From: Verrucomicrobiales bacterium
GTDB taxonomy: Bacteria; Verrucomicrobiota; Verrucomicrobiia; Limisphaerales; CANJXF01
Length of the DNA: 64,000 bases
Reading direction: 5' to 3'
Assembly: GCA_947478865.1 (NCBI GenBank)
Contig: CANJXF010000016.1
Span: 1-64,000 of the forward strand
Shown: positions 1-64,000 of the stretch, piece after piece
How positions within the stretch are numbered: position 1 is the first letter of the stretch
Layout of the letters: every line of letters starts with the position of its first letter
Notes under the pieces: model-generated
What the model was told of the DNA's origin: nothing
Database searches by the model: none
Seen by the model: only the letters and a program-made list of their open reading frames with translations
Program-made: the position numbers and the translations under genes

Positions 1-1
1 G

Positions 2-124
2 GAAGGACTCAACAGTTTGTTCTCGGCGACCAAACGGAAGGCCCGCGGTTACCGCTCCACTGAGTATCAGATTGCCATGCTCTACTTCGTCGCGGGGAAG
101 TTAGAGATTCCATATTATGGCTGA
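2..124 (+). mobile_element. ISL3-family transposase, C-terminal end only (partial)
   Basis: About 40 codons are open from the window edge to a TGA at 122-124. The peptide resembles the extreme C-terminus of ISL3/IS204/IS1001-type DDE transposases, with a glutamate-glycine-leucine-asparagine start, a K-ARGYRS stretch and a hydrophobic ending of the type IAMLYFVAGKLE. The catalytic domain lies outside the window. The element end is somewhere in the next 40 or so bases, where it interrupts the glycosyltransferase gene on the other strand. The family call rests on recall of the conserved tail, so it is moderately sure. Confidence 0.6.
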
Positions 125-125
125 T

Positions 126-776
126 ACCCATTACAAACGTCGAAGAAGCTGTTTTCGCTTCATCCCCAAGTTTTCCGGCGGTAAAAACAAACTCCTCCTT
201 TGGGCTGGGTTTGAAGGCGGAATGATCACGCCCATTATGGATGACGCGTCCGTTCATCGGCCCATAGAACCGTTTAAGTTGATCGAGCATGGTGCGGGTT
301 GACGCAACAACGAGGTCCGCCGATTGGATGCCGGCCCGGACTCGTTCGCGATAGGAATCCCATGCGGCTGGCGCGTTTTGTTTTCGCACGGCATTCCACC
401 ACGACAAAACACACGAGTGGCCTGCGACAATTTTGGGAGATCGAAAGGGCCAGGCAGCATGCGCGTAACCATTGAAGTGGACCAGATCCGGCTTGGTGCG
501 GCGCTCTACCTCCAGCAGCCAATTTCCAGCGCGTTGCACGTCGTTCCATGCATTTTCCATCCATTCCAGCTTCAGACTGCTCTCGTAGATTTCGACGTTG
601 CCAACGCCGCGCGCCTGCTTGCGTTGATCGCGGGAGAGTCTCGCGCCCATGGTCGCGAGGGAAATGGATACGTCATGATCGGCCAAAGCTCGGGCTAGTT
701 CCATGGCGTAGGTCCAGACTCCGCTTACCGTATCGGCGGTCATTAGAATATGCTTAGGTAATGGAGCGGATTTCAT
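126..776 (-). pseudogene. glycosyltransferase family 4, 3' end lost to an IS insertion
   Basis: About 200 residues of a GT4-type glycosyltransferase are present: N-terminal Rossmann domain with HILMTADTVSGVWTYAMEL (glycine-rich donor-loop region), DLVHFNGYAHA, an ADLVVASTRTM segment and the interdomain VIHNGRD. The second Rossmann domain, which would carry the nucleotide-sugar binding E-x7-E motif, is missing. Homology stops shortly after FVFTAGKLGDEAK, and the frame then runs into the end of an ISL3-type element. The exact junction (roughly 126-170) cannot be fixed without the element's terminal repeat. The start is the ATG at 776. The product is probably inactive because GT-B enzymes need both domains. 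Confidence 0.7.
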
Positions 777-902
777 GATTCGAACGGGGCATGAATTGCA
801 TTCGGACGAAACGCCGCTTCGTTAAGGCGTTGGTCGTGGTGGCACTTTGGGGGCAGTTGTTGTTTGGGCGTTTTCCGTCTCCAACCAAGGGCGAACGAAG
901 GC

Positions 903-1856
903 TCATAGAGTAATCAACCCTTTCATGAACGTTTGGGGCCGTTCCCGCATGGACGCAAATACGCTTGAAATTTCATCCATCGCAAAAATGTGCGTGTAGA
1001 GCGGTGCGGGATCGAGTTCGCCGCGACTAATGGCATCGACGGCCGCTTTCAATCCATCGTGGTAAACCTTCGGGTCACGTTTGTTTGCTTTGACCACGTC
1101 GATTCCGCGCCGGTTCCATTTCTGCACGTTCACTTGCCCCGGTCCGTCCTGATGATCGCCCGCAATAATCAGACGACCTCGTTCTGCAGTTAGTTCGGTC
1201 GCGAGATCCAACGGGCCTTGTTGCCCGACTGCTTCAACGACTCGTTCGCAGCCAAGTCCCTCTGTGAAAAATTTTACCCGCTCGATGACCCGGCGGTTAT
1301 CCTCCAGCTCGATCAACTGGCCGGATCCGAAGTGCCGCGCGATATCGAGCGCGAAAGGACGTCTGGAAATGGCAATCACGAAGGCGCCCGCCCGAGCTGC
1401 AAGCGAGGTGAGGATTGCGCCGAGGAAACCAATTCCAACAATGGCGACGGTTTGGGCGGGTTTGATTTCGCATTGTTGAAAGATATTCATGGCGCCAGCC
1501 AGCGCTTTGCCTGGGAACGGTTGCTTGTTCATTGAGGCCGGAAGGCGAACCAGCGAATTCTCCCTGGCAACATCGTATTCGGCAAAGGCGTGATGGGATA
1601 ACATGGCGACCCTCTCGCCCACTTTGAAATCCGGCGCGTTTGGGCCTGCGGCGTCGACTTCTCCCCAACCTTCGTGTCCCGGTTGTCCGGGCGGAAAGGG
1701 ATACTGGAGCCCCGGGCGACCTTCCCACGGAACCAGGTCAGATCCGCAGACTCCACATCCTTCCAGGCGCACGCGCACGGCTCCTTCACCCGGTTCGGGA
1801 ATTTCCACTTGCTCGATCCGCACTCGATTCGGTCCCATCAGGACGGCCGCCTTCAT
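903..1856 (-). CDS. zinc-type MDR alcohol dehydrogenase family protein
   Basis: Medium-chain dehydrogenase/reductase of about 317 residues. It has the GroES-like N-terminal domain with GCGVCGSDLVPW (catalytic zinc cysteine region), GHEGWGEV and the Rossmann domain with VAIVGIGFLGA. The second half has ERVVEAVGQQG and GRLIIAGDHQDG typical of sorbitol/threonine-dehydrogenase-like members. The structural-zinc four-cysteine loop is absent, so it belongs to a short-loop subgroup. I chose the ATG at 1856 because GGAAGG sits just before it; an upstream ATG at 1877 would add seven residues that include this site. Its substrate is not evident. It runs in the same direction as the broken glycosyltransferase and may have acted with it. 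Confidence 0.8.
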   Translation of the reverse strand: MKAAVLMGPNRVRIEQVEIPEPGEGAVRVRLEGCGVCGSDLVPWEGRPGLQYPFPPGQPGHEGWGEVDAAGPNAPDFKVGERVAMLSHHAFAEYDVARENSLVRLPASMNKQPFPGKALAGAMNIFQQCEIKPAQTVAIVGIGFLGAILTSLAARAGAFVIAISRRPFALDIARHFGSGQLIELEDNRRVIERVKFFTEGLGCERVVEAVGQQGPLDLATELTAERGRLIIAGDHQDGPGQVNVQKWNRRGIDVVKANKRDPKVYHDGLKAAVDAISRGELDPAPLYTHIFAMDEISSVFASMRERPQTFMKGLITL

Positions 1857-2158
1857 TTTCCTTCCAGTGCGATTCATAGAATTGAGTCTCGTTTTGCCAC
1901 GATGCTTGCGGTTGAGCGGTCAGGCAGGCCGGATCCTTTTGTTTCAACGAGGTTTCGTGCCCGTTGACTTCGTCCCGCGAAATGTTTTTGTCGATGCGGC
2001 TGCAACGCAATGAATTGCAAACAATCTACATTTCCAAACCCCGGATCGAAATGAGGCGGCAGGATTAACTTGGGATCGGTTGAAACGGGAATGTGGATGA
2101 ATGAACTCCAGAAAAGCTACGGCTTCGGCAAACAACAACTTGGAATTTATTTTTCGCT
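1857..2158. other. intergenic, no gene seen
   Basis: Between the MDR dehydrogenase start and the stop of the phosphodiesterase gene upstream on the minus strand. Short open frames occur on both strands, but none has a ribosome-binding site or recognisable product. It probably holds the promoter of the dehydrogenase gene. No convincing hairpin was found. Confidence 0.5.
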
Positions 2159-4582
2159 CTAGTTTTCCTCAGGCGATCCGATGGCGCTGCAGTGTTCATC
2201 CTTGAAATGCAAATCGGCAATCAGCGGGAGGTGATCGGATGCGAGGCGGGTCAGATGGTTGCGCGGAACCTGCACGCGGCGCACTTTGAAATGGCCCGAA
2301 ACGAAAATATGATCGATGCGAAAGATGGGTGACGCGGTGGCAAATGTGGTTTGCGGACGGAAATTTTTAATTTCATTTTGCACGTCATGCAAACGCGAAA
2401 CCACGGCGCGATACGGCAGTGTTTTCGGAAGCATATTAAAATCGCCGCAGAGAATAATTGGTTCGTTGAGCTCGACTCCGCCGATCCATTTTTGCCCAAG
2501 CAGATCGGTCATGTGCGCAACGCGTTGAAAGCGGCCGAGTCCAAAATGCGTATTGAAGAAATGAATCGGGATACCATCGAAGTGAACGCGGAGCCAGATT
2601 GCGCCGCGCGGTTCGCGATCGACGGAATCCGACGCGAGTTGATCCATGCGAATTGTTTCAATCGGCCAACGACTTAAAACAGCATCGCCATAATGCTCGG
2701 TTCCCTGGACGAAAACGGGATAAAAGCTCAAATGCATTCCCAACTCGTGGGCGATGGCGTGCGCCTGTTCTTCGCCGCCGGACCGGGGGCGATTCGCATC
2801 CAATTCCTGCAACGCGACCAATCCGGGTTCGAATTGATCGATGAGGCGAGCGATGCGTTGCGTGGAGATTTTTCCATCCATGCCAAGGCAACCGTGGACG
2901 TTGTAGGTCAGGACACGGAGATTTCGTGAAGGAGATTTCACCAGAGGAGGTGTGATCCGTTTTCTCCGCAAATAATGCAGAGCTGCGGCGCGCAAAGTTG
3001 ATCCGCGCAGGTAATCGGTATTGCCTTCGGGCAATATTGTGCGCGGGGGCAGGAGGGCGAATCCGGTGGTTTCCTCCAGTCCCGGGCCTCCGTGGGCGCC
3101 CCGTTCTTCCTCAAAAGTGAAGTGGGGCGCGTTCGGATTCCAGCCGAGCAAAATCAGATCGCCCGAATTTTCCTGTTCGCACAGGCCCAACAAATCCTCC
3201 GCCACTTCTTTGCGCATCGGTTCGGGGTGCGGAAGAATGGAGCTGCCTTCCCCAGGCAAACTCAGCGAGCCGTTCGCGCGAATCCACTTGGCGCGTCCTG
3301 GCGTGACGGCAATGAGAACACCCGGAACACCTGCTTGCTGTACCAGCCATCGGGCAAGTGTTTCTTTATCATCAAGGCCGAATTGTCTCGAAAAATAAAC
3401 GTGGCCGACCGGTCCCATCGCCGTGACGGAAAACGAGTTCGCCTCTTCACGTGTCCGCTGTTTCCAGAGCGAGCGTTCCAAGAGCGGGCGTCGATTTGCT
3501 CTCGGATGATGGCGAGTCGCGCCGCCGGATGCGGAAGGCGCAAGAGTTGCGAACGTTCCAGAGTTGTCGAATTGATTGAGAGCGTCGCGCAGGGCTTGCT
3601 CAATTCCGCCGGGATAAATTTCAGAGTAAGCGCGCGTGGTCTCCTGGCCGTGATCGGAGAAGATCCAGATCTGGTAATCACGACGATGCGAGGCGCGTGC
3701 CGCGAAGTAGAGTTTGCGAATCGCGGCATCAATCCCGCGCAAACTCCAATGGGCGAAGGCCGAGCTGGGACCTCGGCGATGCGCCTGTTCGTCGTAGCCA
3801 AGAAAATTCACATGCACGGTCGGCAACCCGCGCGCGAGGTCGATCTTTCCGCCCAGCGTGATGTATTCGCGCAATCCGATGCAGACAAACAGACGGTTGA
3901 GAATAAACCGGATTTCTTTGAGGCTGCTTTTGGGCCGATGAGAAACCCCGTCGATCACATCCCAGATGCCGATGAAGAATTCAGCAATGAGCAGCGTGAT
4001 TATTCGCAGCGCCGATGGAATTTGCAGCAGCAGAAACTTAAACAACCCGGGCAGGGAAGATGATTCCAGGAGATCGCTCCAGCCGAGGCTCGCGGCGCAG
4101 ATATGGCTTTCCGTCTGAGTCGCGCCGCCGGTGTAAATGTTGGACCAGGAACTTCCGCCCGTTAGCAATCCCTCGTTTTGACTGCGCAAACGAGCCTCGA
4201 TCGGTTTGACCGTTTCGGGGTTGTACATGCTCGAAAACTCTTTGGTGGAACGGTTCACAAAGGTAAAAGCCGGTACCGCACAGCGGACTCCATAGAAGAT
4301 TTCCGCCTGAACCGCCGGCGTGGTGGCGGGAATTCCCGAGTAAAACGTTTTCAAATGATAATGCTGATGCCGCATCAAGCTGTGGAGAAACGGCAGTTGC
4401 TTGTGCCGGAGGGCTCGCTCGAATTGCCGATGGGACAGTCCGTCGATTTGAATGAGCAATAACCCTGGCGCTTCCGGTTTGGCATCGCCACTGACCGGAA
4501 TTCCAAGATGGCGAATGGCCCATTCAGTCAAACTGAAACTGCGCCTCGCTTTTCTTATGAAATTTTCCAGTGCGTAAAACAA
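2159..4582 (-). CDS. two-domain phosphodiesterase: NPP-type alkaline phosphatase fold plus EEP domain
   Basis: The 807-residue protein combines two unrelated phosphoesterase folds. Residues ~35-520 resemble type I phosphodiesterase/nucleotide pyrophosphatases: LIQIDGLS (metal Asp), a Thr-rich nucleophile region IPATTPAVQ, NFLGYDEQAHRRGP, IFSDHGQE and GAHGGPG supply the expected metal ligands. Residues ~545-790 form an endonuclease/exonuclease/phosphatase domain: LTYNVHGC, ALQELD, NTHFGL, ILCGDFNML, FRIDHIF and SDHLPL. Translation starts at TTG (4582), supported by AAGGAGG four bases upstream. It lies 72 bp downstream of cca. The NPP half may correspond to EboF of ebo clusters (inference). There is no signal peptide; a hydrophobic stretch near residue 190 could be membrane-associated. 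Confidence 0.8.
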   Translation of the reverse strand: MFYALENFIRKARRSFSLTEWAIRHLGIPVSGDAKPEAPGLLLIQIDGLSHRQFERALRHKQLPFLHSLMRHQHYHLKTFYSGIPATTPAVQAEIFYGVRCAVPAFTFVNRSTKEFSSMYNPETVKPIEARLRSQNEGLLTGGSSWSNIYTGGATQTESHICAASLGWSDLLESSSLPGLFKFLLLQIPSALRIITLLIAEFFIGIWDVIDGVSHRPKSSLKEIRFILNRLFVCIGLREYITLGGKIDLARGLPTVHVNFLGYDEQAHRRGPSSAFAHWSLRGIDAAIRKLYFAARASHRRDYQIWIFSDHGQETTRAYSEIYPGGIEQALRDALNQFDNSGTFATLAPSASGGATRHHPRANRRPLLERSLWKQRTREEANSFSVTAMGPVGHVYFSRQFGLDDKETLARWLVQQAGVPGVLIAVTPGRAKWIRANGSLSLPGEGSSILPHPEPMRKEVAEDLLGLCEQENSGDLILLGWNPNAPHFTFEEERGAHGGPGLEETTGFALLPPRTILPEGNTDYLRGSTLRAAALHYLRRKRITPPLVKSPSRNLRVLTYNVHGCLGMDGKISTQRIARLIDQFEPGLVALQELDANRPRSGGEEQAHAIAHELGMHLSFYPVFVQGTEHYGDAVLSRWPIETIRMDQLASDSVDREPRGAIWLRVHFDGIPIHFFNTHFGLGRFQRVAHMTDLLGQKWIGGVELNEPIILCGDFNMLPKTLPYRAVVSRLHDVQNEIKNFRPQTTFATASPIFRIDHIFVSGHFKVRRVQVPRNHLTRLASDHLPLIADLHFKDEHCSAIGSPEEN

Positions 4583-4654
4583 TTCGCCTCCTTGCGAATC
4601 CTAAAATCCAACTTAACCCAGGAGCCGTGGAGTGCAAAAACCGCGCGACTGGAT

Positions 4655-6073
4655 TTAACCATTGCGCAGCTGTTCCAGGACGAAATCGGGCAGTGGAAAT
4701 TTGTTCTGTTGGGAGAGCCACCGGAGCGCTTGGGGTAAATCAAAAATTTTCCCTTCCATCTGCGCTTCGAACGCCTCGTGTAAAATTGCACCCAGCTCTT
4801 TTCCAGGTGCCATTCCGAGCGCCAATAGATGTCGGCCCAGGAGAATTGGTTGGGGCGCGCTGGACTGGATTTCCAATTCATGCGCACGGGCCAAAAGAAG
4901 TTTAACCGTCTCAGGAACGACGGCAGGGCGGGGCGGGCGTCCCATATGATCGGCGGTCATCACAATGCAAAGGCCGTGAATGTTTTCCGGTTCCAGCCGC
5001 TTGGCGAGGCGGCGCAGGGCGCGATCGGTCAATTCCTGAAAATGCGCCAGGTGATTTAACACCAGCGGGATGACTCGCTCGCGAATGGACTGCGGCGCGT
5101 TAATTCGGTTCAGAAAATTTTCTGCGAGCGGCACGCCGGCTTCTTCATGACCGGGCGAGACAATCCTCATTTGCCCACGTTTCAACGCGCGGTGCGTGGT
5201 TGATGGTTTGCCAAAGTCGTGCGCCAGAATCGCGAGGGAATAGACGATGCGTGAATCGGTATCGGCGGACTGCCAGTCAGTCAGTTTCACCATCGCATCG
5301 CAGCAGAGGGCGGTGTGGACAAAGACATCACCCTCCGGATGCCATTCCGGTTCTTGCGGCGTTCCGATGAGCGCCTGAATTTCGGGAAAATGTTCGACCC
5401 ATCCGGTCGCAACGAGGAATTCGAGTCCGCGCGACGGCTTAACACTTTTCTCGGCCCACTTGAACCACTCGTCGCGCACGCGTTCGACGGCGAGCTCGCG
5501 GTAGCGTGATTTGATTTCACGACATAGTTCGATCGTCTCCGGAGCGGTTTCCAGGTCGAATCGCGCGGCGAGTTGCATGCCGCGCAGCACGCGCAATGGA
5601 TCTTCTGGAAACGCAGCGCTGGTATGGCGAAGGATTTTCTTTTCGAGATCAGAAACCCCGCCGAAGAAGTCGAGCAGCTGCTTTGCGCGCGGATCGTACA
5701 TTAAAGAATTGATTGTAAAATCGCGGCGGGACGCGGCCTCTTTTCGCGTGATGGAGGAATCGAATTCGACCTGAAACCCTTTGTGGCCTGGAGCAATTTT
5801 CGAGTCGCGCCGTGGGATGGTAAAATCAAACGTTTGTCCTCTGGGCGTTGTCAGCTTTGCCACGCCGAAGGAGCGCCCGACCAAATCTGTCCTGCCCCAA
5901 CGCGCCAGCGAGTTGACCAATTGTTCGTAGTTGATTCCAAAAACTTCGATGTCGAAATCTTTGCAATCCAGGCCGCGCAGCCCGTCGCGCACACAACCGC
6001 CGACGAGGTAGGCATTTTTCAACTCCTCTGTTTCAGAGAGTATTTTTTCCAGCTCTGGCGGCACGTGAATCAT
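4655..6073 (-). CDS. cca: CCA tRNA nucleotidyltransferase with HD domain
   Basis: Adds or repairs the 3' CCA of tRNAs. The head domain has YLVGGCVRDGLRG and KDFDIEVFG (the DxD metal motif of class II nucleotidyltransferases), then RRDFTINSLMYD and FPEDPLRVLRGMQLAARF of the neck. From about residue 245 an HD domain follows with FVHTALCCDA and LAILAHDFGKP. At 472 residues it is the HD-containing type, as in E. coli. The ATG at 6073 gives a normal N-terminus. The NPP/EEP gene follows in the same direction and may be co-transcribed. Confidence 0.92.
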   Translation of the reverse strand: MIHVPPELEKILSETEELKNAYLVGGCVRDGLRGLDCKDFDIEVFGINYEQLVNSLARWGRTDLVGRSFGVAKLTTPRGQTFDFTIPRRDSKIAPGHKGFQVEFDSSITRKEAASRRDFTINSLMYDPRAKQLLDFFGGVSDLEKKILRHTSAAFPEDPLRVLRGMQLAARFDLETAPETIELCREIKSRYRELAVERVRDEWFKWAEKSVKPSRGLEFLVATGWVEHFPEIQALIGTPQEPEWHPEGDVFVHTALCCDAMVKLTDWQSADTDSRIVYSLAILAHDFGKPSTTHRALKRGQMRIVSPGHEEAGVPLAENFLNRINAPQSIRERVIPLVLNHLAHFQELTDRALRRLAKRLEPENIHGLCIVMTADHMGRPPRPAVVPETVKLLLARAHELEIQSSAPQPILLGRHLLALGMAPGKELGAILHEAFEAQMEGKIFDLPQALRWLSQQNKFPLPDFVLEQLRNG

Positions 6074-6271
6074 CCAGGCGCAATTAAAAGCGGCAGCTTC
6101 AAACGGTCAACGTAATCCTCGCGACAGGGAAAATCGAGTCGTCCAAATGCCTGTGGACAAATCCGGGCCGCTGTTGTAAAAACCGACCTGTATCAATCCT
6201 GACAACCGATCTCTGGCTGAGTCGCCACGGGACCACTGGGTGCAGGTTTGGCATAAGTCAAAGGTTCAAAT

Positions 6272-6514
6272 ATGAAGCTCATCAAATTGTTAGCCATTGC
6301 CGCGTGCGCGTTCGCGCTGGTCACCCTCTCATCGACGGCCGAAGAGAAAAAAGCCGAGAAGAAGAAGGGCAAGATTGTTGCCGGCAGTTGCTGCGACAAA
6401 GCAAAAAAAGCGGGCAATGACTGCACGCATCCTTGCTGCGTCGAAGCGGCTAAGGACGGAAAAGTTTGCGGAAAATGCAATAAGGCAGAAGCGAAAAAAG
6501 AAGAAGCTAAGTAA
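6272..6514 (+). CDS. small secreted cysteine-rich protein
   Basis: 80 residues: a signal peptide (MKLIKLLAIAACAFALVTL), a Lys/Glu-rich linker, then a compact segment with seven cysteines in the pattern CC-x8-C-x3-CC-x9-C-x2-C, and a charged tail. I do not recognise a family. The cysteine spacing and the placement facing a Cus-type efflux operon suggest metal binding in the periplasm (inference). It is convergent with cusA and separated from it by a strong shared terminator. Start ATG at 6272. Confidence 0.65.
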   Translation: MKLIKLLAIAACAFALVTLSSTAEEKKAEKKKGKIVAGSCCDKAKKAGNDCTHPCCVEAAKDGKVCGKCNKAEAKKEEAK

Positions 6515-6529
6515 TCTTTCTTTTCATGC

Positions 6530-6572
6530 AAAACGGTCGGTTGGCTAGGGTCAACCGACCGTTTTCTTTTTG
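6530..6572. terminator. bidirectional rho-independent terminator
   Basis: A perfect 14-bp stem (6530-6543 with 6552-6565) around an 8-base loop. The arm begins with AAAA and ends with TTTT followed by CTTTTT, so it can terminate in both directions. It sits between the small Cys-rich gene and the convergent cusA stop at 6576. Confidence 0.9.
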
Positions 6573-6575
6573 AAA

Positions 6576-9500
6576 TCAGGTCTGGTTTGATTTTTTGAGC
6601 TCGCGCTCACGCAACCACGCGAAGATGACCGGGGTCACAATCAGGATGTGGATCAAGCTGCTAATCATTCCACCGATGACAGGCGTCGCGAGCGGCTTCA
6701 TGACTTCGGCGCCCGTTTGCGTGCTCCACATGATGGGCAATAAACTGGCGACGACGGTTGCGACCGTCATCACTTTGGGCCGCAGGCGCAGTCGCGCACC
6801 ATCTTTGATCGATTGAATCAAGTCGTCGCGATTAAACAGTGCACCGCGTTCGGCTTTTTTCTTTTCCAGCATTTCTTCCAGGTAAACCACCATGACTACG
6901 CCGGTTTGGATCGCTGTTCCGAACAGGGCGATATAGCCCACCCAGACCGCCACGCTGAAATTGTAACCGAGCAGAAACTGCAAGAGAACTCCGCCGGTCA
7001 GGGCGAAGGGGACGGCGAGAATCACATGCGCGGCCTCTTTGGCTGAGTGATACACGATGTAAAGCAACAGGAAGATAATCATCAGCACAGCGGGGACGAT
7101 GACTTGCAAGGTGCGCTGCGCGTGGATCTGATTTTCGTATTGCCCGCTCCATTCAATGGTCATGCCCGGCGGAAGTTTGACTTCCGTGTCAATGCGGCGT
7201 TTCAAATCGTTCACAAACCCACCGAGATCGCGGTCGGTGACATTCGCCTGAACGAAGACGCGCAGGCGTCCGTTCTCGCTGGCGATTTCGCTTGGTCCCA
7301 CAACCCGTTTGATTTTGGCGACCTGTCCCAGCGGGATTTGTTTGCCGGACGGAGTTGCTACTAATATTTCTCCAAGTCGCTCGATGTCACTGCGCTCCTC
7401 ACGCTGGACTCGCACTTGAATCGGAAACCGTTGTCGTCCCTCGATTGTGGTGGTGACATTTTTTCCACCAATACCGGTTTCAACCACATCCAAAACATCC
7501 TGAACGCGGAGGCCGTAACGCGCCATGGCGATACGATCGGCCTCGATTTCCAGATAGGGTTTTCCCTGCACACGCGAGGCGGTGACGCCCACGGCTCCCG
7601 ATACTTGCTGGACAATTTTTTCGATCTCAAACGCCTTTTGCTGAAGCGTATCCAGATTGTCGCCGAGGATTTTTACACCGACTTGCGCGCGGATTCCGGT
7701 GCTCAACATCAAAATACGGTTCTCAATCGGTTGTAAAAATCCTGGGACATAGCCGGGCACCCGGGTCAGTTTTTCCGTCAGTTCCGCGATTAATTTTTCC
7801 CGGCTCATGCCGCTTCTCCATTCAGATTCCGGCCTGAGCATGATTGTTGTCTCAATCATTTCGACGGGTGCAGGATCGGTCGCGGTTTCGGCGCGTCCGA
7901 GCTTTCCGCCTACTGAGGCAACCTCCGGCGTTTCCCGAATCACACGATCCTGCCACGACATGATGCGCTTCACTTCGGTCAGCGACGTGCTTGGCAAAAG
8001 CACCGGCATGAAAAGCAAGCTTCCCTCGTTCAGGGTTGGCATAAATTCGCTGCCCATCCCTTTCGTGATGTGAACCAGCGTCATCCATTTGCGCTCTTCA
8101 AATTTACGGACGATTTGGCGAGGCAAACCGAGAGCGAGGATCAAAGCAACCGCGAGCAAAAGTGCCGCAAAACTTAAAACCGATTTGCGATGTTCGAGTG
8201 CCCAGTCGAGGATCGGATCGTAGATGCGGAGAAGGCGGCGCATGACGAAATTCTTGTCTTCGGGATGAAACGGCCCGCGCACCAGCAAGGTGCAAAGCAC
8301 TGGAACAAACGTCACGGCCAGCAACGTTGCGCCGATCATGGCGAATGTTTTGGTGAAGGCGAGGGGATGAAATAATTTTCCTTCCGCGCCCGACAACGCG
8401 AACACAGGGACGAATGCGAGAATGATAATGACCATCGCAAAGAAAATCGGGCGGCCAACCTGCTGCGCAGCTTCCAGGGTGATTTTCCAGGTCTCTTGTT
8501 TCGTCAGGCGCTCGTTTTTCTTTTCCTCTGCTTGCTCACAGTGTCGAATGACATTTTCCGTCATGACAATTCCAGCGTCGACTAATACCCCGATGGCAAT
8601 CGCAATCCCGGAAAGCGACATGATGTTGGAGGTCATTCCAAATTGGCGCATGAGGATGAACGAGATCAAAATCGAAATGGGCAGAGGCAGCGTGACGATA
8701 AAAATGCTGCGGAAATGCCAGAGGAAAAAAATGTGGGCGAGCGTCACCAGAATGATTTCTTCAATGAGCGCGTGTTTCAAAGTGCCAATCGTGCGCTCGA
8801 TCAATTCGCTCCGATCATAGAACGGCTTGACGCTCACGCCCGGTGGAAGGCTCGACGAGATCTGTTTTATTTTTTCCTTAACCCGCACGATCACATCGCG
8901 AGCGTTTTCACCGGTTCGCATGACGACGATTCCGCCCACAACCTCTTTCCCGTCCACATCAAGCGCGCCCCGCCGAAAGTCGCCGCCGATTTGCACATTC
9001 GCCACGCTCTTCAAATAGATCGGCGTGCCGCTGACTTCCTTCAGAACCAGGTTTTCCAAATCCTCAATTTTTTGCACGAGACCAATCCCGCGGACCACGA
9101 ACTCCATGCCGTTTTCTTCAATGACTTTTCCGCCGACGTTTAAATTCCCTTTTTCAACTGCATCCATCACTTCCTGCAACGAAACCTGCGCCGCCCGCAT
9201 CTTCGTGGACGAAACTTCGATCTGGTATTGCCGGACAAATCCGCCGAGCGATCCGACTTCAGCGACGCCTTGAACGGAATTCAATTGATAGCGAACAAAC
9301 CAGTCTTGAATCGCGCGGAGCTGGCCAAGATCGTAGCCGCCATCCGTGGATTTTTTTGGATCCACTTCCAAATAATACTGGTAAACCCAGCCCAAACCGG
9401 TTGCGTCAGGACCGAGCATCGGCGTAACGCCGCCTGGCAAAACTCCGCTGAGATAATTGAGCCGTTCGAGAACGCGAGTGCGCGCAAAGTAGTTATCGAT

Positions 9501-9800
9501 CTTGTCCTCGAAAATAATCGTGATCAGCGAGAATCCGAACATGGAATTGGCCCGCACTGTTTTGACTCCAGCGAGTCCCTGCAAATTAACCGAGAGTGGA
9601 TAAGTAATTTGATCTTCAACTTCCTGGGGGCTGCGCCCTGCCCAATCGGCGAAAACGATCACCTGATTTTCGCTGAGGTCAGGAATGGCATCGACCGGGG
9701 TGGTGTAGAGCGCGCGAAAACCAAATGCGATGACGAATAAGGTTCCGCACAAGACGAGGAAGCGGTTCCGCAAAGACCATGTGATGGCGTGGCGAATCAT
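6576..9800 (-). CDS. cusA: heavy-metal efflux RND transporter, CusA/CzcA family
   Basis: 1074 residues, the usual size for an inner-membrane HME-RND pump that exports monovalent or divalent metal ions from cytoplasm/periplasm using proton motive force. Diagnostic stretches: DAIPDLSENQVIVFADW near the N-terminus, the TM4 segment GVLVDAGIVMTENV with the proton-relay Asp, a porter domain with WVYQYYLEV and SVQGVAEVGS, and a C-terminal transmembrane block ending WLREREL. It is the last gene of the cusCBA order on the minus strand, 114 bp after cusB. The metal (Cu/Ag versus Zn/Co/Cd) cannot be decided from sequence alone; the DVGP/WG-type patterns lean towards Cus. Confidence 0.9.
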   Translation of the reverse strand: MIRHAITWSLRNRFLVLCGTLFVIAFGFRALYTTPVDAIPDLSENQVIVFADWAGRSPQEVEDQITYPLSVNLQGLAGVKTVRANSMFGFSLITIIFEDKIDNYFARTRVLERLNYLSGVLPGGVTPMLGPDATGLGWVYQYYLEVDPKKSTDGGYDLGQLRAIQDWFVRYQLNSVQGVAEVGSLGGFVRQYQIEVSSTKMRAAQVSLQEVMDAVEKGNLNVGGKVIEENGMEFVVRGIGLVQKIEDLENLVLKEVSGTPIYLKSVANVQIGGDFRRGALDVDGKEVVGGIVVMRTGENARDVIVRVKEKIKQISSSLPPGVSVKPFYDRSELIERTIGTLKHALIEEIILVTLAHIFFLWHFRSIFIVTLPLPISILISFILMRQFGMTSNIMSLSGIAIAIGVLVDAGIVMTENVIRHCEQAEEKKNERLTKQETWKITLEAAQQVGRPIFFAMVIIILAFVPVFALSGAEGKLFHPLAFTKTFAMIGATLLAVTFVPVLCTLLVRGPFHPEDKNFVMRRLLRIYDPILDWALEHRKSVLSFAALLLAVALILALGLPRQIVRKFEERKWMTLVHITKGMGSEFMPTLNEGSLLFMPVLLPSTSLTEVKRIMSWQDRVIRETPEVASVGGKLGRAETATDPAPVEMIETTIMLRPESEWRSGMSREKLIAELTEKLTRVPGYVPGFLQPIENRILMLSTGIRAQVGVKILGDNLDTLQQKAFEIEKIVQQVSGAVGVTASRVQGKPYLEIEADRIAMARYGLRVQDVLDVVETGIGGKNVTTTIEGRQRFPIQVRVQREERSDIERLGEILVATPSGKQIPLGQVAKIKRVVGPSEIASENGRLRVFVQANVTDRDLGGFVNDLKRRIDTEVKLPPGMTIEWSGQYENQIHAQRTLQVIVPAVLMIIFLLLYIVYHSAKEAAHVILAVPFALTGGVLLQFLLGYNFSVAVWVGYIALFGTAIQTGVVMVVYLEEMLEKKKAERGALFNRDDLIQSIKDGARLRLRPKVMTVATVVASLLPIMWSTQTGAEVMKPLATPVIGGMISSLIHILIVTPVIFAWLRERELKKSNQT

Positions 9801-9914
9801 GTTAATTGAAGGTTAAAATTTGGAAAAAATTCGTGCCCGGGAGCCCAAGTTTTGAAAAAGACGGCCTCGCCTTTCCGATGAATGACCGAGTGTGACAAGG
9901 TTTGTAGAAAATGT

Positions 9915-11690
9915 TCACGGCTTCACCTCGCTTCCGCAATTAAGCATCGCCGGCCCAAAAAAGGGATTGCGGAGCGGTCCGTTGGTTTGCAGCCAGAAGC
10001 CATTTTTCGGCGCATCAGGAACCGCTTGGTTGACCATCGGGCATTTATAAAACTTGAGGGTTTTGAATTGGGCTTCGGTCTGCAAAGTTTTCGCAAATTC
10101 TACTGCAGCCGTGCTGAAGGGCACAAAGAGTTTCCGCGCAGCCGCCAAATCCTCCGCGTTTGGCCAATGACCCGTATGTTCGATCTGCCCGACTAGTTTT
10201 CGTCGTTCGCTATCCGTAAACGCCCCGGAAAGCGCTGGAATGATCTTGTGCAACGTTGAGGCATTTTCGTTGAAATCTTTCAGATTATCAGCGGCCAATG
10301 CCTGCGAGATTTTATCGGTTGCAATCAAAAACTCGGCGGCGACCTGCTGCTGCGCGTCGTTCAAGGGTGGCAGCGATTCCGTTTTAGCGGGTGGCGCCGC
10401 TCCTGGGGAAGGGGAAGCCGCGTGTTGATCTTCGGTCGATTGGCCACCTTGATTGAATTGGGACTGAGCATCGATGAGTAAATTCCCTGAAGTCACCACG
10501 CGCTCCCCTTCGCTCAAGCCTGACAGCACCTGCCAGCCGCCGTCGCCGAAGAAACCCAATTTGATTTTGCGCGGCTCATAAGCGCCCTCGCCCTGGTCGA
10601 GGTAAACAACCGGCTCTCCGCCGGGATTCAAAACCGCGCTGCGCGGAACCACCAGCATGTCAGGAAACATGATTTTCACCGTTCCTTCAGCATAAAGGCG
10701 GCGTAGAAGTTCCCGTTGCGGCTTGCCGTCGCGCTCGACGACCGGGTTTGGGATTTCGACGCGGATTTTTGCGCTGCGCGTCGGGTCATTGACGTTTGGA
10801 TCGATGAAATTGATTTTGCCTTCATAAATTTTGTTCGGAATGGAAGGCGAAGTGACTTCAACTTTTTGCCCGGTTTTCAACCAGGCGAGATCGTTTTCAT
10901 AAGCGTCGAAGCGAAACCACATGGTGGAGAAATCGGCGATCTCAAAAAGTTTTTCACCTTCCTTGATATATTGCCCTTCGTAAACGAATCGTTCCACGAC
11001 CGTGCCGGACAGGGGGGATTCGATTTCGGTTGCGAGCGGGGTTTTGCCAGTTTTGCGAAGCTCTTGGATTTGCGCTTCGGTCAGGCCCAATCGTTTTAGT
11101 CGTTCCGCCGCGGCGTTGAGCATCCTCTGATGCTCATCTTCCAGGAGCGCTGCCGGATTCGGCGATTCGCGTTGGGCGACGACGAGAAACTCGCGCACTG
11201 CCGCCAGCAGATTAGGGCTGTAAAACATGGCCAACGGCTGGCCTTTTACGACTTCCGCACCACTATAGTTCACGAATAATTTCTCAATCCGACCGTCGAT
11301 GTAGGCAGAAATAATTCGTCGTTTCGTCTCATCGTTCTCGACGATGCCCGCCACCCGCAACGTGCGGCTTAACGTTTGTTTTTTCACCGGCTCGGCCTGC
11401 ACGTGGATGACGCTGATCGTGTTGGAATCGAGCGTGACCAGGTTTTCACTGAAGCCGCCTTGCCCCTCATAGATTGGCGCCAAATCCATGCCGCAAATTG
11501 GACATTTTCCTGGCTTGTCCGACTTCACCTGAGGATGCATCGCGCATTGATAAAAGCGAATCTTGCGCCCGCCGGCTTGCGTGTCTGCCGCAGTCTCGTG
11601 CCGGTGCGAGGAGTTTTTCGCAGCCCACCACCCGGCTGCCGCTGCGAGAATGGTTGTTAACAAAATCAGAATAATTGTTTTCGATTTCAT
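9915..11690 (-). CDS. cusB: Cus-type periplasmic adaptor (membrane fusion protein) with metal-binding ends
   Basis: 591 residues from the ATG at 11690, giving a signal anchor (KTIILILLTTILAAAAGWW). Residues ~40-70 form a heavy-metal-binding domain with FYQCAMHPQ and GKCPICGMDL. The middle is a classic MFP hairpin/lipoyl/barrel: SPLSGTVVERFVYEGQYIKEG and FDAYENDLAWLKTGQKVEV. The C-terminal ~130 residues resemble DUF3347 and end in a second cysteine motif, FYKCPM...FGPAMLNCG. It bridges cusA and the outer membrane channel; its gene begins 4 bp after the cusC stop, so coupled translation is likely. The extra C-terminal domain makes it longer than E. coli CusB. Confidence 0.9.
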   Translation of the reverse strand: MKSKTIILILLTTILAAAAGWWAAKNSSHRHETAADTQAGGRKIRFYQCAMHPQVKSDKPGKCPICGMDLAPIYEGQGGFSENLVTLDSNTISVIHVQAEPVKKQTLSRTLRVAGIVENDETKRRIISAYIDGRIEKLFVNYSGAEVVKGQPLAMFYSPNLLAAVREFLVVAQRESPNPAALLEDEHQRMLNAAAERLKRLGLTEAQIQELRKTGKTPLATEIESPLSGTVVERFVYEGQYIKEGEKLFEIADFSTMWFRFDAYENDLAWLKTGQKVEVTSPSIPNKIYEGKINFIDPNVNDPTRSAKIRVEIPNPVVERDGKPQRELLRRLYAEGTVKIMFPDMLVVPRSAVLNPGGEPVVYLDQGEGAYEPRKIKLGFFGDGGWQVLSGLSEGERVVTSGNLLIDAQSQFNQGGQSTEDQHAASPSPGAAPPAKTESLPPLNDAQQQVAAEFLIATDKISQALAADNLKDFNENASTLHKIIPALSGAFTDSERRKLVGQIEHTGHWPNAEDLAAARKLFVPFSTAAVEFAKTLQTEAQFKTLKFYKCPMVNQAVPDAPKNGFWLQTNGPLRNPFFGPAMLNCGSEVKP

Positions 11691-11694
11691 AAGA

Positions 11695-13005
11695 TTATTT
11701 CTTTGGGTTGCCCAATTGCGCATCGAACATTTGCAGCGCTTCGAGGTCGCCGAGGCCGCAGCAAAGGACGAGGTCGGACAGCATTTGATATTGTTCGGAG
11801 ACAGCCCGGGCATTCATCAACTGCGCGTCCAGGAGCATGCGTCGGGCATCGAGCACATCGCGAAATATGCCCGCATTCGATTCCCATCCCGCTCGGGCAC
11901 TCTCTAGCGCGATACGGCTGCGAGGAATGATTTCGTTTTGATACAGCAATGCTTCGCGTCGAGCAGAGTCGATTTTTACAGTGAGGCTGTGAATTTCGTT
12001 GCGCAGCCCCAGCTCATAGTCGGCGGCGTCGAATTCCGCGGCTTGTTTTCGGGCTTCATCGCGTTGAATCGCGGCGTGGTATTTATTGCGGTTTCCCCAG
12101 GGCAAACTGAAACTCAGCGTGACCATGCCTTGCCGGAATTCACCATTGCCGGTGTAATTCCGCGCTTCAGCGCCCAAATTGAAATTGGGATAGCGCTCGC
12201 GCCGCGTCATCTCCGTGCTGGCGGCGGCTTGATCGATTTGCTGCCGCATCATCTTCAACTTCGGCTCAAACTTTATTGCCAAAGTCGCCAGTCGTTCGCT
12301 GAAAACAATGGATTGAGCTACGGTTGGCAGCCGCAAATCGGGCCAGGCCGAATCCAATCGGCGGTTCAACAAACGATTTAAATTCACGCGCTCATGCTCC
12401 AGCAGTTGCGAATCGGTCTTGAGTTGCTCCACTCTTTTGGAGCGCTCGTTCTGGAGGCGAAGAACATCGATCTGCGCCGACTGGCCCAACGCATATCGGT
12501 GCTCGGCGGCAGAGAGCATCAATTCCAACCAGGTCAAATCTTCCCTCCCGATTTCCAAAGTGCGATTGGCGAGGGCGGTTTTGAAAATATTTTGCGCGAT
12601 GTCTTTTCGGAGAAGTTGAAATTGAAGTTCAGCGTTGGCGTTCTCCACTTTCGTTTCGGATTCTGCCACTGCGCGGGCTGCCTTGGGTTTGCCGAAAAGC
12701 GGAAGGGATTGTTCCACGCCATAAAGCAGATCGCCGTCGTTGGCGCGCATTTCGCGTTCGGCTCCCATCGCGCCCAGTCGCACCATCGGATCTTCCCAAG
12801 TGCGAACGGTTTGCTGGTTCGCGCGCGCGGCGGCGACACGCGAATCCGCCGATCGGAGGGCGGAATTGTTTGTGCGCGCCTCGTCCGCCAAGGCATTGAT
12901 GTATGCCGGCGTGATGACGAAGGTATTCGTTTCGGCGAACGCGGGTTGCGCCAGCACGGATGCAATCGTGAAACCGCACCAGACGATTGGGACATAAACT
13001 TTCAT
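11695..13005 (-). CDS. cusC: TolC/CusC-like outer membrane efflux protein
   Basis: 436 residues with a cleavable signal peptide (after QPAFA). Two long amphipathic coiled-coil regions with repeated A-x3-N/L patterns and the paired OEP domains are visible: LADEARTNNSALRSADSRVAAARA in outline, and later RYALGQSAQIDVLRLQNE, then the second repeat with SLPWGNR and LLYQNEIIPRSR. It should form the outer membrane duct of the CusCBA complex. It is the first of the three pump genes, 79 bp after the small Cys-rich gene. Confidence 0.87.
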   Translation of the reverse strand: MKVYVPIVWCGFTIASVLAQPAFAETNTFVITPAYINALADEARTNNSALRSADSRVAAARANQQTVRTWEDPMVRLGAMGAEREMRANDGDLLYGVEQSLPLFGKPKAARAVAESETKVENANAELQFQLLRKDIAQNIFKTALANRTLEIGREDLTWLELMLSAAEHRYALGQSAQIDVLRLQNERSKRVEQLKTDSQLLEHERVNLNRLLNRRLDSAWPDLRLPTVAQSIVFSERLATLAIKFEPKLKMMRQQIDQAAASTEMTRRERYPNFNLGAEARNYTGNGEFRQGMVTLSFSLPWGNRNKYHAAIQRDEARKQAAEFDAADYELGLRNEIHSLTVKIDSARREALLYQNEIIPRSRIALESARAGWESNAGIFRDVLDARRMLLDAQLMNARAVSEQYQMLSDLVLCCGLGDLEALQMFDAQLGNPKK

Positions 13006-13084
13006 AAAATTTCAGAGATAATCGGGCCGAAAAAAGACACACTACGCCTACGAAAGGCACACTACGGGAGTGGGGAGGCCGAAA

Positions 13085-13441
13085 TCAGATCAGATAACTG
13101 CAGTTCCGGTCGTAGAGCGGAACCGCCGTGGGGACGGGAGAGATAGACGGGGAAAATGAAACGGGAGCGGTTGCTTTTTCAGGCGCTGGCAGCAGCAATG
13201 AAACGAACGCCGCAATTATCTGGAGATTGCTTTGCGAGATGGCGCGAGCCGGGGTGGCAGGGACCGGCTCGGGCGCCGGAGTAGGTTGAGCAACGCAGCA
13301 GTTTAATTGTTTGCAACTGCAGCAGCGGCATTCCCGAGGAGCGGAAGCGGTTTGCGGGTTGTGTCCAAAGGCGAAAACAGTTTGGGTTCCGACCAGCATC
13401 ACGCTGACCGCAAGCACCAAAGCTGTTTTCCAGAACGTCAT
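13085..13441 (-). CDS. small secreted Cys-rich protein of the efflux operon
   Basis: 118 residues from the ATG at 13441, which directly follows the TAG of the upstream YHS-like gene. N-terminal signal peptide (KTALVLAVSVMLVG), then a cluster C-x-CC-x-C-x4-CC, a Pro-rich segment (PTPAPEPVPATPA), a hydrophobic stretch (IIAAFVSLLLP) and a final cysteine. No family recognised. It lies between the YHS-like gene and cusC, so it is probably part of the metal-resistance operon; the cysteine cluster suggests metal binding (inference). Confidence 0.6.
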   Translation of the reverse strand: MTFWKTALVLAVSVMLVGTQTVFAFGHNPQTASAPRECRCCSCKQLNCCVAQPTPAPEPVPATPARAISQSNLQIIAAFVSLLLPAPEKATAPVSFSPSISPVPTAVPLYDRNCSYLI

Positions 13442-13442
13442 A

Positions 13443-13745
13443 CTACGATTTCTTTTCTTTCTTCTCGGCCGCTTCAACTTTCTTCATGTATTTGGCCGGA
13501 TCTTTCTTGAAATCTTTTAAGCACGATTTGCAGCAGAGTTTCACTTCGCGACCTTCGTGTGTAAAAACATAAGGCTTACCCATTTCCCCAAGCTTTTCGT
13601 CAGAAACGGGGCAGGTTTTCAAGCTGTAGGGCTTGGCTGCTTCCGCTTTCTTTTCGTCGGCAGCCCCTGAAGTAAATGGAGCGGCGAGGAATCCCATGAG
13701 CAATGTGGCGACAGCGATCGGTTTCAGGCATTTCATATTTTTCAT
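13443..13745 (-). CDS. secreted YHS-like metal-binding protein
   Basis: 100 residues. Signal peptide (PIAVATLLMGFLAAPFTSGA), then a YHS/TRASH-like region with TCPVSDEKLGEMG and EVKLCCKSCLKDFKKDP, a fold used for binding heavy metals, and a Lys-rich tail. I chose the ATG at 13745; a TTG further upstream would extend it by 12 residues. First gene of the probable operon YHS - Cys-rich protein - cusC - cusB - cusA, suggesting a periplasmic metal chaperone or sensor role. Confidence 0.75.
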   Translation of the reverse strand: MKNMKCLKPIAVATLLMGFLAAPFTSGAADEKKAEAAKPYSLKTCPVSDEKLGEMGKPYVFTHEGREVKLCCKSCLKDFKKDPAKYMKKVEAAEKKEKKS

Positions 13746-13877
13746 TGATAGTTTAGATGAATTTTGCGGAAAATCACTCAAATATTTTTCAGGTTTCTTG
13801 CCCTTTTCCTCTCATTTCTTGCGTGCGAACAAGTTTGTGGCTGAAACCTGGAGCGGTATAATCGCGTCGAGAAACTT

Positions 13878-14141
13878 ATGACACGCCAAAAGCTTTTGGA
13901 CCTCTACTTTATGGAAGCGCGCGCCAAAGTCATTGATCTGGCTGCGTTTATGGACCGGATTGAACGCGCTCCGGGCGAAGAAGATTTCCGGATGCGCGCA
14001 TTTCGCGATGCTTTGAAAGAGTTGGAAAGGGGAAATGCCGATCGCGCAAAACGCGTTTTGCTATCACTAAGCGATCCGACTGATAAACCGATTCCCGCAG
14101 CCACCACGAAGGCGGCATCGGGAGCGTGGCCCGAGAAATGA
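13878..14141 (+). CDS. small conserved-looking protein at the head of the ebo-type cluster
   Basis: 87 residues, soluble, helix-rich: begins MTRQKLLDLYFMEARAKVID, then LAAFMDRIER, and ends with a short motif SDPTDKPIPAATTKAASGAW. I do not recognise a Pfam family; it is too short to be EboA. It precedes eboB by 82 bp and runs in the same direction, so it probably belongs to the same transcript. It is divergent from the YHS/cus operon, and the 130 bp between them must hold both promoters. Confidence 0.65.
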   Translation: MTRQKLLDLYFMEARAKVIDLAAFMDRIERAPGEEDFRMRAFRDALKELERGNADRAKRVLLSLSDPTDKPIPAATTKAASGAWPEK

Positions 14142-14223
14142 GAAAATCGAAAATCCAACCGCAAGCGCCGAACATCGAACCGGCGGGCGACCAAATGTAT
14201 TCTCTGTTCCATCTTTGAACTTT

Positions 14224-15027
14224 ATGCGCTACATCGAACCACACGGACACATGGTCAGTCGCACGACGGATGATTATGTCGATATGGCAACGGCGGGGTG
14301 CGCTTGCGTTTGCGAACCGGCCTTTTGGGCGGGCTTTGATCGCAGTTCCGCCGATGGATTTTACGACTACTTTTGCCAGCTCACGGAACATGAGCCGAAG
14401 CGTGCCGCGAAGTTTGGGATCCCACATTTTTGCTGGCTCTGCATCAATCCAAAGGAGTCAGAAGACGTGAAACTCGCTCAGGATGTCATTTCTCTCATTC
14501 CCAAATTCATCAATCGCCCGAACGTGTTGGGCATTGGCGAAATCGGGCTGAACAAGAATTCGCGCAACGAATTGAAGGTGCTGGAAATGCACATCGAAGT
14601 TGCCGCGCAGCACGATCAGCTGGTGCTCGTTCACACGCCGCACCTCGAAGACAAACTCAAAGGAACGCGCCTGATCATCGACGCGTTGAAGGGCGACAAA
14701 CGCATCCGCCCCGAGCGCGTCATCATTGATCACGTCGAGGAACACACCATTCAACTCGTGCTCGACGCCGGTTTTTGGGCCGGCATGACGCTTTATCCCG
14801 AGTCCAAATGCACGCCGGCGCGCGCCATTGACATGCTGGAGGTTTACGGCAACGAACGCATCTGGATGAACAGCGCCTGCGATTGGGGCGTGAGCGTTCC
14901 GCTAGCCGTTCCGCGCACCGCCCTGGAAATGAAGCGGCGCGGACACACCGCCGAGCTGGTTGATAAAGTTGTTTACCAAAATCCGTTAAAATTCTTGAGC
15001 CAGACCGAGAAGTTTAAACTGGGTTAA
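14224..15027 (+). CDS. eboB: EboB-type TatD-like metal-dependent hydrolase
   Basis: 267 residues, TIM-barrel amidohydrolase of the TatD group. Visible metal ligands: YIEPHGHM (HxH-like), GIGEIGLNK (Glu), LVHTPH, VIIDHVEEH and MNSACDWG (terminal Asp). It differs from DNase TatD and resembles EboB of ebo (metabolite-traffic) clusters, which in cyanobacteria are needed to move the scytonemin precursor to the periplasm (established for Nostoc). The start is the ATG at 14224; a TTG three codons upstream is less likely. The following genes (eboE, eboC) support the assignment. Confidence 0.78.
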   Translation: MRYIEPHGHMVSRTTDDYVDMATAGCACVCEPAFWAGFDRSSADGFYDYFCQLTEHEPKRAAKFGIPHFCWLCINPKESEDVKLAQDVISLIPKFINRPNVLGIGEIGLNKNSRNELKVLEMHIEVAAQHDQLVLVHTPHLEDKLKGTRLIIDALKGDKRIRPERVIIDHVEEHTIQLVLDAGFWAGMTLYPESKCTPARAIDMLEVYGNERIWMNSACDWGVSVPLAVPRTALEMKRRGHTAELVDKVVYQNPLKFLSQTEKFKLG

Positions 15028-15082
15028 CGCCAATATAAATTCTTCTCGGTGTCCTCCATGCCCCTGTGGTTAAATCGGTTTC

Positions 15083-16249
15083 GTGAAACTCAACCACGGC
15101 CTTCATTTGGCCTACTGCACCAACATTCATCGCGGCGAAACCTGGCCGGAAACTTTTCAGGCCTTGCAGCAATATACGCTGGCGGTGCGGGACCGCGTGA
15201 GTCCCGGCCAGCCTTACGCCATTGGACTCCGGTTGAGTGACCGGGCAGCGCACGATTTGTCCGCGCCAGCCGAGATGAAGGCGTTCCGCAGGTGGCTCGA
15301 TCAAAATAATTGTTACGTTTTCACGATTAACGGATTTCCATTTGGGCGTTTCCACGGCGGCCCGGTGAAGGAAAGAGTTTATTCGCCCGACTGGACTTCA
15401 AACGAACGGCTGGCATACACCAACCGGCTTTTTGATTTGCTGGCGCAACTGGTTCCGCCGGGAATCGAAGGCAGCGTCAGCACCGTGCCCGGTTCGTTCA
15501 AGGAATTCATCAAGGCGCCCGATCAACTCAGGGCGATCCAGAAGAATATTTTCCAATGCGTGGAGTACATCGCGCGCGTTTGCCAGCAGACGGGGCGCAA
15601 GTTGCATCTCGGACTGGAGCCGGAACCGCTTTGCCTCTTGGAAACGACCAGCGAGACTGTGCATTTCTTTGATCGACTTCGCGCCGAACATAACGGCGAC
15701 CCGCGGCTCTATGAGTTTTTAGGGGTCAATTACGATGCATGCCATCTGGCCGTTGAATTCGAGGAGCCCGCCGCGGCGCTGCAAACATTTCAGCAGCACC
15801 AGGTCAAGATCAGCAAACTGCATTTAAGCTCGGCCTTGAAAGTGACGCCGACCCCGGAAGTTCGCGAAGCGTTAAAATCTTTTTCTGACGACGTGTATCT
15901 GCATCAAGTGGTTTCGCGCGATGCTGTCGGCCATTTCAAGCGCTTTAAAGATTTGCCGGATGCTCTCGCGCAAGCCGCTGGAGAAGAGTGGAGAATTCAT
16001 TTTCACATTCCGTTGCACAGCCAGGCGACTGAGTTATTTGGCAACACCACGGATCATTTGCTCGGCGTTCTCGACGTATTGGCAAAAAATCCAAAACTCT
16101 GCTCGCATCTCGAAATGGAAACTTACACGTGGGAAGTAATGCCAGAGGAAATGAAAAACCGTAGCGTCGTCGATCAGCTTGTTGACGAATACGAATGGTG
16201 TCTCGCCCGGTTGGCCGAGCGCGGCCTGGCTCCAAACAAAACGGCGTGA
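15083..16249 (+). CDS. eboE: EboE-type metabolite traffic protein (xylose isomerase-like TIM barrel)
   Basis: 388 residues starting at GTG 15083. The N-terminal HLAYCTNIHRGETW is characteristic of EboE. The barrel follows with NCYVFTINGFPFGRFHG, LHLGLEPEPLCLLET (Glu in metal site), YDACHLAVEFEEP, ISKLHLSSALK and the ending LEMETYTWEVMP. Acts presumably in the cytoplasm on a sugar-phosphate-like or other small metabolite; the biochemical reaction of EboE is not known. 55 bp after eboB and 54 bp before the UbiA-like gene. Confidence 0.82.
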   Translation: MKLNHGLHLAYCTNIHRGETWPETFQALQQYTLAVRDRVSPGQPYAIGLRLSDRAAHDLSAPAEMKAFRRWLDQNNCYVFTINGFPFGRFHGGPVKERVYSPDWTSNERLAYTNRLFDLLAQLVPPGIEGSVSTVPGSFKEFIKAPDQLRAIQKNIFQCVEYIARVCQQTGRKLHLGLEPEPLCLLETTSETVHFFDRLRAEHNGDPRLYEFLGVNYDACHLAVEFEEPAAALQTFQQHQVKISKLHLSSALKVTPTPEVREALKSFSDDVYLHQVVSRDAVGHFKRFKDLPDALAQAAGEEWRIHFHIPLHSQATELFGNTTDHLLGVLDVLAKNPKLCSHLEMETYTWEVMPEEMKNRSVVDQLVDEYEWCLARLAERGLAPNKTA

Positions 16250-16303
16250 CGGCCCGGAATTATCTTTCTCAAGCCTAAGCTTTTCCGCTTTGCTTCTCCC
16301 AAA

Positions 16304-17173
16304 ATGACCGGCGTACATCGACCTAGTTATCTGCGAACCTTTTTAATTCTGGGGCGCACGTCCAACCTGCCCACCGTCTGGTCCAATTGTTTCGCCGGCT
16401 GGCTCTTGGGTGGCGGCGGCGAGATTTCACGCCTTACCTGGCTTTGCATCGGCGCAACCCTTCTTTACGTCGGCGGCATGTTTTTGAACGACGCTTTCGA
16501 CGCCAATTTTGACCGTCAACATCGCCGCCAGCGTCCCATTCCCTCTGGCGCCATCCCGGAGCGCGAAGTCTGGGTTGCGGGGTTTATCCTGCTGCTTTCC
16601 GGCTCCGGAACTCTGGTCTGGATGGGAGCCAGCACGGCGATTTTCTGTTTGCTTCTGGTGTTGTGCATTCTCATTTACGATGCAATCCACAAGGCAATCG
16701 CCATTTCCCCTGTGCTGATGGCGGGCTGCCGATTTTTTCTTTACCTCATGGCGGCATCGGTTACGGCCGAGGGCGTCACCGGCCTCGCGATCTGGAGTGC
16801 ATTCGCCTTGGCGTTCTACATCATCGGACTCAGCTATCTGGCGCGCCGGGAATCGAGCCGCAGCGCAATCGAAAGTTGGCCGTGCTATCTTCTTGCGGCG
16901 CCCATTGTTCTCGCGTTGCTGGCCAATGCCGGCGCACACCAACGGCCCGCATTTCTGATTTCTTTCACGCTTGCCATCTGGATCCTTTGGGCATTGCGTC
17001 ACACGTTTTGGAAGCCGCAAAGCAATATCGGATTCACGGTTTCGCAGTTGCTCGCCGGCATTGTGCTGGTGGACTGGTTGGCGGTCGGCAGTGCGGACCC
17101 GATTGTCGCGGCAGTCTTTATTGGATTATTTTTTGCGGCGCTGCTCTTTCAGCGTTTCATTCCGGCAACTTGA
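16304..17173 (+). CDS. eboC: EboC-type UbiA prenyltransferase family membrane protein
   Basis: 289 residues with about eight membrane segments. First aspartate-rich motif NDAFDANFDRQHRRQRPIPSG-like and a shorter second motif YDAIHK mark the UbiA superfamily, which transfers polyprenyl groups within the membrane. Family members in ebo clusters (EboC) always co-occur with EboB and EboE, as here. The second motif lacks the full DxxxD, as seen in several EboC-like proteins, so activity on a classical aromatic acceptor is uncertain. Start ATG 16304. Confidence 0.8.
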   Translation: MTGVHRPSYLRTFLILGRTSNLPTVWSNCFAGWLLGGGGEISRLTWLCIGATLLYVGGMFLNDAFDANFDRQHRRQRPIPSGAIPEREVWVAGFILLLSGSGTLVWMGASTAIFCLLLVLCILIYDAIHKAIAISPVLMAGCRFFLYLMAASVTAEGVTGLAIWSAFALAFYIIGLSYLARRESSRSAIESWPCYLLAAPIVLALLANAGAHQRPAFLISFTLAIWILWALRHTFWKPQSNIGFTVSQLLAGIVLVDWLAVGSADPIVAAVFIGLFFAALLFQRFIPAT

Positions 17174-17229
17174 AGAGTTCTCCAATCCGTTCCTTGCTCA
17201 AAGCGGCGGGTTCAATTACGTTTTCACCC

Positions 17230-17985
17230 ATGATTTTTCAGGCAATGCGTTGCCTTATTTTAATTCTGCTGCTGAGCCTCGCCGGGTGCGATTCAGGCCC
17301 CGACAGCGTTTTGGACGAGCAAAAAGATGCGAATTATTTAAGCGGTTGCAGCAGGAACTCGAGCCAGGATTACAAAGGAGCTTTCGAGGAATTTACCAAG
17401 GCGCTGCGCACGAATCCCGACTCCGCGTCCGCTCATTTTGAGCTCGGTTTATTGAACGAAAAGCAACTGACCAATTACGCCGCCGCGATCTATCACTTTG
17501 AAGAGCATCTTCGTTTGCGCCCGAAATCTGATTATGCCGATCGGGCCAAAGAGAGAATCCGCGCCTGCAAAACCGACCTCGTTAAAAATGAATTTCTCGC
17601 ACCGGTAAACCAGGGAATGCAGCGCGACCTGGAGCGGCTCACAGCGGAAAATCTTTTGCTCAAGCGCCAAATCGAATCGCTGCAGACCCAGCTTTCCACC
17701 CGCGCAACCGTCCCGGCTGGCAATTTTGCCACTTCCACCGTTCCTGTCCCGCAGTCGGAACTCGTCGCGCAGACCACAACCCGCACCACGAATACCGAGG
17801 CGCGGACGGCCCGGACGGGTTCCAGTCGCCCGAAAACGCACGTGGTTAAAACGGGCGAAACCGTCACCTCTCTCGCCGCTAAATACGACGTGAAATTAAA
17901 TGTCTTTCTTGCCGCCAACCCGAAAGTGGATCCGCGCCGATTGAAGGTGGGCCAAACGTTGAACATTCCTTCAACCGCGCAATGA
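17230..17985 (+). CDS. lipoprotein with TPR segment, coiled coil and C-terminal LysM
   Basis: 251 residues. A type II signal peptide with LLLSLAGC places the lipidated Cys near residue 20. Residues ~45-110 look like two TPR units (YKGAFEEFTKALRTNPDSA, NYAAAIYHFEEHLRLRP), ~130-155 a coiled coil, then a Thr/Pro-rich linker, and residues ~205-250 a LysM domain (HVVKTGETVTSLAAKYDV...VGQTLNIP). It should be an envelope protein anchored to a membrane and touching peptidoglycan. Start at ATG 17230, with an in-frame ATG at 17245 as alternative. The next gene starts 6 bp later. Confidence 0.78.
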   Translation: MIFQAMRCLILILLLSLAGCDSGPDSVLDEQKDANYLSGCSRNSSQDYKGAFEEFTKALRTNPDSASAHFELGLLNEKQLTNYAAAIYHFEEHLRLRPKSDYADRAKERIRACKTDLVKNEFLAPVNQGMQRDLERLTAENLLLKRQIESLQTQLSTRATVPAGNFATSTVPVPQSELVAQTTTRTTNTEARTARTGSSRPKTHVVKTGETVTSLAAKYDVKLNVFLAANPKVDPRRLKVGQTLNIPSTAQ

Positions 17986-17991
17986 CGACCC

Positions 17992-18816
17992 ATGCTCCCG
18001 CGCCTCCTTTTTTTCCTGATCGCGCTTTTTTGGCTGACCATGAATTTTCTTTTGTGGCGCTCCGAATTCGGCGGACAGAAACCGATTGGCAGTAGCGTCT
18101 CGCTGGAGACGGTTTGGAATAAAGTTCTCACCGCGCCGGACGCCTCTTCGCTGGAAATCTATCATCACGGCAAGAAAATTGGCTTTTGCCGCTGGGTGAC
18201 CAGCGTCGGCGCTCTGGCCAACAAAAAACCATCCGACGAATTCGAACCCGAAGGAATGGTCGATGAACCCAACAGTTACAACCTTGATCTGGAAGGGAAT
18301 GCCACGCTGAACGGATCAACCAATCGCCTGCGTTTCGATGTGAATCTGAAACTCTCGCTCGACCGAGCGTGGGAAGAATTTACCATCCGCGCCAACATGC
18401 GCCCCGACTCCTGGGAGCTTCATGCCACCGCCGCCGATCAAAAAGCGCGCTTCCTCATCGACGGCCCGGTGGAGCGCTGGGAACAGACGTTCACCTTTGC
18501 CGACCTGCGCAATCCGCAGGTTCTCCTGCGCGAATTCGGCGGACCGCTGGCGCTTGGAATTCTCGGCACGATGGGAAATTTTGGATTAGGCGCGCCGGAC
18601 ACGACCAACAGCGCGCCTTCAGCGCTGCCGATCAAGTGGGACGCGAACAACGACACGATGCGTTTCGGCCATTCCAAAGTGCGCGTTTACCGGCTGCGGG
18701 CAAAATTGTTCGATCGCTATGAAGCTTTTATTTTCGTCAGCCGCGTCGGCGAGATTCTCTGGGTCGAATTGCCGGATAAACTCATTTTGAGCAACGACGC
18801 CTTCACCCATTTTTGA
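17992..18816 (+). CDS. hypothetical membrane-anchored protein
   Basis: 274 residues with an N-terminal hydrophobic helix (MLPRLLFFLIALFWLTMNFLLW) followed by a beta-rich extracytoplasmic domain (e.g. EIYHHGKKIGFCRWV, NRLRFDVNLKLSLD, RVYRLRAKLFDRYEAFIFVS). No family recognised. Coupled to the LysM lipoprotein (6-bp gap) and upstream of an ABC-type ATPase, so it may belong to an envelope or export system (weak inference). Confidence 0.7.
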   Translation: MLPRLLFFLIALFWLTMNFLLWRSEFGGQKPIGSSVSLETVWNKVLTAPDASSLEIYHHGKKIGFCRWVTSVGALANKKPSDEFEPEGMVDEPNSYNLDLEGNATLNGSTNRLRFDVNLKLSLDRAWEEFTIRANMRPDSWELHATAADQKARFLIDGPVERWEQTFTFADLRNPQVLLREFGGPLALGILGTMGNFGLGAPDTTNSAPSALPIKWDANNDTMRFGHSKVRVYRLRAKLFDRYEAFIFVSRVGEILWVELPDKLILSNDAFTHF

Positions 18817-19047
18817 GAAGCATCTCGAACCACAAATCACCCTGAATGTACGCGAATAATTCAGTAGTTGTGGACGCAAAAGCAATCGATCAAATTAGCG
18901 ATTATAACCGAGGGCAAATGTTGAATTATCTGAAGATCACCAAACTGCGGGAGGGTGCAATCCTGGATCTCAGGCGTGCCAAACTGGAATGGGAGTGGCG
19001 GGCCTTATGATTCATGCCCATGGGTGTTTATTCGTGGTTTTTTCCTC

Positions 19048-19797
19048 ATGATCGAGCTGCTTCATCTGACAAAAAAATTTGGCGATCTCGTCGCGGTCAA
19101 CGACGTCTCCCTTACGGTGCCGCGCGGCGAGTTTTTCGCGGTGCTTGGGCCGAATGCCGCCGGGAAAACCACCACGATCCGCATTCTCGCTGGCCTGCTC
19201 AAACCGACTTCCGGCTCGGCGCGAGTTGCCGGTTTCGATGTGCAAACCGAATCGCTCGAAGCGCGGCGACGCGTTGCGTACGTTCCCGATTTTCCGTTTC
19301 TTTACGACAAATTGACGCCGTGGGAATTCTTCCGTTTCACTGGCCAACTGTTCCGCATGGCGGAAGCACGCATTCAAACCACCTGTCGCGAACTCGTCCC
19401 GCGCTTCGGCCTGGAAGCTTTCATCAACAAACCGATTGAAGGTCTCTCCCACGGCACGCGCCAACGCGTCGCCATCGTCTCGGCGCTGATGCATGATCCG
19501 GAAGTTTTTATCATCGACGAACCGATGGTCGGACTCGACCCGCATCATGTCCGCGTCGTCAAAGATATTTTGAAAGAACGCTCGCTCGCGGGCATGACGG
19601 TTTTTCTTTCCACCCATCAACTCAGCGTCGCCGAGGAAATGGCCGACCGCATCGGCATCATTCATCAGGGAAAATTGATTGCCGTTGGAACCCGCGACGA
19701 ACTTCGCAAACAAAGCGGAGCCTCGGGCGCATTGGAAAAAACGTTTCTCAGCCTCACGGCGGAGGAGAAAACTCTAGCGACAGAAACTAACCCGTGA
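19048..19797 (+). CDS. ABC transporter ATP-binding protein (ABC-2/NatA type)
   Basis: 249 residues with all ATPase motifs: Walker A GPNAAGKTTT (~residue 35), a signature LSHGTRQRVAI, Walker B VFIIDEPMVGLDP and the switch His in LSTHQLSVAEEMADRIG. The arrangement with an LSxG signature and a C-terminal ALEKTFLSLT extension is typical of ABC-2 exporters. ATG at 19048 gives the normal MIELLHLTKKFG start. No permease gene follows; the next gene is convergent and unrelated, so the membrane partner must be elsewhere or has been lost. Confidence 0.85.
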   Translation: MIELLHLTKKFGDLVAVNDVSLTVPRGEFFAVLGPNAAGKTTTIRILAGLLKPTSGSARVAGFDVQTESLEARRRVAYVPDFPFLYDKLTPWEFFRFTGQLFRMAEARIQTTCRELVPRFGLEAFINKPIEGLSHGTRQRVAIVSALMHDPEVFIIDEPMVGLDPHHVRVVKDILKERSLAGMTVFLSTHQLSVAEEMADRIGIIHQGKLIAVGTRDELRKQSGASGALEKTFLSLTAEEKTLATETNP

Positions 19798-19951
19798 ATT
19801 AACCTTTCGGCCAAGGTTTCTAAGTCTCCTGCCAGTCGGGCGATTGATTACAGGATAACTCGCTCCCTCATGCTCCAATTGCATCTTCCACGGCATCTCC
19901 CGATCATCCAAATTTCGGAATCAGTATCAATAGTGAGTGAATGGCGCTTAG

Positions 19952-20623
19952 TTAAAGCAAGATTTTTGTCCCTTTGGGCCACTTGAATTCTTGTTTGGTT
20001 GCAATTGCTTTTCGGCAATTCACTTCCTCGTCCTTGGAGAGCAATCGTTCAAAGTAACCGCCTTTCAGACCTTCCTTTTTGAAGCGCAAAGCAATGTCCT
20101 CAGTAACAAACAAGTCCCGATCCATATTCATCTTGCCTCCTCGATCAAACTTAGGCGTAAAGAATGTTCCGGCAAAGTCTGGCACTTTGATTTGGCTCGG
20201 AAATCGAATGAATCCGAGCACTTCCCGCGGACGCTTGCACGCTGCGCATTTTTGCTTACTATATTCGTATACGCTTTCGTCTGCCCGCACACGGCATGTC
20301 AAACTAATGACGTTCCATCCAGTACCAACCAGCTTCTTAAACTTGATTCCTTTAAACTTGGCCGTCTCAATGATTTGACGCACGGTATCATCAAAACAAA
20401 AGAATCCGTCAGAACTGATAAAAATATTTCCCCTAGCCCGAATTTTCACGTCAGAACTAAAGCCATTCTCAAATGCCGCATCATGATTAATCGCCTTACA
20501 TTTCACACACACGAATCGGTTAAATTCTGGCTCCACAGTCAAGTAAGGCATTTCTTTACTCTCCTTGAATAACAGCCAGTTGTTGTGAGTTTGGTCGTTT
20601 GCAAATAGTTGAAAGTAGTTCAT
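19952..20623 (-). CDS. double-CxxC motif protein, possibly SitI-like immunity protein
   Basis: 223 residues from ATG 20623 (a TTG at 20641 would add six). Two CxxC pairs, FVCVKCKA near residue 40 and KCAACKRP near 130, flank a region with the aromatic-rich GTGWNVISL; the arrangement resembles the double-CxxCG family found as SitI-type immunity proteins in Myxococcus. Base composition is visibly more AT-rich than its neighbours, suggesting recent transfer. No toxin partner is seen beside it. Function uncertain. Confidence 0.5.
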   Translation of the reverse strand: MNYFQLFANDQTHNNWLLFKESKEMPYLTVEPEFNRFVCVKCKAINHDAAFENGFSSDVKIRARGNIFISSDGFFCFDDTVRQIIETAKFKGIKFKKLVGTGWNVISLTCRVRADESVYEYSKQKCAACKRPREVLGFIRFPSQIKVPDFAGTFFTPKFDRGGKMNMDRDLFVTEDIALRFKKEGLKGGYFERLLSKDEEVNCRKAIATKQEFKWPKGTKILL

Positions 20624-20897
20624 TGGAGTAATAGGGAACAATTGTCATGGCTTTTCAACTCCACTCGAACCTTGCGAGGCATAGGCCAATCATCCTGATT
20701 CCGCGAACCGTGTCAATCCTAGGCATGAGAACTGAGCGGGTCAGCACGCACGGACAATGCTGACAGATAATGTCGCTTACGAGCAAAGCAACTATGTTGG
20801 TAAATAAAATCATCCGCATCGGCAAACAGCAGGATGCCAATCAATTTTTCAAAAATGCGGATTGCAGTTCCTCCCGCGCTCGAAGATAAATCCCAGC
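20624..20897. other. intergenic spacer, no gene seen
   Basis: 274 bp between the divergent double-CxxC gene and yifB. It is relatively AT-rich and should carry both promoters. No stem-loop or repeat stood out. Confidence 0.4.
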
Positions 20898-22424
20898 ATG
20901 TTAGCCAAGGTCTGTTCTGCAGCCGTCAATGGAATTGAGGCGTATCCAATCGAAGTCGAGGTCAATGCCGGGTGGGGTGACACGCTGGTGGTTATCGTCG
21001 GCCTGCCGGACGCCGCCGTGAAAGAATCGCGCGACCGCGTCAGCACCGCGCTCGGGAATTCCGGGTTCAAATTTCCGATGGGCCGCACGACGATCAATCT
21101 CGCTCCGGCCGACATCAAAAAAGAAGGGCCGAGTTTTGACCTGCCCATTGCCATCGGGATGCTGGCGGCGAGCGAGCAACTCGAAACCGATCAGCTCGAC
21201 AATTTTATCATGGTGGGCGAACTCGCGTTGACCGGCGCGGTGCGTCCCGTGAAAGGCGTTTTGCCCATTGCCCTGCGCGCCCGTGCGGAGGGAAGGGCTG
21301 GGATTCTGGTTCCTGCGGAAAATGCGCCCGAAGCCGCGGTGGTGGCCGGTTTGCAGGTCATTCCCGTGCAGAATCTGCGCGAGGCGGCCAGCTTTCTTGA
21401 AGGACAAATCAAGATCGCGCCGACCCGGGTCGATCTCACCAAGCTTTTCGAACACGTGCAGGATGACGAAAATGATTTTGCGGATGTCAAAGGCCAGGAA
21501 TCAGTCAAACGCGCTTTGGAAATCGCCGCGGCCGGGGGTCACAATTTAATTTTAATCGGCCCGCCCGGCACCGGAAAATCGATGCTCGCGAAACGGTTCA
21601 CCACAATTCTCCCTCCGCTGACGCTCGATGAAGCGCTCGAGACGACGAAAATTCATAGCATCGTCGGTTTGTTGAAACCGGGACAAGCGCTCGTCACGCA
21701 ACGGCCCTTTCGCGCGCCGCATCACACCGCAAGCGACGCCGGCTTGCTCGGCGGAAATATCAATCCGACGCCCGGCGAAATTTCTCTCGCGCACCACGGG
21801 GTATTGTTCCTCGACGAGCTGCCGGAGTTCAAACGCAGCGTCCTCGAAACGATGCGCCAGCCGCTGGAAGAAGGGATCGTCACGATCTCGCGCGCGGCCG
21901 GCACGATGACTTTTCCCTCGCAATTCATGCTGGTGGCGGCGATGAACCCCACGCCGGACGGGAAGATGCCGAGTGAATCGCGCAGTTCGCCGCGAGAGAT
22001 TCAAAATTATCTCGGGCGCATTTCCGGCCCGCTGCTGGACCGAATCGATTTGCACGTGGAAGTTCCGGCGGTGAAATTCCGTGAAATCGCGGGCGAACAA
22101 ACCGGTGAAACGTCGGCAGAAATTCGCGCGCGGGTCATCTGTGCGCGGGAGCGGCAGCACCGGCGGTTTGCGGAAAAGAAAAGCATCACCTGCAACGCGC
22201 GCATGGGCAGCCGCGAGCTGAAAAACTATTGCGAGTTGGATGAAGCAACGAAAGAGCTTTTGAAATTCGCGATGAGCGATTTGAACCTGAGCGCCCGCGC
22301 CTACGATCGCATTCTCAAAGTGGCCCGCACCATCGCTGACTTGGTGGGCGCAGAAAAGATTTCCAGCGAACACGTTTCCGAGGCGATCCAATATCGTTCG
22401 CTTGACCGGCAATTGTGGACTTGA
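20898..22424 (+). CDS. comM: YifB/ComM family Mg-chelatase-like AAA+ ATPase
   Basis: 508 residues. The N-terminal ~170 residues are the Lon-S5-like domain of YifB ([29 protein letters not shown]). The AAA+ core has Walker [13 protein letters not shown] near residue 221, RPFRAPHHT, Walker [11 protein letters not shown] and the sensor region AAMNPTP; the C-terminal Mg_chelatase_C domain ends with [16 protein letters not shown]-type sequence. ComM homologues act as branch-migration helicases in natural transformation (established for ComM). Start at ATG 20898; an upstream TTG is possible. Confidence 0.9.
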
Positions 22425-22858
22425 TCCACCTTTCCATTCCCTCGCGCCTAGGTTGAACCCGAATTGCGAAGTAGCGCGGGCGTCCGCGCCTGCCGTAAAG
22501 GGCGTGCGGCTCGCCGACCGGAAAAGAGGATGGAAAGATGGAGCGGTTCTATGTGGTTTCCACTGTCACCATCCAGCCGGACAACAAGGTGGTGATCGGA
22601 GGCAGTTTTGGAACGGAGGGCGGAGTCGAACGGTATTACCTGGCAAGGTTAAACCTCGTCAAACGCGCGGCGCGGCAACGCGCCGCCTGACTCATAGTTG
22701 CCGATGAATCGGAAATTGCTGGCTTAAATTCATGTTCAGCAGAGCAAAAGATGTGGATGGATTCTGACTTGCTCCGTTGGGTGCGCGGTCGTCTACTGGT
22801 TAGGTGGGTTTCCATCCGCGCGCAAATGTGAATCGGATGGTTGAAGGAAAGGTGAACC
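22425..22858. other. intergenic region with REP-like hairpins and a gene remnant
   Basis: About 430 bp. Around 22473-22490 lies a GC-rich hairpin (GCGCGG...CCGCGC). At 22667-22686 there is a perfect 8-bp stem with GCAA loop. Between them is a 50-codon open frame with a delta-60 repeat (annotated separately). The last ~60 bp carry the ECF sigma factor promoter and an AAGGAAAGG ribosome-binding site. Confidence 0.5.
22538..22690 (+). pseudogene. fragment of a delta-60 repeat protein
   Basis: A 50-codon open frame whose centre, TIQPDNKVVIGGSFG followed by YYLARLN, matches one delta-60 repeat unit, normally tandem in large secreted beta-propeller-like proteins of this phylum. Only one unit remains, and the frame runs into a GC-rich hairpin (22667-22686) and stops. 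Most likely the remnant of a deleted gene. Confidence 0.5.
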
Positions 22859-23437
22859 GTGGCTGAGATCACTGACATTCTGGCAGGGCGTGCGCAGGAA
22901 GAAAGCCAGCGGGCGGAAGAACTGCTGCCACTAGTTTACGACGAACTGCGCCGCCTCGCTTCATGGCATCTCGCAAACGAGCAATCGGGCCAGACTCTGC
23001 AAGCCACCGCTCTGGTCCATGAGGCCTACCTGCGACTGGTTGGCCACGAAGACCCGCAATGGAATGGGCACCGACATTTCTTCGGCGCGGCAGCGGAGGC
23101 GATGCGCCGCATTCTCGTGGATAATGCCAGGCGAAAAAATCGGCTTAAGCGCGGCGGAAATCTGGCACGGGTTGACTTGGAGGCGGCGGACGTTCCTTCC
23201 CCCATGCCGGACGACGATTTGTTGGCGTTGGATGAAGCGCTGGATCGCTTGGCGGAAGTGGATTCCCGCGCGGCTGAACTGGTGAAACTGTGCTTCTTCG
23301 TGGGGTTGACGCAGGAGCAAGCGGCCAAACATTTGGAGCTTTCCATCAGCACCGTCGAGCGGACCTGGGCATTCGCCCGGGCTTGGCTGTTTCGGGAAAT
23401 CCAGAAGCAACGGAATCCACCAAGACAGATTTCTTGA
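22859..23437 (+). CDS. ECF-type RNA polymerase sigma factor (TIGR02999-like)
   Basis: 192 residues with GTG start at 22859 behind AAGGAAAGG. Sigma-2 region: LLPLVYDELRRLASWHLANE, then TALVHEAYLRLV and RHFFGAAAEAMRRILVDNARR; sigma-4 region: LCFFVGLTQEQAAKHLELSISTVERTWAFARAWLFREI. This subfamily in Verrucomicrobia and Planctomycetes is usually paired with a Ser/Thr kinase gene; none follows here. A decayed copy of its 3' end lies at 24629-24712. Confidence 0.88.
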   Translation: MAEITDILAGRAQEESQRAEELLPLVYDELRRLASWHLANEQSGQTLQATALVHEAYLRLVGHEDPQWNGHRHFFGAAAEAMRRILVDNARRKNRLKRGGNLARVDLEAADVPSPMPDDDLLALDEALDRLAEVDSRAAELVKLCFFVGLTQEQAAKHLELSISTVERTWAFARAWLFREIQKQRNPPRQIS

Positions 23438-23606
23438 ATTGTTCTGAGGGGAATGGCTGCCGAATGGCGCATTTCTAAGTGAAGAAAGAATTTTTCCACA
23501 TGCAAACTACGAAATTCGATGAGGCACCTTCATCTGGAGCAGTCGACGTCCGGGGCAACCGGCCCGGAAATCAGCCGAGTGCGCTTCAATCGAGAACGAG
23601 AACAAT

Positions 23607-24536
23607 ATGAAAACTTACCCTGCGATTTGGATCACCACCCTGATGGTGACGGCTTTAATTGCCGAGTGTCGCGCAAATATCAACGGCACCGACGACTTTA
23701 ACGACAACTCTAACGACCCGGCGTTATGGGGGGCAGATCTAGTCGCTGGCGGCCAGCTCACGGAGGCCAACGGAAGACTAGAATATACCACGAGCGGTGT
23801 CCCCACGGGAAATGATGTCGCAGTGCGCCCATGGATCCTCAATTTCGGCAGCTCCACACAGAACTGGGAAATACAAATTGATGTCAGCGTGCCGCAGAGC
23901 CCCTTCAAGGGGATTTCACTACCCCTCGTAGTTTTCCCCGGCACTGATCTGAATATGCTCTTTGCCAATCGTTTCAGCGTGGAGTTGAACCAGTTTCAAG
24001 ATAATGGCAACCAGCTGAAATTTCAGAGTGCGGTCAGCGCCAACTCATCCGAGAGTGTTGTGGGGAGAGTCGTCACCGCGTCGACTACTGCCGCTTTGCG
24101 TATCGCGTTCGACGCGAATACGAAAATCCTCTCGGCCTACTATGACGAGAACGGACCTGTTTGCGGCTACTCCTGGACGCTCCTTGGAGCCACGAATGTT
24201 CCTACCGCATGGAACATGACCAGCAGCAGCGTATTTGGGGTTGCGGTGGCTGGCAGCTCACAGGTGGGTTCTGTGGTTTCGGCCGACAATGTGTTCGGCG
24301 ATAACTTTTTCGCTACATCCGGAAACAATCCCAAGCTGAACATAGCTCTAATCGGAAGCAAAGTGGTGCTCGCTTGGGCCACCAATGGGCCAGCCGTCCA
24401 TCTTGAATCTACCGGCCTGTTGACCCCCTCGATTTGCTGGCAAGTTGTTGCGGACACTGTTGCTGTCGTGAGCACCAACTTTACGGTGACGAATACCATT
24501 TCGAGTGGGAGCGCATTCTTCCGCTTGAGCCGATGA
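23607..24536 (+). CDS. secreted protein with verrucomicrobial beta-rich C-terminal domain
   Basis: 309 residues. Signal peptide (AIWITTLMVTALIAECRA) and a beta-sandwich-like body starting DDFNDNSNDPALWG, reminiscent of LamG/concanavalin-like secreted proteins. The last ~70 residues (LNIALIGSKVVLAWATNG..., ...GSAFFRLSR) match a short domain that ends many exported proteins in this phylum. Function unknown. It is 170 bp after the ECF sigma factor gene and could be its target or neighbour by chance. Confidence 0.72.
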   Translation: MKTYPAIWITTLMVTALIAECRANINGTDDFNDNSNDPALWGADLVAGGQLTEANGRLEYTTSGVPTGNDVAVRPWILNFGSSTQNWEIQIDVSVPQSPFKGISLPLVVFPGTDLNMLFANRFSVELNQFQDNGNQLKFQSAVSANSSESVVGRVVTASTTAALRIAFDANTKILSAYYDENGPVCGYSWTLLGATNVPTAWNMTSSSVFGVAVAGSSQVGSVVSADNVFGDNFFATSGNNPKLNIALIGSKVVLAWATNGPAVHLESTGLLTPSICWQVVADTVAVVSTNFTVTNTISSGSAFFRLSR

Positions 24537-24628
24537 AAAAAGTTTCTACGGCGGATGCAGTCAGGAGCCGGTGTTCAGCAGCGAATAAATCTGGAGCTAA
24601 ACGGGCCAGCGCAGCGAACGGAAGCCAG

Positions 24629-24712
24629 CCGCTTGGCTGAGAGACAAAGCGAATATTTTCGGCGGGCTGGCGGTTTCGGGAAATCCAGCAGCAACGCAGT
24701 TCGCCGGGTTGA
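24629..24712 (+). pseudogene. decayed 3' end of a second ECF sigma factor gene
   Basis: In one frame this reads ETKRIFSAGWRFREIQQQR after an internal TGA, close to the AFARAWLFREIQKQR ending of the intact sigma gene at 23437. The DNA downstream is also similar: a G-rich stretch followed by GAATNGC-GC at 23447-23472 and at 24727-24757. So the sigma 3' end with its flank was probably duplicated around the secreted-protein gene and then decayed. Confidence 0.55.
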
Positions 24713-24794
24713 ATCCGAAAAGTTTGGTGAAGGGAATCGCCGCTGAATAGCGCACGAATGGATGAGCAGTTGGATGAAGAACGGAATGTTTCGT

Positions 24795-25754
24795 ATGAAA
24801 ATTACGCAATCTGGCATGGATATGACCGCAGGTTTTACCTGGCAACATCGGTGCAATCGCGTTCTGGCATTGGTTGCGGGTGTCATTCTGATCACCTGTG
24901 CTGGCTGCCGGACCGACACCTACACGCATTCCCGATTCCGTGAGCGCAGTGCCCGGCTGACCACCGTTGCACTCATGCCCGCACAAATTCGGACGGGTAT
25001 CCGCGGCGACCTGCATTGCCATACGACGGACAGCGACGGCAAAGATGACCTTGAAGCGATGGCGATGGCCGCGCGCGAACGCGGTTATGAATACCTGGCC
25101 ATTAGCGACCATTCCAAGCGTGTGGCGATGGCTCGCGGCTTGGATGCGAAACGCCTTGGGCAACAGATTCGGCGAATCGATCGGCTAAATGAGAGGCTCG
25201 AAGGCATTCGCCTGCTCAAAGCGGCGGAAGTGGACATACTTGAAAATGGATCGCTCGATTTGCCTAATGACATTTTGAAGGAGCTGGATTTTACGGTTTG
25301 TTCGGTTCACTACCATTTGAACCTTCCTGCTGAAAAGCAAACCGAGCGCATCCTTCGCGCAATGGAGAATCCCTATTTTCGCATCCTCGGCCACCCGACC
25401 GGTAGGTTAATCAATGCGCGTCCACCGTTCGGATTTGATCTGGAAAAAATTATGAAATCGGCTTCCGAGCGAGGCCGCATTCTGGAAGTGAATTCCCAGC
25501 CGGATCGGCTCGATTTGTCCGACGTCCATTGCAAGATGGCCAAGGAACACGGTGTGCGTCTGGCTATTTCGACTGACGCGCATCAAACGAGTGAACTGGA
25601 TTTCATGCGTTTCGGCATCGCGCAAGCGCGACGTGGCTGGATCGAGGCCAAAGACGTCATCAACACGAAGTCGCTGGAGGACCTGTTGGTCTGCTTCAGC
25701 GCTGGTCAAAGGCGGACCAAAGAAGATCAGCTCTTCTTTGAAGTGGTGACGTAA
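24795..25754 (+). CDS. PHP-domain phosphoesterase related to the C-terminus of DNA polymerase X, with lipoprotein-like signal
   Basis: 319 residues. From ~75 on it is nearly a complete PolX PHP domain: IRGDLHCHTTDSDGKDD (HxH), LAISDHSKR, KAAEVDILENGSLDLP (Glu), CSVHYHLN, RILGHPTGRLI, NSQPDRLDL and STDAHQTSELDFMRFG supply all nine metal ligands. The polymerase part of PolX is absent. Instead the first 50 residues look like a signal with LITCAGC, suggesting export or lipidation. Start uncertain (ATG 24762 or 24795); a GGA nine bases upstream supports 24795. The role of a secreted PHP phosphoesterase is unknown. Its last 28 bp overlap the opposite-strand FmdB-like gene. Confidence 0.75.
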   Translation: MKITQSGMDMTAGFTWQHRCNRVLALVAGVILITCAGCRTDTYTHSRFRERSARLTTVALMPAQIRTGIRGDLHCHTTDSDGKDDLEAMAMAARERGYEYLAISDHSKRVAMARGLDAKRLGQQIRRIDRLNERLEGIRLLKAAEVDILENGSLDLPNDILKELDFTVCSVHYHLNLPAEKQTERILRAMENPYFRILGHPTGRLINARPPFGFDLEKIMKSASERGRILEVNSQPDRLDLSDVHCKMAKEHGVRLAISTDAHQTSELDFMRFGIAQARRGWIEAKDVINTKSLEDLLVCFSAGQRRTKEDQLFFEVVT

Positions 25755-25891
25755 ACAGACTCGATTAGATGTTCCACCTCGTCGCTGTCGCATTTCGGGC
25801 AGTGGACCTTCTTCTGATCGTGTTCCGCGATGGTCATAACCTGCTCGAACTGATGTCCACATTTCTTGCACTCGAATTCGTATATTGGCAT
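25727..25891 (-). CDS. FmdB-family zinc ribbon protein
   Basis: 54 residues, too short for usual ORF cut-offs. MPIYEFECKKCGHQFEQ starts the FmdB/CxxC_CxxC_SSSS regulatory-domain pattern; a second pair CPKC completes a zinc ribbon, and the tail ends VTTSKKS. A near-perfect Shine-Dalgarno, AGGAGGT, lies five bases before the ATG at 25891. The gene overlaps the 3' end of the PHP gene in antisense and is divergent from rtcB. Small FmdB-like proteins are common but of unknown function. Confidence 0.8.
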   Translation of the reverse strand: MPIYEFECKKCGHQFEQVMTIAEHDQKKVHCPKCDSDEVEHLIESVYVTTSKKS

Positions 25892-26152
25892 AGCTACCTC
25901 CTGGAAGTCTCTTTAGTCACCTATTCCCCAGGTTCTTTCGTTGCGCAAGAGTCGGCGTTTGTTTCCTGGATGCAGTCAGGACAATAAGGAGAATACCTTG
26001 CCCGCCGTCTTCCGCCGGACATCGAGCGAATCAGCCATTGCCCTGATTGAAGCCGCTGGGAAAAGGTAGCGTTGATTGAGGTTCCAGTTTAGAAGCGGTT
26101 CGAAGGTAGAGAAGTTGGTTGTGGGAACCACGAGGCTAATTCTGTTCGAGGT

Positions 26153-27610
26153 ATGATTACTCAGGCATTGGAGCGAGTTGCAGAAATGATTTGGGAACTA
26201 CCCGTCGCCTACAAGGAAGGGATGCGCGTTCCGGCCCGGATCTATGCCACGGAAAAGCTGATCGAGCAGATGGATGAAACGGTTTACGAACAAATCAGCA
26301 ACGTCGCGACGCTTCCCGGAATCACAAAATATGCCTTCTGCATGCCCGACGGACATTCCGGGTATGGATTTCCCATCGGTGGTGTTGCGGCGATGGATAT
26401 CGAAAACGGAGGGGTCATTTCTCCCGGCGGCATTGGCTTCGACATCAATTGCGGCATGCGCCTTGTCACGACGAATCTCACCGAGGTCCAGGTGAGGCCC
26501 CGCATCAAGGACTTGGTGGAAAAACTTTTTCAGCGCGTGCCTGCCGGAGTGGGCAGCAAAGGATTCGTAAAGCTTTCCCGCGATGAATTTCGCAAAGTCA
26601 TCGAAGAAGGCGCGCGCTGGTGTGTCAGTCATGGATACGGCTGGAATGAAGACCTTCAGTTGACGGAGGAAGAGGGCTGCATCGAGGGCGCTGACGCATC
26701 GCTGGTGAGCGAGCGAGCCATCGACCGGGGCCTCGAACAAATCGGCACGCTCGGTTAAGGCAATCACTATCTCGAAGTCCAGGTCGTGCGGAAGGAGCAC
26801 GTTTACGACCCGGAGCTGGCTGCCGCGTTCGGGATCACGGTTCCAGACCAGGTTGTGGTGATGTTTCATTGTGGCAGCCGGGGTTTTGGTCACCAGGTAG
26901 CGACCGATTATCTGCAAGTTTTCCTGCGTGTCATGGAAAGCAAATACGGCATTCAAGTCCTGGATCGCGAGCTGGCCTGCGCTCCGTTTGATTCACCGGA
27001 AGGCCAGAATTATTTTTCCGCGATGAAGTGCGGGATCAACATGTCGTTCGCCAATCGGCAAGTCATCCTGCATCGCATTCGCGAAGTTTTCTCCCAGCTG
27101 TTCGGGAGCACCGCTGAAGAACTCGGGCTTCATATGGTCTATGACGTCGCGCATAACACCGCGAAATTGGAGCGGCACCTGGTCGATGGCGAAGAGCGAA
27201 AACTATTGGTGCATCGCAAAGGCGCCACGCGAGCGTTTGCACCCGGAATGGTTGGAGTGCCCGAAAAATATCAGCAGATCGGCCAGCCCGTTATCATTGG
27301 CGGCAGCATGGAAACCGGCTCCAACTTGCTCGTCGGCTTGCCCAGTGGCGATCAAACTTTTTTCTCCACGGCGCATGGGAGCGGCCGGACGATGAGCCGG
27401 ACCAAAGCGCGGCACCAATGGCAAGGCCGGGCGCTGCAGCACGACTTGGAGGCGCGCGGGATTTATGTCCACAGCACCTCCTGGGCGGGATTGGCCGAAG
27501 AAGCTGGCGGCGCTTACAAGGATATCGACGAGGTCATCCATGCTGCGGAAGTTGCCGGCCTTTGCCATCGCGTGGTTCGATTTACGCCCATAGGAAATAT
27601 CAAAGGTTAA
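26153..27610 (+). pseudogene. rtcB: RNA-splicing ligase RtcB with in-frame TAA at codon 202
   Basis: 485 codons spanning a full RtcB, which joins 2',3'-cyclic phosphate and 5'-OH RNA ends using GTP and Mn2+. Present: FDINCGMRLV (metal Cys), GVGSKG, then after the break NHYLEVQ (metal His), VVMFHCGSRGFGHQ, HNTAKLERH, HRKGATRAFAPG and FSTAHGSGR with the guanylylated His. At 26756-26758 the expected Ser codon of the SGNH motif reads TAA; the frame is otherwise uninterrupted, so one base change (TCA to TAA) explains it. Could be a true nonsense mutation, a base error or, less likely, readthrough. A downstream ATG at 26861 lacks the N-terminal metal site. Followed by a G3E GTPase and archease. Confidence 0.85.
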
Positions 27611-27674
27611 TGGAGGAGCCGATGTAACAGGCGCGGTTGAACGAGAAGACGCGGTGGCTACCAGGAAAATGGAA

Positions 27675-28577
27675 ATGCGCACACCTATCACCGTCATTAG
27701 CGGTCCGCTTGGCAGCGGCAAGACAACCCTGTTGCGCCATGTGCTCAATTGTGTGAACCGCAAACTCGCCATTATCATGAACGAATTCGGCGAGATCGCG
27801 ATCGACAGTAAAATTATCGAGGGAAAAAATATCCGCCTGGCGGAACTGGGCGGCGGATGCGTTTGCTGCTCGCTGATCGGCGAATTTGAAGCCGCCGTCA
27901 ACGAGATCATCGACACCGTTCAACCCGAAAACATCCTGCTCGAAACCACCGGCGTGGCTGAACCGGGCGCGCTCGTGTTCGACATTGAAAGAAATCTGCC
28001 ACGCGTCCGGCTGGACGGGGTCATCTCAGTCATGGATGCCGATGGGTTGTTGAGATTTCCATCCCTTGGGCAAACGACACGCTTGCAGATTGAAGCCGCT
28101 GATTTGCTTCTGCTGAACAAAGTCGATTTGGTGGCAACCGGTGATTTGCATTTCCTCGAGGAAAAACTGCGGTCCATCAATGAAACCGCCCCGCTGGTGC
28201 ATACGCGGCGTTGCGAAGTAGACGTTGATTTGCTTCTCGGGTTGGCGCAGCAAAAAGCAATCTCGCCGCCGCGTCACACGCATCAGCTCGAGTTTGAATC
28301 GTTCAGCTATGTTTCACCCGGGATTTTTGATCGGGAGCGCTTCGGGAAATTTGTCTATGGCCTCGGTCAAGAGGTTTACCGCGCGAAAGGCTTTGTTCAA
28401 TTTTCAGACGGAAATCAGCTGTTCAATTTCGTGAACGGGCGTTGGGATTTTGAGCCCTTCGATCATCACGGAACGGAATTGGTTTTCATCGGTAAACAGC
28501 TGGGCAACGTGAAAGAAACGATTCTTGGCCGGTTAAAGGCATGCGAGTGTGCTTTATCTCCTGAGCTGAAATCGTAA
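27675..28577 (+). CDS. G3E-family (CobW/COG0523) GTPase, probable metallochaperone
   Basis: 300 residues. Walker A GPLGSGKTTLLRHVL, the Zn/metal-binding GGGCVCCSL motif near residue 60, ETTGVAEPG (switch), LLLNKVDLV (NKxD) and the CobW C-terminal domain with KGFVQFSDGNQLFNFVNGRWDFE. Such GTPases insert metals into target enzymes. ATG 27675 has AGGA eight bases upstream; ATG 27669 and GTG 27654 are alternatives. The gene lies 64 bp after rtcB and 15 bp before archease, so RtcB, a metal-dependent ligase, is the obvious client (inference). Confidence 0.87.
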   Translation: MRTPITVISGPLGSGKTTLLRHVLNCVNRKLAIIMNEFGEIAIDSKIIEGKNIRLAELGGGCVCCSLIGEFEAAVNEIIDTVQPENILLETTGVAEPGALVFDIERNLPRVRLDGVISVMDADGLLRFPSLGQTTRLQIEAADLLLLNKVDLVATGDLHFLEEKLRSINETAPLVHTRRCEVDVDLLLGLAQQKAISPPRHTHQLEFESFSYVSPGIFDRERFGKFVYGLGQEVYRAKGFVQFSDGNQLFNFVNGRWDFEPFDHHGTELVFIGKQLGNVKETILGRLKACECALSPELKS

Positions 28578-28592
28578 ATCGCACGACGACTT

Positions 28593-29024
28593 ATGTCCTA
28601 CGAATTTCTGCCAGAAATCGCGATAGCCGACCAGGCCTTCCGCGCGTCCGGAAAAACTTTGGAAGAGGTGTTTGTTTCCGCAGGCGACGCCGTGACGAAC
28701 ACGATGATCGATGACCTTGGCGCGATTGAGCCGAAGAAGCGGCGGTCGCTTCACCTCGAAAACGCGGCGCTGGACCTGTTGCTCTTCGATTTCCTGCAAG
28801 AAATAATCTACCTCAAAGACAGCGAGCAATTATTGCTGCGGTTGGAACGGGCGCAAATTCGTGAAATCCACGGCAAGCACGTGTTCGATGGCGAACTTGC
28901 CGGAGAAAAACTCGATCCCGCTCGCCATTCGCAGCGGGTCGATGTCAAAGCGGTTACCTTGCACAGATTCAATCTGGAAAAAACTGCTGCGGGTTGGTCC
29001 GCAACTGTGATTCTGGATATTTAA
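28593..29024 (+). CDS. archease, RtcB co-factor protein
   Basis: 143 residues. Archease fold: MSYEFLPEIAIADQAFRASGKTLEEVFVSAGDAVTNTMID, LENAALDLLLFDFLQEIIYLKD and the ending FNLEKTAAGWSATVILDI with its terminal acidic residues. Archease accelerates RtcB guanylylation and turnover (established in archaea and human). The usual HTAD motif near residue 10 reads PEIAIAD, so a metal-binding Asp is kept (D12) while the His is absent; worth noting. Last gene of the rtcB operon. Confidence 0.87.
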   Translation: MSYEFLPEIAIADQAFRASGKTLEEVFVSAGDAVTNTMIDDLGAIEPKKRRSLHLENAALDLLLFDFLQEIIYLKDSEQLLLRLERAQIREIHGKHVFDGELAGEKLDPARHSQRVDVKAVTLHRFNLEKTAAGWSATVILDI

Positions 29025-29210
29025 TTCATCAGTCTTGAGGATAAAGAAGCGGTCGAATGGGCGATCTGATGGTGAGACGCAGCGAATGGACGATGTCCCT
29101 CCAGTTTCTCTTTTCTTTTGCAACCATTTAAAATATTCTCGCTGAAACACTTTGAAAAAATCGCATCGAATGAACTGTTCTGACTGCAATTGCCTACCAA
29201 TTTTTTCGTG

Positions 29211-32200
29211 ATGAACCACTCTAACCTCCGGCGGCTTTGCCAATCTCTTACGTTCATAACTGCGTCCGCCTTGACTTGCGCCGCAGCGGATTTCGAAAAG
29301 GAAATCCACCCGGTTCTCAAGGAATTCTGCCTCGGCTGCCATTCCACCCAGAAACATAAAGGCGATCTTGACCTTGAACGTTTCGTTTCGCTCCAGGAGG
29401 TGATGAAGCATCCCAAAGTCTGGCAGGGAGTGGTTGAGCAGCTTTCCCTCGGCGAAATGCCTCCCAAAGAGAAGCCGCAACCGTCCGATTCCCAGCGGGA
29501 ACACTTGCTGGATTGGGCCAACGGAATGCTGGATGAGGTCGCGCTGCTGCGAAGGGGCGACCCCGGACCGGTGGTGCTGCGCCGCCTTTCCAACGCGGAA
29601 TACACCTACACCATTCGTGATTTGACCGGCGTGGAATCGCTCGCGCCGGCGAAAGAATTTCCAGCCGATTCCGCCTCGGGAGAAGGATTCATGAACGTCG
29701 GTAATTCGCTCGTGATGTCTCCATCGCTGCTGACGAAATATCTCGATGCCGCCAAAGATGTGAGCAGCCATGCCGTTCTCTTGCCGGATGGAATCGCATT
29801 CTCGCCGAGCACGTCGCAGCGCGACTGGACCGAGGAAAAGCTCGCGGCGATTCGCGGATTCTATGCCCGATTCACGGAGACCGGCGGCGGGAGCGCGGTG
29901 AATCTTCAAGGAATCCAGTTCGACACGAAAGACGGCGGCATCTTGCCGCTCGCCAAATACTTGGCTGCTACGCTCAACGAGCGCGATGCGCTTAAATCCA
30001 ATCAGAAATCCATCGCTGACGTCGCACGCGTGGCGGGGTTGAATGCGAAATATCTCGGGACGTTGTGGAGCGCGCTGAACGGCACGAACGCGTCACTCGT
30101 GCTCGACCAGGTGCGAGTGCAATGGCGTGCGGCGAAACCGGGCGAGGCCGATGGGTTGACCAAGAGTATTGCCCAATGGCAGCAGGCGCTGTGGCGCTTT
30201 ACCACGGTCGGCCATATCGGCAAACGCGACGGTCCGAAAGCGTGGCAGGTTCCGGTGGTGCCGCTGGCCGAGGCGCGCGAAGTCCGCTTGAAGATTCCCG
30301 CTCCGGCGGCGGGGCAGGACGCAATGATTTATCTCTCGTCCACGGACGGCGGCGACGGAAATCAAAGTGATATCGCTGAGTGGGGGAATCCGCGATTGGT
30401 TGCGGCTGGCCGGCCCGATTTGCCCTTGCGCGACGTGCGCGCCGCAGTGACGGCACTGGCGATGCATCGCGAAAAAGTGGTTTCTACCGCAGCCAAATGT
30501 CTGGCTGCGGCAGCAGAAATCAGTGGCGCGGCGGACAAAAGTGCAGTGGCGCAACTCGCGCAAAAACATGGAGTGGAACCGGCACTGCTGACGGCGTGGC
30601 TGGATTATCTCGGAATCGGCAGCGGTGAAGCACGGATTGAATCGCACATCACCACAAAACTGGAGAGTGCGCAGAATTATGATTTTATCAAAGGATGGAC
30701 GGGTGCGGATGCATTGAGCGTTCTGGCGAATTCTTCCGATCAATCAGTGCGTGTGCCGGGCACGATGAAGCCTCACGGCATCGCGGCGCATCCTTCGCCA
30801 AAGCAGCGCGTGATCATGGGCTGGCGCAGCCCGGCGGCCGCAACGTTGCGCATCGACGGCGCGGTTCAACACGCGCATCCCGAGTGCGGCAACGGCGTAA
30901 CCTGGACATTGGAAGTGCGTCGGGGCAATTCACGGCAGCGGCTTGCCGCAGGCACGGCCCAGGGAGCCAAAGAAGTTAAATTTGGCCCCGTTGAAAACGT
31001 TGTGGTAAAGCCCGGCGATGTCGTCTCGATCGCCATCGGGCCGCGGGATGGCAATCACAGTTGCGATCTGACTGCGGTTGATTTGAATCTCACAGACGGA
31101 ACGCGCGCCTGGAATCTCGCAAAAGATGTTTCGCCGAATATTCTCGCGGGGAATCCGCACGCCGACAGCCTGGGCAACGCGGGCGTTTGGCATTTTTACA
31201 GCGAACCGGACAACGGCGGTGGTCCGGAAACGGTTCTGCCCCCGGGCTCGCTCCTTGTGAAATGGCAATCTGCTGCGAGCGCCCAGGAGAAGGATCGCCT
31301 TGCCGCGGACATTCAAAAACTGCTGGCTGGCGGCGCGACCAACGTGGTCAAAGATGCGCCCGATGCGCTGCTTTATCGCGAGCTGACCTCGATGAATGGC
31401 AAGTTGTTCTCGCGAGTTGTTGCCAGTGTTTTAGCCTCGGCTCAACCGAAGGAAGCGCCCGCTAACAAAGCCGCGAACGCCGCCATTTTGCAAAGCCCCA
31501 AGAACAACTCGGTCGGGATCCTCGCGCGCGCTGGAAAAGAGCCGGCTCCCATCGCGTGGGGAATTGATCCGGCGCTGTTCGGCAAATTGCCCGACGGTTC
31601 CAAGGGTAATTCAAACAGCTTGTGCGTTCGCGCACCGTCCGTCATCGAAGTCCGTTTGCCAGCGGAACTCGTGGAAGGTTGCGAGTTTGTTGCGACCGCT
31701 GCGTTGGAGAAAAGACTTGGCCACGAAGGCAGCGTGCAGATGCAGGTGTTGGCGACAAAACCGGTTGCGACATCGGGCCTCACGGCTGGTGGCGTGAAAA
31801 CGCAGGGCGGCAAAGGCACATGGTCTGACGGGGAACGCCCAGTGGTTTCGGATTCGCCGATTCTCGTGAACAATGACAGCGCGTCGCGCAAGCGCATCGA
31901 GGCCGCGCTCGACGAGTTTCGCCAGCTTTTTCCCGCCGCGCTTTGCTACACGAAGATTGTGCCTGTCGATGAAGTGGTCACGCTGACGCTGAATTATCGC
32001 GAAGACGACCACTTGCGTCGTTTGTTGCTCGACGATCAGCAGACGGCCGAATTGGAGCGTCTCTGGGCGGAGCTGCATTTCGTTGGTCAGGATGCGCTGA
32101 AACTGGTCGATGCCTTCGAGCAGCTCTGGCAATTCGCCACTCAGGACGCGGACCCGAGCGCGTTCACGCCCATGCGCGAGCCGATCAAGCAGCGCGCCGA

Positions 32201-33497
32201 AGAGTTCAAAAAGCTGGTTGTCGACACGCAGCCGCAGCATCTGAAGGCCGTTCTGAAATTTGCGGAGAACGCTTATCGGCGCTCGCTGGAGGAAGGGGAG
32301 AAAAAGGAATTGCGCGCGCTCTATCAAAAAATGCGCGATGAAGAAATCCCGCACGAGCAAGCGATTCGTCTCACGCTGGCTCGCGTCCTGGTGGCTCCGG
32401 CGTTTTTGTATCGCGCCGAAAAACCGGGCTCCGGCGACAAGCCTGGCCCGGTGAACGATTGGGAATTGGCCACGCGGTTGAGCTATTTTCTGTGGTCATC
32501 CGTGCCGGACGACGAGTTGCGTCGCCTCGCTATCGCCGGAAAATTGCACGAGCCCGATGTCCTGGCCGCACAGACGCGTCGCATGATCCGCGACCCGCGC
32601 GTGCGCCGTCTCGCGACCGAGTTTGCCTGCGCGTGGCTGCACATTTACGACTTCGATGAATTGGGCGAAAAGAGCGAACGCCATTTTCCAACCTTCACGG
32701 CTTTGCGCGGCTCGATGTACGAAGAGACGATCCGGTTTTTCACCGATTTTTTCCAGCGCGACGACTCGGTGCTGAACATTCTCGACGCCGATTACACATT
32801 TTTGAACGGCGGCCTCGCCAAACATTACGGCATCACGAACGTGAAGTTTGAAGGCACCAATGACTGGCAACGGGTCGAAGGCGTGAAGAAATTTTCGCGC
32901 GGCGGCATTCTCGGCCAGGCGACCACGCTCGCGAAACAATCCGGTGCTTCGCGCACGAGCCCGATTCTCCGTGGTAACTGGGTTGGCGAAGTTCTGCTCG
33001 GCGAAAAACTGCCGCGCCCGCCGAAAGACGTGCCTCGTTTGCCCGAGGACGAGGCGACCGAAACGTTGACCGTCCGCCAACTGACGGAAAAACACAGCAC
33101 CGATCCTAAGTGCTACGGCTGCCATCGCCGGATCGATGGATATGGGTTTTCGCTGGAAGGATTCGATGCCATCGGCCGCCGGCGCGATCGTGATCTGGGC
33201 GATCGGCCCATCGACACGCACGCCAAAGTCATGGACGGCACGGAAATCGAAGGCCTCGACGGATTGCGAAATTATCTGCTGACAAAACGGCGCGATGTAT
33301 TCGTGAAACAGTTTTGCCGCAAGCTGCTCGGCTATTCGCTCGGCCGCGGCGTGATGCTTTCGGATGGCCCGTTGATTTCCGAGATGCGCGACCAACTCAA
33401 GTCACACGACTATCATATCAGCGCCGCCCTTGACGTGCTGGTGCGGAGCCAGCAATTCCGCCAGATTCGGGGGAAGGAGATGGCCTTTGAGGAATGA
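29211..33497 (+). CDS. very large DUF1592/DUF1588/DUF1587/DUF1585 protein with planctomycete-type cytochrome c domain
   Basis: 1428 residues, far larger than the ~800 usual. Order: signal peptide (ITASALTCAAA); PSCyt1 haem motif CLGCH near residue 40; DUF1587 with RRLSNAEYTYTIRDLTG around 130; an unassigned block of about 800 residues; DUF1595-like AYRRSLEEGEKKELRALY near 1020; DUF1592 with LATRLSYFLWSSVPDDEL and FLNGGLAKHYGI; DUF1588 with RGGILGQATTLAKQSGASRTSP and a second haem motif CYGCH near 1300; DUF1585 at the end. Exported, possibly electron-transferring. Partner of the DUF1552 gene 93 bp downstream. Start ATG 29211 rather than a TTG upstream. Confidence 0.88.
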   Translation: MNHSNLRRLCQSLTFITASALTCAAADFEKEIHPVLKEFCLGCHSTQKHKGDLDLERFVSLQEVMKHPKVWQGVVEQLSLGEMPPKEKPQPSDSQREHLLDWANGMLDEVALLRRGDPGPVVLRRLSNAEYTYTIRDLTGVESLAPAKEFPADSASGEGFMNVGNSLVMSPSLLTKYLDAAKDVSSHAVLLPDGIAFSPSTSQRDWTEEKLAAIRGFYARFTETGGGSAVNLQGIQFDTKDGGILPLAKYLAATLNERDALKSNQKSIADVARVAGLNAKYLGTLWSALNGTNASLVLDQVRVQWRAAKPGEADGLTKSIAQWQQALWRFTTVGHIGKRDGPKAWQVPVVPLAEAREVRLKIPAPAAGQDAMIYLSSTDGGDGNQSDIAEWGNPRLVAAGRPDLPLRDVRAAVTALAMHREKVVSTAAKCLAAAAEISGAADKSAVAQLAQKHGVEPALLTAWLDYLGIGSGEARIESHITTKLESAQNYDFIKGWTGADALSVLANSSDQSVRVPGTMKPHGIAAHPSPKQRVIMGWRSPAAATLRIDGAVQHAHPECGNGVTWTLEVRRGNSRQRLAAGTAQGAKEVKFGPVENVVVKPGDVVSIAIGPRDGNHSCDLTAVDLNLTDGTRAWNLAKDVSPNILAGNPHADSLGNAGVWHFYSEPDNGGGPETVLPPGSLLVKWQSAASAQEKDRLAADIQKLLAGGATNVVKDAPDALLYRELTSMNGKLFSRVVASVLASAQPKEAPANKAANAAILQSPKNNSVGILARAGKEPAPIAWGIDPALFGKLPDGSKGNSNSLCVRAPSVIEVRLPAELVEGCEFVATAALEKRLGHEGSVQMQVLATKPVATSGLTAGGVKTQGGKGTWSDGERPVVSDSPILVNNDSASRKRIEAALDEFRQLFPAALCYTKIVPVDEVVTLTLNYREDDHLRRLLLDDQQTAELERLWAELHFVGQDALKLVDAFEQLWQFATQDADPSAFTPMREPIKQRAEEFKKLVVDTQPQHLKAVLKFAENAYRRSLEEGEKKELRALYQKMRDEEIPHEQAIRLTLARVLVAPAFLYRAEKPGSGDKPGPVNDWELATRLSYFLWSSVPDDELRRLAIAGKLHEPDVLAAQTRRMIRDPRVRRLATEFACAWLHIYDFDELGEKSERHFPTFTALRGSMYEETIRFFTDFFQRDDSVLNILDADYTFLNGGLAKHYGITNVKFEGTNDWQRVEGVKKFSRGGILGQATTLAKQSGASRTSPILRGNWVGEVLLGEKLPRPPKDVPRLPEDEATETLTVRQLTEKHSTDPKCYGCHRRIDGYGFSLEGFDAIGRRRDRDLGDRPIDTHAKVMDGTEIEGLDGLRNYLLTKRRDVFVKQFCRKLLGYSLGRGVMLSDGPLISEMRDQLKSHDYHISAALDVLVRSQQFRQIRGKEMAFEE

Positions 33498-33590
33498 GTC
33501 AGGTTGTGAATCAAATCCAATGAACAAATCAACCGCATTTCTCCATTTCGCGCGCCGTTTTATTGTGCTAATGAATAATCAATCAATCCT

Positions 33591-34898
33591 ATGACCACAC
33601 ACAAATTCTCCCGACGCACATTCCTCCGCGGAGTCGGCGTCACGATGGCCCTGCCGTGGATGGAATCGCTCACCGTGTGGGGCGACACGCCGCCTGCGGG
33701 CGTCAAGCCTGCCAGCGAAGCGCCGGTGCGGCTCGCGGTTTTATTTTCCGGCAACGGTTTTCATTCCAAAGAGTGGTGGGCCAAAGGCGAGGGGAAACAA
33801 ATGGAGTTGGGCAAAGTGTTGGCGCCGCTCAATGATTTTCGCGAAAAGACCCTGTTCATCCGCGGCCTCTACAACGAGGAAGCGCAGAAGGGCAATATTC
33901 ATAGCTCGCAAACCGGCAACCTCCTCTCGGGCGCTCCGCTGGCGTCCGGCGGCGAGATTCGATCCGGAACCAGCATCGACCAATTGGTCGCCCAGCGTTA
34001 TGGGAATTCAACCAAAGTTCCCAGCCTCGTGCTTGGGTGCGAGAAATCAAATCCATCGGTCCACAAAAATTATTCGATGCTCTACAGCTCGCATATTTCC
34101 TGGAGTTCGCCGACCACGCCGACGCCGCTGGAGATTTATCCTGCCCTGGCATTCGACCGGTTGTTCAAGGATGTGGTGAGCAAAGGCGACAAGAGCGTGC
34201 TTGATGCGGTGTTGTCCGACGCAAAAGACCTGCGCCGCCACATCAGCGCCAATGACCAGCGCAAGCTCGATGAATATCTCGATTCCGTGCGCGACGTGGA
34301 ACAACGCATCGAAAACGCCGGGCAAAAAGGTGAGTTGCAAGGCTGGCGGCCGACCTTGAGCGCTCCAAACATCCCGCGCCCCGCTGATGGCATTCCGCAG
34401 GACATCGGCGAGCACATGCGCCTGATGTGCGACATCCTTGTGCTCGGTTTCCAAACCGACACAACCCGTGTCACGACGCTCAAGCTGAACAACGACCACA
34501 GCTCGCTGCGCTTCCCGAACCTCGGGGTGGATTACATGATTCATCACCTGCTTTCGCACAGCGACTCGGCGGATTGGCTCAAGGTAAATCAGTTTTTCCT
34601 CGAACAAGTCGGCTACATTGCGCGCAAGCTCGACGCTATCCAGGAAGGCCCTCGCACGCTGCTCGACAACACCATGCTGATGTATTGCTCTTCCATGTTA
34701 AATGGCAACCACGATGCGTCCCAACTTCCCGTCGTATTGATCGGTGGCGCGGGCGGACGGCTCAAGGGCGGCCGAGTCCTGGACTACAAAGAAAAACCCG
34801 AGCGCCAGCTTTGCCGGCTCTACCTCTCGATGATGGACAAAATGAACCTGCGCCTGCCGAAATTTGGCGATGCTTCCAAGCCTCTTGAGGAGGTTTGA
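33591..34898 (+). CDS. DUF1552 protein, Tat-exported
   Basis: 435 residues. Tat signal: SRRTFLRGVGVTMALPWMES. Body: VRLAVLFSGNGFHSKEWW, GNIHSSQTGNLLSGAP, PSLVLGCEKSNPSVHKNYSMLYSSHISW, LDEYLDSVRDVEQRI, and a late MLMYCSSMLNGNHDASQLPVVLIGG region resembling sulfatase/phosphatase-like folds. DUF1552 and DUF1592 proteins almost always occur as a pair in Planctomycetes and Verrucomicrobia, as here. Molecular function unknown. Confidence 0.9.
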   Translation: MTTHKFSRRTFLRGVGVTMALPWMESLTVWGDTPPAGVKPASEAPVRLAVLFSGNGFHSKEWWAKGEGKQMELGKVLAPLNDFREKTLFIRGLYNEEAQKGNIHSSQTGNLLSGAPLASGGEIRSGTSIDQLVAQRYGNSTKVPSLVLGCEKSNPSVHKNYSMLYSSHISWSSPTTPTPLEIYPALAFDRLFKDVVSKGDKSVLDAVLSDAKDLRRHISANDQRKLDEYLDSVRDVEQRIENAGQKGELQGWRPTLSAPNIPRPADGIPQDIGEHMRLMCDILVLGFQTDTTRVTTLKLNNDHSSLRFPNLGVDYMIHHLLSHSDSADWLKVNQFFLEQVGYIARKLDAIQEGPRTLLDNTMLMYCSSMLNGNHDASQLPVVLIGGAGGRLKGGRVLDYKEKPERQLCRLYLSMMDKMNLRLPKFGDASKPLEEV

Positions 34899-34901
34899 GT
34901 T

Positions 34902-34921
34902 GCAGGGCAATTGGCCCTGCA
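34902..34921 (+). terminator. stem-loop after DUF1552, possible terminator
   Basis: Perfect 8-bp inverted repeat TGCAGGGC / GCCCTGCA around AATTG, directly after the stop codon at 34898. No T-tract follows, so it may be a processing or REP-like element rather than an intrinsic terminator. Confidence 0.4.
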
Positions 34922-35134
34922 TCGATTAGGCAGGCAGCCATTTTGCGAGTGTAGGGATGTGCCTTCCGTCCGATCCCATAATTCCTCAACTACGGCTCGC
35001 GCTGTGTTCAGAAGCAATCTCCGTTGGGGTTGAAAACATTTTGGGCGCATGACCCAGGCCAGGCTAGCAGGCTCGCCAACGATGGGCTGATGGATGGAAT
35101 CACTTTGGGATTCTTGGACGGGAGCGGTCACACG

Positions 35135-35156
35135 CCGAGGGTGCGGGTTTGGTGCA
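35135..35156 (-). repeat. 22-bp direct repeat of the hsdS tail, copy 1
   Basis: Exact match to 35646-35667, read on the minus strand as part of a codon string LHQTRTLG. The other copy is inside the hsdS 3' end. Together they flank the DUF1294 gene, so the gene may have been inserted by recombination or the hsdS tail was duplicated. Confidence 0.75.
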
Positions 35157-35213
35157 GATGTATCCGCCACGCCAGATTCTGCCTGGTGAACCCGGTTTGC
35201 TTCATTAATCCAG

Positions 35214-35603
35214 TCATCGTCGGTGGTCCGAGTGCCGCTCGATATAGCTCACCGCGACGTTTGTGTAGCGCCAGTTTTGAAATGAATCGTAGGCCACAAA
35301 CTGGTAGGCCAGCACGATGAACCAAAACACCACTTGATAATTGCGCTTGGAGCATTTGTGGCGCAAGCGGCGTTGCGCGAGATACGCTCCAGGCCAGCCA
35401 CCCAACAACTCCAGCAGATGCAACTGCGCCTCTGGTATGCGCCACAAGCCTTCTTCGGCCCGCCGTTTGTCCACGGCATAAACCCAATAGGCCACCGCAC
35501 TGACGACGAAGGCGTAAATTCCCAGCCATTGATAATCCGGCCCGAGTCGCTGCACGGCGTAAACCGGCAAAGCCAGGAATATAGTGACAACCAGGAGGCT
35601 CAT
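35214..35603 (-). CDS. DUF1294 family membrane protein
   Basis: 129 residues. Two to four membrane segments: MSLLVVTIFLALPVYAV, LGIYAFVVSAVAYWVYAVDK and YQVVFWFIVLAYQFV. The central motif AVDKRRAEEGLWRIPEAQLHLLELLGGWPGA...QRRLRHKCSK is the DUF1294 signature (DK-x3-A...RIPE...LGG-P-A...RHK). The start ATG overlaps the hsdS TGA as ATGA, so translation is probably coupled to the hsdS fragment. Function unknown; chance passenger of the RM locus, between two 22-bp repeats. Confidence 0.85.
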   Translation of the reverse strand: MSLLVVTIFLALPVYAVQRLGPDYQWLGIYAFVVSAVAYWVYAVDKRRAEEGLWRIPEAQLHLLELLGGWPGAYLAQRRLRHKCSKRNYQVVFWFIVLAYQFVAYDSFQNWRYTNVAVSYIERHSDHRR

Positions 35604-36217
35604 GCGGCGAGGAGGTGGTGGAGGGTGGAGTCGAGGAGGTGCGCACCGAGGGTGCGGGTTTGGTGCAACTGCGCTTCCAGCGTGTCGCACCACCGCAGCA
35701 ATTCCTCCACCCGCGCCACGATCCGCTTTTGTTCGGCCAAGGGGGGAAGTGGAAACGGATATTTCCGCAGAAACCCAAGCGAGACGAATGATTGGACGCC
35801 GCCCGCCGTGATGCGTTTCAGCCTCTCAGAAGCGTGAATTAGATACAGATGAAGGAAGCTCGGCTCTGACAAATTCCGGTCGTAATACTTGAACAGGGCG
35901 ACGTTCTTGATGCTGAAATTGGGTTCAACATCCACGATGACTGGGTTGCCAATGCTGCCGATCATTGCAAACAAGATGTCCTCCCGATCAACTTTCGAGC
36001 GGTCGCAGATTTGCCGGTGGTCCTCGGCTGAAATCAACTTCACGTCAGTCAAATCGAGGCGGCCAGTATAAAGGTTCTTGCTAGTTACGAGCGGAAATCC
36101 ATCCGAAACATATTTTGGGCTGTCGTGCGTTCCGTCGCGGACATCAAAAACGTCATTGAGCCTTGTCCATGTCCATGTCTCGGGTAAAGCGGTGTCGCGC
36201 TGCGCTTGCCACCGCAC
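35600..36217 (-). pseudogene. detached 3' half of hsdS (second target-recognition domain)
   Basis: 205 codons starting from a poor GTG. TRD with ALPETWTWTRLNDVFDVRDGT, DLTDVKLISAEDH, GFLRKYPFPLPPLAEQKRIVARVEELL (conserved region helix) and LLDSTLHHLLAA end. No N-terminal half precedes it; upstream DNA is the start of an oppositely oriented hsdS 5' part. Re-inverting the DNA between 36192 and 37366 fuses the two parts in frame (see the inversion finding). As it stands it would be poorly expressed. Confidence 0.75.
35646..35667 (-). repeat. 22-bp direct repeat of the hsdS tail, copy 2
   Basis: Exact copy of 35135-35156 inside the hsdS 3' end (codons LHQTRTLG). Marks a possible duplication end point around the DUF1294 gene. 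Confidence 0.75.
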
Positions 36218-36278
36218 TCCAAGACGCGGCCTGTCTGATTTCAGCTTTCAGAATTTCAGCGTTTCAGTTTTTGCCCCT

Positions 36279-37433
36279 ATGACCCGCGCCACGTTCTTCA
36301 AGCATTTCGAGTTGCTGGCCGACCAACCGGACGCGGTGGCCAAGATGCGCGAGTTGGTTCTGCAACTTGCGGTTCGTGGACAACTCGTTGAGCAAAGCGG
36401 CAAGGACGAGCCAGCACACAAGTTGGTTGATCGCGCTCGGAAGGCATGGACGGAGCGCAAGATTCGTGACCGTGAGAAAAGTGAGGCGCAAGAACCTCCA
36501 CACAAACTGCCCGCCGGTTGGGTTTGGACATGTCTGGATGAAATTGGCGACACGAACCCGCGCAACGAGGCGAACGACAAATCGGAAGTCGGGTTCGTGC
36601 CGATGAAACTGATCTCGGCGGGCTATGGCGAGCCGGTTTCCTTTGAGGTTAAGCCGTGGGGAGAAGTCAAAAAGGGATTCACGCATTTCGCTGACGGTGA
36701 CGTGGTGCTGGCGAAAATCACACCGTGCTTTGAAAACGGAAAGTCTGCGGTGATTCCCAAACTGAAGAACGGCATCGGCGCGGGCACGACCGAGTTGCAT
36801 GTGTTCCGCCAGTATTCAGGCTGCGTCGTGCCTGATTACGTTCTCATTTTCTTCAAGACGCCGAGATTCATCAACGAGGGTGTGCCGCGCATGACTGGCT
36901 CTGCCGGACAAAAGCGCGTTCCCTGGGATTACTTCGCCAACACGCCGTTCCCACTTCCCCCCTTGGCCGAGCAGCGGCGGATTGTGGCCAAGGTGGATGA
37001 GTTGATGGCGTTGTGCGACGAGTTGGAGCAGCGGCAGCAGGCGCGGCAACACGCGCGCGGCCAACTCCAACAATCCACGCTGCATCACCTGCTGTCCGCC
37101 CGCGAGCCGCAAACCTTTGCCGCCGCCTGGCAGCGCGTGCGCGACCATTTCCACCTCCTCCACGACACCCCCGACGCCATCCCCCAACTCCGCCAAGCCA
37201 TCCTCCAACTCGCCGTCCAAGGCCGCCTCGTCCCGCAGAATCCGAAAGATGGAAAAGCGGTTGAACTCCTTGAACAAATCAACGGGGTCAAAACCAAGTT
37301 GGTGAAGGCCAAACAACTCCGAAAAATTGAACAGTTCGGCGTGGTCGGTGATGACGAACAGCCATTCGCTTTCGGATGCGCCCGGAACTTTGAACATCCC
37401 CCAGCCGGAGCGATGCCGTTGAGCGACCGTTGA
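36279..37433 (+). CDS. hsdS: type I restriction specificity subunit HsdS, 5' part, truncated by inversion
   Basis: 384 residues from ATG 36279. First half of HsdS: MTRATFFKHFELLADQPDAVAKMRELVLQLAVRGQLV, TRD1 from ~80 (LPAGWVWTCLDEIGD...), KRVPWDYFANTPFPLPPLAEQRRIV and a coiled coil, then a second conserved block PDAIPQLRQAILQLAVQGRLVPQNPKDG leading to GDDEQPFA. At this point the expected LPxxW of TRD2 is replaced by 20 unrelated codons and a stop. The gene is opposite to hsdM, DUF2726 and hsdR, so it is cut off from their transcript. A half subunit can sometimes act as a dimer, but the orientation suggests an OFF or broken state. Confidence 0.8.
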   Translation: MTRATFFKHFELLADQPDAVAKMRELVLQLAVRGQLVEQSGKDEPAHKLVDRARKAWTERKIRDREKSEAQEPPHKLPAGWVWTCLDEIGDTNPRNEANDKSEVGFVPMKLISAGYGEPVSFEVKPWGEVKKGFTHFADGDVVLAKITPCFENGKSAVIPKLKNGIGAGTTELHVFRQYSGCVVPDYVLIFFKTPRFINEGVPRMTGSAGQKRVPWDYFANTPFPLPPLAEQRRIVAKVDELMALCDELEQRQQARQHARGQLQQSTLHHLLSAREPQTFAAAWQRVRDHFHLLHDTPDAIPQLRQAILQLAVQGRLVPQNPKDGKAVELLEQINGVKTKLVKAKQLRKIEQFGVVGDDEQPFAFGCARNFEHPPAGAMPLSDR

Positions 37434-37442
37434 ATCGCGCCC

Positions 37443-37539
37443 GGAGCGCGGCGTTCACGCCGCTTCGGCTTCCGCAGGACCAGCCGCCAGCGAACATCCA
37501 AGAGTTATTCTCGTTGAAGCGGCATAAATGCCGCGCTCC
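37443..37539. repeat. REP-like element: two hairpins in inverted orientation
   Basis: Two 24-bp units, 37443-37466 and 37516-37539, are reverse complements of each other at 21 of 24 positions; each is itself a hairpin (GCGGCG-TTCA-CGCCGC and GCGGCAT-AA-ATGCCGC). Both outer ends read GGAGCG or its complement. A similar pair occurs at 61867-61932. It fills the gap between the hsdS 5' part and the DUF1016 gene. Confidence 0.75.
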
Positions 37540-37729
37540 TTCGCTTCGGCGGCCATGTCTGGCTTTTTGCATCGTTTTGGCCAAACGGTTCCGGCTTGGC
37601 GTGCGAAAGCGCCGTCGCCGCTGCGCTCTGCCGGCGCAGTCCAAAAGGCGGGAGTGCTGGCTTGTCAGTCGGCTTAACATGCGGTAAACATTTTGCGGCT
37701 TTGGAATGGACTATCCGTTCGGCGAAGGG

Positions 37730-39031
37730 CTACTGGAAATTTCCGGTGGCCTTTCGTTTTTGGGTTTTCCCCTTTTCCTTTCGTTTCGTTTTCTGGGGCC
37801 GCGCACGTCCATCCTGTTGCATTGCCGCCTCCACCCGGTCGCGATCGGCCTCGACGAAGCGCTGGAGTTGCTCGGCGGAAGGCAGCGCGGTGAGGTAGCG
37901 CGAGACAAAGAGTTTGTTGTCCATGCCGGCGGTGGCGAACTGCACCTTGGTGTGGTCTTTGTCGCTGCACAGAATGATGCCCACGGGCGGTTGTTCGTCC
38001 GGGGCGGTGACGTTTTCGCGCCACCAGTTGAGATAAAAATTCATCTGGCCGGCGTCGCCGTGTTTGAAGGCACGGACTTTCAAATCCAGCAGGACGTGGC
38101 AGCGGAGGTGGCGGTGGTAGAAGACGAGGTCAATGTAGTCGTGCTCGTTACCCACGGTGATGCGCCGCTGGCGGGCTTCAAAGAGAAAGCCTGCCCCGAG
38201 TTCGAGGAGGAAGTTCTGGAGATGGTTGAGCAGGGCGGTTTCGAGATCGCTCTCGGTGTATTCGGGCCGCTCGCCGAGGCCGGTGAATTCGAGGACATAG
38301 GGATCGCGGATGAGGTCGGAGATGGTTTCCTGCGGCTCCTGGGCGCGAGCGCGCTTGATGACGGCGGCTTTGTTTTTAGAAAGCCCGGTGCGCTCAAAGA
38401 GCAGCGAGCCGATCTGGCGTTGAAGCTGGCGTTTCGACCAGTTGCCCTTAAGACATTCGTTTTCGTAAAAGGCGCGCTTGAGCGGGTCGTCAATGCGGAT
38501 GAGTTCGATGAGTTGAGTCCATGAGAAATGTAGAACCGCGTTGGCGGACAAGGGCGTGATGTTGCAGAAGGATTTCCGCACCAGTGGTGCGGAAATCTGC
38601 TTTGTCTCTTCGCAAGATTCTGTAACCACTGGTGACAGAATCTGGGAAGTCATTTCGGCAACGGATTTCCTCATCAGTGATGAGGATTTCTTGTCGCCAA
38701 CAGCCTCCAGCAAATGAGCGGTCAATTTCCGCACCACTGGTGCGGAAATCTCGGAGCGGATTTGCGGATAGGCAAAATACACCTGCCGCATCCGCTCGAG
38801 CATGTCTGGACTCGCTCCGCTGACCTTGCGTTTTTTCAGATCGGCGGCGAGACGTGGGAGCAGCCGCGCGCCATACTTGGCTCGGTCCTCACCGTTTTGC
38901 TGGAATTCCACGATGTAGGCACCAATAAGCCAGTTGCGGATAACCAGCGCTTGATTGACGGCGGCGGCGGCCCGCGCCAGCAACTGTTGGCTGGCGGAAT
39001 CAATGGCTTTGACGAGTTGGAGGTATTTCAT
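37730..39031 (-). CDS. DUF1016 (YhcG-like) PDDEXK nuclease-fold protein
   Basis: 433 residues. DUF1016_N with ARAAAAVNQALVIRNWLIGAYIVEFQQNG and SPDMLERMRQVYFAYPQ; DUF1016 C-terminal nuclease-like domain with DPYVLEFTGL, ITVGNEHDYIDLVFYHRHLRCHVLLDLKV (PD-(D/E)xK-like) and NFYLNWWREN. Between them a linker of ~80 residues is made of four palindrome-coded repeats (annotated separately). It sits between hsdM (3-bp gap) and the hsdS position of a type I RM operon. Such proteins are suspected to be nuclease or defence accessories; role here unknown. The Lys-rich end carries QKTKRKEKGKTQKRK. Confidence 0.85.
   Translation of the reverse strand: MKYLQLVKAIDSASQQLLARAAAAVNQALVIRNWLIGAYIVEFQQNGEDRAKYGARLLPRLAADLKKRKVSGASPDMLERMRQVYFAYPQIRSEISAPVVRKLTAHLLEAVGDKKSSSLMRKSVAEMTSQILSPVVTESCEETKQISAPLVRKSFCNITPLSANAVLHFSWTQLIELIRIDDPLKRAFYENECLKGNWSKRQLQRQIGSLLFERTGLSKNKAAVIKRARAQEPQETISDLIRDPYVLEFTGLGERPEYTESDLETALLNHLQNFLLELGAGFLFEARQRRITVGNEHDYIDLVFYHRHLRCHVLLDLKVRAFKHGDAGQMNFYLNWWRENVTAPDEQPPVGIILCSDKDHTKVQFATAGMDNKLFVSRYLTALPSAEQLQRFVEADRDRVEAAMQQDGRARPQKTKRKEKGKTQKRKATGNFQ
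38571..38749 (-). repeat. four in-frame palindromes within the DUF1016 gene
   Basis: Palindromes at 38571-38597 (perfect 13-bp arms), 38615-38643 (one mismatch in 14), 38668-38686 (perfect 9-bp arms) and 38725-38749 (perfect 12-bp arms), each centred on one base. Centres are 45, 48 and 60 bp apart, all multiples of three. They encode similar peptides: SAPVVRK, SSLMRKS, LSPVVTES and SAPLVRKS. The first and last share GCACCA/TGGTGCGGAAAT arms. Confidence 0.88.
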
Positions 39032-39034
39032 GGC

Positions 39035-40468
39035 TCAACGTTCCAGTGCGGACTGCAATTCACGTTTCAGTTTCTCCCGCGTGTCGTTCACGGCTTTGAC
39101 AAGTTGCTGATATTCCAGCAGCAGCTTGTCCGGGTCGGCGTGGCCGGGATCAACGACGTTCGGATTCTTGATGTCGAGGTTGTAGCCGGAGGCTTTGATC
39201 TGCTCGATGGGCACGCGCCAGGCGAGTTCGGATTCTTTGCGTTTCTTCCACCAGGCTTTCTCGGCCTTGAACTCGTCAATGTGGATGGGCTTGGTTTTGT
39301 TGTAGGACTTCACGCCCGGCGGATAGGGGTGTTCGTAATACCAGATTTCCCTGGTCGGCTCGCCTTTGGTGAAGAACAGGAGGTTGGTCTTGATGCCAGT
39401 GTAGGGCGCGAACACGCCGTTGGGCAGGCGGACGATGGTGTGGAGGTTGCACTGGGTGAGCAGTTCCTCCTTGATACGGGTTTTGACGCCTTCGCCAAAG
39501 AGCGTGCCGTCGGGCAGCACAATCGCGCCGCGTCCGCCGTCCTTCATCAGGTGCATGATGAGGACGAGGAACAGGTCGGCGGTTTCCTTGGTGCGGATGG
39601 TGGCGGGGAAATTCTGCTCAATGCCATCTTCCTCCATGCCGCCGAACGGCGGGTTGGTGATGATGACATCCACGCGGTCTTTCGGGCCGTAATCGCGGAG
39701 CGGTCGGGCGAGCGTGTTGTCGTGGCGGATCTGGCTGGGCACTTCGATGCCGTGCAGGAGCATGTTGGTGGTGCAGAGCAGATGCGGCAGCGGCTTCTTT
39801 TCCACGCCGTGGATGGAGGCTTGCAGGATTTCCTCGTCGGCTGGGGTTTTGACGCCCTGCTTGCGGACGTGTTCGATGGCGCAGGTGAGGAAGCCACCCG
39901 TGCCGCACGCGGGATCGAGGATGCGCTCGCCAAGCTGGGGATTGACCATGTCCACCATGAACTGGGTGACGGCGCGGGGGGTGTAGTATTCGCCGGCGTT
40001 GCCCGCGCCTTGCAGGTCGCGGAGGAGTTGCTCGTAGATGTCGCCGAACAGGTGACGGTCGCTGGCGGAGTTGAAATTGACCTCGTTGATCTTGTTGATG
40101 ACCTGCCGGAGGAGCGTGCCGGACTTCATGTAGTTGTAGGCATCCTCAAACGCGGCGCGCAGCACGGCGGCGCGGCCCGTGGTGGCAGTCAGGTTCTTGA
40201 GGTTGCGGAACAGGTCGTTGTTGACGAAGTCGGTCAGTTCGTCGCCGGTGATGCCCTCGGCGTCGGCGGCCCAATTGCGCCAGCGCAAGCGCGAGGGCAG
40301 CGGGGATTTGTAGTTGTCGCGCAGGACTTCGAGTTCGCTTTCGTGATCGTCGAAGATTTTCAGGAAGAGCATCCAGCCAAGCTGCGAGATGCGCTGGGCA
40401 TCGCCATCCACGCCGACATCCTTGCGCATGATGTCTTGGATGGATTTAACGGTGGTGGAGAGGGACAT
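39035..40468 (-). CDS. hsdM: type I restriction-modification DNA methyltransferase (M subunit)
   Basis: 477 residues. N-terminal HsdM_N (ISQLGWMLFLKIFDDHESELE), then GEYYTPRAVTQFMVDMV, motif I DPACGTGGFLTCAIEH (S-adenosylmethionine binding), motif IV NPPFGG (adenine methylation) and a C-terminal QLVKAVNDTREKLKRELQSALER. All catalytic motifs are present. Encoded in order hsdR - DUF2726 - hsdM - DUF1016 - (hsdS) on the minus strand with gaps of 3-5 bp, so one transcript. Length matches the family. Confidence 0.93.
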   Translation of the reverse strand: MSLSTTVKSIQDIMRKDVGVDGDAQRISQLGWMLFLKIFDDHESELEVLRDNYKSPLPSRLRWRNWAADAEGITGDELTDFVNNDLFRNLKNLTATTGRAAVLRAAFEDAYNYMKSGTLLRQVINKINEVNFNSASDRHLFGDIYEQLLRDLQGAGNAGEYYTPRAVTQFMVDMVNPQLGERILDPACGTGGFLTCAIEHVRKQGVKTPADEEILQASIHGVEKKPLPHLLCTTNMLLHGIEVPSQIRHDNTLARPLRDYGPKDRVDVIITNPPFGGMEEDGIEQNFPATIRTKETADLFLVLIMHLMKDGGRGAIVLPDGTLFGEGVKTRIKEELLTQCNLHTIVRLPNGVFAPYTGIKTNLLFFTKGEPTREIWYYEHPYPPGVKSYNKTKPIHIDEFKAEKAWWKKRKESELAWRVPIEQIKASGYNLDIKNPNVVDPGHADPDKLLLEYQQLVKAVNDTREKLKRELQSALER

Positions 40469-40473
40469 GGTGG

Positions 40474-41013
40474 TTATTTGGAACTGGCTGCGGAGGTTTT
40501 GGGGTTAAGGAATGCGGTCAGTTGACTGGATAATTGGACGGTGTCGTAGGTGCGCGCCGCTTTGACCCGCAGCAGCGGGATGCCGGCGGACTGGAGCGCC
40601 TGCTCCAGAAAGCGGTCACGCGCCTGTCGGTCGGCGCGGTCGTGGCTGGCATCGTCCAACTCGACGACGCCGAGGATGGCGAGATCGGATTCCCGACAGA
40701 GGGTGAAGTCCAAGTGCTTGGCGGCGATACGGTTGAAGGCGGATTGAAATACGCGACGATCCGAGCCGGAAGCCGGCGCGATCAAATCGGCCAGCCGGAT
40801 TTTCGGGAAGGCACGGCACTGAGGACTCAACGACATTTCCAGGGCGCCAAAGAACGAACGCTCGGCGGGAGTTAATACTCTTTCGCGAGATTTGTAGCCA
40901 ACGGCTGCCTCCGGCTCGGCGAGAAATTTCTTGAGCAGAACAAGCAGGACAATGACGGCCAGCGCAGCGAACACCAGCACGATCAATTGAGTGGGAATTA
41001 TGGTGGCCATCAT
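40474..41013 (-). CDS. DUF2726 protein with N-terminal membrane helix
   Basis: 179 residues. Membrane helix [23 protein letters not shown], then a DUF2726 nuclease-related region: [66 protein letters not shown] and GIPLLRV. The ELDD...K/R pattern resembles a PD-(D/E)xK relic. Its start overlaps the hsdR stop as ATGA and it is 5 bp before hsdM. DUF2726 genes are frequently carried as passengers in defence loci; no known role. Confidence 0.82.
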
Positions 41014-43337
41014 GGTTTTGCAACAGGGGTATAAAGTTCTTTTTCCAATTCCCGCACGGCTTGCAGATACTTCTCGCGCCCGCCAAAGATCTTCACCAGT
41101 TCAACCGGCGTGCCGAGACGATTGAACGGTTGCACCTTTAGCACGTCCACGGATTCCACCGGCTCAAGCCCTTCGTCGGAGTATTTATCCAGGAGTGCAT
41201 CAAGAACTGCTCGGGCCTGCTCGCCATATTTGGTGAAATAATTACGTTTGCGGACGTTCGCCGCCCGTTCCTTGCGCGTCAGCGGCGGTTGGTCGTAGGC
41301 CACGTGGCAGACCAGATCGAACGGGTCGAAATCACGCCCGACTTCCTCAGCCAGAGCTTCAAGGAAGATGCCGCGCCCGGCAAATTCCTCAACGAGCAGG
41401 CGCTTTTGATCGGCATTGCCCCAGTGATCAATAAATGCATCCAGCGAGGCGAAATTCTTCAGCACGGCTTTGCGCGTGAAATCTTTCAGGGATTCCGTGA
41501 TGGGCTTGCCGTCTTTGTCGAAGTATTGCACCCGCTCGCGCAGAACCATGACTTCGACCTGATCCACGACGTATTTCACGCGGCCATTGGGCGGATCGGG
41601 CAGTGGCGGGTCAACGTCAGCCGGGCCTTCTTCCGGCGGTTCGGGAGGATCATTTGGCCCGGGTTCGTATATCTGGATAGGCGGGCCATCGAAATCTGGA
41701 TCGGCAAACAACTCGGTCGCCTTCTTGAAATCCATGATCGTGAACCAGAGTTTGCCATAATCTTCGTTGATGCGAGTGCCGCGTCCGATGATCTGCTTGA
41801 ACGTGGTCATGGACTCAATGCGCTGGTCGAGGACGATCAATTTGCACGTCTGGGCGTCCACGCCGGTGTTCAGCAGCTTGGAGGTGGTGACGAGGACGGG
41901 ATACCGCTTCTCCGGCAGGATGAAGTTGTCGAGTTCGGCTTTGCCCTCGGGACTGTCGCCGGTGATCCGCATGACATATTTCGCGTCCTGTGCGATTAGA
42001 TCGGCATTTTCGTTCACCAACGCCTGCCGCATTCGCTCGGCGTGGTCAATGTCCTCGCAAAAAATGATGGTCTTGGCAAAGCGGTCGGTGCCTTTGAGAA
42101 ACGCGGTGATGCGCTGCGCGACGAGATGGGTGCGCTTTTCCAGCACCAGCGTCCGGTCCATGTCGCGCTGGTTGTAGATGCGATCCTCGATGGTGTTGCC
42201 GTGCTTGTCCTGCTGCCCCTTGCTGGGCCGCCAGCCAAGAACGTCCTTGTCGATGTCCACCCGCACCACCTTGAACGGTGCGAGGAATCCATCTTCAATT
42301 CCCTGCTTGAGAGAATAACTGAAAATCGGGTCGCCAAAATAATCAATGTTGGAAACCTCCTTAGTTTCCTTGGGCGTGGCCGTGAGGCCGATTTGGGTGG
42401 CGCTGGAAAAGTACTCAAGAATTTGCCGCCACGCAGAATCCTCCGCCGCACTGCCGCGATGACATTCATCCACCACGATGAGATCGAAGAAGTCGCGGGA
42501 GAACTGCTTGTAGATGTTGCTTTCCTCTTCATTGCCGGTCACGGCCTGATAAAGCGAAAGGTAAATTTCGTAGGATTTGTCCACTTCGCGGTTGGTGATC
42601 TTGGTCAGGGACGCGCCAAAGGGTTTGAAATCGTTGGTGCGAGCCTGGTCCACCAGGATGTTGCGGTCAGCGAGGAACAGGATGCGCTTTTTGGCCTTGG
42701 ATTTCCAGAGTCGCCAGATGATCTGGAAGGCAACGTAAGTTTTGCCCGTGCCGGTGGCCATGACGAGCAGGATGCGGTTCTGCCTCTTGGCGATGGCCTC
42801 GATGGTCCGGTTGATGGCGGTGAGCTGATAGTAGCGCGGCGTCTTGTTTTCAGGACTGGGATAATAATCCTGCGTGACGACCGCTTGAATTTCCGGGGGG
42901 ATGTCGCGGCTGGCGCAGTAGCGCTGCCACAATTCCTCGGGCGAAGGAAATTCATCCAGCGTGAGGTGCTTTTCCACCGTCCCGGATTTCACCGTGCGAT
43001 CATGGAACAGGAAGCCATCGCCGTTGGAACTGAAAATGAAGGGAACATCCTTGAGGATGTCCGCATAGCCAAGCCCTTGCTGCATCCCCGCGCCAACGGT
43101 ATGGTTGTTGTCCTTCGCCTCGATGATGGCGAGCGGGAGGTTGGGTTTGTATTACAGCAGGTAGTCCGCTCGTTTGGCTTCACCCCGCCGATAAACACGC
43201 CCCGACACAATAACGCGACCCTTGGTGAGATTGACTTCCTCACGGATTTGCGTCTGCACGTCCCAACCGGCCTTGACCAGTGCCGGGGTGATAAACTTGG
43301 TGCAGATGTCGCGCTCGCTGAGGGTTTTCTTGTTCAT
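41010..43337 (-). pseudogene. hsdR: type I restriction endonuclease R subunit with in-frame TAA at codon 62
   Basis: 775 codons. N-terminal HsdR_N with SERDICTKFITPALVKAGWD, then TAA at 43152-43154 where the family has Tyr (KRADYLL then [17 protein letters not shown]). The nuclease motif EAK follows the stop, so a product reinitiated at ATG 43085 would lack it. The rest is an intact helicase: [11 protein letters not shown] (Walker A), [18 protein letters not shown], and an EcoEI-type C-terminal domain. The original start is ATG 43337. Restriction is probably off, while hsdM remains complete. Confidence 0.85.
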
Positions 43338-43484
43338 GCGGCGAGAGGCAAATCCAACCTCACGTCGGCGAAGCACAGCCGCTTTTCCAGCACGGCATTA
43401 TCCGTATCTTTTTCAGATGGAGCGAACCAGATCATAATCCATTTTTCCCGCGTGCTGTTGCGCGCCAGATTATTTCAATGCGTT

Positions 43485-43769
43485 TCAAACGCAACGGCGA
43501 AACGAGAAAAGTTGGTGTTTTGAAATTTTTAAACCAAAAAAGCAGAAACAGATGAACGCGGAGAGCCTCGAAACAACTTTTGTCAAAAACCGCAAAGCTC
43601 TCGGAGTGGTTCTTAAATCTGGATCGTCCAAAACCACTTTCTGAATCGTTGCCTTGTCGCCTAAATCCAGAGCCTTATCGAGCCATTGCTTTGCTTCTGG
43701 AAAATTCCCAAGCTGCGATTCGAGCAACCTAATATGGCTGGTTTCGATTAAGCCAATTACACTCTGCAA
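43485..43769 (-). pseudogene. remnant of a TPR/Sel1-type protein
   Basis: 94 codons. The first 55 read as the end of a tetratricopeptide protein (LESQLGNFPEAKQWLDKALDLGDK, then VLDDPDLR, the usual last-repeat ending). The second half drifts into low-complexity sequence without homology signs. No ribosome-binding site seen, no neighbour of similar kind. Probably a gene fragment left between hsdR and tRNA-Leu. Confidence 0.35.
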
Positions 43770-43977
43770 TCCACCATGAACATTGGTTCATCGGCGGTGA
43801 TGCAACTACAAAGCTCCTTCTACAGCCGGACGTCAAAATTTTGGCAAGCACACGGCTAGGAAATTTAATTGGTTTTGGGAATCTCACTTTCTCCAGCGGT
43901 TCAGAATCGACGGATGGTTCAGATTCAGCCGAATTCTATGTCAGAAGAACCGAGGGTCTCATTTTGTTGAGGAAAAG

Positions 43978-44062
43978 TGGTGCGCTTAGCAGGACTTGAA
44001 CCTGCACGGGTTACCCCACTACCACCTCAAAGTAGCGTGTCTGCCAATTCCACCATAAGCGC
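43978..44062 (-). tRNA. tRNA-Leu (anticodon GAG), CCA encoded
   Basis: The reverse strand folds into a tRNA with 7-bp acceptor stem GCGCTTA/TAAGCGC, a long variable arm typical of class II tRNA-Leu (GTGGGGTAACCCGTGC region), anticodon loop TTTGAGG in a CTACT/GGTAG-like stem, and TTCAAGTCC in the T-loop. The 3' CCA is encoded (43978-43980). The only tRNA gene in the window. Confidence 0.95.
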
Positions 44063-44235
44063 AACCGAGCATTAATGAACCAGCCCAAGGACCGCTCCGC
44101 AAGCGGATTTTGGAATGCGCCAACCACATTTTGGTTGGGGGCAGGCATTTTTGTGCCAAATGCTCTTCGTTGCCCGTTGTTCCAATCTTCCGCGTTTCCT
44201 GTAGATTTTTTTTCGCGTTCCACTAATCTTTTTTT

Positions 44236-45630
44236 ATGCCAGAGAAGAATTTGAATCAGGTTTCGCGAGCGGTGCGGGAGCAATACGACAAAGGTCTCAA
44301 AAATTTTCAGCAATCCAATCTGGATTACGCGATGGCGATTCTGACCCAAGTCCTGGTGCAGGAACCGGGTTTTTACGATTGCCGTCAGGCTTTGCGCGCC
44401 ACGCAATTCAAAAAGGCGGGGGCGAACACCGGTTTTTTTAAAAAAGTTTTTAGCGGCGCCAGCTCTTCGCCGCTGATTGCCAAAGGTCAGATGGCCTTGC
44501 GCAACAACCCGCTCGACGCATTGAACATCGCCGAGCAAATCTTGAACAGTGATCCCAATAGCGGTTCGGGTCACAAGCTGGTTGCCGATGCCGCGCTCGC
44601 TGCAGATTTTCCCAAGACGGCGATTTTATCGCTGGAAATTCTGGTGCGCGCCTCTCCGAAAGATCGCGCGCTAAACGAGGAATTGGCCGAGGCTTACGCG
44701 CGCTCCGGACAGAACGCCAAGGCCGAGGGCGTTTACTCGGACTTGCTTCGCATTTATCCGGGCGACCCGAATTTGTCTCAAGCATTGAAGAATCTTTCCG
44801 CGCAACAAACGATGACCGACGGCGGTTACGAATCGCTCGCGGACGGCGGCGGGTCCTACCGCGACATTCTCAAGAACAAAGAGGAAGCCACTGCACTTGA
44901 GCAGGAAAACCGACAGATTAAATCCGAGGATGTCGCCGACCGGCTGATTCGCGACTACGAACTGCGCATCGAAGCCGATCCGAAGAACATGAAGGTACTG
45001 CGGTCCGTTGCCGAGTTGTATGTGCAAAAAAAGGATTTTGACAAGGCTCTGACTTATTATCGAAAGATTGCGGAGAACGACGGCGCGGCCGATTCAGCTT
45101 TGGAAAAAACGATTTCCGAAGTGACAATGAAAAAACTGGAGCAGGCGCTAGCGCAACTCGATCCTGAGGCGGCAGATTACGAAGCGCAGACTGCCCGGCT
45201 CAAAGCGGAGCGAGACAGCTTTTTTCTCGAGGAATGCAAACGGCGTGCGGAAAAATATCCGAACGATCTGCAGATTCGATTTGAGCTTGGACAGCTTTAT
45301 TTCAATACGGGAAAGATTGGCGAGGCGATTCAGGAATTGCAAAAAGCGCAGAACAATCCGCACCGTAAATTGCAGGCGATGGGTCTGCTCGGCCAATGTT
45401 TTGCGCAGCGCGGCATGAACGACATGGCTGCCCGCAAATTACAGGATGCTCTCAAGGAAAAACTGACGTTTGACGACGAGAAAAAAGAGCTGATTTACGC
45501 GCTCGGTTGTGTGCTCGAAAAGATGGGGAAAGCCGAAGAGGCCATCGAGCAGTTCAAGCAAATCTACGAGGTGGATATCGGCTACAAAGACGTCAGTGCG
45601 AAAGTAGACGCGTATTACGCCGGAAAATAA
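44236..45630 (+). CDS. tetratricopeptide repeat protein
   Basis: 464 residues without signal peptide. TPR-like units: KGLKNFQQSNLDYAMAILTQVLVQEPG, ALRNNPLDALNIAEQILNSDPNS, FPKTAILSLEILVRASPKD, GQNAKAEGVYSDLLRIYPGDPN, KKDFDKALTYYRKIAENDG and near the end AIEQFKQIYEVDIGYKDVSAKVDAYYAGK. Alternates with acidic spacers. Cytoplasmic scaffold of unknown partners; found widely in Verrucomicrobia. Upstream is the divergent tRNA-Leu; the stop lies 3 bp before the convergent pseudopilin stop. Confidence 0.83.
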   Translation: MPEKNLNQVSRAVREQYDKGLKNFQQSNLDYAMAILTQVLVQEPGFYDCRQALRATQFKKAGANTGFFKKVFSGASSSPLIAKGQMALRNNPLDALNIAEQILNSDPNSGSGHKLVADAALAADFPKTAILSLEILVRASPKDRALNEELAEAYARSGQNAKAEGVYSDLLRIYPGDPNLSQALKNLSAQQTMTDGGYESLADGGGSYRDILKNKEEATALEQENRQIKSEDVADRLIRDYELRIEADPKNMKVLRSVAELYVQKKDFDKALTYYRKIAENDGAADSALEKTISEVTMKKLEQALAQLDPEAADYEAQTARLKAERDSFFLEECKRRAEKYPNDLQIRFELGQLYFNTGKIGEAIQELQKAQNNPHRKLQAMGLLGQCFAQRGMNDMAARKLQDALKEKLTFDDEKKELIYALGCVLEKMGKAEEAIEQFKQIYEVDIGYKDVSAKVDAYYAGK

Positions 45631-45633
45631 TGA

Positions 45634-46557
45634 CTATTTCCGCACGGACGCGTGCTCCTGAAGCCAGACTACATCCTGGTTGATCGGACTGAAGGTAACG
45701 GCGGAAAATGTGGGGCCGGTGATCTTTGTTCGCTGATCTTTCCAACGATGAATTTCGGAATGGCCATCTGCGAAAGCAAAACCACAGGCGCCGTTATGAT
45801 AGGTTGCAGGGGCATCCAAAAGCTTGTTCTCAACCATAGTCACGGCAAATCCAGCGTCGTTAAGGCTGCGGGCATCTTCATCTAAATAGACAAAGATCTG
45901 AGCGGGACCAGGTTTAGCAAAAGCTGAAATATTCCCATAAACTTGGTAGCAGTTGTTGCCCGAGCAGTCTCTGCTGTGATTATGGGTTCCATCCAGCCAA
46001 GGGCCATTAACGGCGTAACGTCCTTTGGGCGATGAGGGATCGGTGCCGACCGCCTGGTTCATCGAGAAGGTTCTCGCCGCAGGAACTCTTTGACGCGCCG
46101 TGGAAGCAGCGGATGAGATGCCCGTCCGCAGGTCGGCCGGACATTTGAACATGCTGACACTTTTTCCGAGATAGGGAATGAGCAGGGAACGGGTCGCGTC
46201 TTTCAAGATGTCACTGTTAAACTCTTCAGCTCCACCTATGCCGGCTTGACCCGGACACCAATTTTGACCAGGGGTCGTGTTGCCGTTATCAGGATTGGGC
46301 GGCATGAAATCATTATAATCACTCGTGTATAAATGCGTGGCTAGCATCATCTGCTTGCCGTTGTTCATGCACTGAATGCCCTGAGCCTTCGTTTTTGCCT
46401 TGCTCAAGGCGGGCAGAAGCAGGCCTGCAAGGATCGCTATGATGGCGATAACTACCAGCAGTTCGATCAGGGTGAACCCATGCGCCATAACGGACGCTGG
46501 AGATGAACCGTGGCTCGCGGATTTCATCGCAAACGAAAATTTCTTTTTAGTCGACAT
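45634..46557 (-). CDS. type II secretion/type IV pilin-like pseudopilin with H-X9-DG motif
   Basis: 307 residues. Prepilin motif near residue 27: [24 protein letters not shown] with Glu5, cleaved after Gly by a prepilin peptidase. Then [25 protein letters not shown], and a C-terminal [19 protein letters not shown], the H-X9-DG signature of a protein family expanded in Planctomycetes and Verrucomicrobia. Long leader (~26 residues) is typical of this family. Surface or fibre role unknown. ATG at 46557. Confidence 0.85.
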
Positions 46558-46706
46558 ATCTTCAGGGATTTAAGAAAAAATCCATCATTTTTCGTGTCGT
46601 TTCAAGAAATTTTAAGAACAAATTATTCACCCGCGTTCCCTTTAACAACTCTTCCAGGTTACGCGAGAGCGTGAGGTGCGGGATGTGAGTCGGAGACGCC
46701 CCGAGG

Positions 46707-47603
46707 CTATCGATCGCGGCGCAATAAATAGTCCGCCAGCGCTTCGAGTGCTACCGCTTTGCCTTTGAAAATCTTCAGTGCTCCAAAGGCGCGGGCAGTG
46801 AGCTGTTTGGCAAGTATACGGGATTTTTCCATGCCGACTATGGATGGATAAGTCGCCTTTTTGGCTGCGGTATCTTTTCCTGCAGTCTTGCCGAGTTGCT
46901 CGCTGGTTTGAGTGATGTCGAGAATGTCGTCGATAATTTGGAAAGCGAGGCCAACGTTATAGCCGAAATCGGTCAGCGCTTTGAGCTGCGCTGCGGTGCA
47001 GTTTGCGCTCATGCCGCCGAGGCGAACGGAGCAGCAGAGCAGGGCAGAGGTTTTTCGTTCGTGAATATATTTGAGTTGCGCGGCGGAGATTTTTTTTCCC
47101 TCGCCTTCGAGGTCGGCGACCTGCCCGGCGATGAGTTGGAGGGAGCCGGAGGCCCGGGCAATTTCCAGGATAATGTCGCGATGCGAATAGCGCGGCCAAC
47201 CTTTGCTCAGGGCGGCAATTTCAAAAGCTTGGGTGAGCAGGGCGTCGCCGGCGAGCACGGCAATTCCTTCGCCGAAAACCTTGTGATTGGTCGGTTTGCC
47301 GCGGCGAAAATCATCGTTATCCATGGCCGGTAAATCGTCGTGGATAAGCGAGTAGGTGTGGATGCATTCGACGGAGCAGGCCAGGGGCATGGCGTCTCTT
47401 TCTGTGCCGCCGCAAGCCTCGGCCGCCGCGAGACAAACGGCAGGGCGCATCCTTTTGCCCCCGGCGAAAAGTGAGTAACGCATCGCTTTATGAATCGTCG
47501 CCGGCTTCGTGCTGGTGCTCGGCAAAAACCCGCTCAGGGCGCGGTTCACGGAAAGTGTTTGCGCTTCCAGAAATTTCTTAAGATCAAATCTACCCTCAGG
47601 CAT
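46707..47603 (-). CDS. ispA: (2E,6E)-farnesyl diphosphate synthase / short-chain polyprenyl synthase
   Basis: 298 residues. Condenses isopentenyl diphosphate with allylic diphosphates. First aspartate-rich motif LIHDDLPAMDNDDFRRG, second FQIIDDILDITQ, plus AGGKRMRP (substrate binding) and GDALLTQAFE. Length and the four-residue spacing in the first motif (DDxxxxD) match the bacterial IspA group. ATG at 47603; a TTG at 47639 would add twelve residues. No dxs or xseB neighbour here. Confidence 0.9.
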   Translation of the reverse strand: MPEGRFDLKKFLEAQTLSVNRALSGFLPSTSTKPATIHKAMRYSLFAGGKRMRPAVCLAAAEACGGTERDAMPLACSVECIHTYSLIHDDLPAMDNDDFRRGKPTNHKVFGEGIAVLAGDALLTQAFEIAALSKGWPRYSHRDIILEIARASGSLQLIAGQVADLEGEGKKISAAQLKYIHERKTSALLCCSVRLGGMSANCTAAQLKALTDFGYNVGLAFQIIDDILDITQTSEQLGKTAGKDTAAKKATYPSIVGMEKSRILAKQLTARAFGALKIFKGKAVALEALADYLLRRDR

Positions 47604-47675
47604 GCGGAGTTTTGTATGGAAACTCAGATTGCGGCGCAAGCGTGGATTGAAAAAAGCTGAGAGAAATTTGGCCCG

Positions 47676-48149
47676 CTAACCGTTGTCAAACAGCTCGGAA
47701 ATACCGATTCGCAGGTTGGGCAAAAGTTTCTCACTCAGGCTTTCGCGCGCGGCGAGAATCTGCTGCAGGGCCAAGCCGTATTGGCTGCCGTGATAAATTT
47801 CGACGTTGTCGTAGCGGGGATCAATCATCCAAAGACGGGGTAACCCGGTGCTTTCGTAGATCGTTTTCTTGAGAACCGTGTCGAAACGGTGATCGTCGGC
47901 GCTGATGATCTCAGCAGCCAGCCAGAGGCGGTGATTCGCCGCGGTGACCAGCGCGAGATCGGGCCTTATCAGAGTTCCAGCGGAAAGACGGATCACCGAG
48001 CGAGGCGAGAGTAATCGCGATCCGGGAATTTCAGCCAAACTGGCCGCAACTTTCTCGTGCAGGAATGAACAAATTTTTTCGTGTCGCGTGCCGGGCGGAC
48101 TGCGCAGATACGTTTCGCCCTCCAGGATTTCCTCGTAAGGCTCAGGCAT
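47676..48149 (-). CDS. Uma2 family (DUF820) PDDEXK-like protein
   Basis: 157 residues. Uma2 pattern: LEGETYLRSPPGTRHEKICSFLHEKVAASL, GTLIRPDLALVTA, WLAAEIISADDHRFDTVLKKTIYESTGLPRLWMIDP, then EIYH...LPNLRIGISELF. These proteins carry a restriction-endonuclease-like fold; function mostly unknown. Its start overlaps the uvrA TGA by eight bases (ATGCCTGA), indicating translational coupling with the UvrA paralogue. Confidence 0.85.
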   Translation of the reverse strand: MPEPYEEILEGETYLRSPPGTRHEKICSFLHEKVAASLAEIPGSRLLSPRSVIRLSAGTLIRPDLALVTAANHRLWLAAEIISADDHRFDTVLKKTIYESTGLPRLWMIDPRYDNVEIYHGSQYGLALQQILAARESLSEKLLPNLRIGISELFDNG

Positions 48150-50874
48150 GGTTCAGGACTTTACGCAGGAACCGGCCGGTGTGCGAGTGGCGGTTTGCTG
48201 CAATTTGTTCGGGGGTTCCCTCGGCGACCAATTCTCCGCCACCGGCGCCGCCTTCGGGCCCGAGATCAATCACCCAGTCCGCTTCCGCGATCAGGTCAAG
48301 GTTATGTTCGATCACGATGACCGAATGCCCGGAGTCAACCAGGCGCTGCAATACCTCGACCAACTTGCGCACGTCGGCCATGTGTAAACCAATCGTCGGT
48401 TCTTCCAGAATGAAAATTGACGAACTTGGGCTGCGGCGTGGAGCCACCGAAAGTTCGGCCTGCTGGCCTTTCGTTGGAATCTTTTCATCAAATTTTTGAT
48501 TGCGAAATCCTGATAACAGGTGCGTTACCAATTTCATTCGTTGCGCTTCGCCGCCGCTCAAAGTCGGGCTGGTCTGACCGAGCTTGATGTAATCCAGGCC
48601 GGTGTCGCGCAAGGCTTCAAGCGGACGGCGGATGCGCGGCAGCGCGGTGAAAAAATCAATGGCCTCGGCGACGCTCAGCTCCAAGACCTGCGCAATATTT
48701 TTTCCGCCGTATTCGATGTCCAGGGTCTCGCGATTAAACCGGCAGCCGCCGCAGGTTTCGCAACGCACAAACGCGGGCGGCAGAAAATTCATTTCCAATT
48801 TAATCGTGCCAGCGCCCTCGCATTCCGGGCAGCGGCCTTGCGCGCTGTTGAACGAAAATCGGCTTGCTGAAAATCCGCGCATCCGCGCCTCGGGCGTCTG
48901 CGAAAAAATCTGGCGAATCTCATCAAAAAAGCCCACGTAAGTCGCGGGGATCGAGCGCGGCGTGCGGCCAATCGGCGATTGATCGACTTCGTAAACCGAT
49001 TGAATGGACTCAAGACCACGCAACTTCATCGTTTTCAGCGCGGGAAAGTCAGCGGGCGAAATCGTCTTGGCGTTTCGATGCTTGGATTTCACATTGGCTT
49101 GCAGCATTGGCAGCAGGCATTCGCGAACCAAAGTGCTTTTGCCAGAGCCGCTGACCCCGGAAACCGCGACAAAGCGGTTGAGCGGAAAATCGATCGTGAG
49201 ATTCTTTAGATTGTGGACGTTTGCATTTTGAAGCTTGAGGGAATTATTTCTGGAAATCTCGCGACGCTTTCCGGAATGCGGAAAACGTTTTTTCTCGCGC
49301 AGACAAATTCCGGTAATCGAATCTTTGTGGCGCATCAATTCCTTCAAAGTCCCTTCGGCGACGATTCGTCCGCCATGGACTCCCGCGCCCGGACCGAGGT
49401 CAATCACATGATCGGCACGCCGCATCGTTTCTTCATCGTGTTCAACGACGACGAGCGAGTTGCCGCGCGATTGCAATATCGACAGCGCGGAAAGCAGTTG
49501 CTCGTTGTCGCGCGCGTGCAGGCCAATCGTCGGTTCATCGAGCACGTAGAGCACTCCGCTGAGATTTGAGCCAAGCTGCGCCGCGAGCCGAATGCGTTGT
49601 GCTTCGCCGCCAGACAACGTCGTGGCGCTGCGGCCAAGTTGCAGGTAGCCAAGCCCGACTTCGCAGAGAAATTTCAGGCGCTCGCGAATCTCCGGCAAAA
49701 TGTCGCGCGCGATTTCCGCTTCGCGTTCTTTGAATTTGAGCGAGGAGAAATATTTTACCGAATCTTCCACGGCGGCATTGCCGATATCGACAATCGTCGG
49801 AGGAAGTTTTGAATTCTGAGTTTTCGATTTGGGATTGAGCGAGTGGAGTCGAACGGCTCGGGCAATTGGATTCAGTCGCGTGCCGTGGCAATCGGGACAA
49901 ATCTCGCGTTTGCCTTCCTGCCATTCGAACCATGATTCCTCGATTGCATCCGCGCGCGCCCCTCGCTCGACTTCCGGGAGATAAAACAGCTCGCCAAATC
50001 CGCGACACTTGCCGCACCAGCCTTGCGATGAATTGTAGCTGAAAAATTTTGGGTCCAGCGCCTGGAATGAAAGGCCGCATTTCGGACACGATCGCGAGGT
50101 GGAGTGGACAGTCGTCTTCCGGTCGTTGCCCAGTGCGAACAGCGTGCCGTTGCCGAGTCGCAACGTTTCATCGATGAGCTGCTGCGCGGTGGGCCCGGAC
50201 TTGGGCTGTTTGCGTTCCAGGACGCCGACGACAATTTCAACGTCGTGCTCACGAAAGCGGTCGAGCCGCATTCTTTCGCTGGTGGAATAAATTTTTCCGT
50301 CCGCCCGCACTTCCCCGTAACCATGTTTTGCGGCCCATTCCGCAACATCAGTATGAAATCCTTTTCGGTTTTTTACGACGGGCGCGAGTAACAACAAATC
50401 GCCGCGGGCCTTCATTTCGGCCTGAAGCTTTTTGGCAATTTGATCGCGGGTTTGCGTTTCCACAGGAAGATCGCAGTCAGGGCAATGCTGCGTTCCAAGG
50501 CGTGCAAAAAGCAGGCGTATGAAATGATAAATTTCGGTAACAGTGGCGACGGTGCTTTTTCCGCCACCGCGCGAATTCCGCTGCTCGATGCTGACCGTCG
50601 GTGGGATTCCGGTGATTAAATCCACATCTGGCCGTGCGAGTTGCTCCACGAATTGCCGCGCATAGACATTCATGGAATCGAGAAAGCGCCGTTGTCCCTC
50701 GGCAAAAAGAAGGTCGAACGCCAGCGTGCTTTTGCCCGAGCCGCTGACGCCGGTTATGACGACAAACTGGTTGCGCGGAATTTCGACGGAAAGATTCTTG
50801 AGATTATGTTCACGCGCGCCATGGATGCAGATGGCATCTTTCTTGGCGGGGGCAGCAGTTGTCTTGTCAGTCAC
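48142..50874 (-). CDS. UvrA-family excinuclease paralogue (shorter, variant type)
   Basis: 910 residues, two ABC modules. Walker [10 protein letters not shown] at residues 42-50 and again near 630, signatures [15 protein letters not shown] and [12 protein letters not shown], zinc fingers [12 protein letters not shown]...[16 protein letters not shown]...CETCGGCRF. The stretch [31 protein letters not shown] marks a variant form, not canonical UvrA (which has SLSAYARQFL...SISIDQ). It still should recognise damaged DNA or a related substrate. It is the first gene of the pair with the Uma2 gene. Confidence 0.85.
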
Positions 50875-51012
50875 CCCAGACTCTTAACATCCAAAAACAA
50901 ACTGTGCAAAAACTGCTGGAATAAAAAAGAGACGGACGTTCGGACCAAACCGAATGGCGTCATTCCTTCCGGCAGCACTTTTCAATATTTTCCCGATCCG
51001 ACTGCTGATCCT

Positions 51013-51333
51013 TCATTTAACGACCAAGTCGTTTTTCACCCATTGCACCCCTTGAACGTTACGCGCTAATTCCGCTGCATGATTTTTCTGAGCGAGTGTT
51101 TCCACGAAACCGCTCAGCTGCACGCGCCCATTGTTGACTTCGACATTCACGGCGAGTCCTTTTACGTCTGGATCGGCCAGCAGTTCTGATTTCACCTTGG
51201 CCTCAATGGTTTTGTCATCGAGATAGGTTCCGGTGCTCCGATGATAGGCGTCACCCGAACAACCCGTGTTGATCACAGCGATTCCCAAACCCAAACAGAT
51301 GGCTGCGCCTAAATTGCCGATTAATTTTTTCAT
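51013..51333 (-). CDS. BON-domain lipoprotein (OsmY-like)
   Basis: 106 residues from ATG 51333. Signal with INTGCSG as lipobox-like end, then one BON domain with DDKTIEAKVKSELLADPDVKGLAVNVEVNNGRVQLSGFVETLAQKNHAAELARNVQGVQWV in outline. BON domains bind phospholipid or membranes and are stress-induced in E. coli OsmY. It lies between the two UvrA paralogues on the same strand. Confidence 0.83.
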   Translation of the reverse strand: MKKLIGNLGAAICLGLGIAVINTGCSGDAYHRSTGTYLDDKTIEAKVKSELLADPDVKGLAVNVEVNNGRVQLSGFVETLAQKNHAAELARNVQGVQWVKNDLVVK

Positions 51334-51489
51334 AGGATTCCATGTTGCCGTTGATTCCCTTCTCTTTGTCATGGCATCCAGCATAAAAAGAGGCTCGGGT
51401 TTACAATCAGGGCAGGCCTGTTTGCAGATCAGCGAAAAACTAGCGGTGCCCGAGTCAGGGATTCCTTGCGAAAGTGACCCAATGGTAAA

Positions 51490-54400
51490 CTATTTTCTCT
51501 TGGGATTAAGTGCCGTTCGCAGAGCCAGACCAGTGTGGCTTTTGCGGCAGGTGGAAACCAGTTCGGGCGAACCCTCGGCAACTATTTCTCCGCCCCCCGC
51601 GCCCGCGTCTGGACCCAAGTCGACGACCCAATCCGCCGACTTGATCACGTCGAGGTTGTGTTCAATGACGAAAACGGAATGCCCGGCATCGACGATGCGT
51701 TGGAAAACTTTCAAGAGCACTCGGACATCTTCGAAATGCAGGCCCGTGGTTGGTTCGTCGAAGAGGAACAGCGTTGGTTTTCCCCCATCCGCCTTGAGAT
51801 CGCGGATTTCAACTTCAGTCAAATGGCTGACCAGTTTTAGCCGCTGACTTTCTCCACCGGAAAGAGTGTTGATGGCCTGGCCGAGTCGCAGGTAACCGAG
51901 GCCGACTTCCTGCAAGAGTTTTAATTTCCCTTCCGCGCGAATTGCGTGGCGCGATTCAGCAAAAAGCCGCAAAAATGCGATCGCTTCATCCACGCTGGAT
52001 TCCAGCACATCAGCGATGTTTTTCGCGTCCGCTGCTTTGTCTGACTTTGAATTGCGACTCAGTAAATCTGATTTTGGCGCAGAACTCGGCGCCAGATTAA
52101 CTTCAAGAATATGCGAGCGATACCGGCGTCCGTTGCATTCCGGGCAGCGAATGAAAACGTCGCTCAGGAATTGCATTTCAATTTTCTCAAAGCCAGCGCC
52201 GCGGCAACGTTCGCATTGGCCCTGCGCAGAGTTAAAACTGAAGGCGCTCGCGTTGAGTCCTCGCTGTTTCGCCAAGTCGGTTTGGGCAAAGATTTCGCGA
52301 ATTTCATCAAATGCGCCGATGTAAACTGCGGGATTGGATCGAGGGGTTTTGCCGAGCGGCGATTGGTCCACCAGCACCACGCGACCAATATTCTCCCAGC
52401 CGCTCAATTCAATGATTGATGGCGCGCCAGCGATTTCCGGTTCGTCAGAATCGGCTCCGTTTTCAGAATCCCCATTCGCAGCGTCGGTGGCCAGCTCGTT
52501 CCCGGCATCCTTCGATTCCAGATTAGCTTCGAGTTTCGGTAACAAAACCTCGCGTATCAATGTGGTCTTTCCGGAACCGCTCACCCCAGTGATGCAGACG
52601 AATCGGCCCAGCGGAATCTGCATCGAAATGTTTTTTAGATTGTGAATGCTGGCATTTGAAATGGTTAACTGCGGCGTTTGAGCGCCAACCGGCCGGCGTT
52701 CGGGGATTTCAATGCTCTTCCTGTCGCTCAGATATTGGCCGGTGAGGGACGCTTTGGATTTCAGGATTTCACCGTAGGTTCCTTGAAAAACAAGTTCGCC
52801 ACCGGATTCTCCGTGGCCGGGGCCGAGATCCACAATTTGATCCGCCGCGCGCATCATGCTCGCCTCGTGTTCCACGACCAGAACCGTGTTTCCGGTGTCG
52901 CGAAGCCGCTGCACGATTTGGATCAGGCGATCGGTGTCGCGCGAATGCAATCCGACGCTCGGTTCATCGAGAACGAACAGCGTATTGACCAAGCCAGAGC
53001 CGAGGCAGGTTGTCAGATTAACGCGCTCGGTTTCACCGCCGGATAGAGTGCGTGTCGCGCGATCCAGCGTGAGATAACCGAGTCCAACCTCGTCTAGAAA
53101 CTGGAGGCGCATTTGGACTTCTTTGAGGGCAAGCGTCAGCGGATCTGAAGGGTTGCGTTGCTTTCGTTGCGAGCTGAGTGAATCAACAAATTGCAACGCA
53201 TCGTGGATCGAGAGTTGATAGAAATCTGAAATGTTCAGCGCCGATTTTTTGTCAGTATTTGATGATGTGTTTGAGCGCGAAATTGTGAACCCGAGCGCTT
53301 CCGGTTGAAACCGCGTTCCATGGCAATCGGTGCAGATGCGATACGAACGATAGCGCGAGAGCAAAACGCGCACGTGCATTTTATAAGATTTCGATTCCAG
53401 CCAGCGAAAATAACCTTTCACGCCATACCAGGCTTTCGGCCATTCGTGGGCGGAATCGGAGCCATAACCGGGATCGCCTTCGATCAGCCAATCCTGAAAT
53501 TTCTGCGGCAATTTGTTGAAAGAAATGTTCGTCGGAACCTTTCGCAATTTGCAAAAGCGTAATAAATCCTGCTGCGATTCCGCGCCTTGTCCGGTTTGCC
53601 ACGGGCGGACAACTCCATCGGCGAGAGTTTTGGATTTGTCAGGAAGCGCAAGGTTGTAATCAATCGTGATGGTGCGCCCGAATCCGCGGCAGGTCGGGCA
53701 CGCGCCGAGGGGGTGATTGAAGCTGAACAGGGCGGGGGATGGCTCGCGGTATTCGATGTCGCAATGAGCGCAGTGGAGTCGATTGGAAAAGAAGCGGGGA
53801 GCTGCTGCACCAAGTTCGCGGACCGCCAATTTCCCTTTGCCGAAATGATATGCTTGCTCGCAGGCCTCGACGAAGCGTTTGCGATTCGCATCCGTTGTTT
53901 TGATTCGATCTTGAACAATCGTGATCGCGGTCGGCTTTTTCTCGAGCAGTGGTTCAAGGGCATCGTCGATGCGTGCGATCTCACGCCCGATGAGCAAGCG
54001 CTGGTAGCCCTGCTTGGAAATCAGTGCCAGGGAATCCTGCAACGAAAGCTTTTCCGAAAGCGGAACTTCGAAGGTGATTAAGATGTCATCGGTTCCGCGA
54101 GCGACAGATTCCCAGACGTGTCGAGGGGAATCCTTTTGAACCAGCTGCCCGCAATTCCGACAATGAAGCCGCGCCAGATGCGACCAGAGCAGTTTTCCGT
54201 AGTCGCAAATCTCGGTCATCGTGCCGACAGTTGAGCGTGTGCTTTTGACTGTGTTTCTCTGCTCGATGGCGATGGCAGGAGGAATATTCTCGATGCTGTC
54301 CACCTGCGGCTTGTCCATCCGGTCGAGAAACTGGCGCGCGTAGGGAGAAAAGGTTTCGATGTAACGCCGCTGGCCTTCCGCAAAAAGCGTGTCAAAGGCG

Positions 54401-54537
54401 AGTGAGCTTTTTCCTGAACCGCTGAGTCCGGTGACGACGATCAGTTTTCCGAGCGGCAGATCGAGGTCGAAATTCTTGAGATTGTTATGCCGCACGCCGC
54501 GCAGGCGAATCGATTTTGGAGCGGACTTTTTAAACAT
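51490..54537 (-). CDS. UvrA-family excinuclease paralogue (second, divergent)
   Basis: 1015 residues. Walker A GLSGSGKSSLAFDT at ~37-47 and GVSGSGKTTLIREVLLPKL in the second half. Signatures LSGGETERVNLTTCLGSG (variant) and LSGGESQRLKLVSHL, zinc fingers CRNCGQL...CAHC...CPTCRGFG and CERCRGAG...CPECNGRRY. SPYARQFLDRMDKPQVDSIENIPPAIAIEQRN differs from both canonical UvrA and the neighbouring paralogue. Contains an insert of acidic residues (~620-660). ATG at 54537; an upstream ATG at 54591 would add 18 residues. Damage- or drug-related DNA binding presumed. Confidence 0.85.
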   Translation of the reverse strand: MFKKSAPKSIRLRGVRHNNLKNFDLDLPLGKLIVVTGLSGSGKSSLAFDTLFAEGQRRYIETFSPYARQFLDRMDKPQVDSIENIPPAIAIEQRNTVKSTRSTVGTMTEICDYGKLLWSHLARLHCRNCGQLVQKDSPRHVWESVARGTDDILITFEVPLSEKLSLQDSLALISKQGYQRLLIGREIARIDDALEPLLEKKPTAITIVQDRIKTTDANRKRFVEACEQAYHFGKGKLAVRELGAAAPRFFSNRLHCAHCDIEYREPSPALFSFNHPLGACPTCRGFGRTITIDYNLALPDKSKTLADGVVRPWQTGQGAESQQDLLRFCKLRKVPTNISFNKLPQKFQDWLIEGDPGYGSDSAHEWPKAWYGVKGYFRWLESKSYKMHVRVLLSRYRSYRICTDCHGTRFQPEALGFTISRSNTSSNTDKKSALNISDFYQLSIHDALQFVDSLSSQRKQRNPSDPLTLALKEVQMRLQFLDEVGLGYLTLDRATRTLSGGETERVNLTTCLGSGLVNTLFVLDEPSVGLHSRDTDRLIQIVQRLRDTGNTVLVVEHEASMMRAADQIVDLGPGHGESGGELVFQGTYGEILKSKASLTGQYLSDRKSIEIPERRPVGAQTPQLTISNASIHNLKNISMQIPLGRFVCITGVSGSGKTTLIREVLLPKLEANLESKDAGNELATDAANGDSENGADSDEPEIAGAPSIIELSGWENIGRVVLVDQSPLGKTPRSNPAVYIGAFDEIREIFAQTDLAKQRGLNASAFSFNSAQGQCERCRGAGFEKIEMQFLSDVFIRCPECNGRRYRSHILEVNLAPSSAPKSDLLSRNSKSDKAADAKNIADVLESSVDEAIAFLRLFAESRHAIRAEGKLKLLQEVGLGYLRLGQAINTLSGGESQRLKLVSHLTEVEIRDLKADGGKPTLFLFDEPTTGLHFEDVRVLLKVFQRIVDAGHSVFVIEHNLDVIKSADWVVDLGPDAGAGGGEIVAEGSPELVSTCRKSHTGLALRTALNPKRK

Positions 54538-54588
54538 CGCGGCGGAATCTAACGGCGGGAACGCTGGAGTGCAAATGCACTTAGATAG

Positions 54589-54663
54589 CACTTGCCTCCG
54601 GCGGGCAAGTGATGGTTAAGCCCGCTTGGACATTGAATGAAAAGATTCGAACCCGCCGGAGGC
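54589..54663. repeat. REP-like inverted repeat upstream of the second uvrA paralogue
   Basis: A 23-nt hairpin CACTTGCC-TCCGGC-GGGCAAGTG at 54589-54611, and a perfect 12-bp inverted copy GCCTCCGGCGGG (54594-54605) / CCCGCCGGAGGC (54652-54663) with near-matching flanks. Lies between the uvrA start region and the methyltransferase stop (both minus strand) and may serve as a terminator for the latter. Possibly the same class of element as at 37443 and 61867. Confidence 0.6.
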
Positions 54664-54669
54664 GAGTTG

Positions 54670-55947
54670 CTACCCGCGGAAAAGGACGATTCGGTTTGTA
54701 TTGGTCCCTTTCGCGTTGTTGTCGACGCCCCAACAATTGGCCGTTTTGGTGAATTCCTGGTCGTTGATCAAAATCAGTTCTGGATTCAGTCCTGCGTCGA
54801 TGCCGCAGGGCAAAACGGCTTCTTCCAATTTAATTTTTCCGCCGCGAACTTCGCCGACTTCAAATGCGATGTGTCCTCCGGGTTTTAAAACGCGATGCAG
54901 TTCGCGAAAAACCTCAGTCATGGCGGCTTGCCATTTTTCCAGTTTACCGGGGACGGTCAGCTTCACGGTTTTCGCATCGAGGCCGACGAACCAGCAGCGG
55001 AGCCAATTGTCGCCCGCGTAATCCACGATATCCAGAAATGGTGGCGATGTGACGACGAGCGAAACAGAATTTTCAGGAATTTGCGGTGTCCGCGAACTGG
55101 GCTGGGTCAGGAACAACGCGCGCCCATGGTCTTTCGCGAGGGACAGGCGGAGGCCTGCATCCAGGTCGCTGAGCAGGGAGCGGCTTTTTTTTAGGATAAT
55201 TTTTGCGACGTCGCGTTCGGGAGGGGTCTGGTTGCGGGTCAGGTTTATTTTTTGCTGCGACTGAATGGAAACCGCTTGATTGGGCGGCAAAGTATATACG
55301 GAAAAAAAACCTGGCGAATGGCCGGTGAGCCGGTTTAGCGCAACCATTCGAATCCAATCGTCCACCGAATCCAGTTGTCCGCTGGCCGTGCGGCGGAGAA
55401 GATACTTTTTCAGCGCAACAATCTGTTTGAGCGTCTCGGGATGATAAAAAACGAGTAGTTCCTCTGGCCATTCATCGTGGTCGGCAAAGTCGATTTCACC
55501 AAGACGCGAGGCGACTTGTTCCAGTGCGGGCGGATTCAACCTTGGTTTCGTAAGGAAGACGCTGAGCGGATTGATATCGCAGCCAAATGGAATTCGCCCC
55601 AGTAAAGCGGCTTCGACCAACGTCGTGCCGCGGCCCATGAATGGATCATAGACGATATCGCCAGGGTGGGTGAGTCGTTCGATGAAGAAACGCGGGAGCT
55701 GCGGTTTAAAACAGGCGCGATAGGAAATTTCCTGGAGGCGGCTGGCCGCGCGTTGTTTGGCGGTCCAGAATTCATTCACGTATGTCGGGATGCGCCGAGG
55801 CTCGCCCCCGGCAGTTTTAACTTCCGTCGTTAAATTTCGCGACGGCTGGCCAAATTCCTGGAACGTGCTAATTTGCTGCGCAAAAGGGGTTTTCCGCTGT
55901 GGCTGCGAAAAGTGGAGCGCGAGTTGAGTTGTTTGGCCGGTTGACAT
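54670..55947 (-). CDS. orphan DNA (N4/N6) methyltransferase
   Basis: 425 residues from ATG 55947 (an earlier ATG at 56094 gives an unlikely leader). Motif I DPFMGRGTTLVEAALLGRIPFGCDINP and motif IV TSPPFLDIVDYAGDNW in the order I...IV indicate a DNA methyltransferase of the D12/N6_N4 type; HRVLKPGGHIAFEVGE follows. No restriction endonuclease beside it; such solitary enzymes usually regulate or protect DNA. The target is not predictable from sequence. Confidence 0.8.
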   Translation of the reverse strand: MSTGQTTQLALHFSQPQRKTPFAQQISTFQEFGQPSRNLTTEVKTAGGEPRRIPTYVNEFWTAKQRAASRLQEISYRACFKPQLPRFFIERLTHPGDIVYDPFMGRGTTLVEAALLGRIPFGCDINPLSVFLTKPRLNPPALEQVASRLGEIDFADHDEWPEELLVFYHPETLKQIVALKKYLLRRTASGQLDSVDDWIRMVALNRLTGHSPGFFSVYTLPPNQAVSIQSQQKINLTRNQTPPERDVAKIILKKSRSLLSDLDAGLRLSLAKDHGRALFLTQPSSRTPQIPENSVSLVVTSPPFLDIVDYAGDNWLRCWFVGLDAKTVKLTVPGKLEKWQAAMTEVFRELHRVLKPGGHIAFEVGEVRGGKIKLEEAVLPCGIDAGLNPELILINDQEFTKTANCWGVDNNAKGTNTNRIVLFRG

Positions 55948-56166
55948 TCCTGCCGAAAGAAAATCAACAAACTGAAAGTCGAACAAGCGCTTTAATCTGG
56001 TGGAGCCAATGCTTTTCACAGAGCTGTTTTTAGCCGGTTTTTTGGCGGGCTGATTGTGGAAAAACAGGACTTGCCAACCGATAATTCGACGCATAGGCTC
56101 TGCGCTCCTTTTTAAGAACTAGGAAAAGACGCGGTGGAATGGATTTGCCGCAGCCAATTTAAATTT

Positions 56167-56421
56167 ATGTCAGTAAAAATTCGCATGAAACGCATCGGCG
56201 CCAAGAACACGCCGGTATTCCGCATTGTAGTGGCTGATAGCCGTAGTCCCCGTGATGGTAAGTTCATCGAGGAAATCGGAACCTATCAACCGTTGAAGAA
56301 GGGTGAAAACTTCACCGTGGACGTGGCTCGCGCCAACTATTGGGTGAGCAAAGGCGCGCAGCCTAGTGACACCGTGGCGAGCTTTTTGAAGAAAGCCAAC
56401 CGCGCTGCGGCTGCTGCTTAA
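56167..56421 (+). CDS. rpsP: 30S ribosomal protein S16
   Basis: 84 residues. [42 protein letters not shown] is the S16 signature. First gene of rpsP-khpA-trmD-rplS; the first 33 bp of an upstream open frame are excluded because homology begins at ATG 56167. Normal size. Confidence 0.96.
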
Positions 56422-56430
56422 TTTTCTACC

Positions 56431-56673
56431 ATGCAAGCCTTTCTTGATTTCGTCGTCAAAGGGCTGGTGAATCATCCCGAAGCCGTGACGGTTACGCCTG
56501 TCGAAAAAAACGATCTGACGGTGTATGAACTGCGTTTGCATCAGGACGACGTTGGTAAAGTGATTGGTAAACAGGGTATGACGATTAATGCGATCCGTTC
56601 GCTGCTGCTGGCGGGAAGCGCGAAAAAAGGTTTGCGCTGCACGATTGAAATCGTTGAGGAGAAGCCGGCTTAA
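56431..56673 (+). CDS. khpA: KhpA-type RNA-binding KH domain protein
   Basis: 80 residues, a single KH domain: [49 protein letters not shown] with GKxG loop and IEIVEE. The canonical location after rpsP. Co-transcribed (9-bp gap). Confidence 0.93.
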
Positions 56674-56708
56674 GTGGTTGGCGGCGGTTTTCCGCTGGAT
56701 CATTGAGC

Positions 56709-57374
56709 ATGAAAATCGACGTGCTCACTTTGTTTCCCGAAATGTTCGTCGGACCGCTGGATTTCAGCATGGTCAAGCGAGCGAGGGATTCAGGAATTTT
56801 GAATTTGCGGGTGGTCAATCTTCGAGATTACACCCACGACCGGCATAAAACGGTGGATGATAAGCCGTTTGGCGGTGGACCAGGAATGCTCCTCAAACCG
56901 GAGCCGATCTTTGAAGCAGTAGAAAATTTGGCCAACGCGACGACTCGCGTGATCATGCTAACGCCCACAGGACGCAAGTTTGATCAGCAACTCGCGCGCG
57001 AGTTGGCGCAACAGGAACACTTGCTGTTTCTTTGCGGCGCTTACGAAGGATTTGATGAGCGAGTTCGGACGTTGGTGCAGGATGAAGTGTCGATCGGCGA
57101 CTATGTGCTGACGAACGGTGCTTTGCCCGCAATGGTGGTGATCGATGCGGTTACGCGACTTTTGCCCGGCGTTTTGGGCGACGACCAGAGCTCGCAGGAT
57201 GAATCGTTCAGTCACGGCACTTTGGAATATTCGCATTACACGCGCCCGGCGGAATTTCGGGGAATGCGAGTTCCTGACGTGCTTTTATCCGGCAACCATG
57301 CGGAAATCGAAAAATGGCGCAGGGAGCAAGCAAAGTTGCGCACGGAAGAGAGAAGGCCAGATTTGTTAGAATAA
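56709..57374 (+). CDS. trmD: tRNA (guanine-N1)-methyltransferase TrmD
   Basis: 221 residues from ATG 56709 (a TTG two codons upstream is unlikely). Trefoil-knot SAM site with [44 protein letters not shown] and [11 protein letters not shown], which recognise G37 of tRNA. Slightly shorter at the C-terminus than E. coli TrmD (255). rimM, which usually lies between khpA and trmD, is absent here. Confidence 0.95.
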
Positions 57375-57454
57375 TTTTTGCAGCGGCGGTTTGGATCGTC
57401 GGCAAATCGGAAAGAATTTAGAACACGGTCCAGAACCGTTTAGGAAAGAGACTT

Positions 57455-57910
57455 ATGAACCAGGTAATACTTGATAAAATTGAATCAGAACAGTTTCGCA
57501 AAGATGGCGCCGCCTTCTCGGTTGGCGATTCTGTGCGAGTTCACACCAAAGTTGTGGAAGGCGACAAGGAACGCGTCCAGATTTTTGCTGGTGTCGTGAT
57601 TGGTAAGCGTGGTCACGGCTTGAACGAAACCTTCACTGTGCGACGCATTAGCTACGGCGAAGGTGTCGAACGTATCTTCCCTAAGCATTCTCCGCGTGTT
57701 GAAAAGATTGAAGTTGAACGCCGTGGTCAAGTGCGCCGTGCGAAGTTGACGTATTTGCGCAAACGTATCGGCAAGAGCGCCACGTTGGTCAAGGAGCGCG
57801 GAACAACCGCTGCTGAACGCGAAACGCAAGCTGCCGACAAAAAGGCGGCCAAAGCCAAAGTTGCTGCCGACAAAAAGGAAAAGAGCGAAGCGAAAGCGGT
57901 TACCGCTTAA
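57455..57910 (+). CDS. rplS: 50S ribosomal protein L19 with C-terminal extension
   Basis: 151 residues. Core (1-115): [50 protein letters not shown]. After the usual end it adds an Ala/Lys/Glu-rich ~35-residue tail ([23 protein letters not shown]), a low-complexity extension as in other Verrucomicrobia. Ends in a strong intrinsic terminator. Confidence 0.95.
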
Positions 57911-57933
57911 TCAGCTGCTTTTAGAATTTACGC

Positions 57934-57963
57934 GAGCGAGGCTTCGGCCTCGCTCTTTTTTTT
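57934..57963 (+). terminator. rho-independent terminator after rplS
   Basis: 9-bp perfect stem GAGCGAGGC / GCCTCGCTC with UUCG tetraloop, then eight T residues. It ends at the hisS stop on the opposite strand, so the two convergent transcripts end here. Confidence 0.95.
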
Positions 57964-59212
57964 AGCCCAAGTTTTCGTGGAGGTCGCCGGGAGCGAGAAT
58001 TTTTTCTTCTCGGGTGCGAAGATTTTTTAGTTTCACGGTCAGCTCTAAGTCAGCGGAGCGTTCCAGTTTGATCGTGTACGCGGAATTTAACTCCATCGCG
58101 CGTTTAAATTGCTTGTCGGATTTTGCGGGCGTAAACGAATATTCGATTGCATAACCTTCGTCGCGCAGATCGTGAATCAATTCCAACGAAGCCGGGCGCA
58201 GTTCTTCGTCTTCAATTAGGCAGAATGCGTGAATGTGCGAATCGAATTTCGGCATTAAACCGCGGGCTTTGAGGAGTTCCAGTAATACCACGTCGCCCAT
58301 GCCGAAGCCGAGCGCGGGCAGGTTCACCTTGCCGCCACTGATTAGTTTCACGAGATTGTCATAACGACCGCCGCCGGCAATCGCGCGAAATTCCCCTTTT
58401 TTGTCGAACGCTTCAAATACGACCCCGGTGTAATAGGCGAGTCCGCGAATCACGTGATAGTCCACTCGGACAAAATCGCTCAGGCCGCGCGCGGTTAAAT
58501 TTTTCAGAATCAGATCCAACTCTGCCGTCGGCGTGCCGCTTTTAATGAACGTGGTGACTTCGTCTGCAGATATTCCAAGTGCGTCCAATTTGATTTTGCT
58601 TTGCGCAGGATCTTCGCGCTCCATTTTATCAATGATCTGGTAAAACTGATAAGCCTTGGATTCATCCTGGCAACGTTGCTGGAAAAATTCCTGCCACGCA
58701 TTGCGACTGCTGAGGCGAATCACGAAATCGTCGCTCGTCAGACCAAAGCTGCGCAATGTATCGATCAGAAGGGCGATTAATTCAGCTTCAGCCGAGACGT
58801 CGGACTCACCGAAGATATCGCAGTTGAATTGAAAGTGTTCGCGCAATCGGCCTTTTTGCTGCCGTTCGTAGCGAAAGAGTTGCGGAACGGCAAACCACTT
58901 GATCGGCTTTTTATAATTTCGTTCGCTGCTGGAAATCATGCGGGCCAGAGTCGGCGTCATTTCCGGACGAAGCGCCACCGCCCGTTCTCCTTTGTCCACG
59001 AAATTGTAAAGTTGGCCCACGATTTCTTCGCCACTTTTCAGGGTGAATAACTCCAATGGTTCTAATGGCGGGCCATCGTATTCGCGGAATGCATAACGCC
59101 GGGCGACTTCGCGCCATTTGCCGAAAATGTATTGGCGCGCGTCCGCGCTCCACGCCTCGGAATTCGGGAGTGGTTCGGGATAAAAATCGCGGAAACCGGG
59201 TAAACGTTCCAT
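57962..59212 (-). CDS. hisS: histidyl-tRNA synthetase
   Basis: 416 residues. Class II core with RPEMTPTLARM (motif 2 region ...FRYERQQKGRLREHFQFNCDIFG), RGLAYYTGVVFEAFDK and GGGRYDNLV (histidine signature), then an anticodon-binding domain. The motif 1 region has LPGFRDFYPE. Stop overlaps the rplS terminator. Complete. Confidence 0.95.
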   Translation of the reverse strand: MERLPGFRDFYPEPLPNSEAWSADARQYIFGKWREVARRYAFREYDGPPLEPLELFTLKSGEEIVGQLYNFVDKGERAVALRPEMTPTLARMISSSERNYKKPIKWFAVPQLFRYERQQKGRLREHFQFNCDIFGESDVSAEAELIALLIDTLRSFGLTSDDFVIRLSSRNAWQEFFQQRCQDESKAYQFYQIIDKMEREDPAQSKIKLDALGISADEVTTFIKSGTPTAELDLILKNLTARGLSDFVRVDYHVIRGLAYYTGVVFEAFDKKGEFRAIAGGGRYDNLVKLISGGKVNLPALGFGMGDVVLLELLKARGLMPKFDSHIHAFCLIEDEELRPASLELIHDLRDEGYAIEYSFTPAKSDKQFKRAMELNSAYTIKLERSADLELTVKLKNLRTREEKILAPGDLHENLG

Positions 59213-59321
59213 AAATCAACGGCGAAAATGCACAATAGAGAGCGATTGAAAAAGCTATTTCTGGTTCCGCAGTCAATGTCCCGCCGGACCGAAATTTAAA
59301 ACTAAACTCAGTGCGGAGGTA

Positions 59322-59630
59322 TTATGAGGAGGTCGATGGACTGATCCCTGACAACTTGAGAACCGATTCGCGCATTTCTTTGCCTGGCTTGAATTTAACC
59401 ACACTGCGTTGCGGGATCGGAACGTCTTTCTCCGGCGCGTTGGGATTTCGGCCGATTCGAGCTTTACGTATCTTGACTTCGAACACGCCAAAGTTTCGCA
59501 ATTCGACGGTGTCGCCTTTGGCGACAGACTCAGCAATGTAATCGAGCGTCTTCTGAACGACATCGAGAATCTCCTGTTGTCCTAAGCCGGTTTCTTTGCT
59601 GATCCGAACTACCAAATCGCGCTTTGTCAT
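59322..59630 (-). CDS. HU/IHF-family DNA-binding protein
   Basis: 102 residues. Bacterial histone-like fold: VRISKETGLGQQEILDVVQKTLDYIAESVAKGDTVELRNFGVF and RIGRNPNAPEKDVPIPQRSVVKFKPGKEMR (DNA-binding arm with the intercalating Pro). The C-terminal tail (VLKLSGISPSTSS) is longer than in HU. Which subunit type (HU or IHF) cannot be assigned. Confidence 0.92.
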   Translation of the reverse strand: MTKRDLVVRISKETGLGQQEILDVVQKTLDYIAESVAKGDTVELRNFGVFEVKIRKARIGRNPNAPEKDVPIPQRSVVKFKPGKEMRESVLKLSGISPSTSS

Positions 59631-59704
59631 AAACTATCGTTGGGGATGCCAACAAACAGTGTCGGGTATAACGACGGCGCTGCGGCTGGTCAAGGGCGAA
59701 TCGA

Positions 59705-59992
59705 TTAGCTCTCGATCACATTGATCTCTACAGGCTCAACTTTGATGCCCATTTTCTCCAACCACTTGATCGACGCCTTGATGTCGGCCCGTTTCCCTTC
59801 GAGTTCAAGGGAGACGATTCCAATTTCATCCGTGACGCTTGCCTGACGAACATTTGTGATGACCGGAAATTTCTTGGCCAGCTGCCAGACCACCGGGGTG
59901 GTGATGAGTTTGGGCGGAAACATCAACCACAGGCGCGTTTGCTGCGATTGATTGCCGCTGGCCGGTTTGTCTTTGGTTTTCTTTTTTGCCAT
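59705..59992 (-). CDS. NIL-domain protein
   Basis: 95 residues from ATG 59992. NIL domain (ferredoxin-like, found at the C-terminus of MetN): RLWLMFPPKLITTPVVWQLAKKFPVITNVRQASVTDEIGIVSLELEG and LEKMGIKVEPVEI. It is the last gene of the thrC-moaD-moaD-NIL operon, separated from the MoaD gene by 10 bp. NIL domains near MoaD and ThrC are linked to sulfur/methionine metabolism in other bacteria (established as co-occurrence); probably a sensor or sulfur-transfer partner here (inference). Confidence 0.8.
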   Translation of the reverse strand: MAKKKTKDKPASGNQSQQTRLWLMFPPKLITTPVVWQLAKKFPVITNVRQASVTDEIGIVSLELEGKRADIKASIKWLEKMGIKVEPVEINVIES

Positions 59993-60002
59993 AACCAGTT
60001 TC

Positions 60003-60278
60003 CTATCCGCCTGCAATGGCTGGGATGATGCTGATTTCATCGCCATCCTTCAGAGCTGTTTCTTGATTTTGCAAAAAGCGGATGTCTTCTTCGTTCACGT
60101 AAACATTCACAAAACGGCGAACCGCGCCGCTTTCATCCACGAGGCGTTCTTGAATACCAGGAAAGCGACTTTGCAGTTGCGCGATTGCGTCGCTGATGGT
60201 TTTGGCATCGATCTGCACAAGTTCCTCTTCGTTGGTCAATTTGCGTAGCGGAGTTGGAATTCTGACGTTAATAGGCAT
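60003..60278 (-). CDS. MoaD/ThiS-like ubiquitin-fold sulfur carrier, copy 1
   Basis: 91 residues. MPINVRIPTPLRKLTNEEELVQI, TISDAIAQLQSRFPGIQERLVDE, VNVYVNEEDIRFLQNQETALKDGDEISIIPAIAGG. The free C-terminal Gly-Gly is the site of adenylation and thiocarboxylation. Tandem paralogue of the gene at 60307-60582, nearly identical over the last 45 residues. Part of the SAM-riboswitch operon. Confidence 0.86.
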   Translation of the reverse strand: MPINVRIPTPLRKLTNEEELVQIDAKTISDAIAQLQSRFPGIQERLVDESGAVRRFVNVYVNEEDIRFLQNQETALKDGDEISIIPAIAGG

Positions 60279-60306
60279 AAAGTTGATTCAGTGTTGGAGT
60301 TTGTTT

Positions 60307-60582
60307 TTAACCGCCGGCAATCGCCGAAATGATTCTTACTTCATCTCCATCGCGCAAGGCCGTTTGTTGATTCTGCAAGAAGCGAATGTCCTCTTCGTTC
60401 ACGTAAACATTGACGAAACGACGCACGGAACCGTCGCTTTCCAAAAGTCTTTCGACGAATCGCGGATAGCGCACCTGCAGCGTTTTGATGACTTCGAAAA
60501 CCGTCGTTCCAGAGACTTCAACAACTTGCTCGTTGTCCAAGAGTTTTCGCAACGGTTCCTGCGTTCGAACTTTGATTCGCAT
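60307..60582 (-). CDS. MoaD/ThiS-like ubiquitin-fold sulfur carrier, copy 2
   Basis: 91 residues. MRIKVRTQEPLRKLLDNEQVVEV, VFEVIKTLQVRYPRFVERLLESDGS, RRFVNVYVNEEDIRFLQNQQTALRDGDEVRIISAIAGG. C-terminal Gly-Gly conserved. Lies 1 bp after the thrC stop at 60584. No moaE, thiF or moeB homologue is next to it, so the adenylating enzyme must be elsewhere. Role: sulfur delivery, most likely to the neighbouring PLP enzyme (inference). Confidence 0.86.
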   Translation of the reverse strand: MRIKVRTQEPLRKLLDNEQVVEVSGTTVFEVIKTLQVRYPRFVERLLESDGSVRRFVNVYVNEEDIRFLQNQQTALRDGDEVRIISAIAGG

Positions 60583-60583
60583 A

Positions 60584-61846
60584 TTACGCCGTTACGGTGG
60601 ACTTGTTTTCTGCTTCAAGCAGCGATTCAAATTCGCGCAAGCTCGGGCGAATCTCGCGAGCCTGGCCGACGTGGCCGGCCACCGATTCCAGCGTCTTCAA
60701 TCCGTTGCCGGTGATGCAAAGAACGGCTGAATCCATGGCTGGGATTTTTCCAGTTGCGACCAGCTTCTTGGCGACCGCGACCGTGACTCCGCCTGCTGTT
60801 TCGGCAAAAATTCCTTCGCATTCGGCCAGCATTTTAATACCGTCGCGGATTTCATCATCGGTGACGTCGTCGGCTGCGCCGCCGGTTTCTTTCATCACTT
60901 TCAACGCATAAAATCCATCGGCTGGAGTGCCGATCGCCAACGATTTTGCAATCGTGTTTGGCTTAACTGGTTTGAAGAAATCGAGTCCCGCTTTTTGCGC
61001 CACGGAAATCGGAGAGCATCCGGTCGCCTGCGCACCGTGAACGGAATACCTGCTCTGTTGCACGAGCCCGAGCTTCACGAATTCCTGATAGCTTTTCTGA
61101 ATCTTCGTGAGTAACGAACCGGAAGCCATCGGGACAACCGTGTGTTGCGGAATTTTCCAGCCGAGTTGTTCGATGATTTCAAAGCCCATGCTCTTGGAAC
61201 CTTCGGCGTAATACGGCCTCATGTTCACGTTCACAAATGCCCAGCCGTATTTGCCCGCGATTTCCGCGCAGAGCCGATTTACTTCGTCGTAATGACCTTT
61301 GATTCCCACGACATTTGCGCCGTAAACGAGGGAATTTAAAATTTTGCCTTGTTCCAGATCCGAGGGGATAAACACATAGGCTTTTAATCCTGCCGCAGCC
61401 GCATTCGCAGCCACTGAATTGGCCAGGTTGCCCGTTGAGGCACAGGCAACTGTGGTGAAACCGAGTTCCTTGGCGCGGCTCAAAGCCACGCTGACCACGC
61501 GATCTTTGAACGAGAGCGTCGGATAATTAACCGTGTCGTTCTTGATCCAGAGTTCGCGGATGCCTAGCCGTTTGGCCAATCGATCTGCCTTGATCAATGG
61601 AGTGAAGCCGACTTCGCATCCGACCGTCGGTTCGCCAGCGATTGGCAGCAGCTCGCGGTAACGCCACATGTTTTTGCCGCGCGATTCAATCGCTTTCTTA
61701 GTTAATGATTGCTTGATGCGATCATAGTCGTAAGCGACTTCCAGCGGACCGAAGTCGAATTCGCAAACATGCGTTGCGGCGAGGGGATATTCGCGTCCGC
61801 ACTCGCGGCACTTCAACGCCTTCATGAATCCAGTTTGTTTATCCAT
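60584..61846 (-). CDS. thrC: threonine synthase-type PLP enzyme under SAM-I riboswitch control
   Basis: 420 residues. Zinc-ribbon-like start LKCRECGREYPLAATHVCEFDFGPLEVAYD, then PLP fold: TLSFKDRVVSVALSRAKELG (Schiff-base Lys near 114), VACASTGNLANSVAANAAAAG, GANVVGIKGHYDEVNRLC and ITGNGLKTLESV. It catalyses replacement at C4 of O-phosphohomoserine; threonine synthase is the family name. A SAM-I riboswitch lies in its leader, which is unusual for threonine synthesis, and two sulfur carriers follow. So it may instead form homocysteine from O-phosphohomoserine and a protein thiocarboxylate (inference). Start ATG 61846; ATG 61825 is possible. Confidence 0.85.
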   Translation of the reverse strand: MDKQTGFMKALKCRECGREYPLAATHVCEFDFGPLEVAYDYDRIKQSLTKKAIESRGKNMWRYRELLPIAGEPTVGCEVGFTPLIKADRLAKRLGIRELWIKNDTVNYPTLSFKDRVVSVALSRAKELGFTTVACASTGNLANSVAANAAAAGLKAYVFIPSDLEQGKILNSLVYGANVVGIKGHYDEVNRLCAEIAGKYGWAFVNVNMRPYYAEGSKSMGFEIIEQLGWKIPQHTVVPMASGSLLTKIQKSYQEFVKLGLVQQSRYSVHGAQATGCSPISVAQKAGLDFFKPVKPNTIAKSLAIGTPADGFYALKVMKETGGAADDVTDDEIRDGIKMLAECEGIFAETAGGVTVAVAKKLVATGKIPAMDSAVLCITGNGLKTLESVAGHVGQAREIRPSLREFESLLEAENKSTVTA

Positions 61847-61866
61847 AAATTTATTTTTGTTTTAGC

Positions 61867-61932
61867 GGAGCGACGGTTTCCAACCGGCTTGGTGCTTTCT
61901 CTTGCCAAAAGCCGGTTGCATACCGGCGCTCC
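61867..61932. repeat. REP-like 24-bp inverted repeat in the thrC leader
   Basis: Arms 61867-61890 and 61909-61932 match at 21 of 24 positions with an 18-base loop. Outer ends read GGAGCG/CGCTCC as in the repeat at 37443. It lies between the riboswitch terminator and the thrC start, so it would form a large hairpin in the leader RNA. Confidence 0.75.
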
Positions 61933-61940
61933 AATCGTGG

Positions 61941-61975
61941 AAATAAAAAACCTCTTCCCAGTGAAGAGAAGAGGT
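61941..61975 (-). terminator. attenuator terminator of the SAM-I riboswitch
   Basis: On the minus strand: an 8-bp stem ACCTCTTC / GAAGAGGT (10-base loop), followed by TTTTTTATTT. The 5' arm can pair alternatively with GAGAAGAG in the P1 3' strand of the aptamer just upstream, giving an antiterminator; this is the usual OFF-switch architecture of SAM-I riboswitches. Confidence 0.9.
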
Positions 61976-61996
61976 CGGAAAAATTTCGTGCGCTCT

Positions 61997-62116
61997 TCTC
62001 ATCTTTTCCCAAACCTGCCGCGGTCTGAGCTGGAATTGGCACCTGGACATCGGAGACACGCTCCAACCGGTTGCCGTGGTTTCATCGGGCCAGTCCCTCA
62101 ACCACTCTGAATGAGA
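61997..62116 (-). promoter_or_regulatory. SAM-I (S-box) riboswitch aptamer
   Basis: The minus strand has the S-box core: GAGGGACTGGCCCGATGAAA with the following C-GGCAACC, a later GGTGCCAATTCC-GC and terminal GATGAGA. P1 is TCTCAT (62111-62116) paired with ATGAGA (61997-62002). It ends about 20 bases before the terminator. SAM binding would turn transcription of thrC-moaD-moaD-NIL off. Strong match to the family consensus as I know it; not a covariance-model result. Confidence 0.93.
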
Positions 62117-62175
62117 TTCGTTATATCAACGAATGCGGATACATTGATTGATTGAAAATCCGCTGTCAACGGTTT

Positions 62176-62559
62176 TTATCCCTGAATCTGTTTTGTGTAA
62201 TCCGCTGAAGACAGCAGTGAATTGATTTCATCCGGTTGCGTGAGTTTGATTTTGTAAAACCAGCCGTTGCCGTGCGGGTCGGTGTTGACTAATTCCGGTT
62301 TATCCACGACAGCCTGGTTCACTTCCGAAATTTCTCCGCTGACGGGGGAATAAATGTCGCTGGCCGTTTTAACGGACTCTACGACCGCACACGCTTCGCC
62401 TGCCTTCACGGTGCGCCCAATGGCGGGCAATTCCACAAACACGATGTCGGTCAATTCGTGCTGCGCGTGATCGGTGATGCCGACGGTCGCGGTGTCGCCA
62501 GAGAGGCGAACCCATTCGTGAGATTTGGCGTATTTTAATTCGTTTGGAACGTTGCTCAT
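62176..62559 (-). CDS. gcvH: glycine cleavage system H protein
   Basis: 127 residues. Lipoyl domain with [17 protein letters not shown], the lysine of VKTAS being lipoylated; starts [17 protein letters not shown]. Carries aminomethyl groups between P, T and L proteins. 138 bp downstream of gcvT on the same strand; gcvP is not nearby. Confidence 0.95.
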
Positions 62560-62697
62560 AAAATTTCTAAGTGCTTCAGCAGGTTACGCGGATGTTCATT
62601 TCACTCAAGCCCGCAAACCGATGTCCCGCGAAGAAAGCGAAGATGATAAAGTTTAAAAGTTTTTCCTTCGCTGCCGTCGCCTCTTCGCGAAATAATC

Positions 62698-63825
62698 TCA
62701 ACCTTTTCGGTAAATCGGCTTCTTCACGATCACAGCCGGGGCGCGTTTGCCGCGAATTTCGATTTCAATCTTCGTGTCAGCTTTTGAGAACTCTGTGGGC
62801 ACGTAGCCCATTCCGATGCCGATGCCCAGCGACGGACTTTGCGTTCCGCTGACCGCTTCGCCGATCTTTGCGCCATCGATCCAAATTGGATAATGCGGGC
62901 GGGGCGGGGCGGATTTGTCGGTCATCTTGAACGCTATACACTTTTTGGACACTCCGTTCGCCTTCTGCGCAGCCAAAATTTCGCGGCCAACGAAATTGCC
63001 TTTGTCTAGCGCGACGAAAAACCCGACACCTGCTTCGACGGGGGTGGTGTTCTCGTCGAGTTCGTGTCCGTAGAGTGGATAGCAAACTTCCGTGCGCAGC
63101 GTATCGCGCGCACCGAGTCCCGCCGGGACGCATCCGAACGGTTTCCCCGCTTCCAAAAGCTTGTCCCAGATTTTCTGAATGGCGGCGTTCAATCCGATGA
63201 TTTCAAAACCATCTTCGCCGGTGTAGCCAGTTCGCGCGGCGAACACGTTCTCGTTTTCAAAGCGGAAAATACCGATCTCGTTTTTGTTCAGCTCCGTGAC
63301 AGAGTTGACCGTCGTTCCTCCAACCGATTTGCCGGAAATCACTTGGGTGATAAACTCCTTCACCTTCGGTCCTTGGACTGCGACCGCCGCATAGTTGTCG
63401 GAACCGTCCGCGAATTGGATCTCGTTCCGGTGAGGAAATTTTTCCAATTCCTTGGAGATCCACGCCGCATCGACGTCCACGCCGGACGCATTGACGATGA
63501 GTAGGAAAAATTCTTTCGCAATCCGATAGACGTAAAGGTCGTCGACCACTCCGCCGTTTTCGTTGCACATCAGCGTGTATTGACCTTGGCCGATGGCGAG
63601 TTTGCTCGCGTCGTTCGTGAACAGGTGATTCAGAAAACTGACGGCTGCCGGGCCGCTGACGGTAAGTTCGCCCATGTGTGAGATGTCGAAAACTCCGGCG
63701 GCTTTGCGAACGGCGAGATGTTCGTCAACAATGCTGGTGTATTGAACCGGCATTTCCCATCCGCCGAAATCGATGAGACGAGCGCCCAGTTTTTGATGTG
63801 CGGAAAAAAGCGGTGTGCGTTTCAT
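62698..63825 (-). CDS. gcvT: aminomethyltransferase (glycine cleavage T protein)
   Basis: 375 residues. MKRTPLFSAHQKLGARLIDFGGWEMPVQY, GVFDISHMGELTVSGPAAVSFLNHLFTND, and GYTGEDGFEI, LGARDTLRTEVCYPLYGHEL plus the C-terminal domain. Transfers the methylene group to tetrahydrofolate. Complete; ATG 63825 lies 6 bp after the oxidoreductase stop, so a shared transcript is likely. No glycine riboswitch seen between them. Confidence 0.95.
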   Translation of the reverse strand: MKRTPLFSAHQKLGARLIDFGGWEMPVQYTSIVDEHLAVRKAAGVFDISHMGELTVSGPAAVSFLNHLFTNDASKLAIGQGQYTLMCNENGGVVDDLYVYRIAKEFFLLIVNASGVDVDAAWISKELEKFPHRNEIQFADGSDNYAAVAVQGPKVKEFITQVISGKSVGGTTVNSVTELNKNEIGIFRFENENVFAARTGYTGEDGFEIIGLNAAIQKIWDKLLEAGKPFGCVPAGLGARDTLRTEVCYPLYGHELDENTTPVEAGVGFFVALDKGNFVGREILAAQKANGVSKKCIAFKMTDKSAPPRPHYPIWIDGAKIGEAVSGTQSPSLGIGIGMGYVPTEFSKADTKIEIEIRGKRAPAVIVKKPIYRKG

Positions 63826-63831
63826 TTCGAG

Positions 63832-64000
63832 TTATCCCCACTTTTCGGTCTTCATCTGTTCCTTCGGCACTTTCATTTCGTCTACGACCAGTTTTTCGGT
63901 GGATTCGACAAGCTCGTTGGGTCCGCAGGCATAGAAAACTGTGTTCGGCAAATCGTGAACATGCTCGCGAATCCAGTCCGGATTGATGCGTCCGCGTCGG
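63832..64000 (-). CDS. FNR-like FAD/NAD(P)-binding oxidoreductase, C-terminal end (partial)
   Basis: About 56 codons at the window edge ending TAA at 63832-63834. The peptide (INPDWIREHVHDLPNTVFYACGPNELVE...VPKEQMKTEKWG) resembles the NAD-binding end of ferredoxin-NADP reductase/flavohemoprotein-type oxidoreductases: FYACGP motif and terminal TEKWG. Upstream part lies outside the window, so the exact family is open. Confidence 0.6.
   Translation of the reverse strand, partial: RRGRINPDWIREHVHDLPNTVFYACGPNELVESTEKLVVDEMKVPKEQMKTEKWG

Follow-up and report, generated by a model that had tools for sequence, protein, structure and literature searches.

A precise inversion bounded by a 6-bp microhomology has split hsdS in a type I restriction-modification operon of a Verrucomicrobiales bacterium

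The hsdS gene of a type I restriction-modification operon in a Verrucomicrobiales bacterium was broken by a 1,187-bp inversion, and it is well supported that this inversion is real, precise and reciprocal. The window, i.e., the whole stretch of 64,000 nucleotides analysed here, is contig C16 of a draft genome of 114 contigs and 4.40 Mb. The rearrangement is probably a one-off, illegitimate, microhomology-mediated inversion in a decaying operon; we infer a single event, no reversal, a loss of function and the molecular pathway. Both breakpoints can be located to within the 6-bp repeat, and a palindromic element at one of them provides an independent check.

The operon lies on the minus strand and was composed of four genes beside hsdS, the frames of which are open except that of hsdR:
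41010 to 43337, minus strand: hsdR, interrupted in its N-terminal nuclease domain by an in-frame TAA (alignment with six relatives; Pfam matches of the portion past the stop)
40474 to 41013, minus strand: DUF2726 gene, open (Pfam 8e-37)
39035 to 40468, minus strand: hsdM, open (Pfam N6_Mtase 3e-78, HsdM_N 3.9e-14)
37730 to 39031, minus strand: DUF1016/YhcG gene of the PDDEXK nuclease family, open (Pfam YhcG_C 8.5e-54)
As in other type I operons, hsdM encodes both the N6_Mtase and the HsdM_N domain. HsdR does not combine a helicase motor with an intact nuclease domain, and a single hsdS with two TRDs and two conserved regions is obtained only after re-inversion. Only two Methylase_S matches are present on the contig, which are both halves of one hsdS. 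The original order would have been hsdR, DUF2726, hsdM, DUF1016 and hsdS, on the minus strand throughout. Other repeats were also found in these genes. The DUF1016 coding sequence contains a 26-bp perfect inverted repeat (38571-38596 and 38725-38750, GATTTCCGCACCAGTGGTGCGGAAAT), each arm of which is itself nearly palindromic, and a related third copy at 38665-38691. The 3' end of hsdS (the HQTRTLG codons) carries a 22-bp exact direct repeat, at 35135-35156 and 35646-35667; its downstream copy lies 511 bp from the hsdS 3' end, beyond a small membrane-protein-like ORF, and equals the hsdS end of the related locus L013 over 24 bp.

The two parts of hsdS and the segment between the breakpoints were mapped as follows, with two related loci (L013 and L168) for comparison:
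36279 to 37433, plus strand: 5' part of hsdS, with the N-terminus, TRD1 and the central conserved region, 384 aa (Pfam Methylase_S 4.1e-9; homology to L013 and L168)
35600 to 36217, minus strand: 3' part of hsdS, with TRD2 and the distal conserved region, a 205-codon ORF (Pfam Methylase_S 2.6e-18; homology to L168)
36186 to 37372, unstranded: inverted segment, 1,187 bp
36186 to 36191, unstranded: left breakpoint microhomology AAAGCG, the inner tip of the right arm of the palindromic element
37367 to 37372, unstranded: CGCTTT, the microhomology of the right breakpoint, within the hsdS codons immediately 5' of TRD2
36238 to 36278, plus strand: native hsdS leader, moved with the gene start (36238-36415 is 86.5% identical to L013 7960-8137)
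The 384-aa ORF is native to 37372 (codons 1-364) and then runs through 20 foreign codons up to its stop, and the 205-codon ORF is native from 36191, with a GTG start inside the palindromic element. The first-pass annotation had described both hsdS pieces with the coordinates and strands given above and the 6-bp repeat CGCTTT/AAAGCG at both junctions in equal codon phase, all of which proved correct, and its proposed product was reproduced exactly: re-inversion joins ...GDDEQPFA to LPETWTW... in frame and gives an HsdS of exactly 559 codons. The restored join QPF-A-LPETWTW fits the motif PF.(L/I/V)P..W.W found at the same place in intact homologues.

The 6-bp repeat alone is not significant, as shuffled flanks average 1.7 six-mer matches and 73% of the shuffles contain at least one. 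Because the repeat is not beyond chance, the breakpoints were tested without using it. Ten other HsdS proteins were used to build an HMM, against which every stop-free in-frame join (5,732 in all) was scored, combining plus-strand piece ends in 37300-37432 with minus-strand piece starts in 36119-36260. The top score was 551.5 bits, reached by exactly seven equivalent joins at CGCTTT and corresponding to the 559-aa protein, and the runner-up scored 549.7 bits; the existing pieces score 347.2 and 188.3 bits against the same HMM. A second in-phase six-mer near the junctions, ATGACG, was rejected as the crossover because the scan peaks at CGCTTT. An extension of the TRD2 match to 36313 was discounted as spurious, since beyond the junction it covers the opposite strand of the leader and of the hsdS start, where a stop occurs.

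The relatives show hsdS only in the intact arrangement. A search of the own genus and family returned this genome alone, and the closest named relative found at the operon belongs to an uncultured Verrucomicrobia MAG; the one relative recovered by the genome-contig scan is apparently the same contig as G129:C123, with equal length and identical matches. In L168, hsdR, hsdM and hsdS are intact and share one strand. The L168 HsdS, which has the same TRD2 type, aligns with the re-inverted product at 54% identity in one alignment over residues 221-538, crossing the junction at residue 364. L013 has an intact HsdS of 560 aa, co-directional with its operon and with different TRDs, and an HsdM that is 96.4% identical (94.2% in DNA). 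At the DNA level its hsdS is 96% identical in the central conserved region and 93% in the distal region. Forty bp of the leader 5' of the hsdS start are common to L013, which indicates that the inversion carried the leader and the start of the gene together as a single block. In L171, the DUF1016 C-terminus stands directly 5' of hsdS on one strand, which is the order restored here by re-inversion. The split was seen in none of the relatives examined. Between the near-identical hsdM and hsdS, the two operons carry unrelated passengers, the DUF1016 gene here (37730-39031) and a 227-aa ORF in L013 (7024-7707), which is a candidate DUF3800-like gene by its appearance. The contigs of three relatives (L048, L050 and L051, on G006:C86, G030:C374 and G009:C13) stop inside hsdM, which points to a tendency of this type of operon to break assemblies, through several copies or strain variants.

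The left breakpoint falls in a dispersed palindromic element, which the first-pass annotation had not reported:
36186 to 36221 (36 bp), plus strand: right arm of the element, displaced by the inversion, single copy in the genome
37606 to 37643, minus strand: left arm of the same element, original orientation kept
37443 to 37539, unstranded: second palindromic doublet (inverted repeat I5), between both arms in the restored order, with similar copies in relatives
The element is present in 23 of the 97 genomes searched, this one included. Elsewhere it is composed of TGGACTGCGCCGGCAGAGCGCAGCGGCGACGGCGCTTTCG, usually 12-88 bp, and then CGAAAGCGGTGTCGCGCTGCGCTTGCCACCGCAGTCCA, and for 28 of the 41 right arms in the loci examined a left arm lies at most 400 bp upstream. 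The arms are co-stranded in relatives, and re-inversion here likewise puts both on the minus strand, with the left arm leading, a distance of about 230 bp between them and the second doublet in that interval. The left breakpoint lies at the inner tip of the right arm, so that the element and hsdS were cut by the same inversion, and one reversal mends both. The HMM peak, the L168 alignment across the junction and the return of the arms to one strand, all independent of the 6-bp repeat, thus place the inversion beyond chance. The element is absent from the corresponding place in L013. Its dispersal in related genomes, together with its single copy here, suggests that the stretch may derive from another verrucomicrobial lineage.

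The element resembles REP doublets of the REPIN/BIME type (PMC3116915, PMC3733652) in its paired, hairpin-like arms in inverted orientation and in being dispersed, here among verrucomicrobial genomes. It differs from them in being single-copy and in that no Y1 (RAYT) transposase, searched as PF01797, was found in this genome. It is extremely improbable that an enzyme acting on the element, such as a REP-associated Y1 transposase that cuts the tip of an arm, made the inversion. The breakpoint does lie exactly at the arm's inner tip, a position common to both arms across relatives, but the genome has only one copy of the element, the other breakpoint is ordinary coding DNA without an arm, and the enzyme itself was not found, though the event could predate the present host. 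Folding of the single arms into hairpins is no better than that of shuffles (z -0.8 and -0.1), so any help of a hairpin at the breakpoint is speculation.

An artefact of assembly or library preparation, with cellular DNA that is not inverted, was also considered, since the genome is a 114-contig draft and a palindromic element common in related genomes could confuse metagenome assembly. We regard this as improbable. Chimeric DNA or misassembly would hardly produce two reciprocal junctions at which no bases were lost or added; the breakpoint outside the element lies in unique coding DNA, and the region contains no N. A multi-copy repeat at the breakpoint that misled the assembler was considered and rejected, because the element occurs only once in the genome.

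In the reading that we prefer, the crossover fell within the 6-bp CGCTTT, between the inner tip of the element upstream of hsdS and the codons joining the central region to TRD2, likely through an illegitimate microhomology-mediated event, i.e., strand switching or end joining. The flip parts TRD1 from TRD2 and turns the hsdS start against the operon transcription, and on these two grounds the normal bipartite recognition would be lost. A single microhomology inversion at a domain boundary can cost a type I system its bipartite recognition, and what is left behind is a half-HsdS like those engineered in the laboratory.

Decay of the system is indicated by hsdR as well. An in-frame TAA at 43154-43152, also new as compared to the first-pass annotation, occupies a column that holds S, C or L in six relatives, and it follows ADY(L/I/V)L and precedes the (I/V)E(A/V)K (E-x-K) nuclease motif. 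The HsdR helicase motor and EcoEI_R_C are present by Pfam, and a restart at the ATG at 43085 would give 691 aa without the nuclease motif. With the stop 5' of this motif, restriction is very probably lost in either orientation of hsdS, and a stop in the nuclease domain argues for a system that is decaying and not switching. The stop could be a sequencing error in the draft genome. Against decay, the other pieces are open, including long frames in both hsdS pieces, which implies that the decay is recent or that some function is left.

The first-pass annotation had proposed an ON/OFF inversion or a rearrangement that switched specificity off. The HMM scan, the L168 alignment and the element arms uphold a rearrangement that broke hsdS, whereas the 6-bp repeat, the lack of a recombinase match on the contig (a further point that was missing from that annotation), the single hsdS and the intact relatives go against the switch. 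Programmed phase variation, in which a recombinase reversibly flips 36186-37372 so that TRD2 is joined or cut off, is thus very unlikely. It would fit the crossover, which is in frame and reciprocal with no base lost, so that re-inversion would restore the full gene, and loci with an inverting hsdS are already known (PMC7394358, PMC4948785). In these loci hsdS is present in several copies, often together with a recombinase (PMC7394358, PMC7096588, PMC4948785), and the repeats of the pneumococcal one are 15, 85 and 33 or 298 bp long (PMC7394358, PMC7096588). Here, however, the repeat at the crossover is only 6 bp and not a perfect inverted repeat of about 15-20 bp or more, and there are no further hsdS copies or spare cassettes at the locus. 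A recombinase gene is usual but not universal at such loci, and no match to PF00589 or PF00239, for a tyrosine or serine recombinase, was present on contig C16. In addition, one crossover site lies inside a dispersed element that L013 lacks at the same place, the hsdR stop would keep restriction off in either state, and no relative carries the inverted form.

The inverted state could also work by itself, with a 384-aa half-HsdS acting as a homodimer with HsdM or pairing with the 205-aa TRD2 piece, which would give methylation only, of a palindromic or the original target. We consider this unlikely. The N-terminus, TRD1 and the complete central conserved region are contained in one open frame of 384 aa, hsdM and both hsdS pieces are open, and an active half-S has been engineered by truncation directly 5' of TRD2 (PMC6158711). 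Truncated HsdS of EcoDXXI and EcoR124I function as homodimers, and co-expressed EcoDXXI halves regain wild-type activity (PMC3874165). Given these engineered half-HsdS and EcoDXXI halves, residual methylation with a changed target is possible. On the other hand, the 5' piece runs against the operon direction, no sigma-70-like promoter was found in 35900-37800 (a weak test), the TRD2 piece is without the N-terminal conserved part, and such homodimers are reported mostly for type IC enzymes (PMC3874165).

The two conserved regions, which had been direct repeats of each other, came to lie as an inverted repeat (83 bp, 78%, with a perfect core of 20 bp), and in this way the inversion created as a by-product a site that could allow a different second flip:
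35733 to 35752, unstranded: first copy of the 20-bp perfect inverted repeat, in the distal conserved region
36951 to 36970, unstranded: second copy of the 20-bp perfect inverted repeat, in the central conserved region
The computed flip at the 20-bp repeat does not restore hsdS but gives a 274-aa half-HsdS (TRD1 and the distal conserved region) in the operon direction. The 83-bp repeat (I1) was also examined as the crossover of the observed inversion and rejected, because it is made of the HsdS conserved regions and its flip gives the 274-aa half gene and not the 559-aa protein. There is little probability that the locus was not silenced but made into a methylation-only methyltransferase with a half- or two-piece HsdS, in which a second flip would lead to the 274-aa half-HsdS. 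If true, an ordinary type I operon would have been set by accident on the way towards an inverting or 'type 1 1/2' system.

Inversions inside hsdS and truncations of hsdS are known kinds of change, and the present locus, read as a one-off inversion, is a well-resolved new case. Like the pneumococcal cod/SpnIII locus (PMC4948785, PMC7096588, PMC7394358), it has an inversion crossover in hsdS at the boundary of the halves, but the repeats are of 6 bp, there is one hsdS as compared to two or three, and no recombinase was found on the contig. In the truncated EcoDXXI (Tn5 insertion), EcoR124I delta-50 (PMC3874165) and the Staphylococcus aureus half-S (PMC6158711), hsdS was cut short in other ways, whereas the break here is an inversion that reverses the gene start; hsdR is also broken, and the half-HsdS is a putative one. 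NgoAV (PMC3874165) shares with it a natural fragmentation of hsdS in which the complete N-terminal half is kept. In NgoAV, several ORFs make up the gene and the palindromic specificity has been tested, whereas the fragments described in this study face opposite directions.

Follow-up and report, generated by a model that had tools for sequence, protein, structure and literature searches.

Our analysis suggests that a threonine-synthase-like gene of a Limisphaerales bacterium, preceded by a SAM-I riboswitch and followed by two sulfur carrier genes, belongs to a SAM-repressed homocysteine-synthesis operon of the MetM/MetO system, a reading to which we would give close to nine chances in ten. The operon lies on the minus strand of the window, by which we mean the whole 64,000-nucleotide stretch of contig CANJXF010000016.1 that was analysed, and runs from the riboswitch through its terminator to the thrC-like gene, two MoaD/ThiS genes and a NIL-domain gene, with intergenic gaps of 1, 28 and 10 nt. 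These gaps, the GG endings of both carriers and the NIL gene are all as an earlier note on this DNA had described them. The features, in order of transcription, are:

61996..62117, minus strand: SAM-I (S-box) riboswitch aptamer (RF00162, 76.3 bits, E 3.8e-16, full model 1-108)
61949..61976, minus strand: intrinsic terminator of the riboswitch expression platform (11-pair stem plus TTTTTT, from a terminator scan)
60584..61846, minus strand: metM, ThrC-like fold-type II PLP enzyme, 420 aa (PF00291 (PALP), E 1.8e-66)
60307..60582, minus strand: metO copy 1, MoaD/ThiS-type sulfur carrier, 91 aa, ending AIAGG (PF02597, 58.8 bits)
60003..60278, minus strand: metO copy 2, MoaD/ThiS-type sulfur carrier, 91 aa, ending AIAGG (PF02597, 71.3 bits)
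59705..59992, minus strand: NIL-domain protein, 95 aa, third component of the cassette (PF09383, 42.3 bits)

The longest reading frame of the NIL gene begins at 60046, within the second carrier gene, and the start is likely the ATG at 59992.

The leader joins a full aptamer, above the RF00162 gathering score of 44.4, to an expression platform, as SAM-I riboswitches do. The earlier note had recognised this aptamer and its terminator ahead of the thrC-like gene, and running RF00162 on the leader bore it out, with a minus-strand match at 62117-61996 and the terminator at 61976-61949. In the folds, the terminator's 5' arm, CTCTTCTC, is complementary to GAGAAGAG, the 3' strand of aptamer helix P1, and this antiterminator pairing gives the usual SAM-OFF attenuator layout. 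The leader is the single SAM riboswitch that an Rfam search found in the host genome (4.4 Mb, 97% complete), whose closest named kin are Limisphaerales/Pedosphaera MAGs of Verrucomicrobiota. A palindrome between the terminator and metM does not repeat in the other fetched loci. Across the class, metM follows 90 of the 93 SAM-I sites at a distance of 59-166 nt, and one of the three exceptions comes from a genome in which metM starts at the edge of a contig; the SAM-I riboswitch of this class is in effect the metM switch.

Elsewhere in the host genome, the step after homocysteine is present, with MetH (methionine synthase) in a 1276-aa frame, as is cysteine synthase. The MetB/MetC/MetY/MetZ family (PF01053) has no member genome-wide: nothing reaches E 1e-40, and the best match, 30.2 bits over about 110 residues, is as expected from unrelated fold-I aminotransferases. 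No DUF39 (HcyBio) protein was found in the genome either. With MetH present and no known homocysteine-making enzyme, homocysteine would be usable but unmade unless the metM operon makes it. A canonical ThrC with a Thr_synth_N domain is encoded apart from metM, in an overlapping hom-thrC pair about 4 kb from an aspartate kinase gene, so that metM need not make threonine, while hom and thrC together imply that O-phosphohomoserine is made. The earlier note had proposed that the operon is a methionine pathway, and had named conventional met enzymes and a second thrC as the genes that bear on this. No PF01053 member exists in the genome and a canonical thrC stands beside hom, which supports the proposal, and neither half of the genomic counter-case that the note had set out, a complete conventional pathway and the lack of any other thrC, holds.

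The distribution of MetM points the same way. Among 237 genomes of the class, each at least 90% complete, MetM was found in 96 (62-100% identity, clearly separated from the other threonine synthases, none of which exceeds 42%) and PF01053 in 154. The two are largely mutually exclusive: 25 genomes have both, 71 MetM only, 129 PF01053 only and 12 neither (21, 36, 61 and 5 by genus), these being counts of matches listed per genome and sensitive to MAG completeness. Fisher's test gives p 2.5e-26 by genome, where related genomes are not independent, and 3e-11 by genus, a count that lessens relatedness without removing it. MetM and PF01053 alternate within several families, DUF39 occurs in 0 of the 237 genomes, and MetM appears to be the only known methionine route in about 30% of genomes sampled across the class.

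Sequence comparison further sets the metM product, a proposed O-phosphohomoserine-dependent homocysteine synthase of the MetM/MetO kind, apart from threonine synthases. A counterpart operon in Nonomuraea gerenzanensis (Actinomycetota) has the same order, with a SAM-I riboswitch at 68.7 bits, a MetM of 51.8% identity and a 91-aa MetO that ends in VAGG and is 51.6% identical to metO copy 2. The Nonomuraea record is 11.9 Mb long and filed as a plasmid; the other plasmid matches, at 30-37% identity, are ordinary threonine synthases. In the tree, the host's MetM falls with Nonomuraea MetM in a clade of 32 rows (support 100/100, stem 1.73) far from every threonine synthase sampled. The tree carries a long-branch warning, the Nonomuraea branch among those flagged, and we judge the placement safe from the 52% identity and the common operon, family membership being anchored on this Nonomuraea operon. 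The PLP lysine is K114 in SFKDR. Twenty-eight clade-specific positions are invariant in 31 of 31 rows and rare outside the clade, among them V117-V118 after SFKDR and A241 and S244 in ASGS, which in all MetM rows stands in place of the GNAGN loop that holds the PLP phosphate. The classical ThrC motifs are thereby altered, ASGSL replacing the GNAGN loop and PTLSFKDRV replacing PTGSFKDRG.

These observations bear on whether MetM is simply a SAM-regulated threonine synthase, with the neighbouring carriers and the NIL protein working in different sulfur pathways. NCBIfam does name it threonine synthase (TIGR00260 at 273.7 bits, above cut-off; PRK08197 at 294), and PMC12172450 reports that a Microcystis MetM homologue acts as a threonine synthase and a threonine deaminase, without a clear methionine function, so that MetM homologues may differ in function. 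Against this stand the canonical hom-thrC operon together with a third ThrC-like gene in the genome (PRK08197, 31% identity to MetM), the failure to find another homocysteine route there, the SAM-I control, the exclusion with PF01053 and the change from GNAGN to ASGS, and we regard a threonine synthase as very improbable.

The homocysteine pathway that we propose instead draws on direct observation of gene content, regulatory element, orthology, co-conservation and the absence of known alternatives. Exactly one ThiF-family E1 in the genome is above cut-off, a MoeB/MoeZ type with a rhodanese domain, and this single MoeZ-like enzyme would activate the C-terminal GG of MetO and convert it to a thiocarboxylate. 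MetM would then take O-phosphohomoserine from the threonine branch and eliminate its phosphate on PLP, and the carrier sulfur would add at C-gamma in a gamma-replacement, in place of the water that threonine synthase adds at C-beta. Homocysteine would thus be freed, and MetO regenerated, without a JAMM protease. Carrier activation and sulfur transfer are known for the Streptomyces homologues, which serve here as the analogy; the substrate and product in the host organism, the direct release and the role of the NIL protein are what we infer. MetH would methylate homocysteine to methionine, SAM would terminate transcription through the SAM-I leader and so close the loop, and the NIL protein is probably a methionine- or homocysteine-binding modulator of MetM/MetO.

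Direct release by MetM is the simplest view because MetO ends in GG and no JAMM protein is above cut-off. All 123 of 123 collected MetO reading frames end in GG, which makes C-terminal trimming unneeded. The only Prok-JAB match in the genome, at 22.8 bits, falls below cut-off, so that release by a hidden Mec+/HcyD-like JAMM protein is rejected for the host genome.

Related PLP enzymes commonly accept free sulfide as donor in vitro, and MetM might likewise be an O-phosphohomoserine sulfhydrylase supplied by free sulfide in the cell, with MetO not its physiological donor. Yet where the downstream sequence is long enough, metO comes after metM in nearly every locus, it invariably encodes the GG ending and is retained even in symbiont genomes of 0.92 Mb, and a MoeZ-like E1 is at hand. 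In the Streptomyces work of Hasebe et al. from 2024, moreover, MetO is reportedly thiocarboxylated and donates the sulfur. Taken with this, the free-sulfide explanation seems to us very unlikely, and we retain MetO as the probable donor to MetM.

The earlier note had suggested that the tandem carriers may be specialised, a suggestion that found no support: metO copy 2 is the copy conserved across the class, and copy 1 is a derived paralogue (60% identity to copy 2, tail IISAIAGG) common only to the host and a close relative (L024; truncated in L023). Family f10 and locus L025 carry another divergent first copy, with the tail IIPAFAGG. The extra copy is a sporadic duplication that arose repeatedly, and the system does not depend on it; specialised tandem carriers were rejected as a general feature, most relatives having one intact carrier.

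The NIL gene is a regular companion. It comes after metO in 64 of the 67 Limisphaerales loci whose downstream sequence exceeds 1.5 kb and in 15 of 20 loci of the wider class, Methylacidiphilaceae included, and its conserved residues include R20, W22, P33, R49, G58, W77 and a VEPVE motif. The best solved-structure match is the C-terminal domain of MetN (E 7.6e-4), and MetN C-terminal domains are methionine-binding regulatory domains. By this analogy, and at roughly even odds, we prefer a role in sensing methionine or homocysteine to one in relaying sulfur. The window's NIL protein contains no cysteine, which excludes a conserved persulfide site and disfavours a persulfide relay, and it has neither a ferredoxin domain nor, in any of the 237 genomes, a DUF39 partner. 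These features, with the kinship to MetN, make it unlikely that the protein is a sulfur-relay or redox partner of the kind found in the DUF39/NIL-ferredoxin route, even though homocysteine synthesis in Desulfovibrio does need NIL/ferredoxin proteins (PMC5764234).

We therefore hold a sensor to be the better account, and the NIL protein, as a conserved third gene across the class, may be a new element. A broader proposal has in our view an even chance of being right: that NIL is a hitherto unrecognised third component of thiocarboxylate-dependent homocysteine synthesis, a methionine- or homocysteine-sensing subunit feeding back on MetM/MetO, and that a large part of the Verrucomicrobiota, Methylacidiphilum and Xiphinematobacter included, depends for homocysteine solely on the SAM-I–metM–metO–NIL cassette, Xiphinematobacter keeping metM-metO without SAM-I and NIL.

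Both of these lineages have published physiology to which the proposal speaks. Family f30 (12 genomes) carries pmoA homologues, from which we infer that it is the verrucomicrobial methanotroph family, Methylacidiphilaceae; MetM is present in 12 of these 12 pmoA-bearing genomes, PF01053 and DUF39 in 0 of 12 each, and no JAMM protein was found in the family. A defined mineral medium free of amino acids supports growth of Methylacidiphilum fumariolicum (PMC5364354), so this organism must have some way to make homocysteine, and MetM would explain how mineral-medium methanotrophs live without a recognised homocysteine synthase. In the nematode symbiont Ca. Xiphinematobacter (CP012665, 915,884 bp), metM is followed by metO, with SAM-I and NIL absent from the metM-metO loci and no NIL gene adjoining metO (L147, L148). 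Most essential amino acid steps are reported as kept in this symbiont, methionine excepted (PMC4607532; also PMC7857533), and its metM and metO offer a candidate answer to that published gap (PMC4607532).

More generally, a widely misannotated "threonine synthase" would turn out to serve methionine synthesis in a large share of the phylum, which ties in with the broader argument of Price et al. (PMC5764234) that annotation still lacks homocysteine routes. Verrucomicrobiota abound in soil, in freshwater and at hot acidic vents. The MetM/MetO chemistry itself is already known and is not new, and the conserved NIL partner would be the concrete, testable new element.

Placed beside other thiocarboxylate systems, the operon resembles the HcyS/HcyF/HcyD route of Wolinella in that a protein thiocarboxylate would be the sulfur source of homocysteine. 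That route, described by Krishnamoorthy and Begley in 2011, is said to combine a PF01053-type MetY acting on O-acetylhomoserine with the JAMM protease HcyD. In contrast, our host has no PF01053 member, no JAMM protein above cut-off and a MetO that already ends in GG. Similarly, the CysM/CysO/Mec+ system of Mycobacterium pairs a fold-type II PLP enzyme and an O-phospho amino acid with a MoaD-like carrier, and mycobacterial CysO is the best solved-structure match of MetO (3dwg, E 3.2e-20). It differs in that the substrate here would be phosphohomoserine and the product homocysteine, in that the enzyme is ThrC-like and not CysM-like, and in that the host genome has no Mec+-like protease above cut-off. 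With the DUF39 plus NIL/ferredoxin (plus COG2122) route of Desulfovibrio and methanogens (PMC5764234) the operon would share the involvement of a NIL-domain protein, but DUF39 is absent from the genomes surveyed and the host NIL protein has no ferredoxin domain.

The closest parallel is MetM/MetO of Streptomyces, where the metM-metO pair was described from Streptomyces albulus and where, according to Hasebe et al. 2024 (AEM 90:e01247-24) as cited in PMC12172450, a ThrC-like homocysteine synthase acts on O-phosphohomoserine and is encoded downstream of a SAM riboswitch. There as here, a ThrC-like PLP enzyme has a GG-ending carrier directly downstream and a SAM riboswitch upstream. The hypothesis of the earlier note is essentially this published mechanism, reached independently from sequence, and as the chemistry is already in print for Streptomyces, its inference was sound and is not new. 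Unlike its Streptomyces counterpart, the operon belongs to a different phylum and, in the host lineage, has tandem metO genes; and unlike the Nonomuraea locus, where no NIL gene was seen directly after metO, it has an extra NIL gene that is kept across the class.

The junction between metM, the gene for the ThrC-like PLP enzyme, and metO, the gene for the GG-ending sulfur carrier, is an insertion hot spot in some Limisphaerales relatives, here represented by five metM loci:

L026, 5200-9242: insertion region
L052, 5200-9251: insertion region
L088, 5200-9242: insertion region
L044 and L091: insertion regions at the same junction

Between metM and metO, these relatives carry toxin–antitoxin and immunity-like genes (MNT/HEPN, HepT, WapI immunity, ParE and pentapeptide). 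In L026, L052 and L088 the inserted genes are set apart by repeats of the metO 5' end (its first ~100 nt), present in 4, 3 and 2 copies, respectively, with a spacing of ~800 nt. The 3' end of metM is present as a second copy in L026 and L088. The arrangement of repeats and inserts resembles stacked cassettes.

Around the operon of the window, two further groups of genes lie on the same strand:

62176-63825, minus strand: gcvT-gcvH, just upstream
57962-59630, minus strand: HU-family gene and hisS, just downstream

Several relatives (loci L024, L070, L072 and L073) share parts of this gene order, and thus the SAM-I leader may divide a glycine-cleavage unit from a methionine unit. The stretch from the terminator to the start of metM contains an imperfect palindrome (GGAGCGCCGGTATGCAACCGGC ... 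GCCGGTTGGAAACCGTCGCTCC, window 61866-61932), of which no repeat was found in the other loci compared.

Among public MAG records, several that bear the title 'Akkermansia muciniphila' or 'Proteobacteria bacterium' also contain Limisphaerales-like metM loci, 84-87% identical to the window (L029, L034, L036, L037, L040, L043, L045, L063, L073, L076, L079 and L093); these titles look wrong. The 11.85-Mb Nonomuraea gerenzanensis record NZ_LT559118.1 (L103) is filed in PLSDB as a plasmid; because groEL and other housekeeping genes lie near its metM, it must be the chromosome.

Across the class, a few MetM-bearing genomes (G007, G100 and G126) have no detectable SAM-I site. Neither MetM nor PF01053, the family of the conventional homocysteine route, was found in 12 genomes (for example G034, G097, G141 and G212), which are candidates for auxotrophy or yet another route. 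Reduced symbiont genomes retain metM-metO at L147 (G017, a genome of 915,884 bp) and L148 (G026); in both loci the SAM-I leader is missing, and no NIL gene lies next to the pair. Taking G017 as Xiphinematobacter, its metM-metO pair may account for the gap in methionine synthesis reported for this nematode symbiont (PMC4607532).
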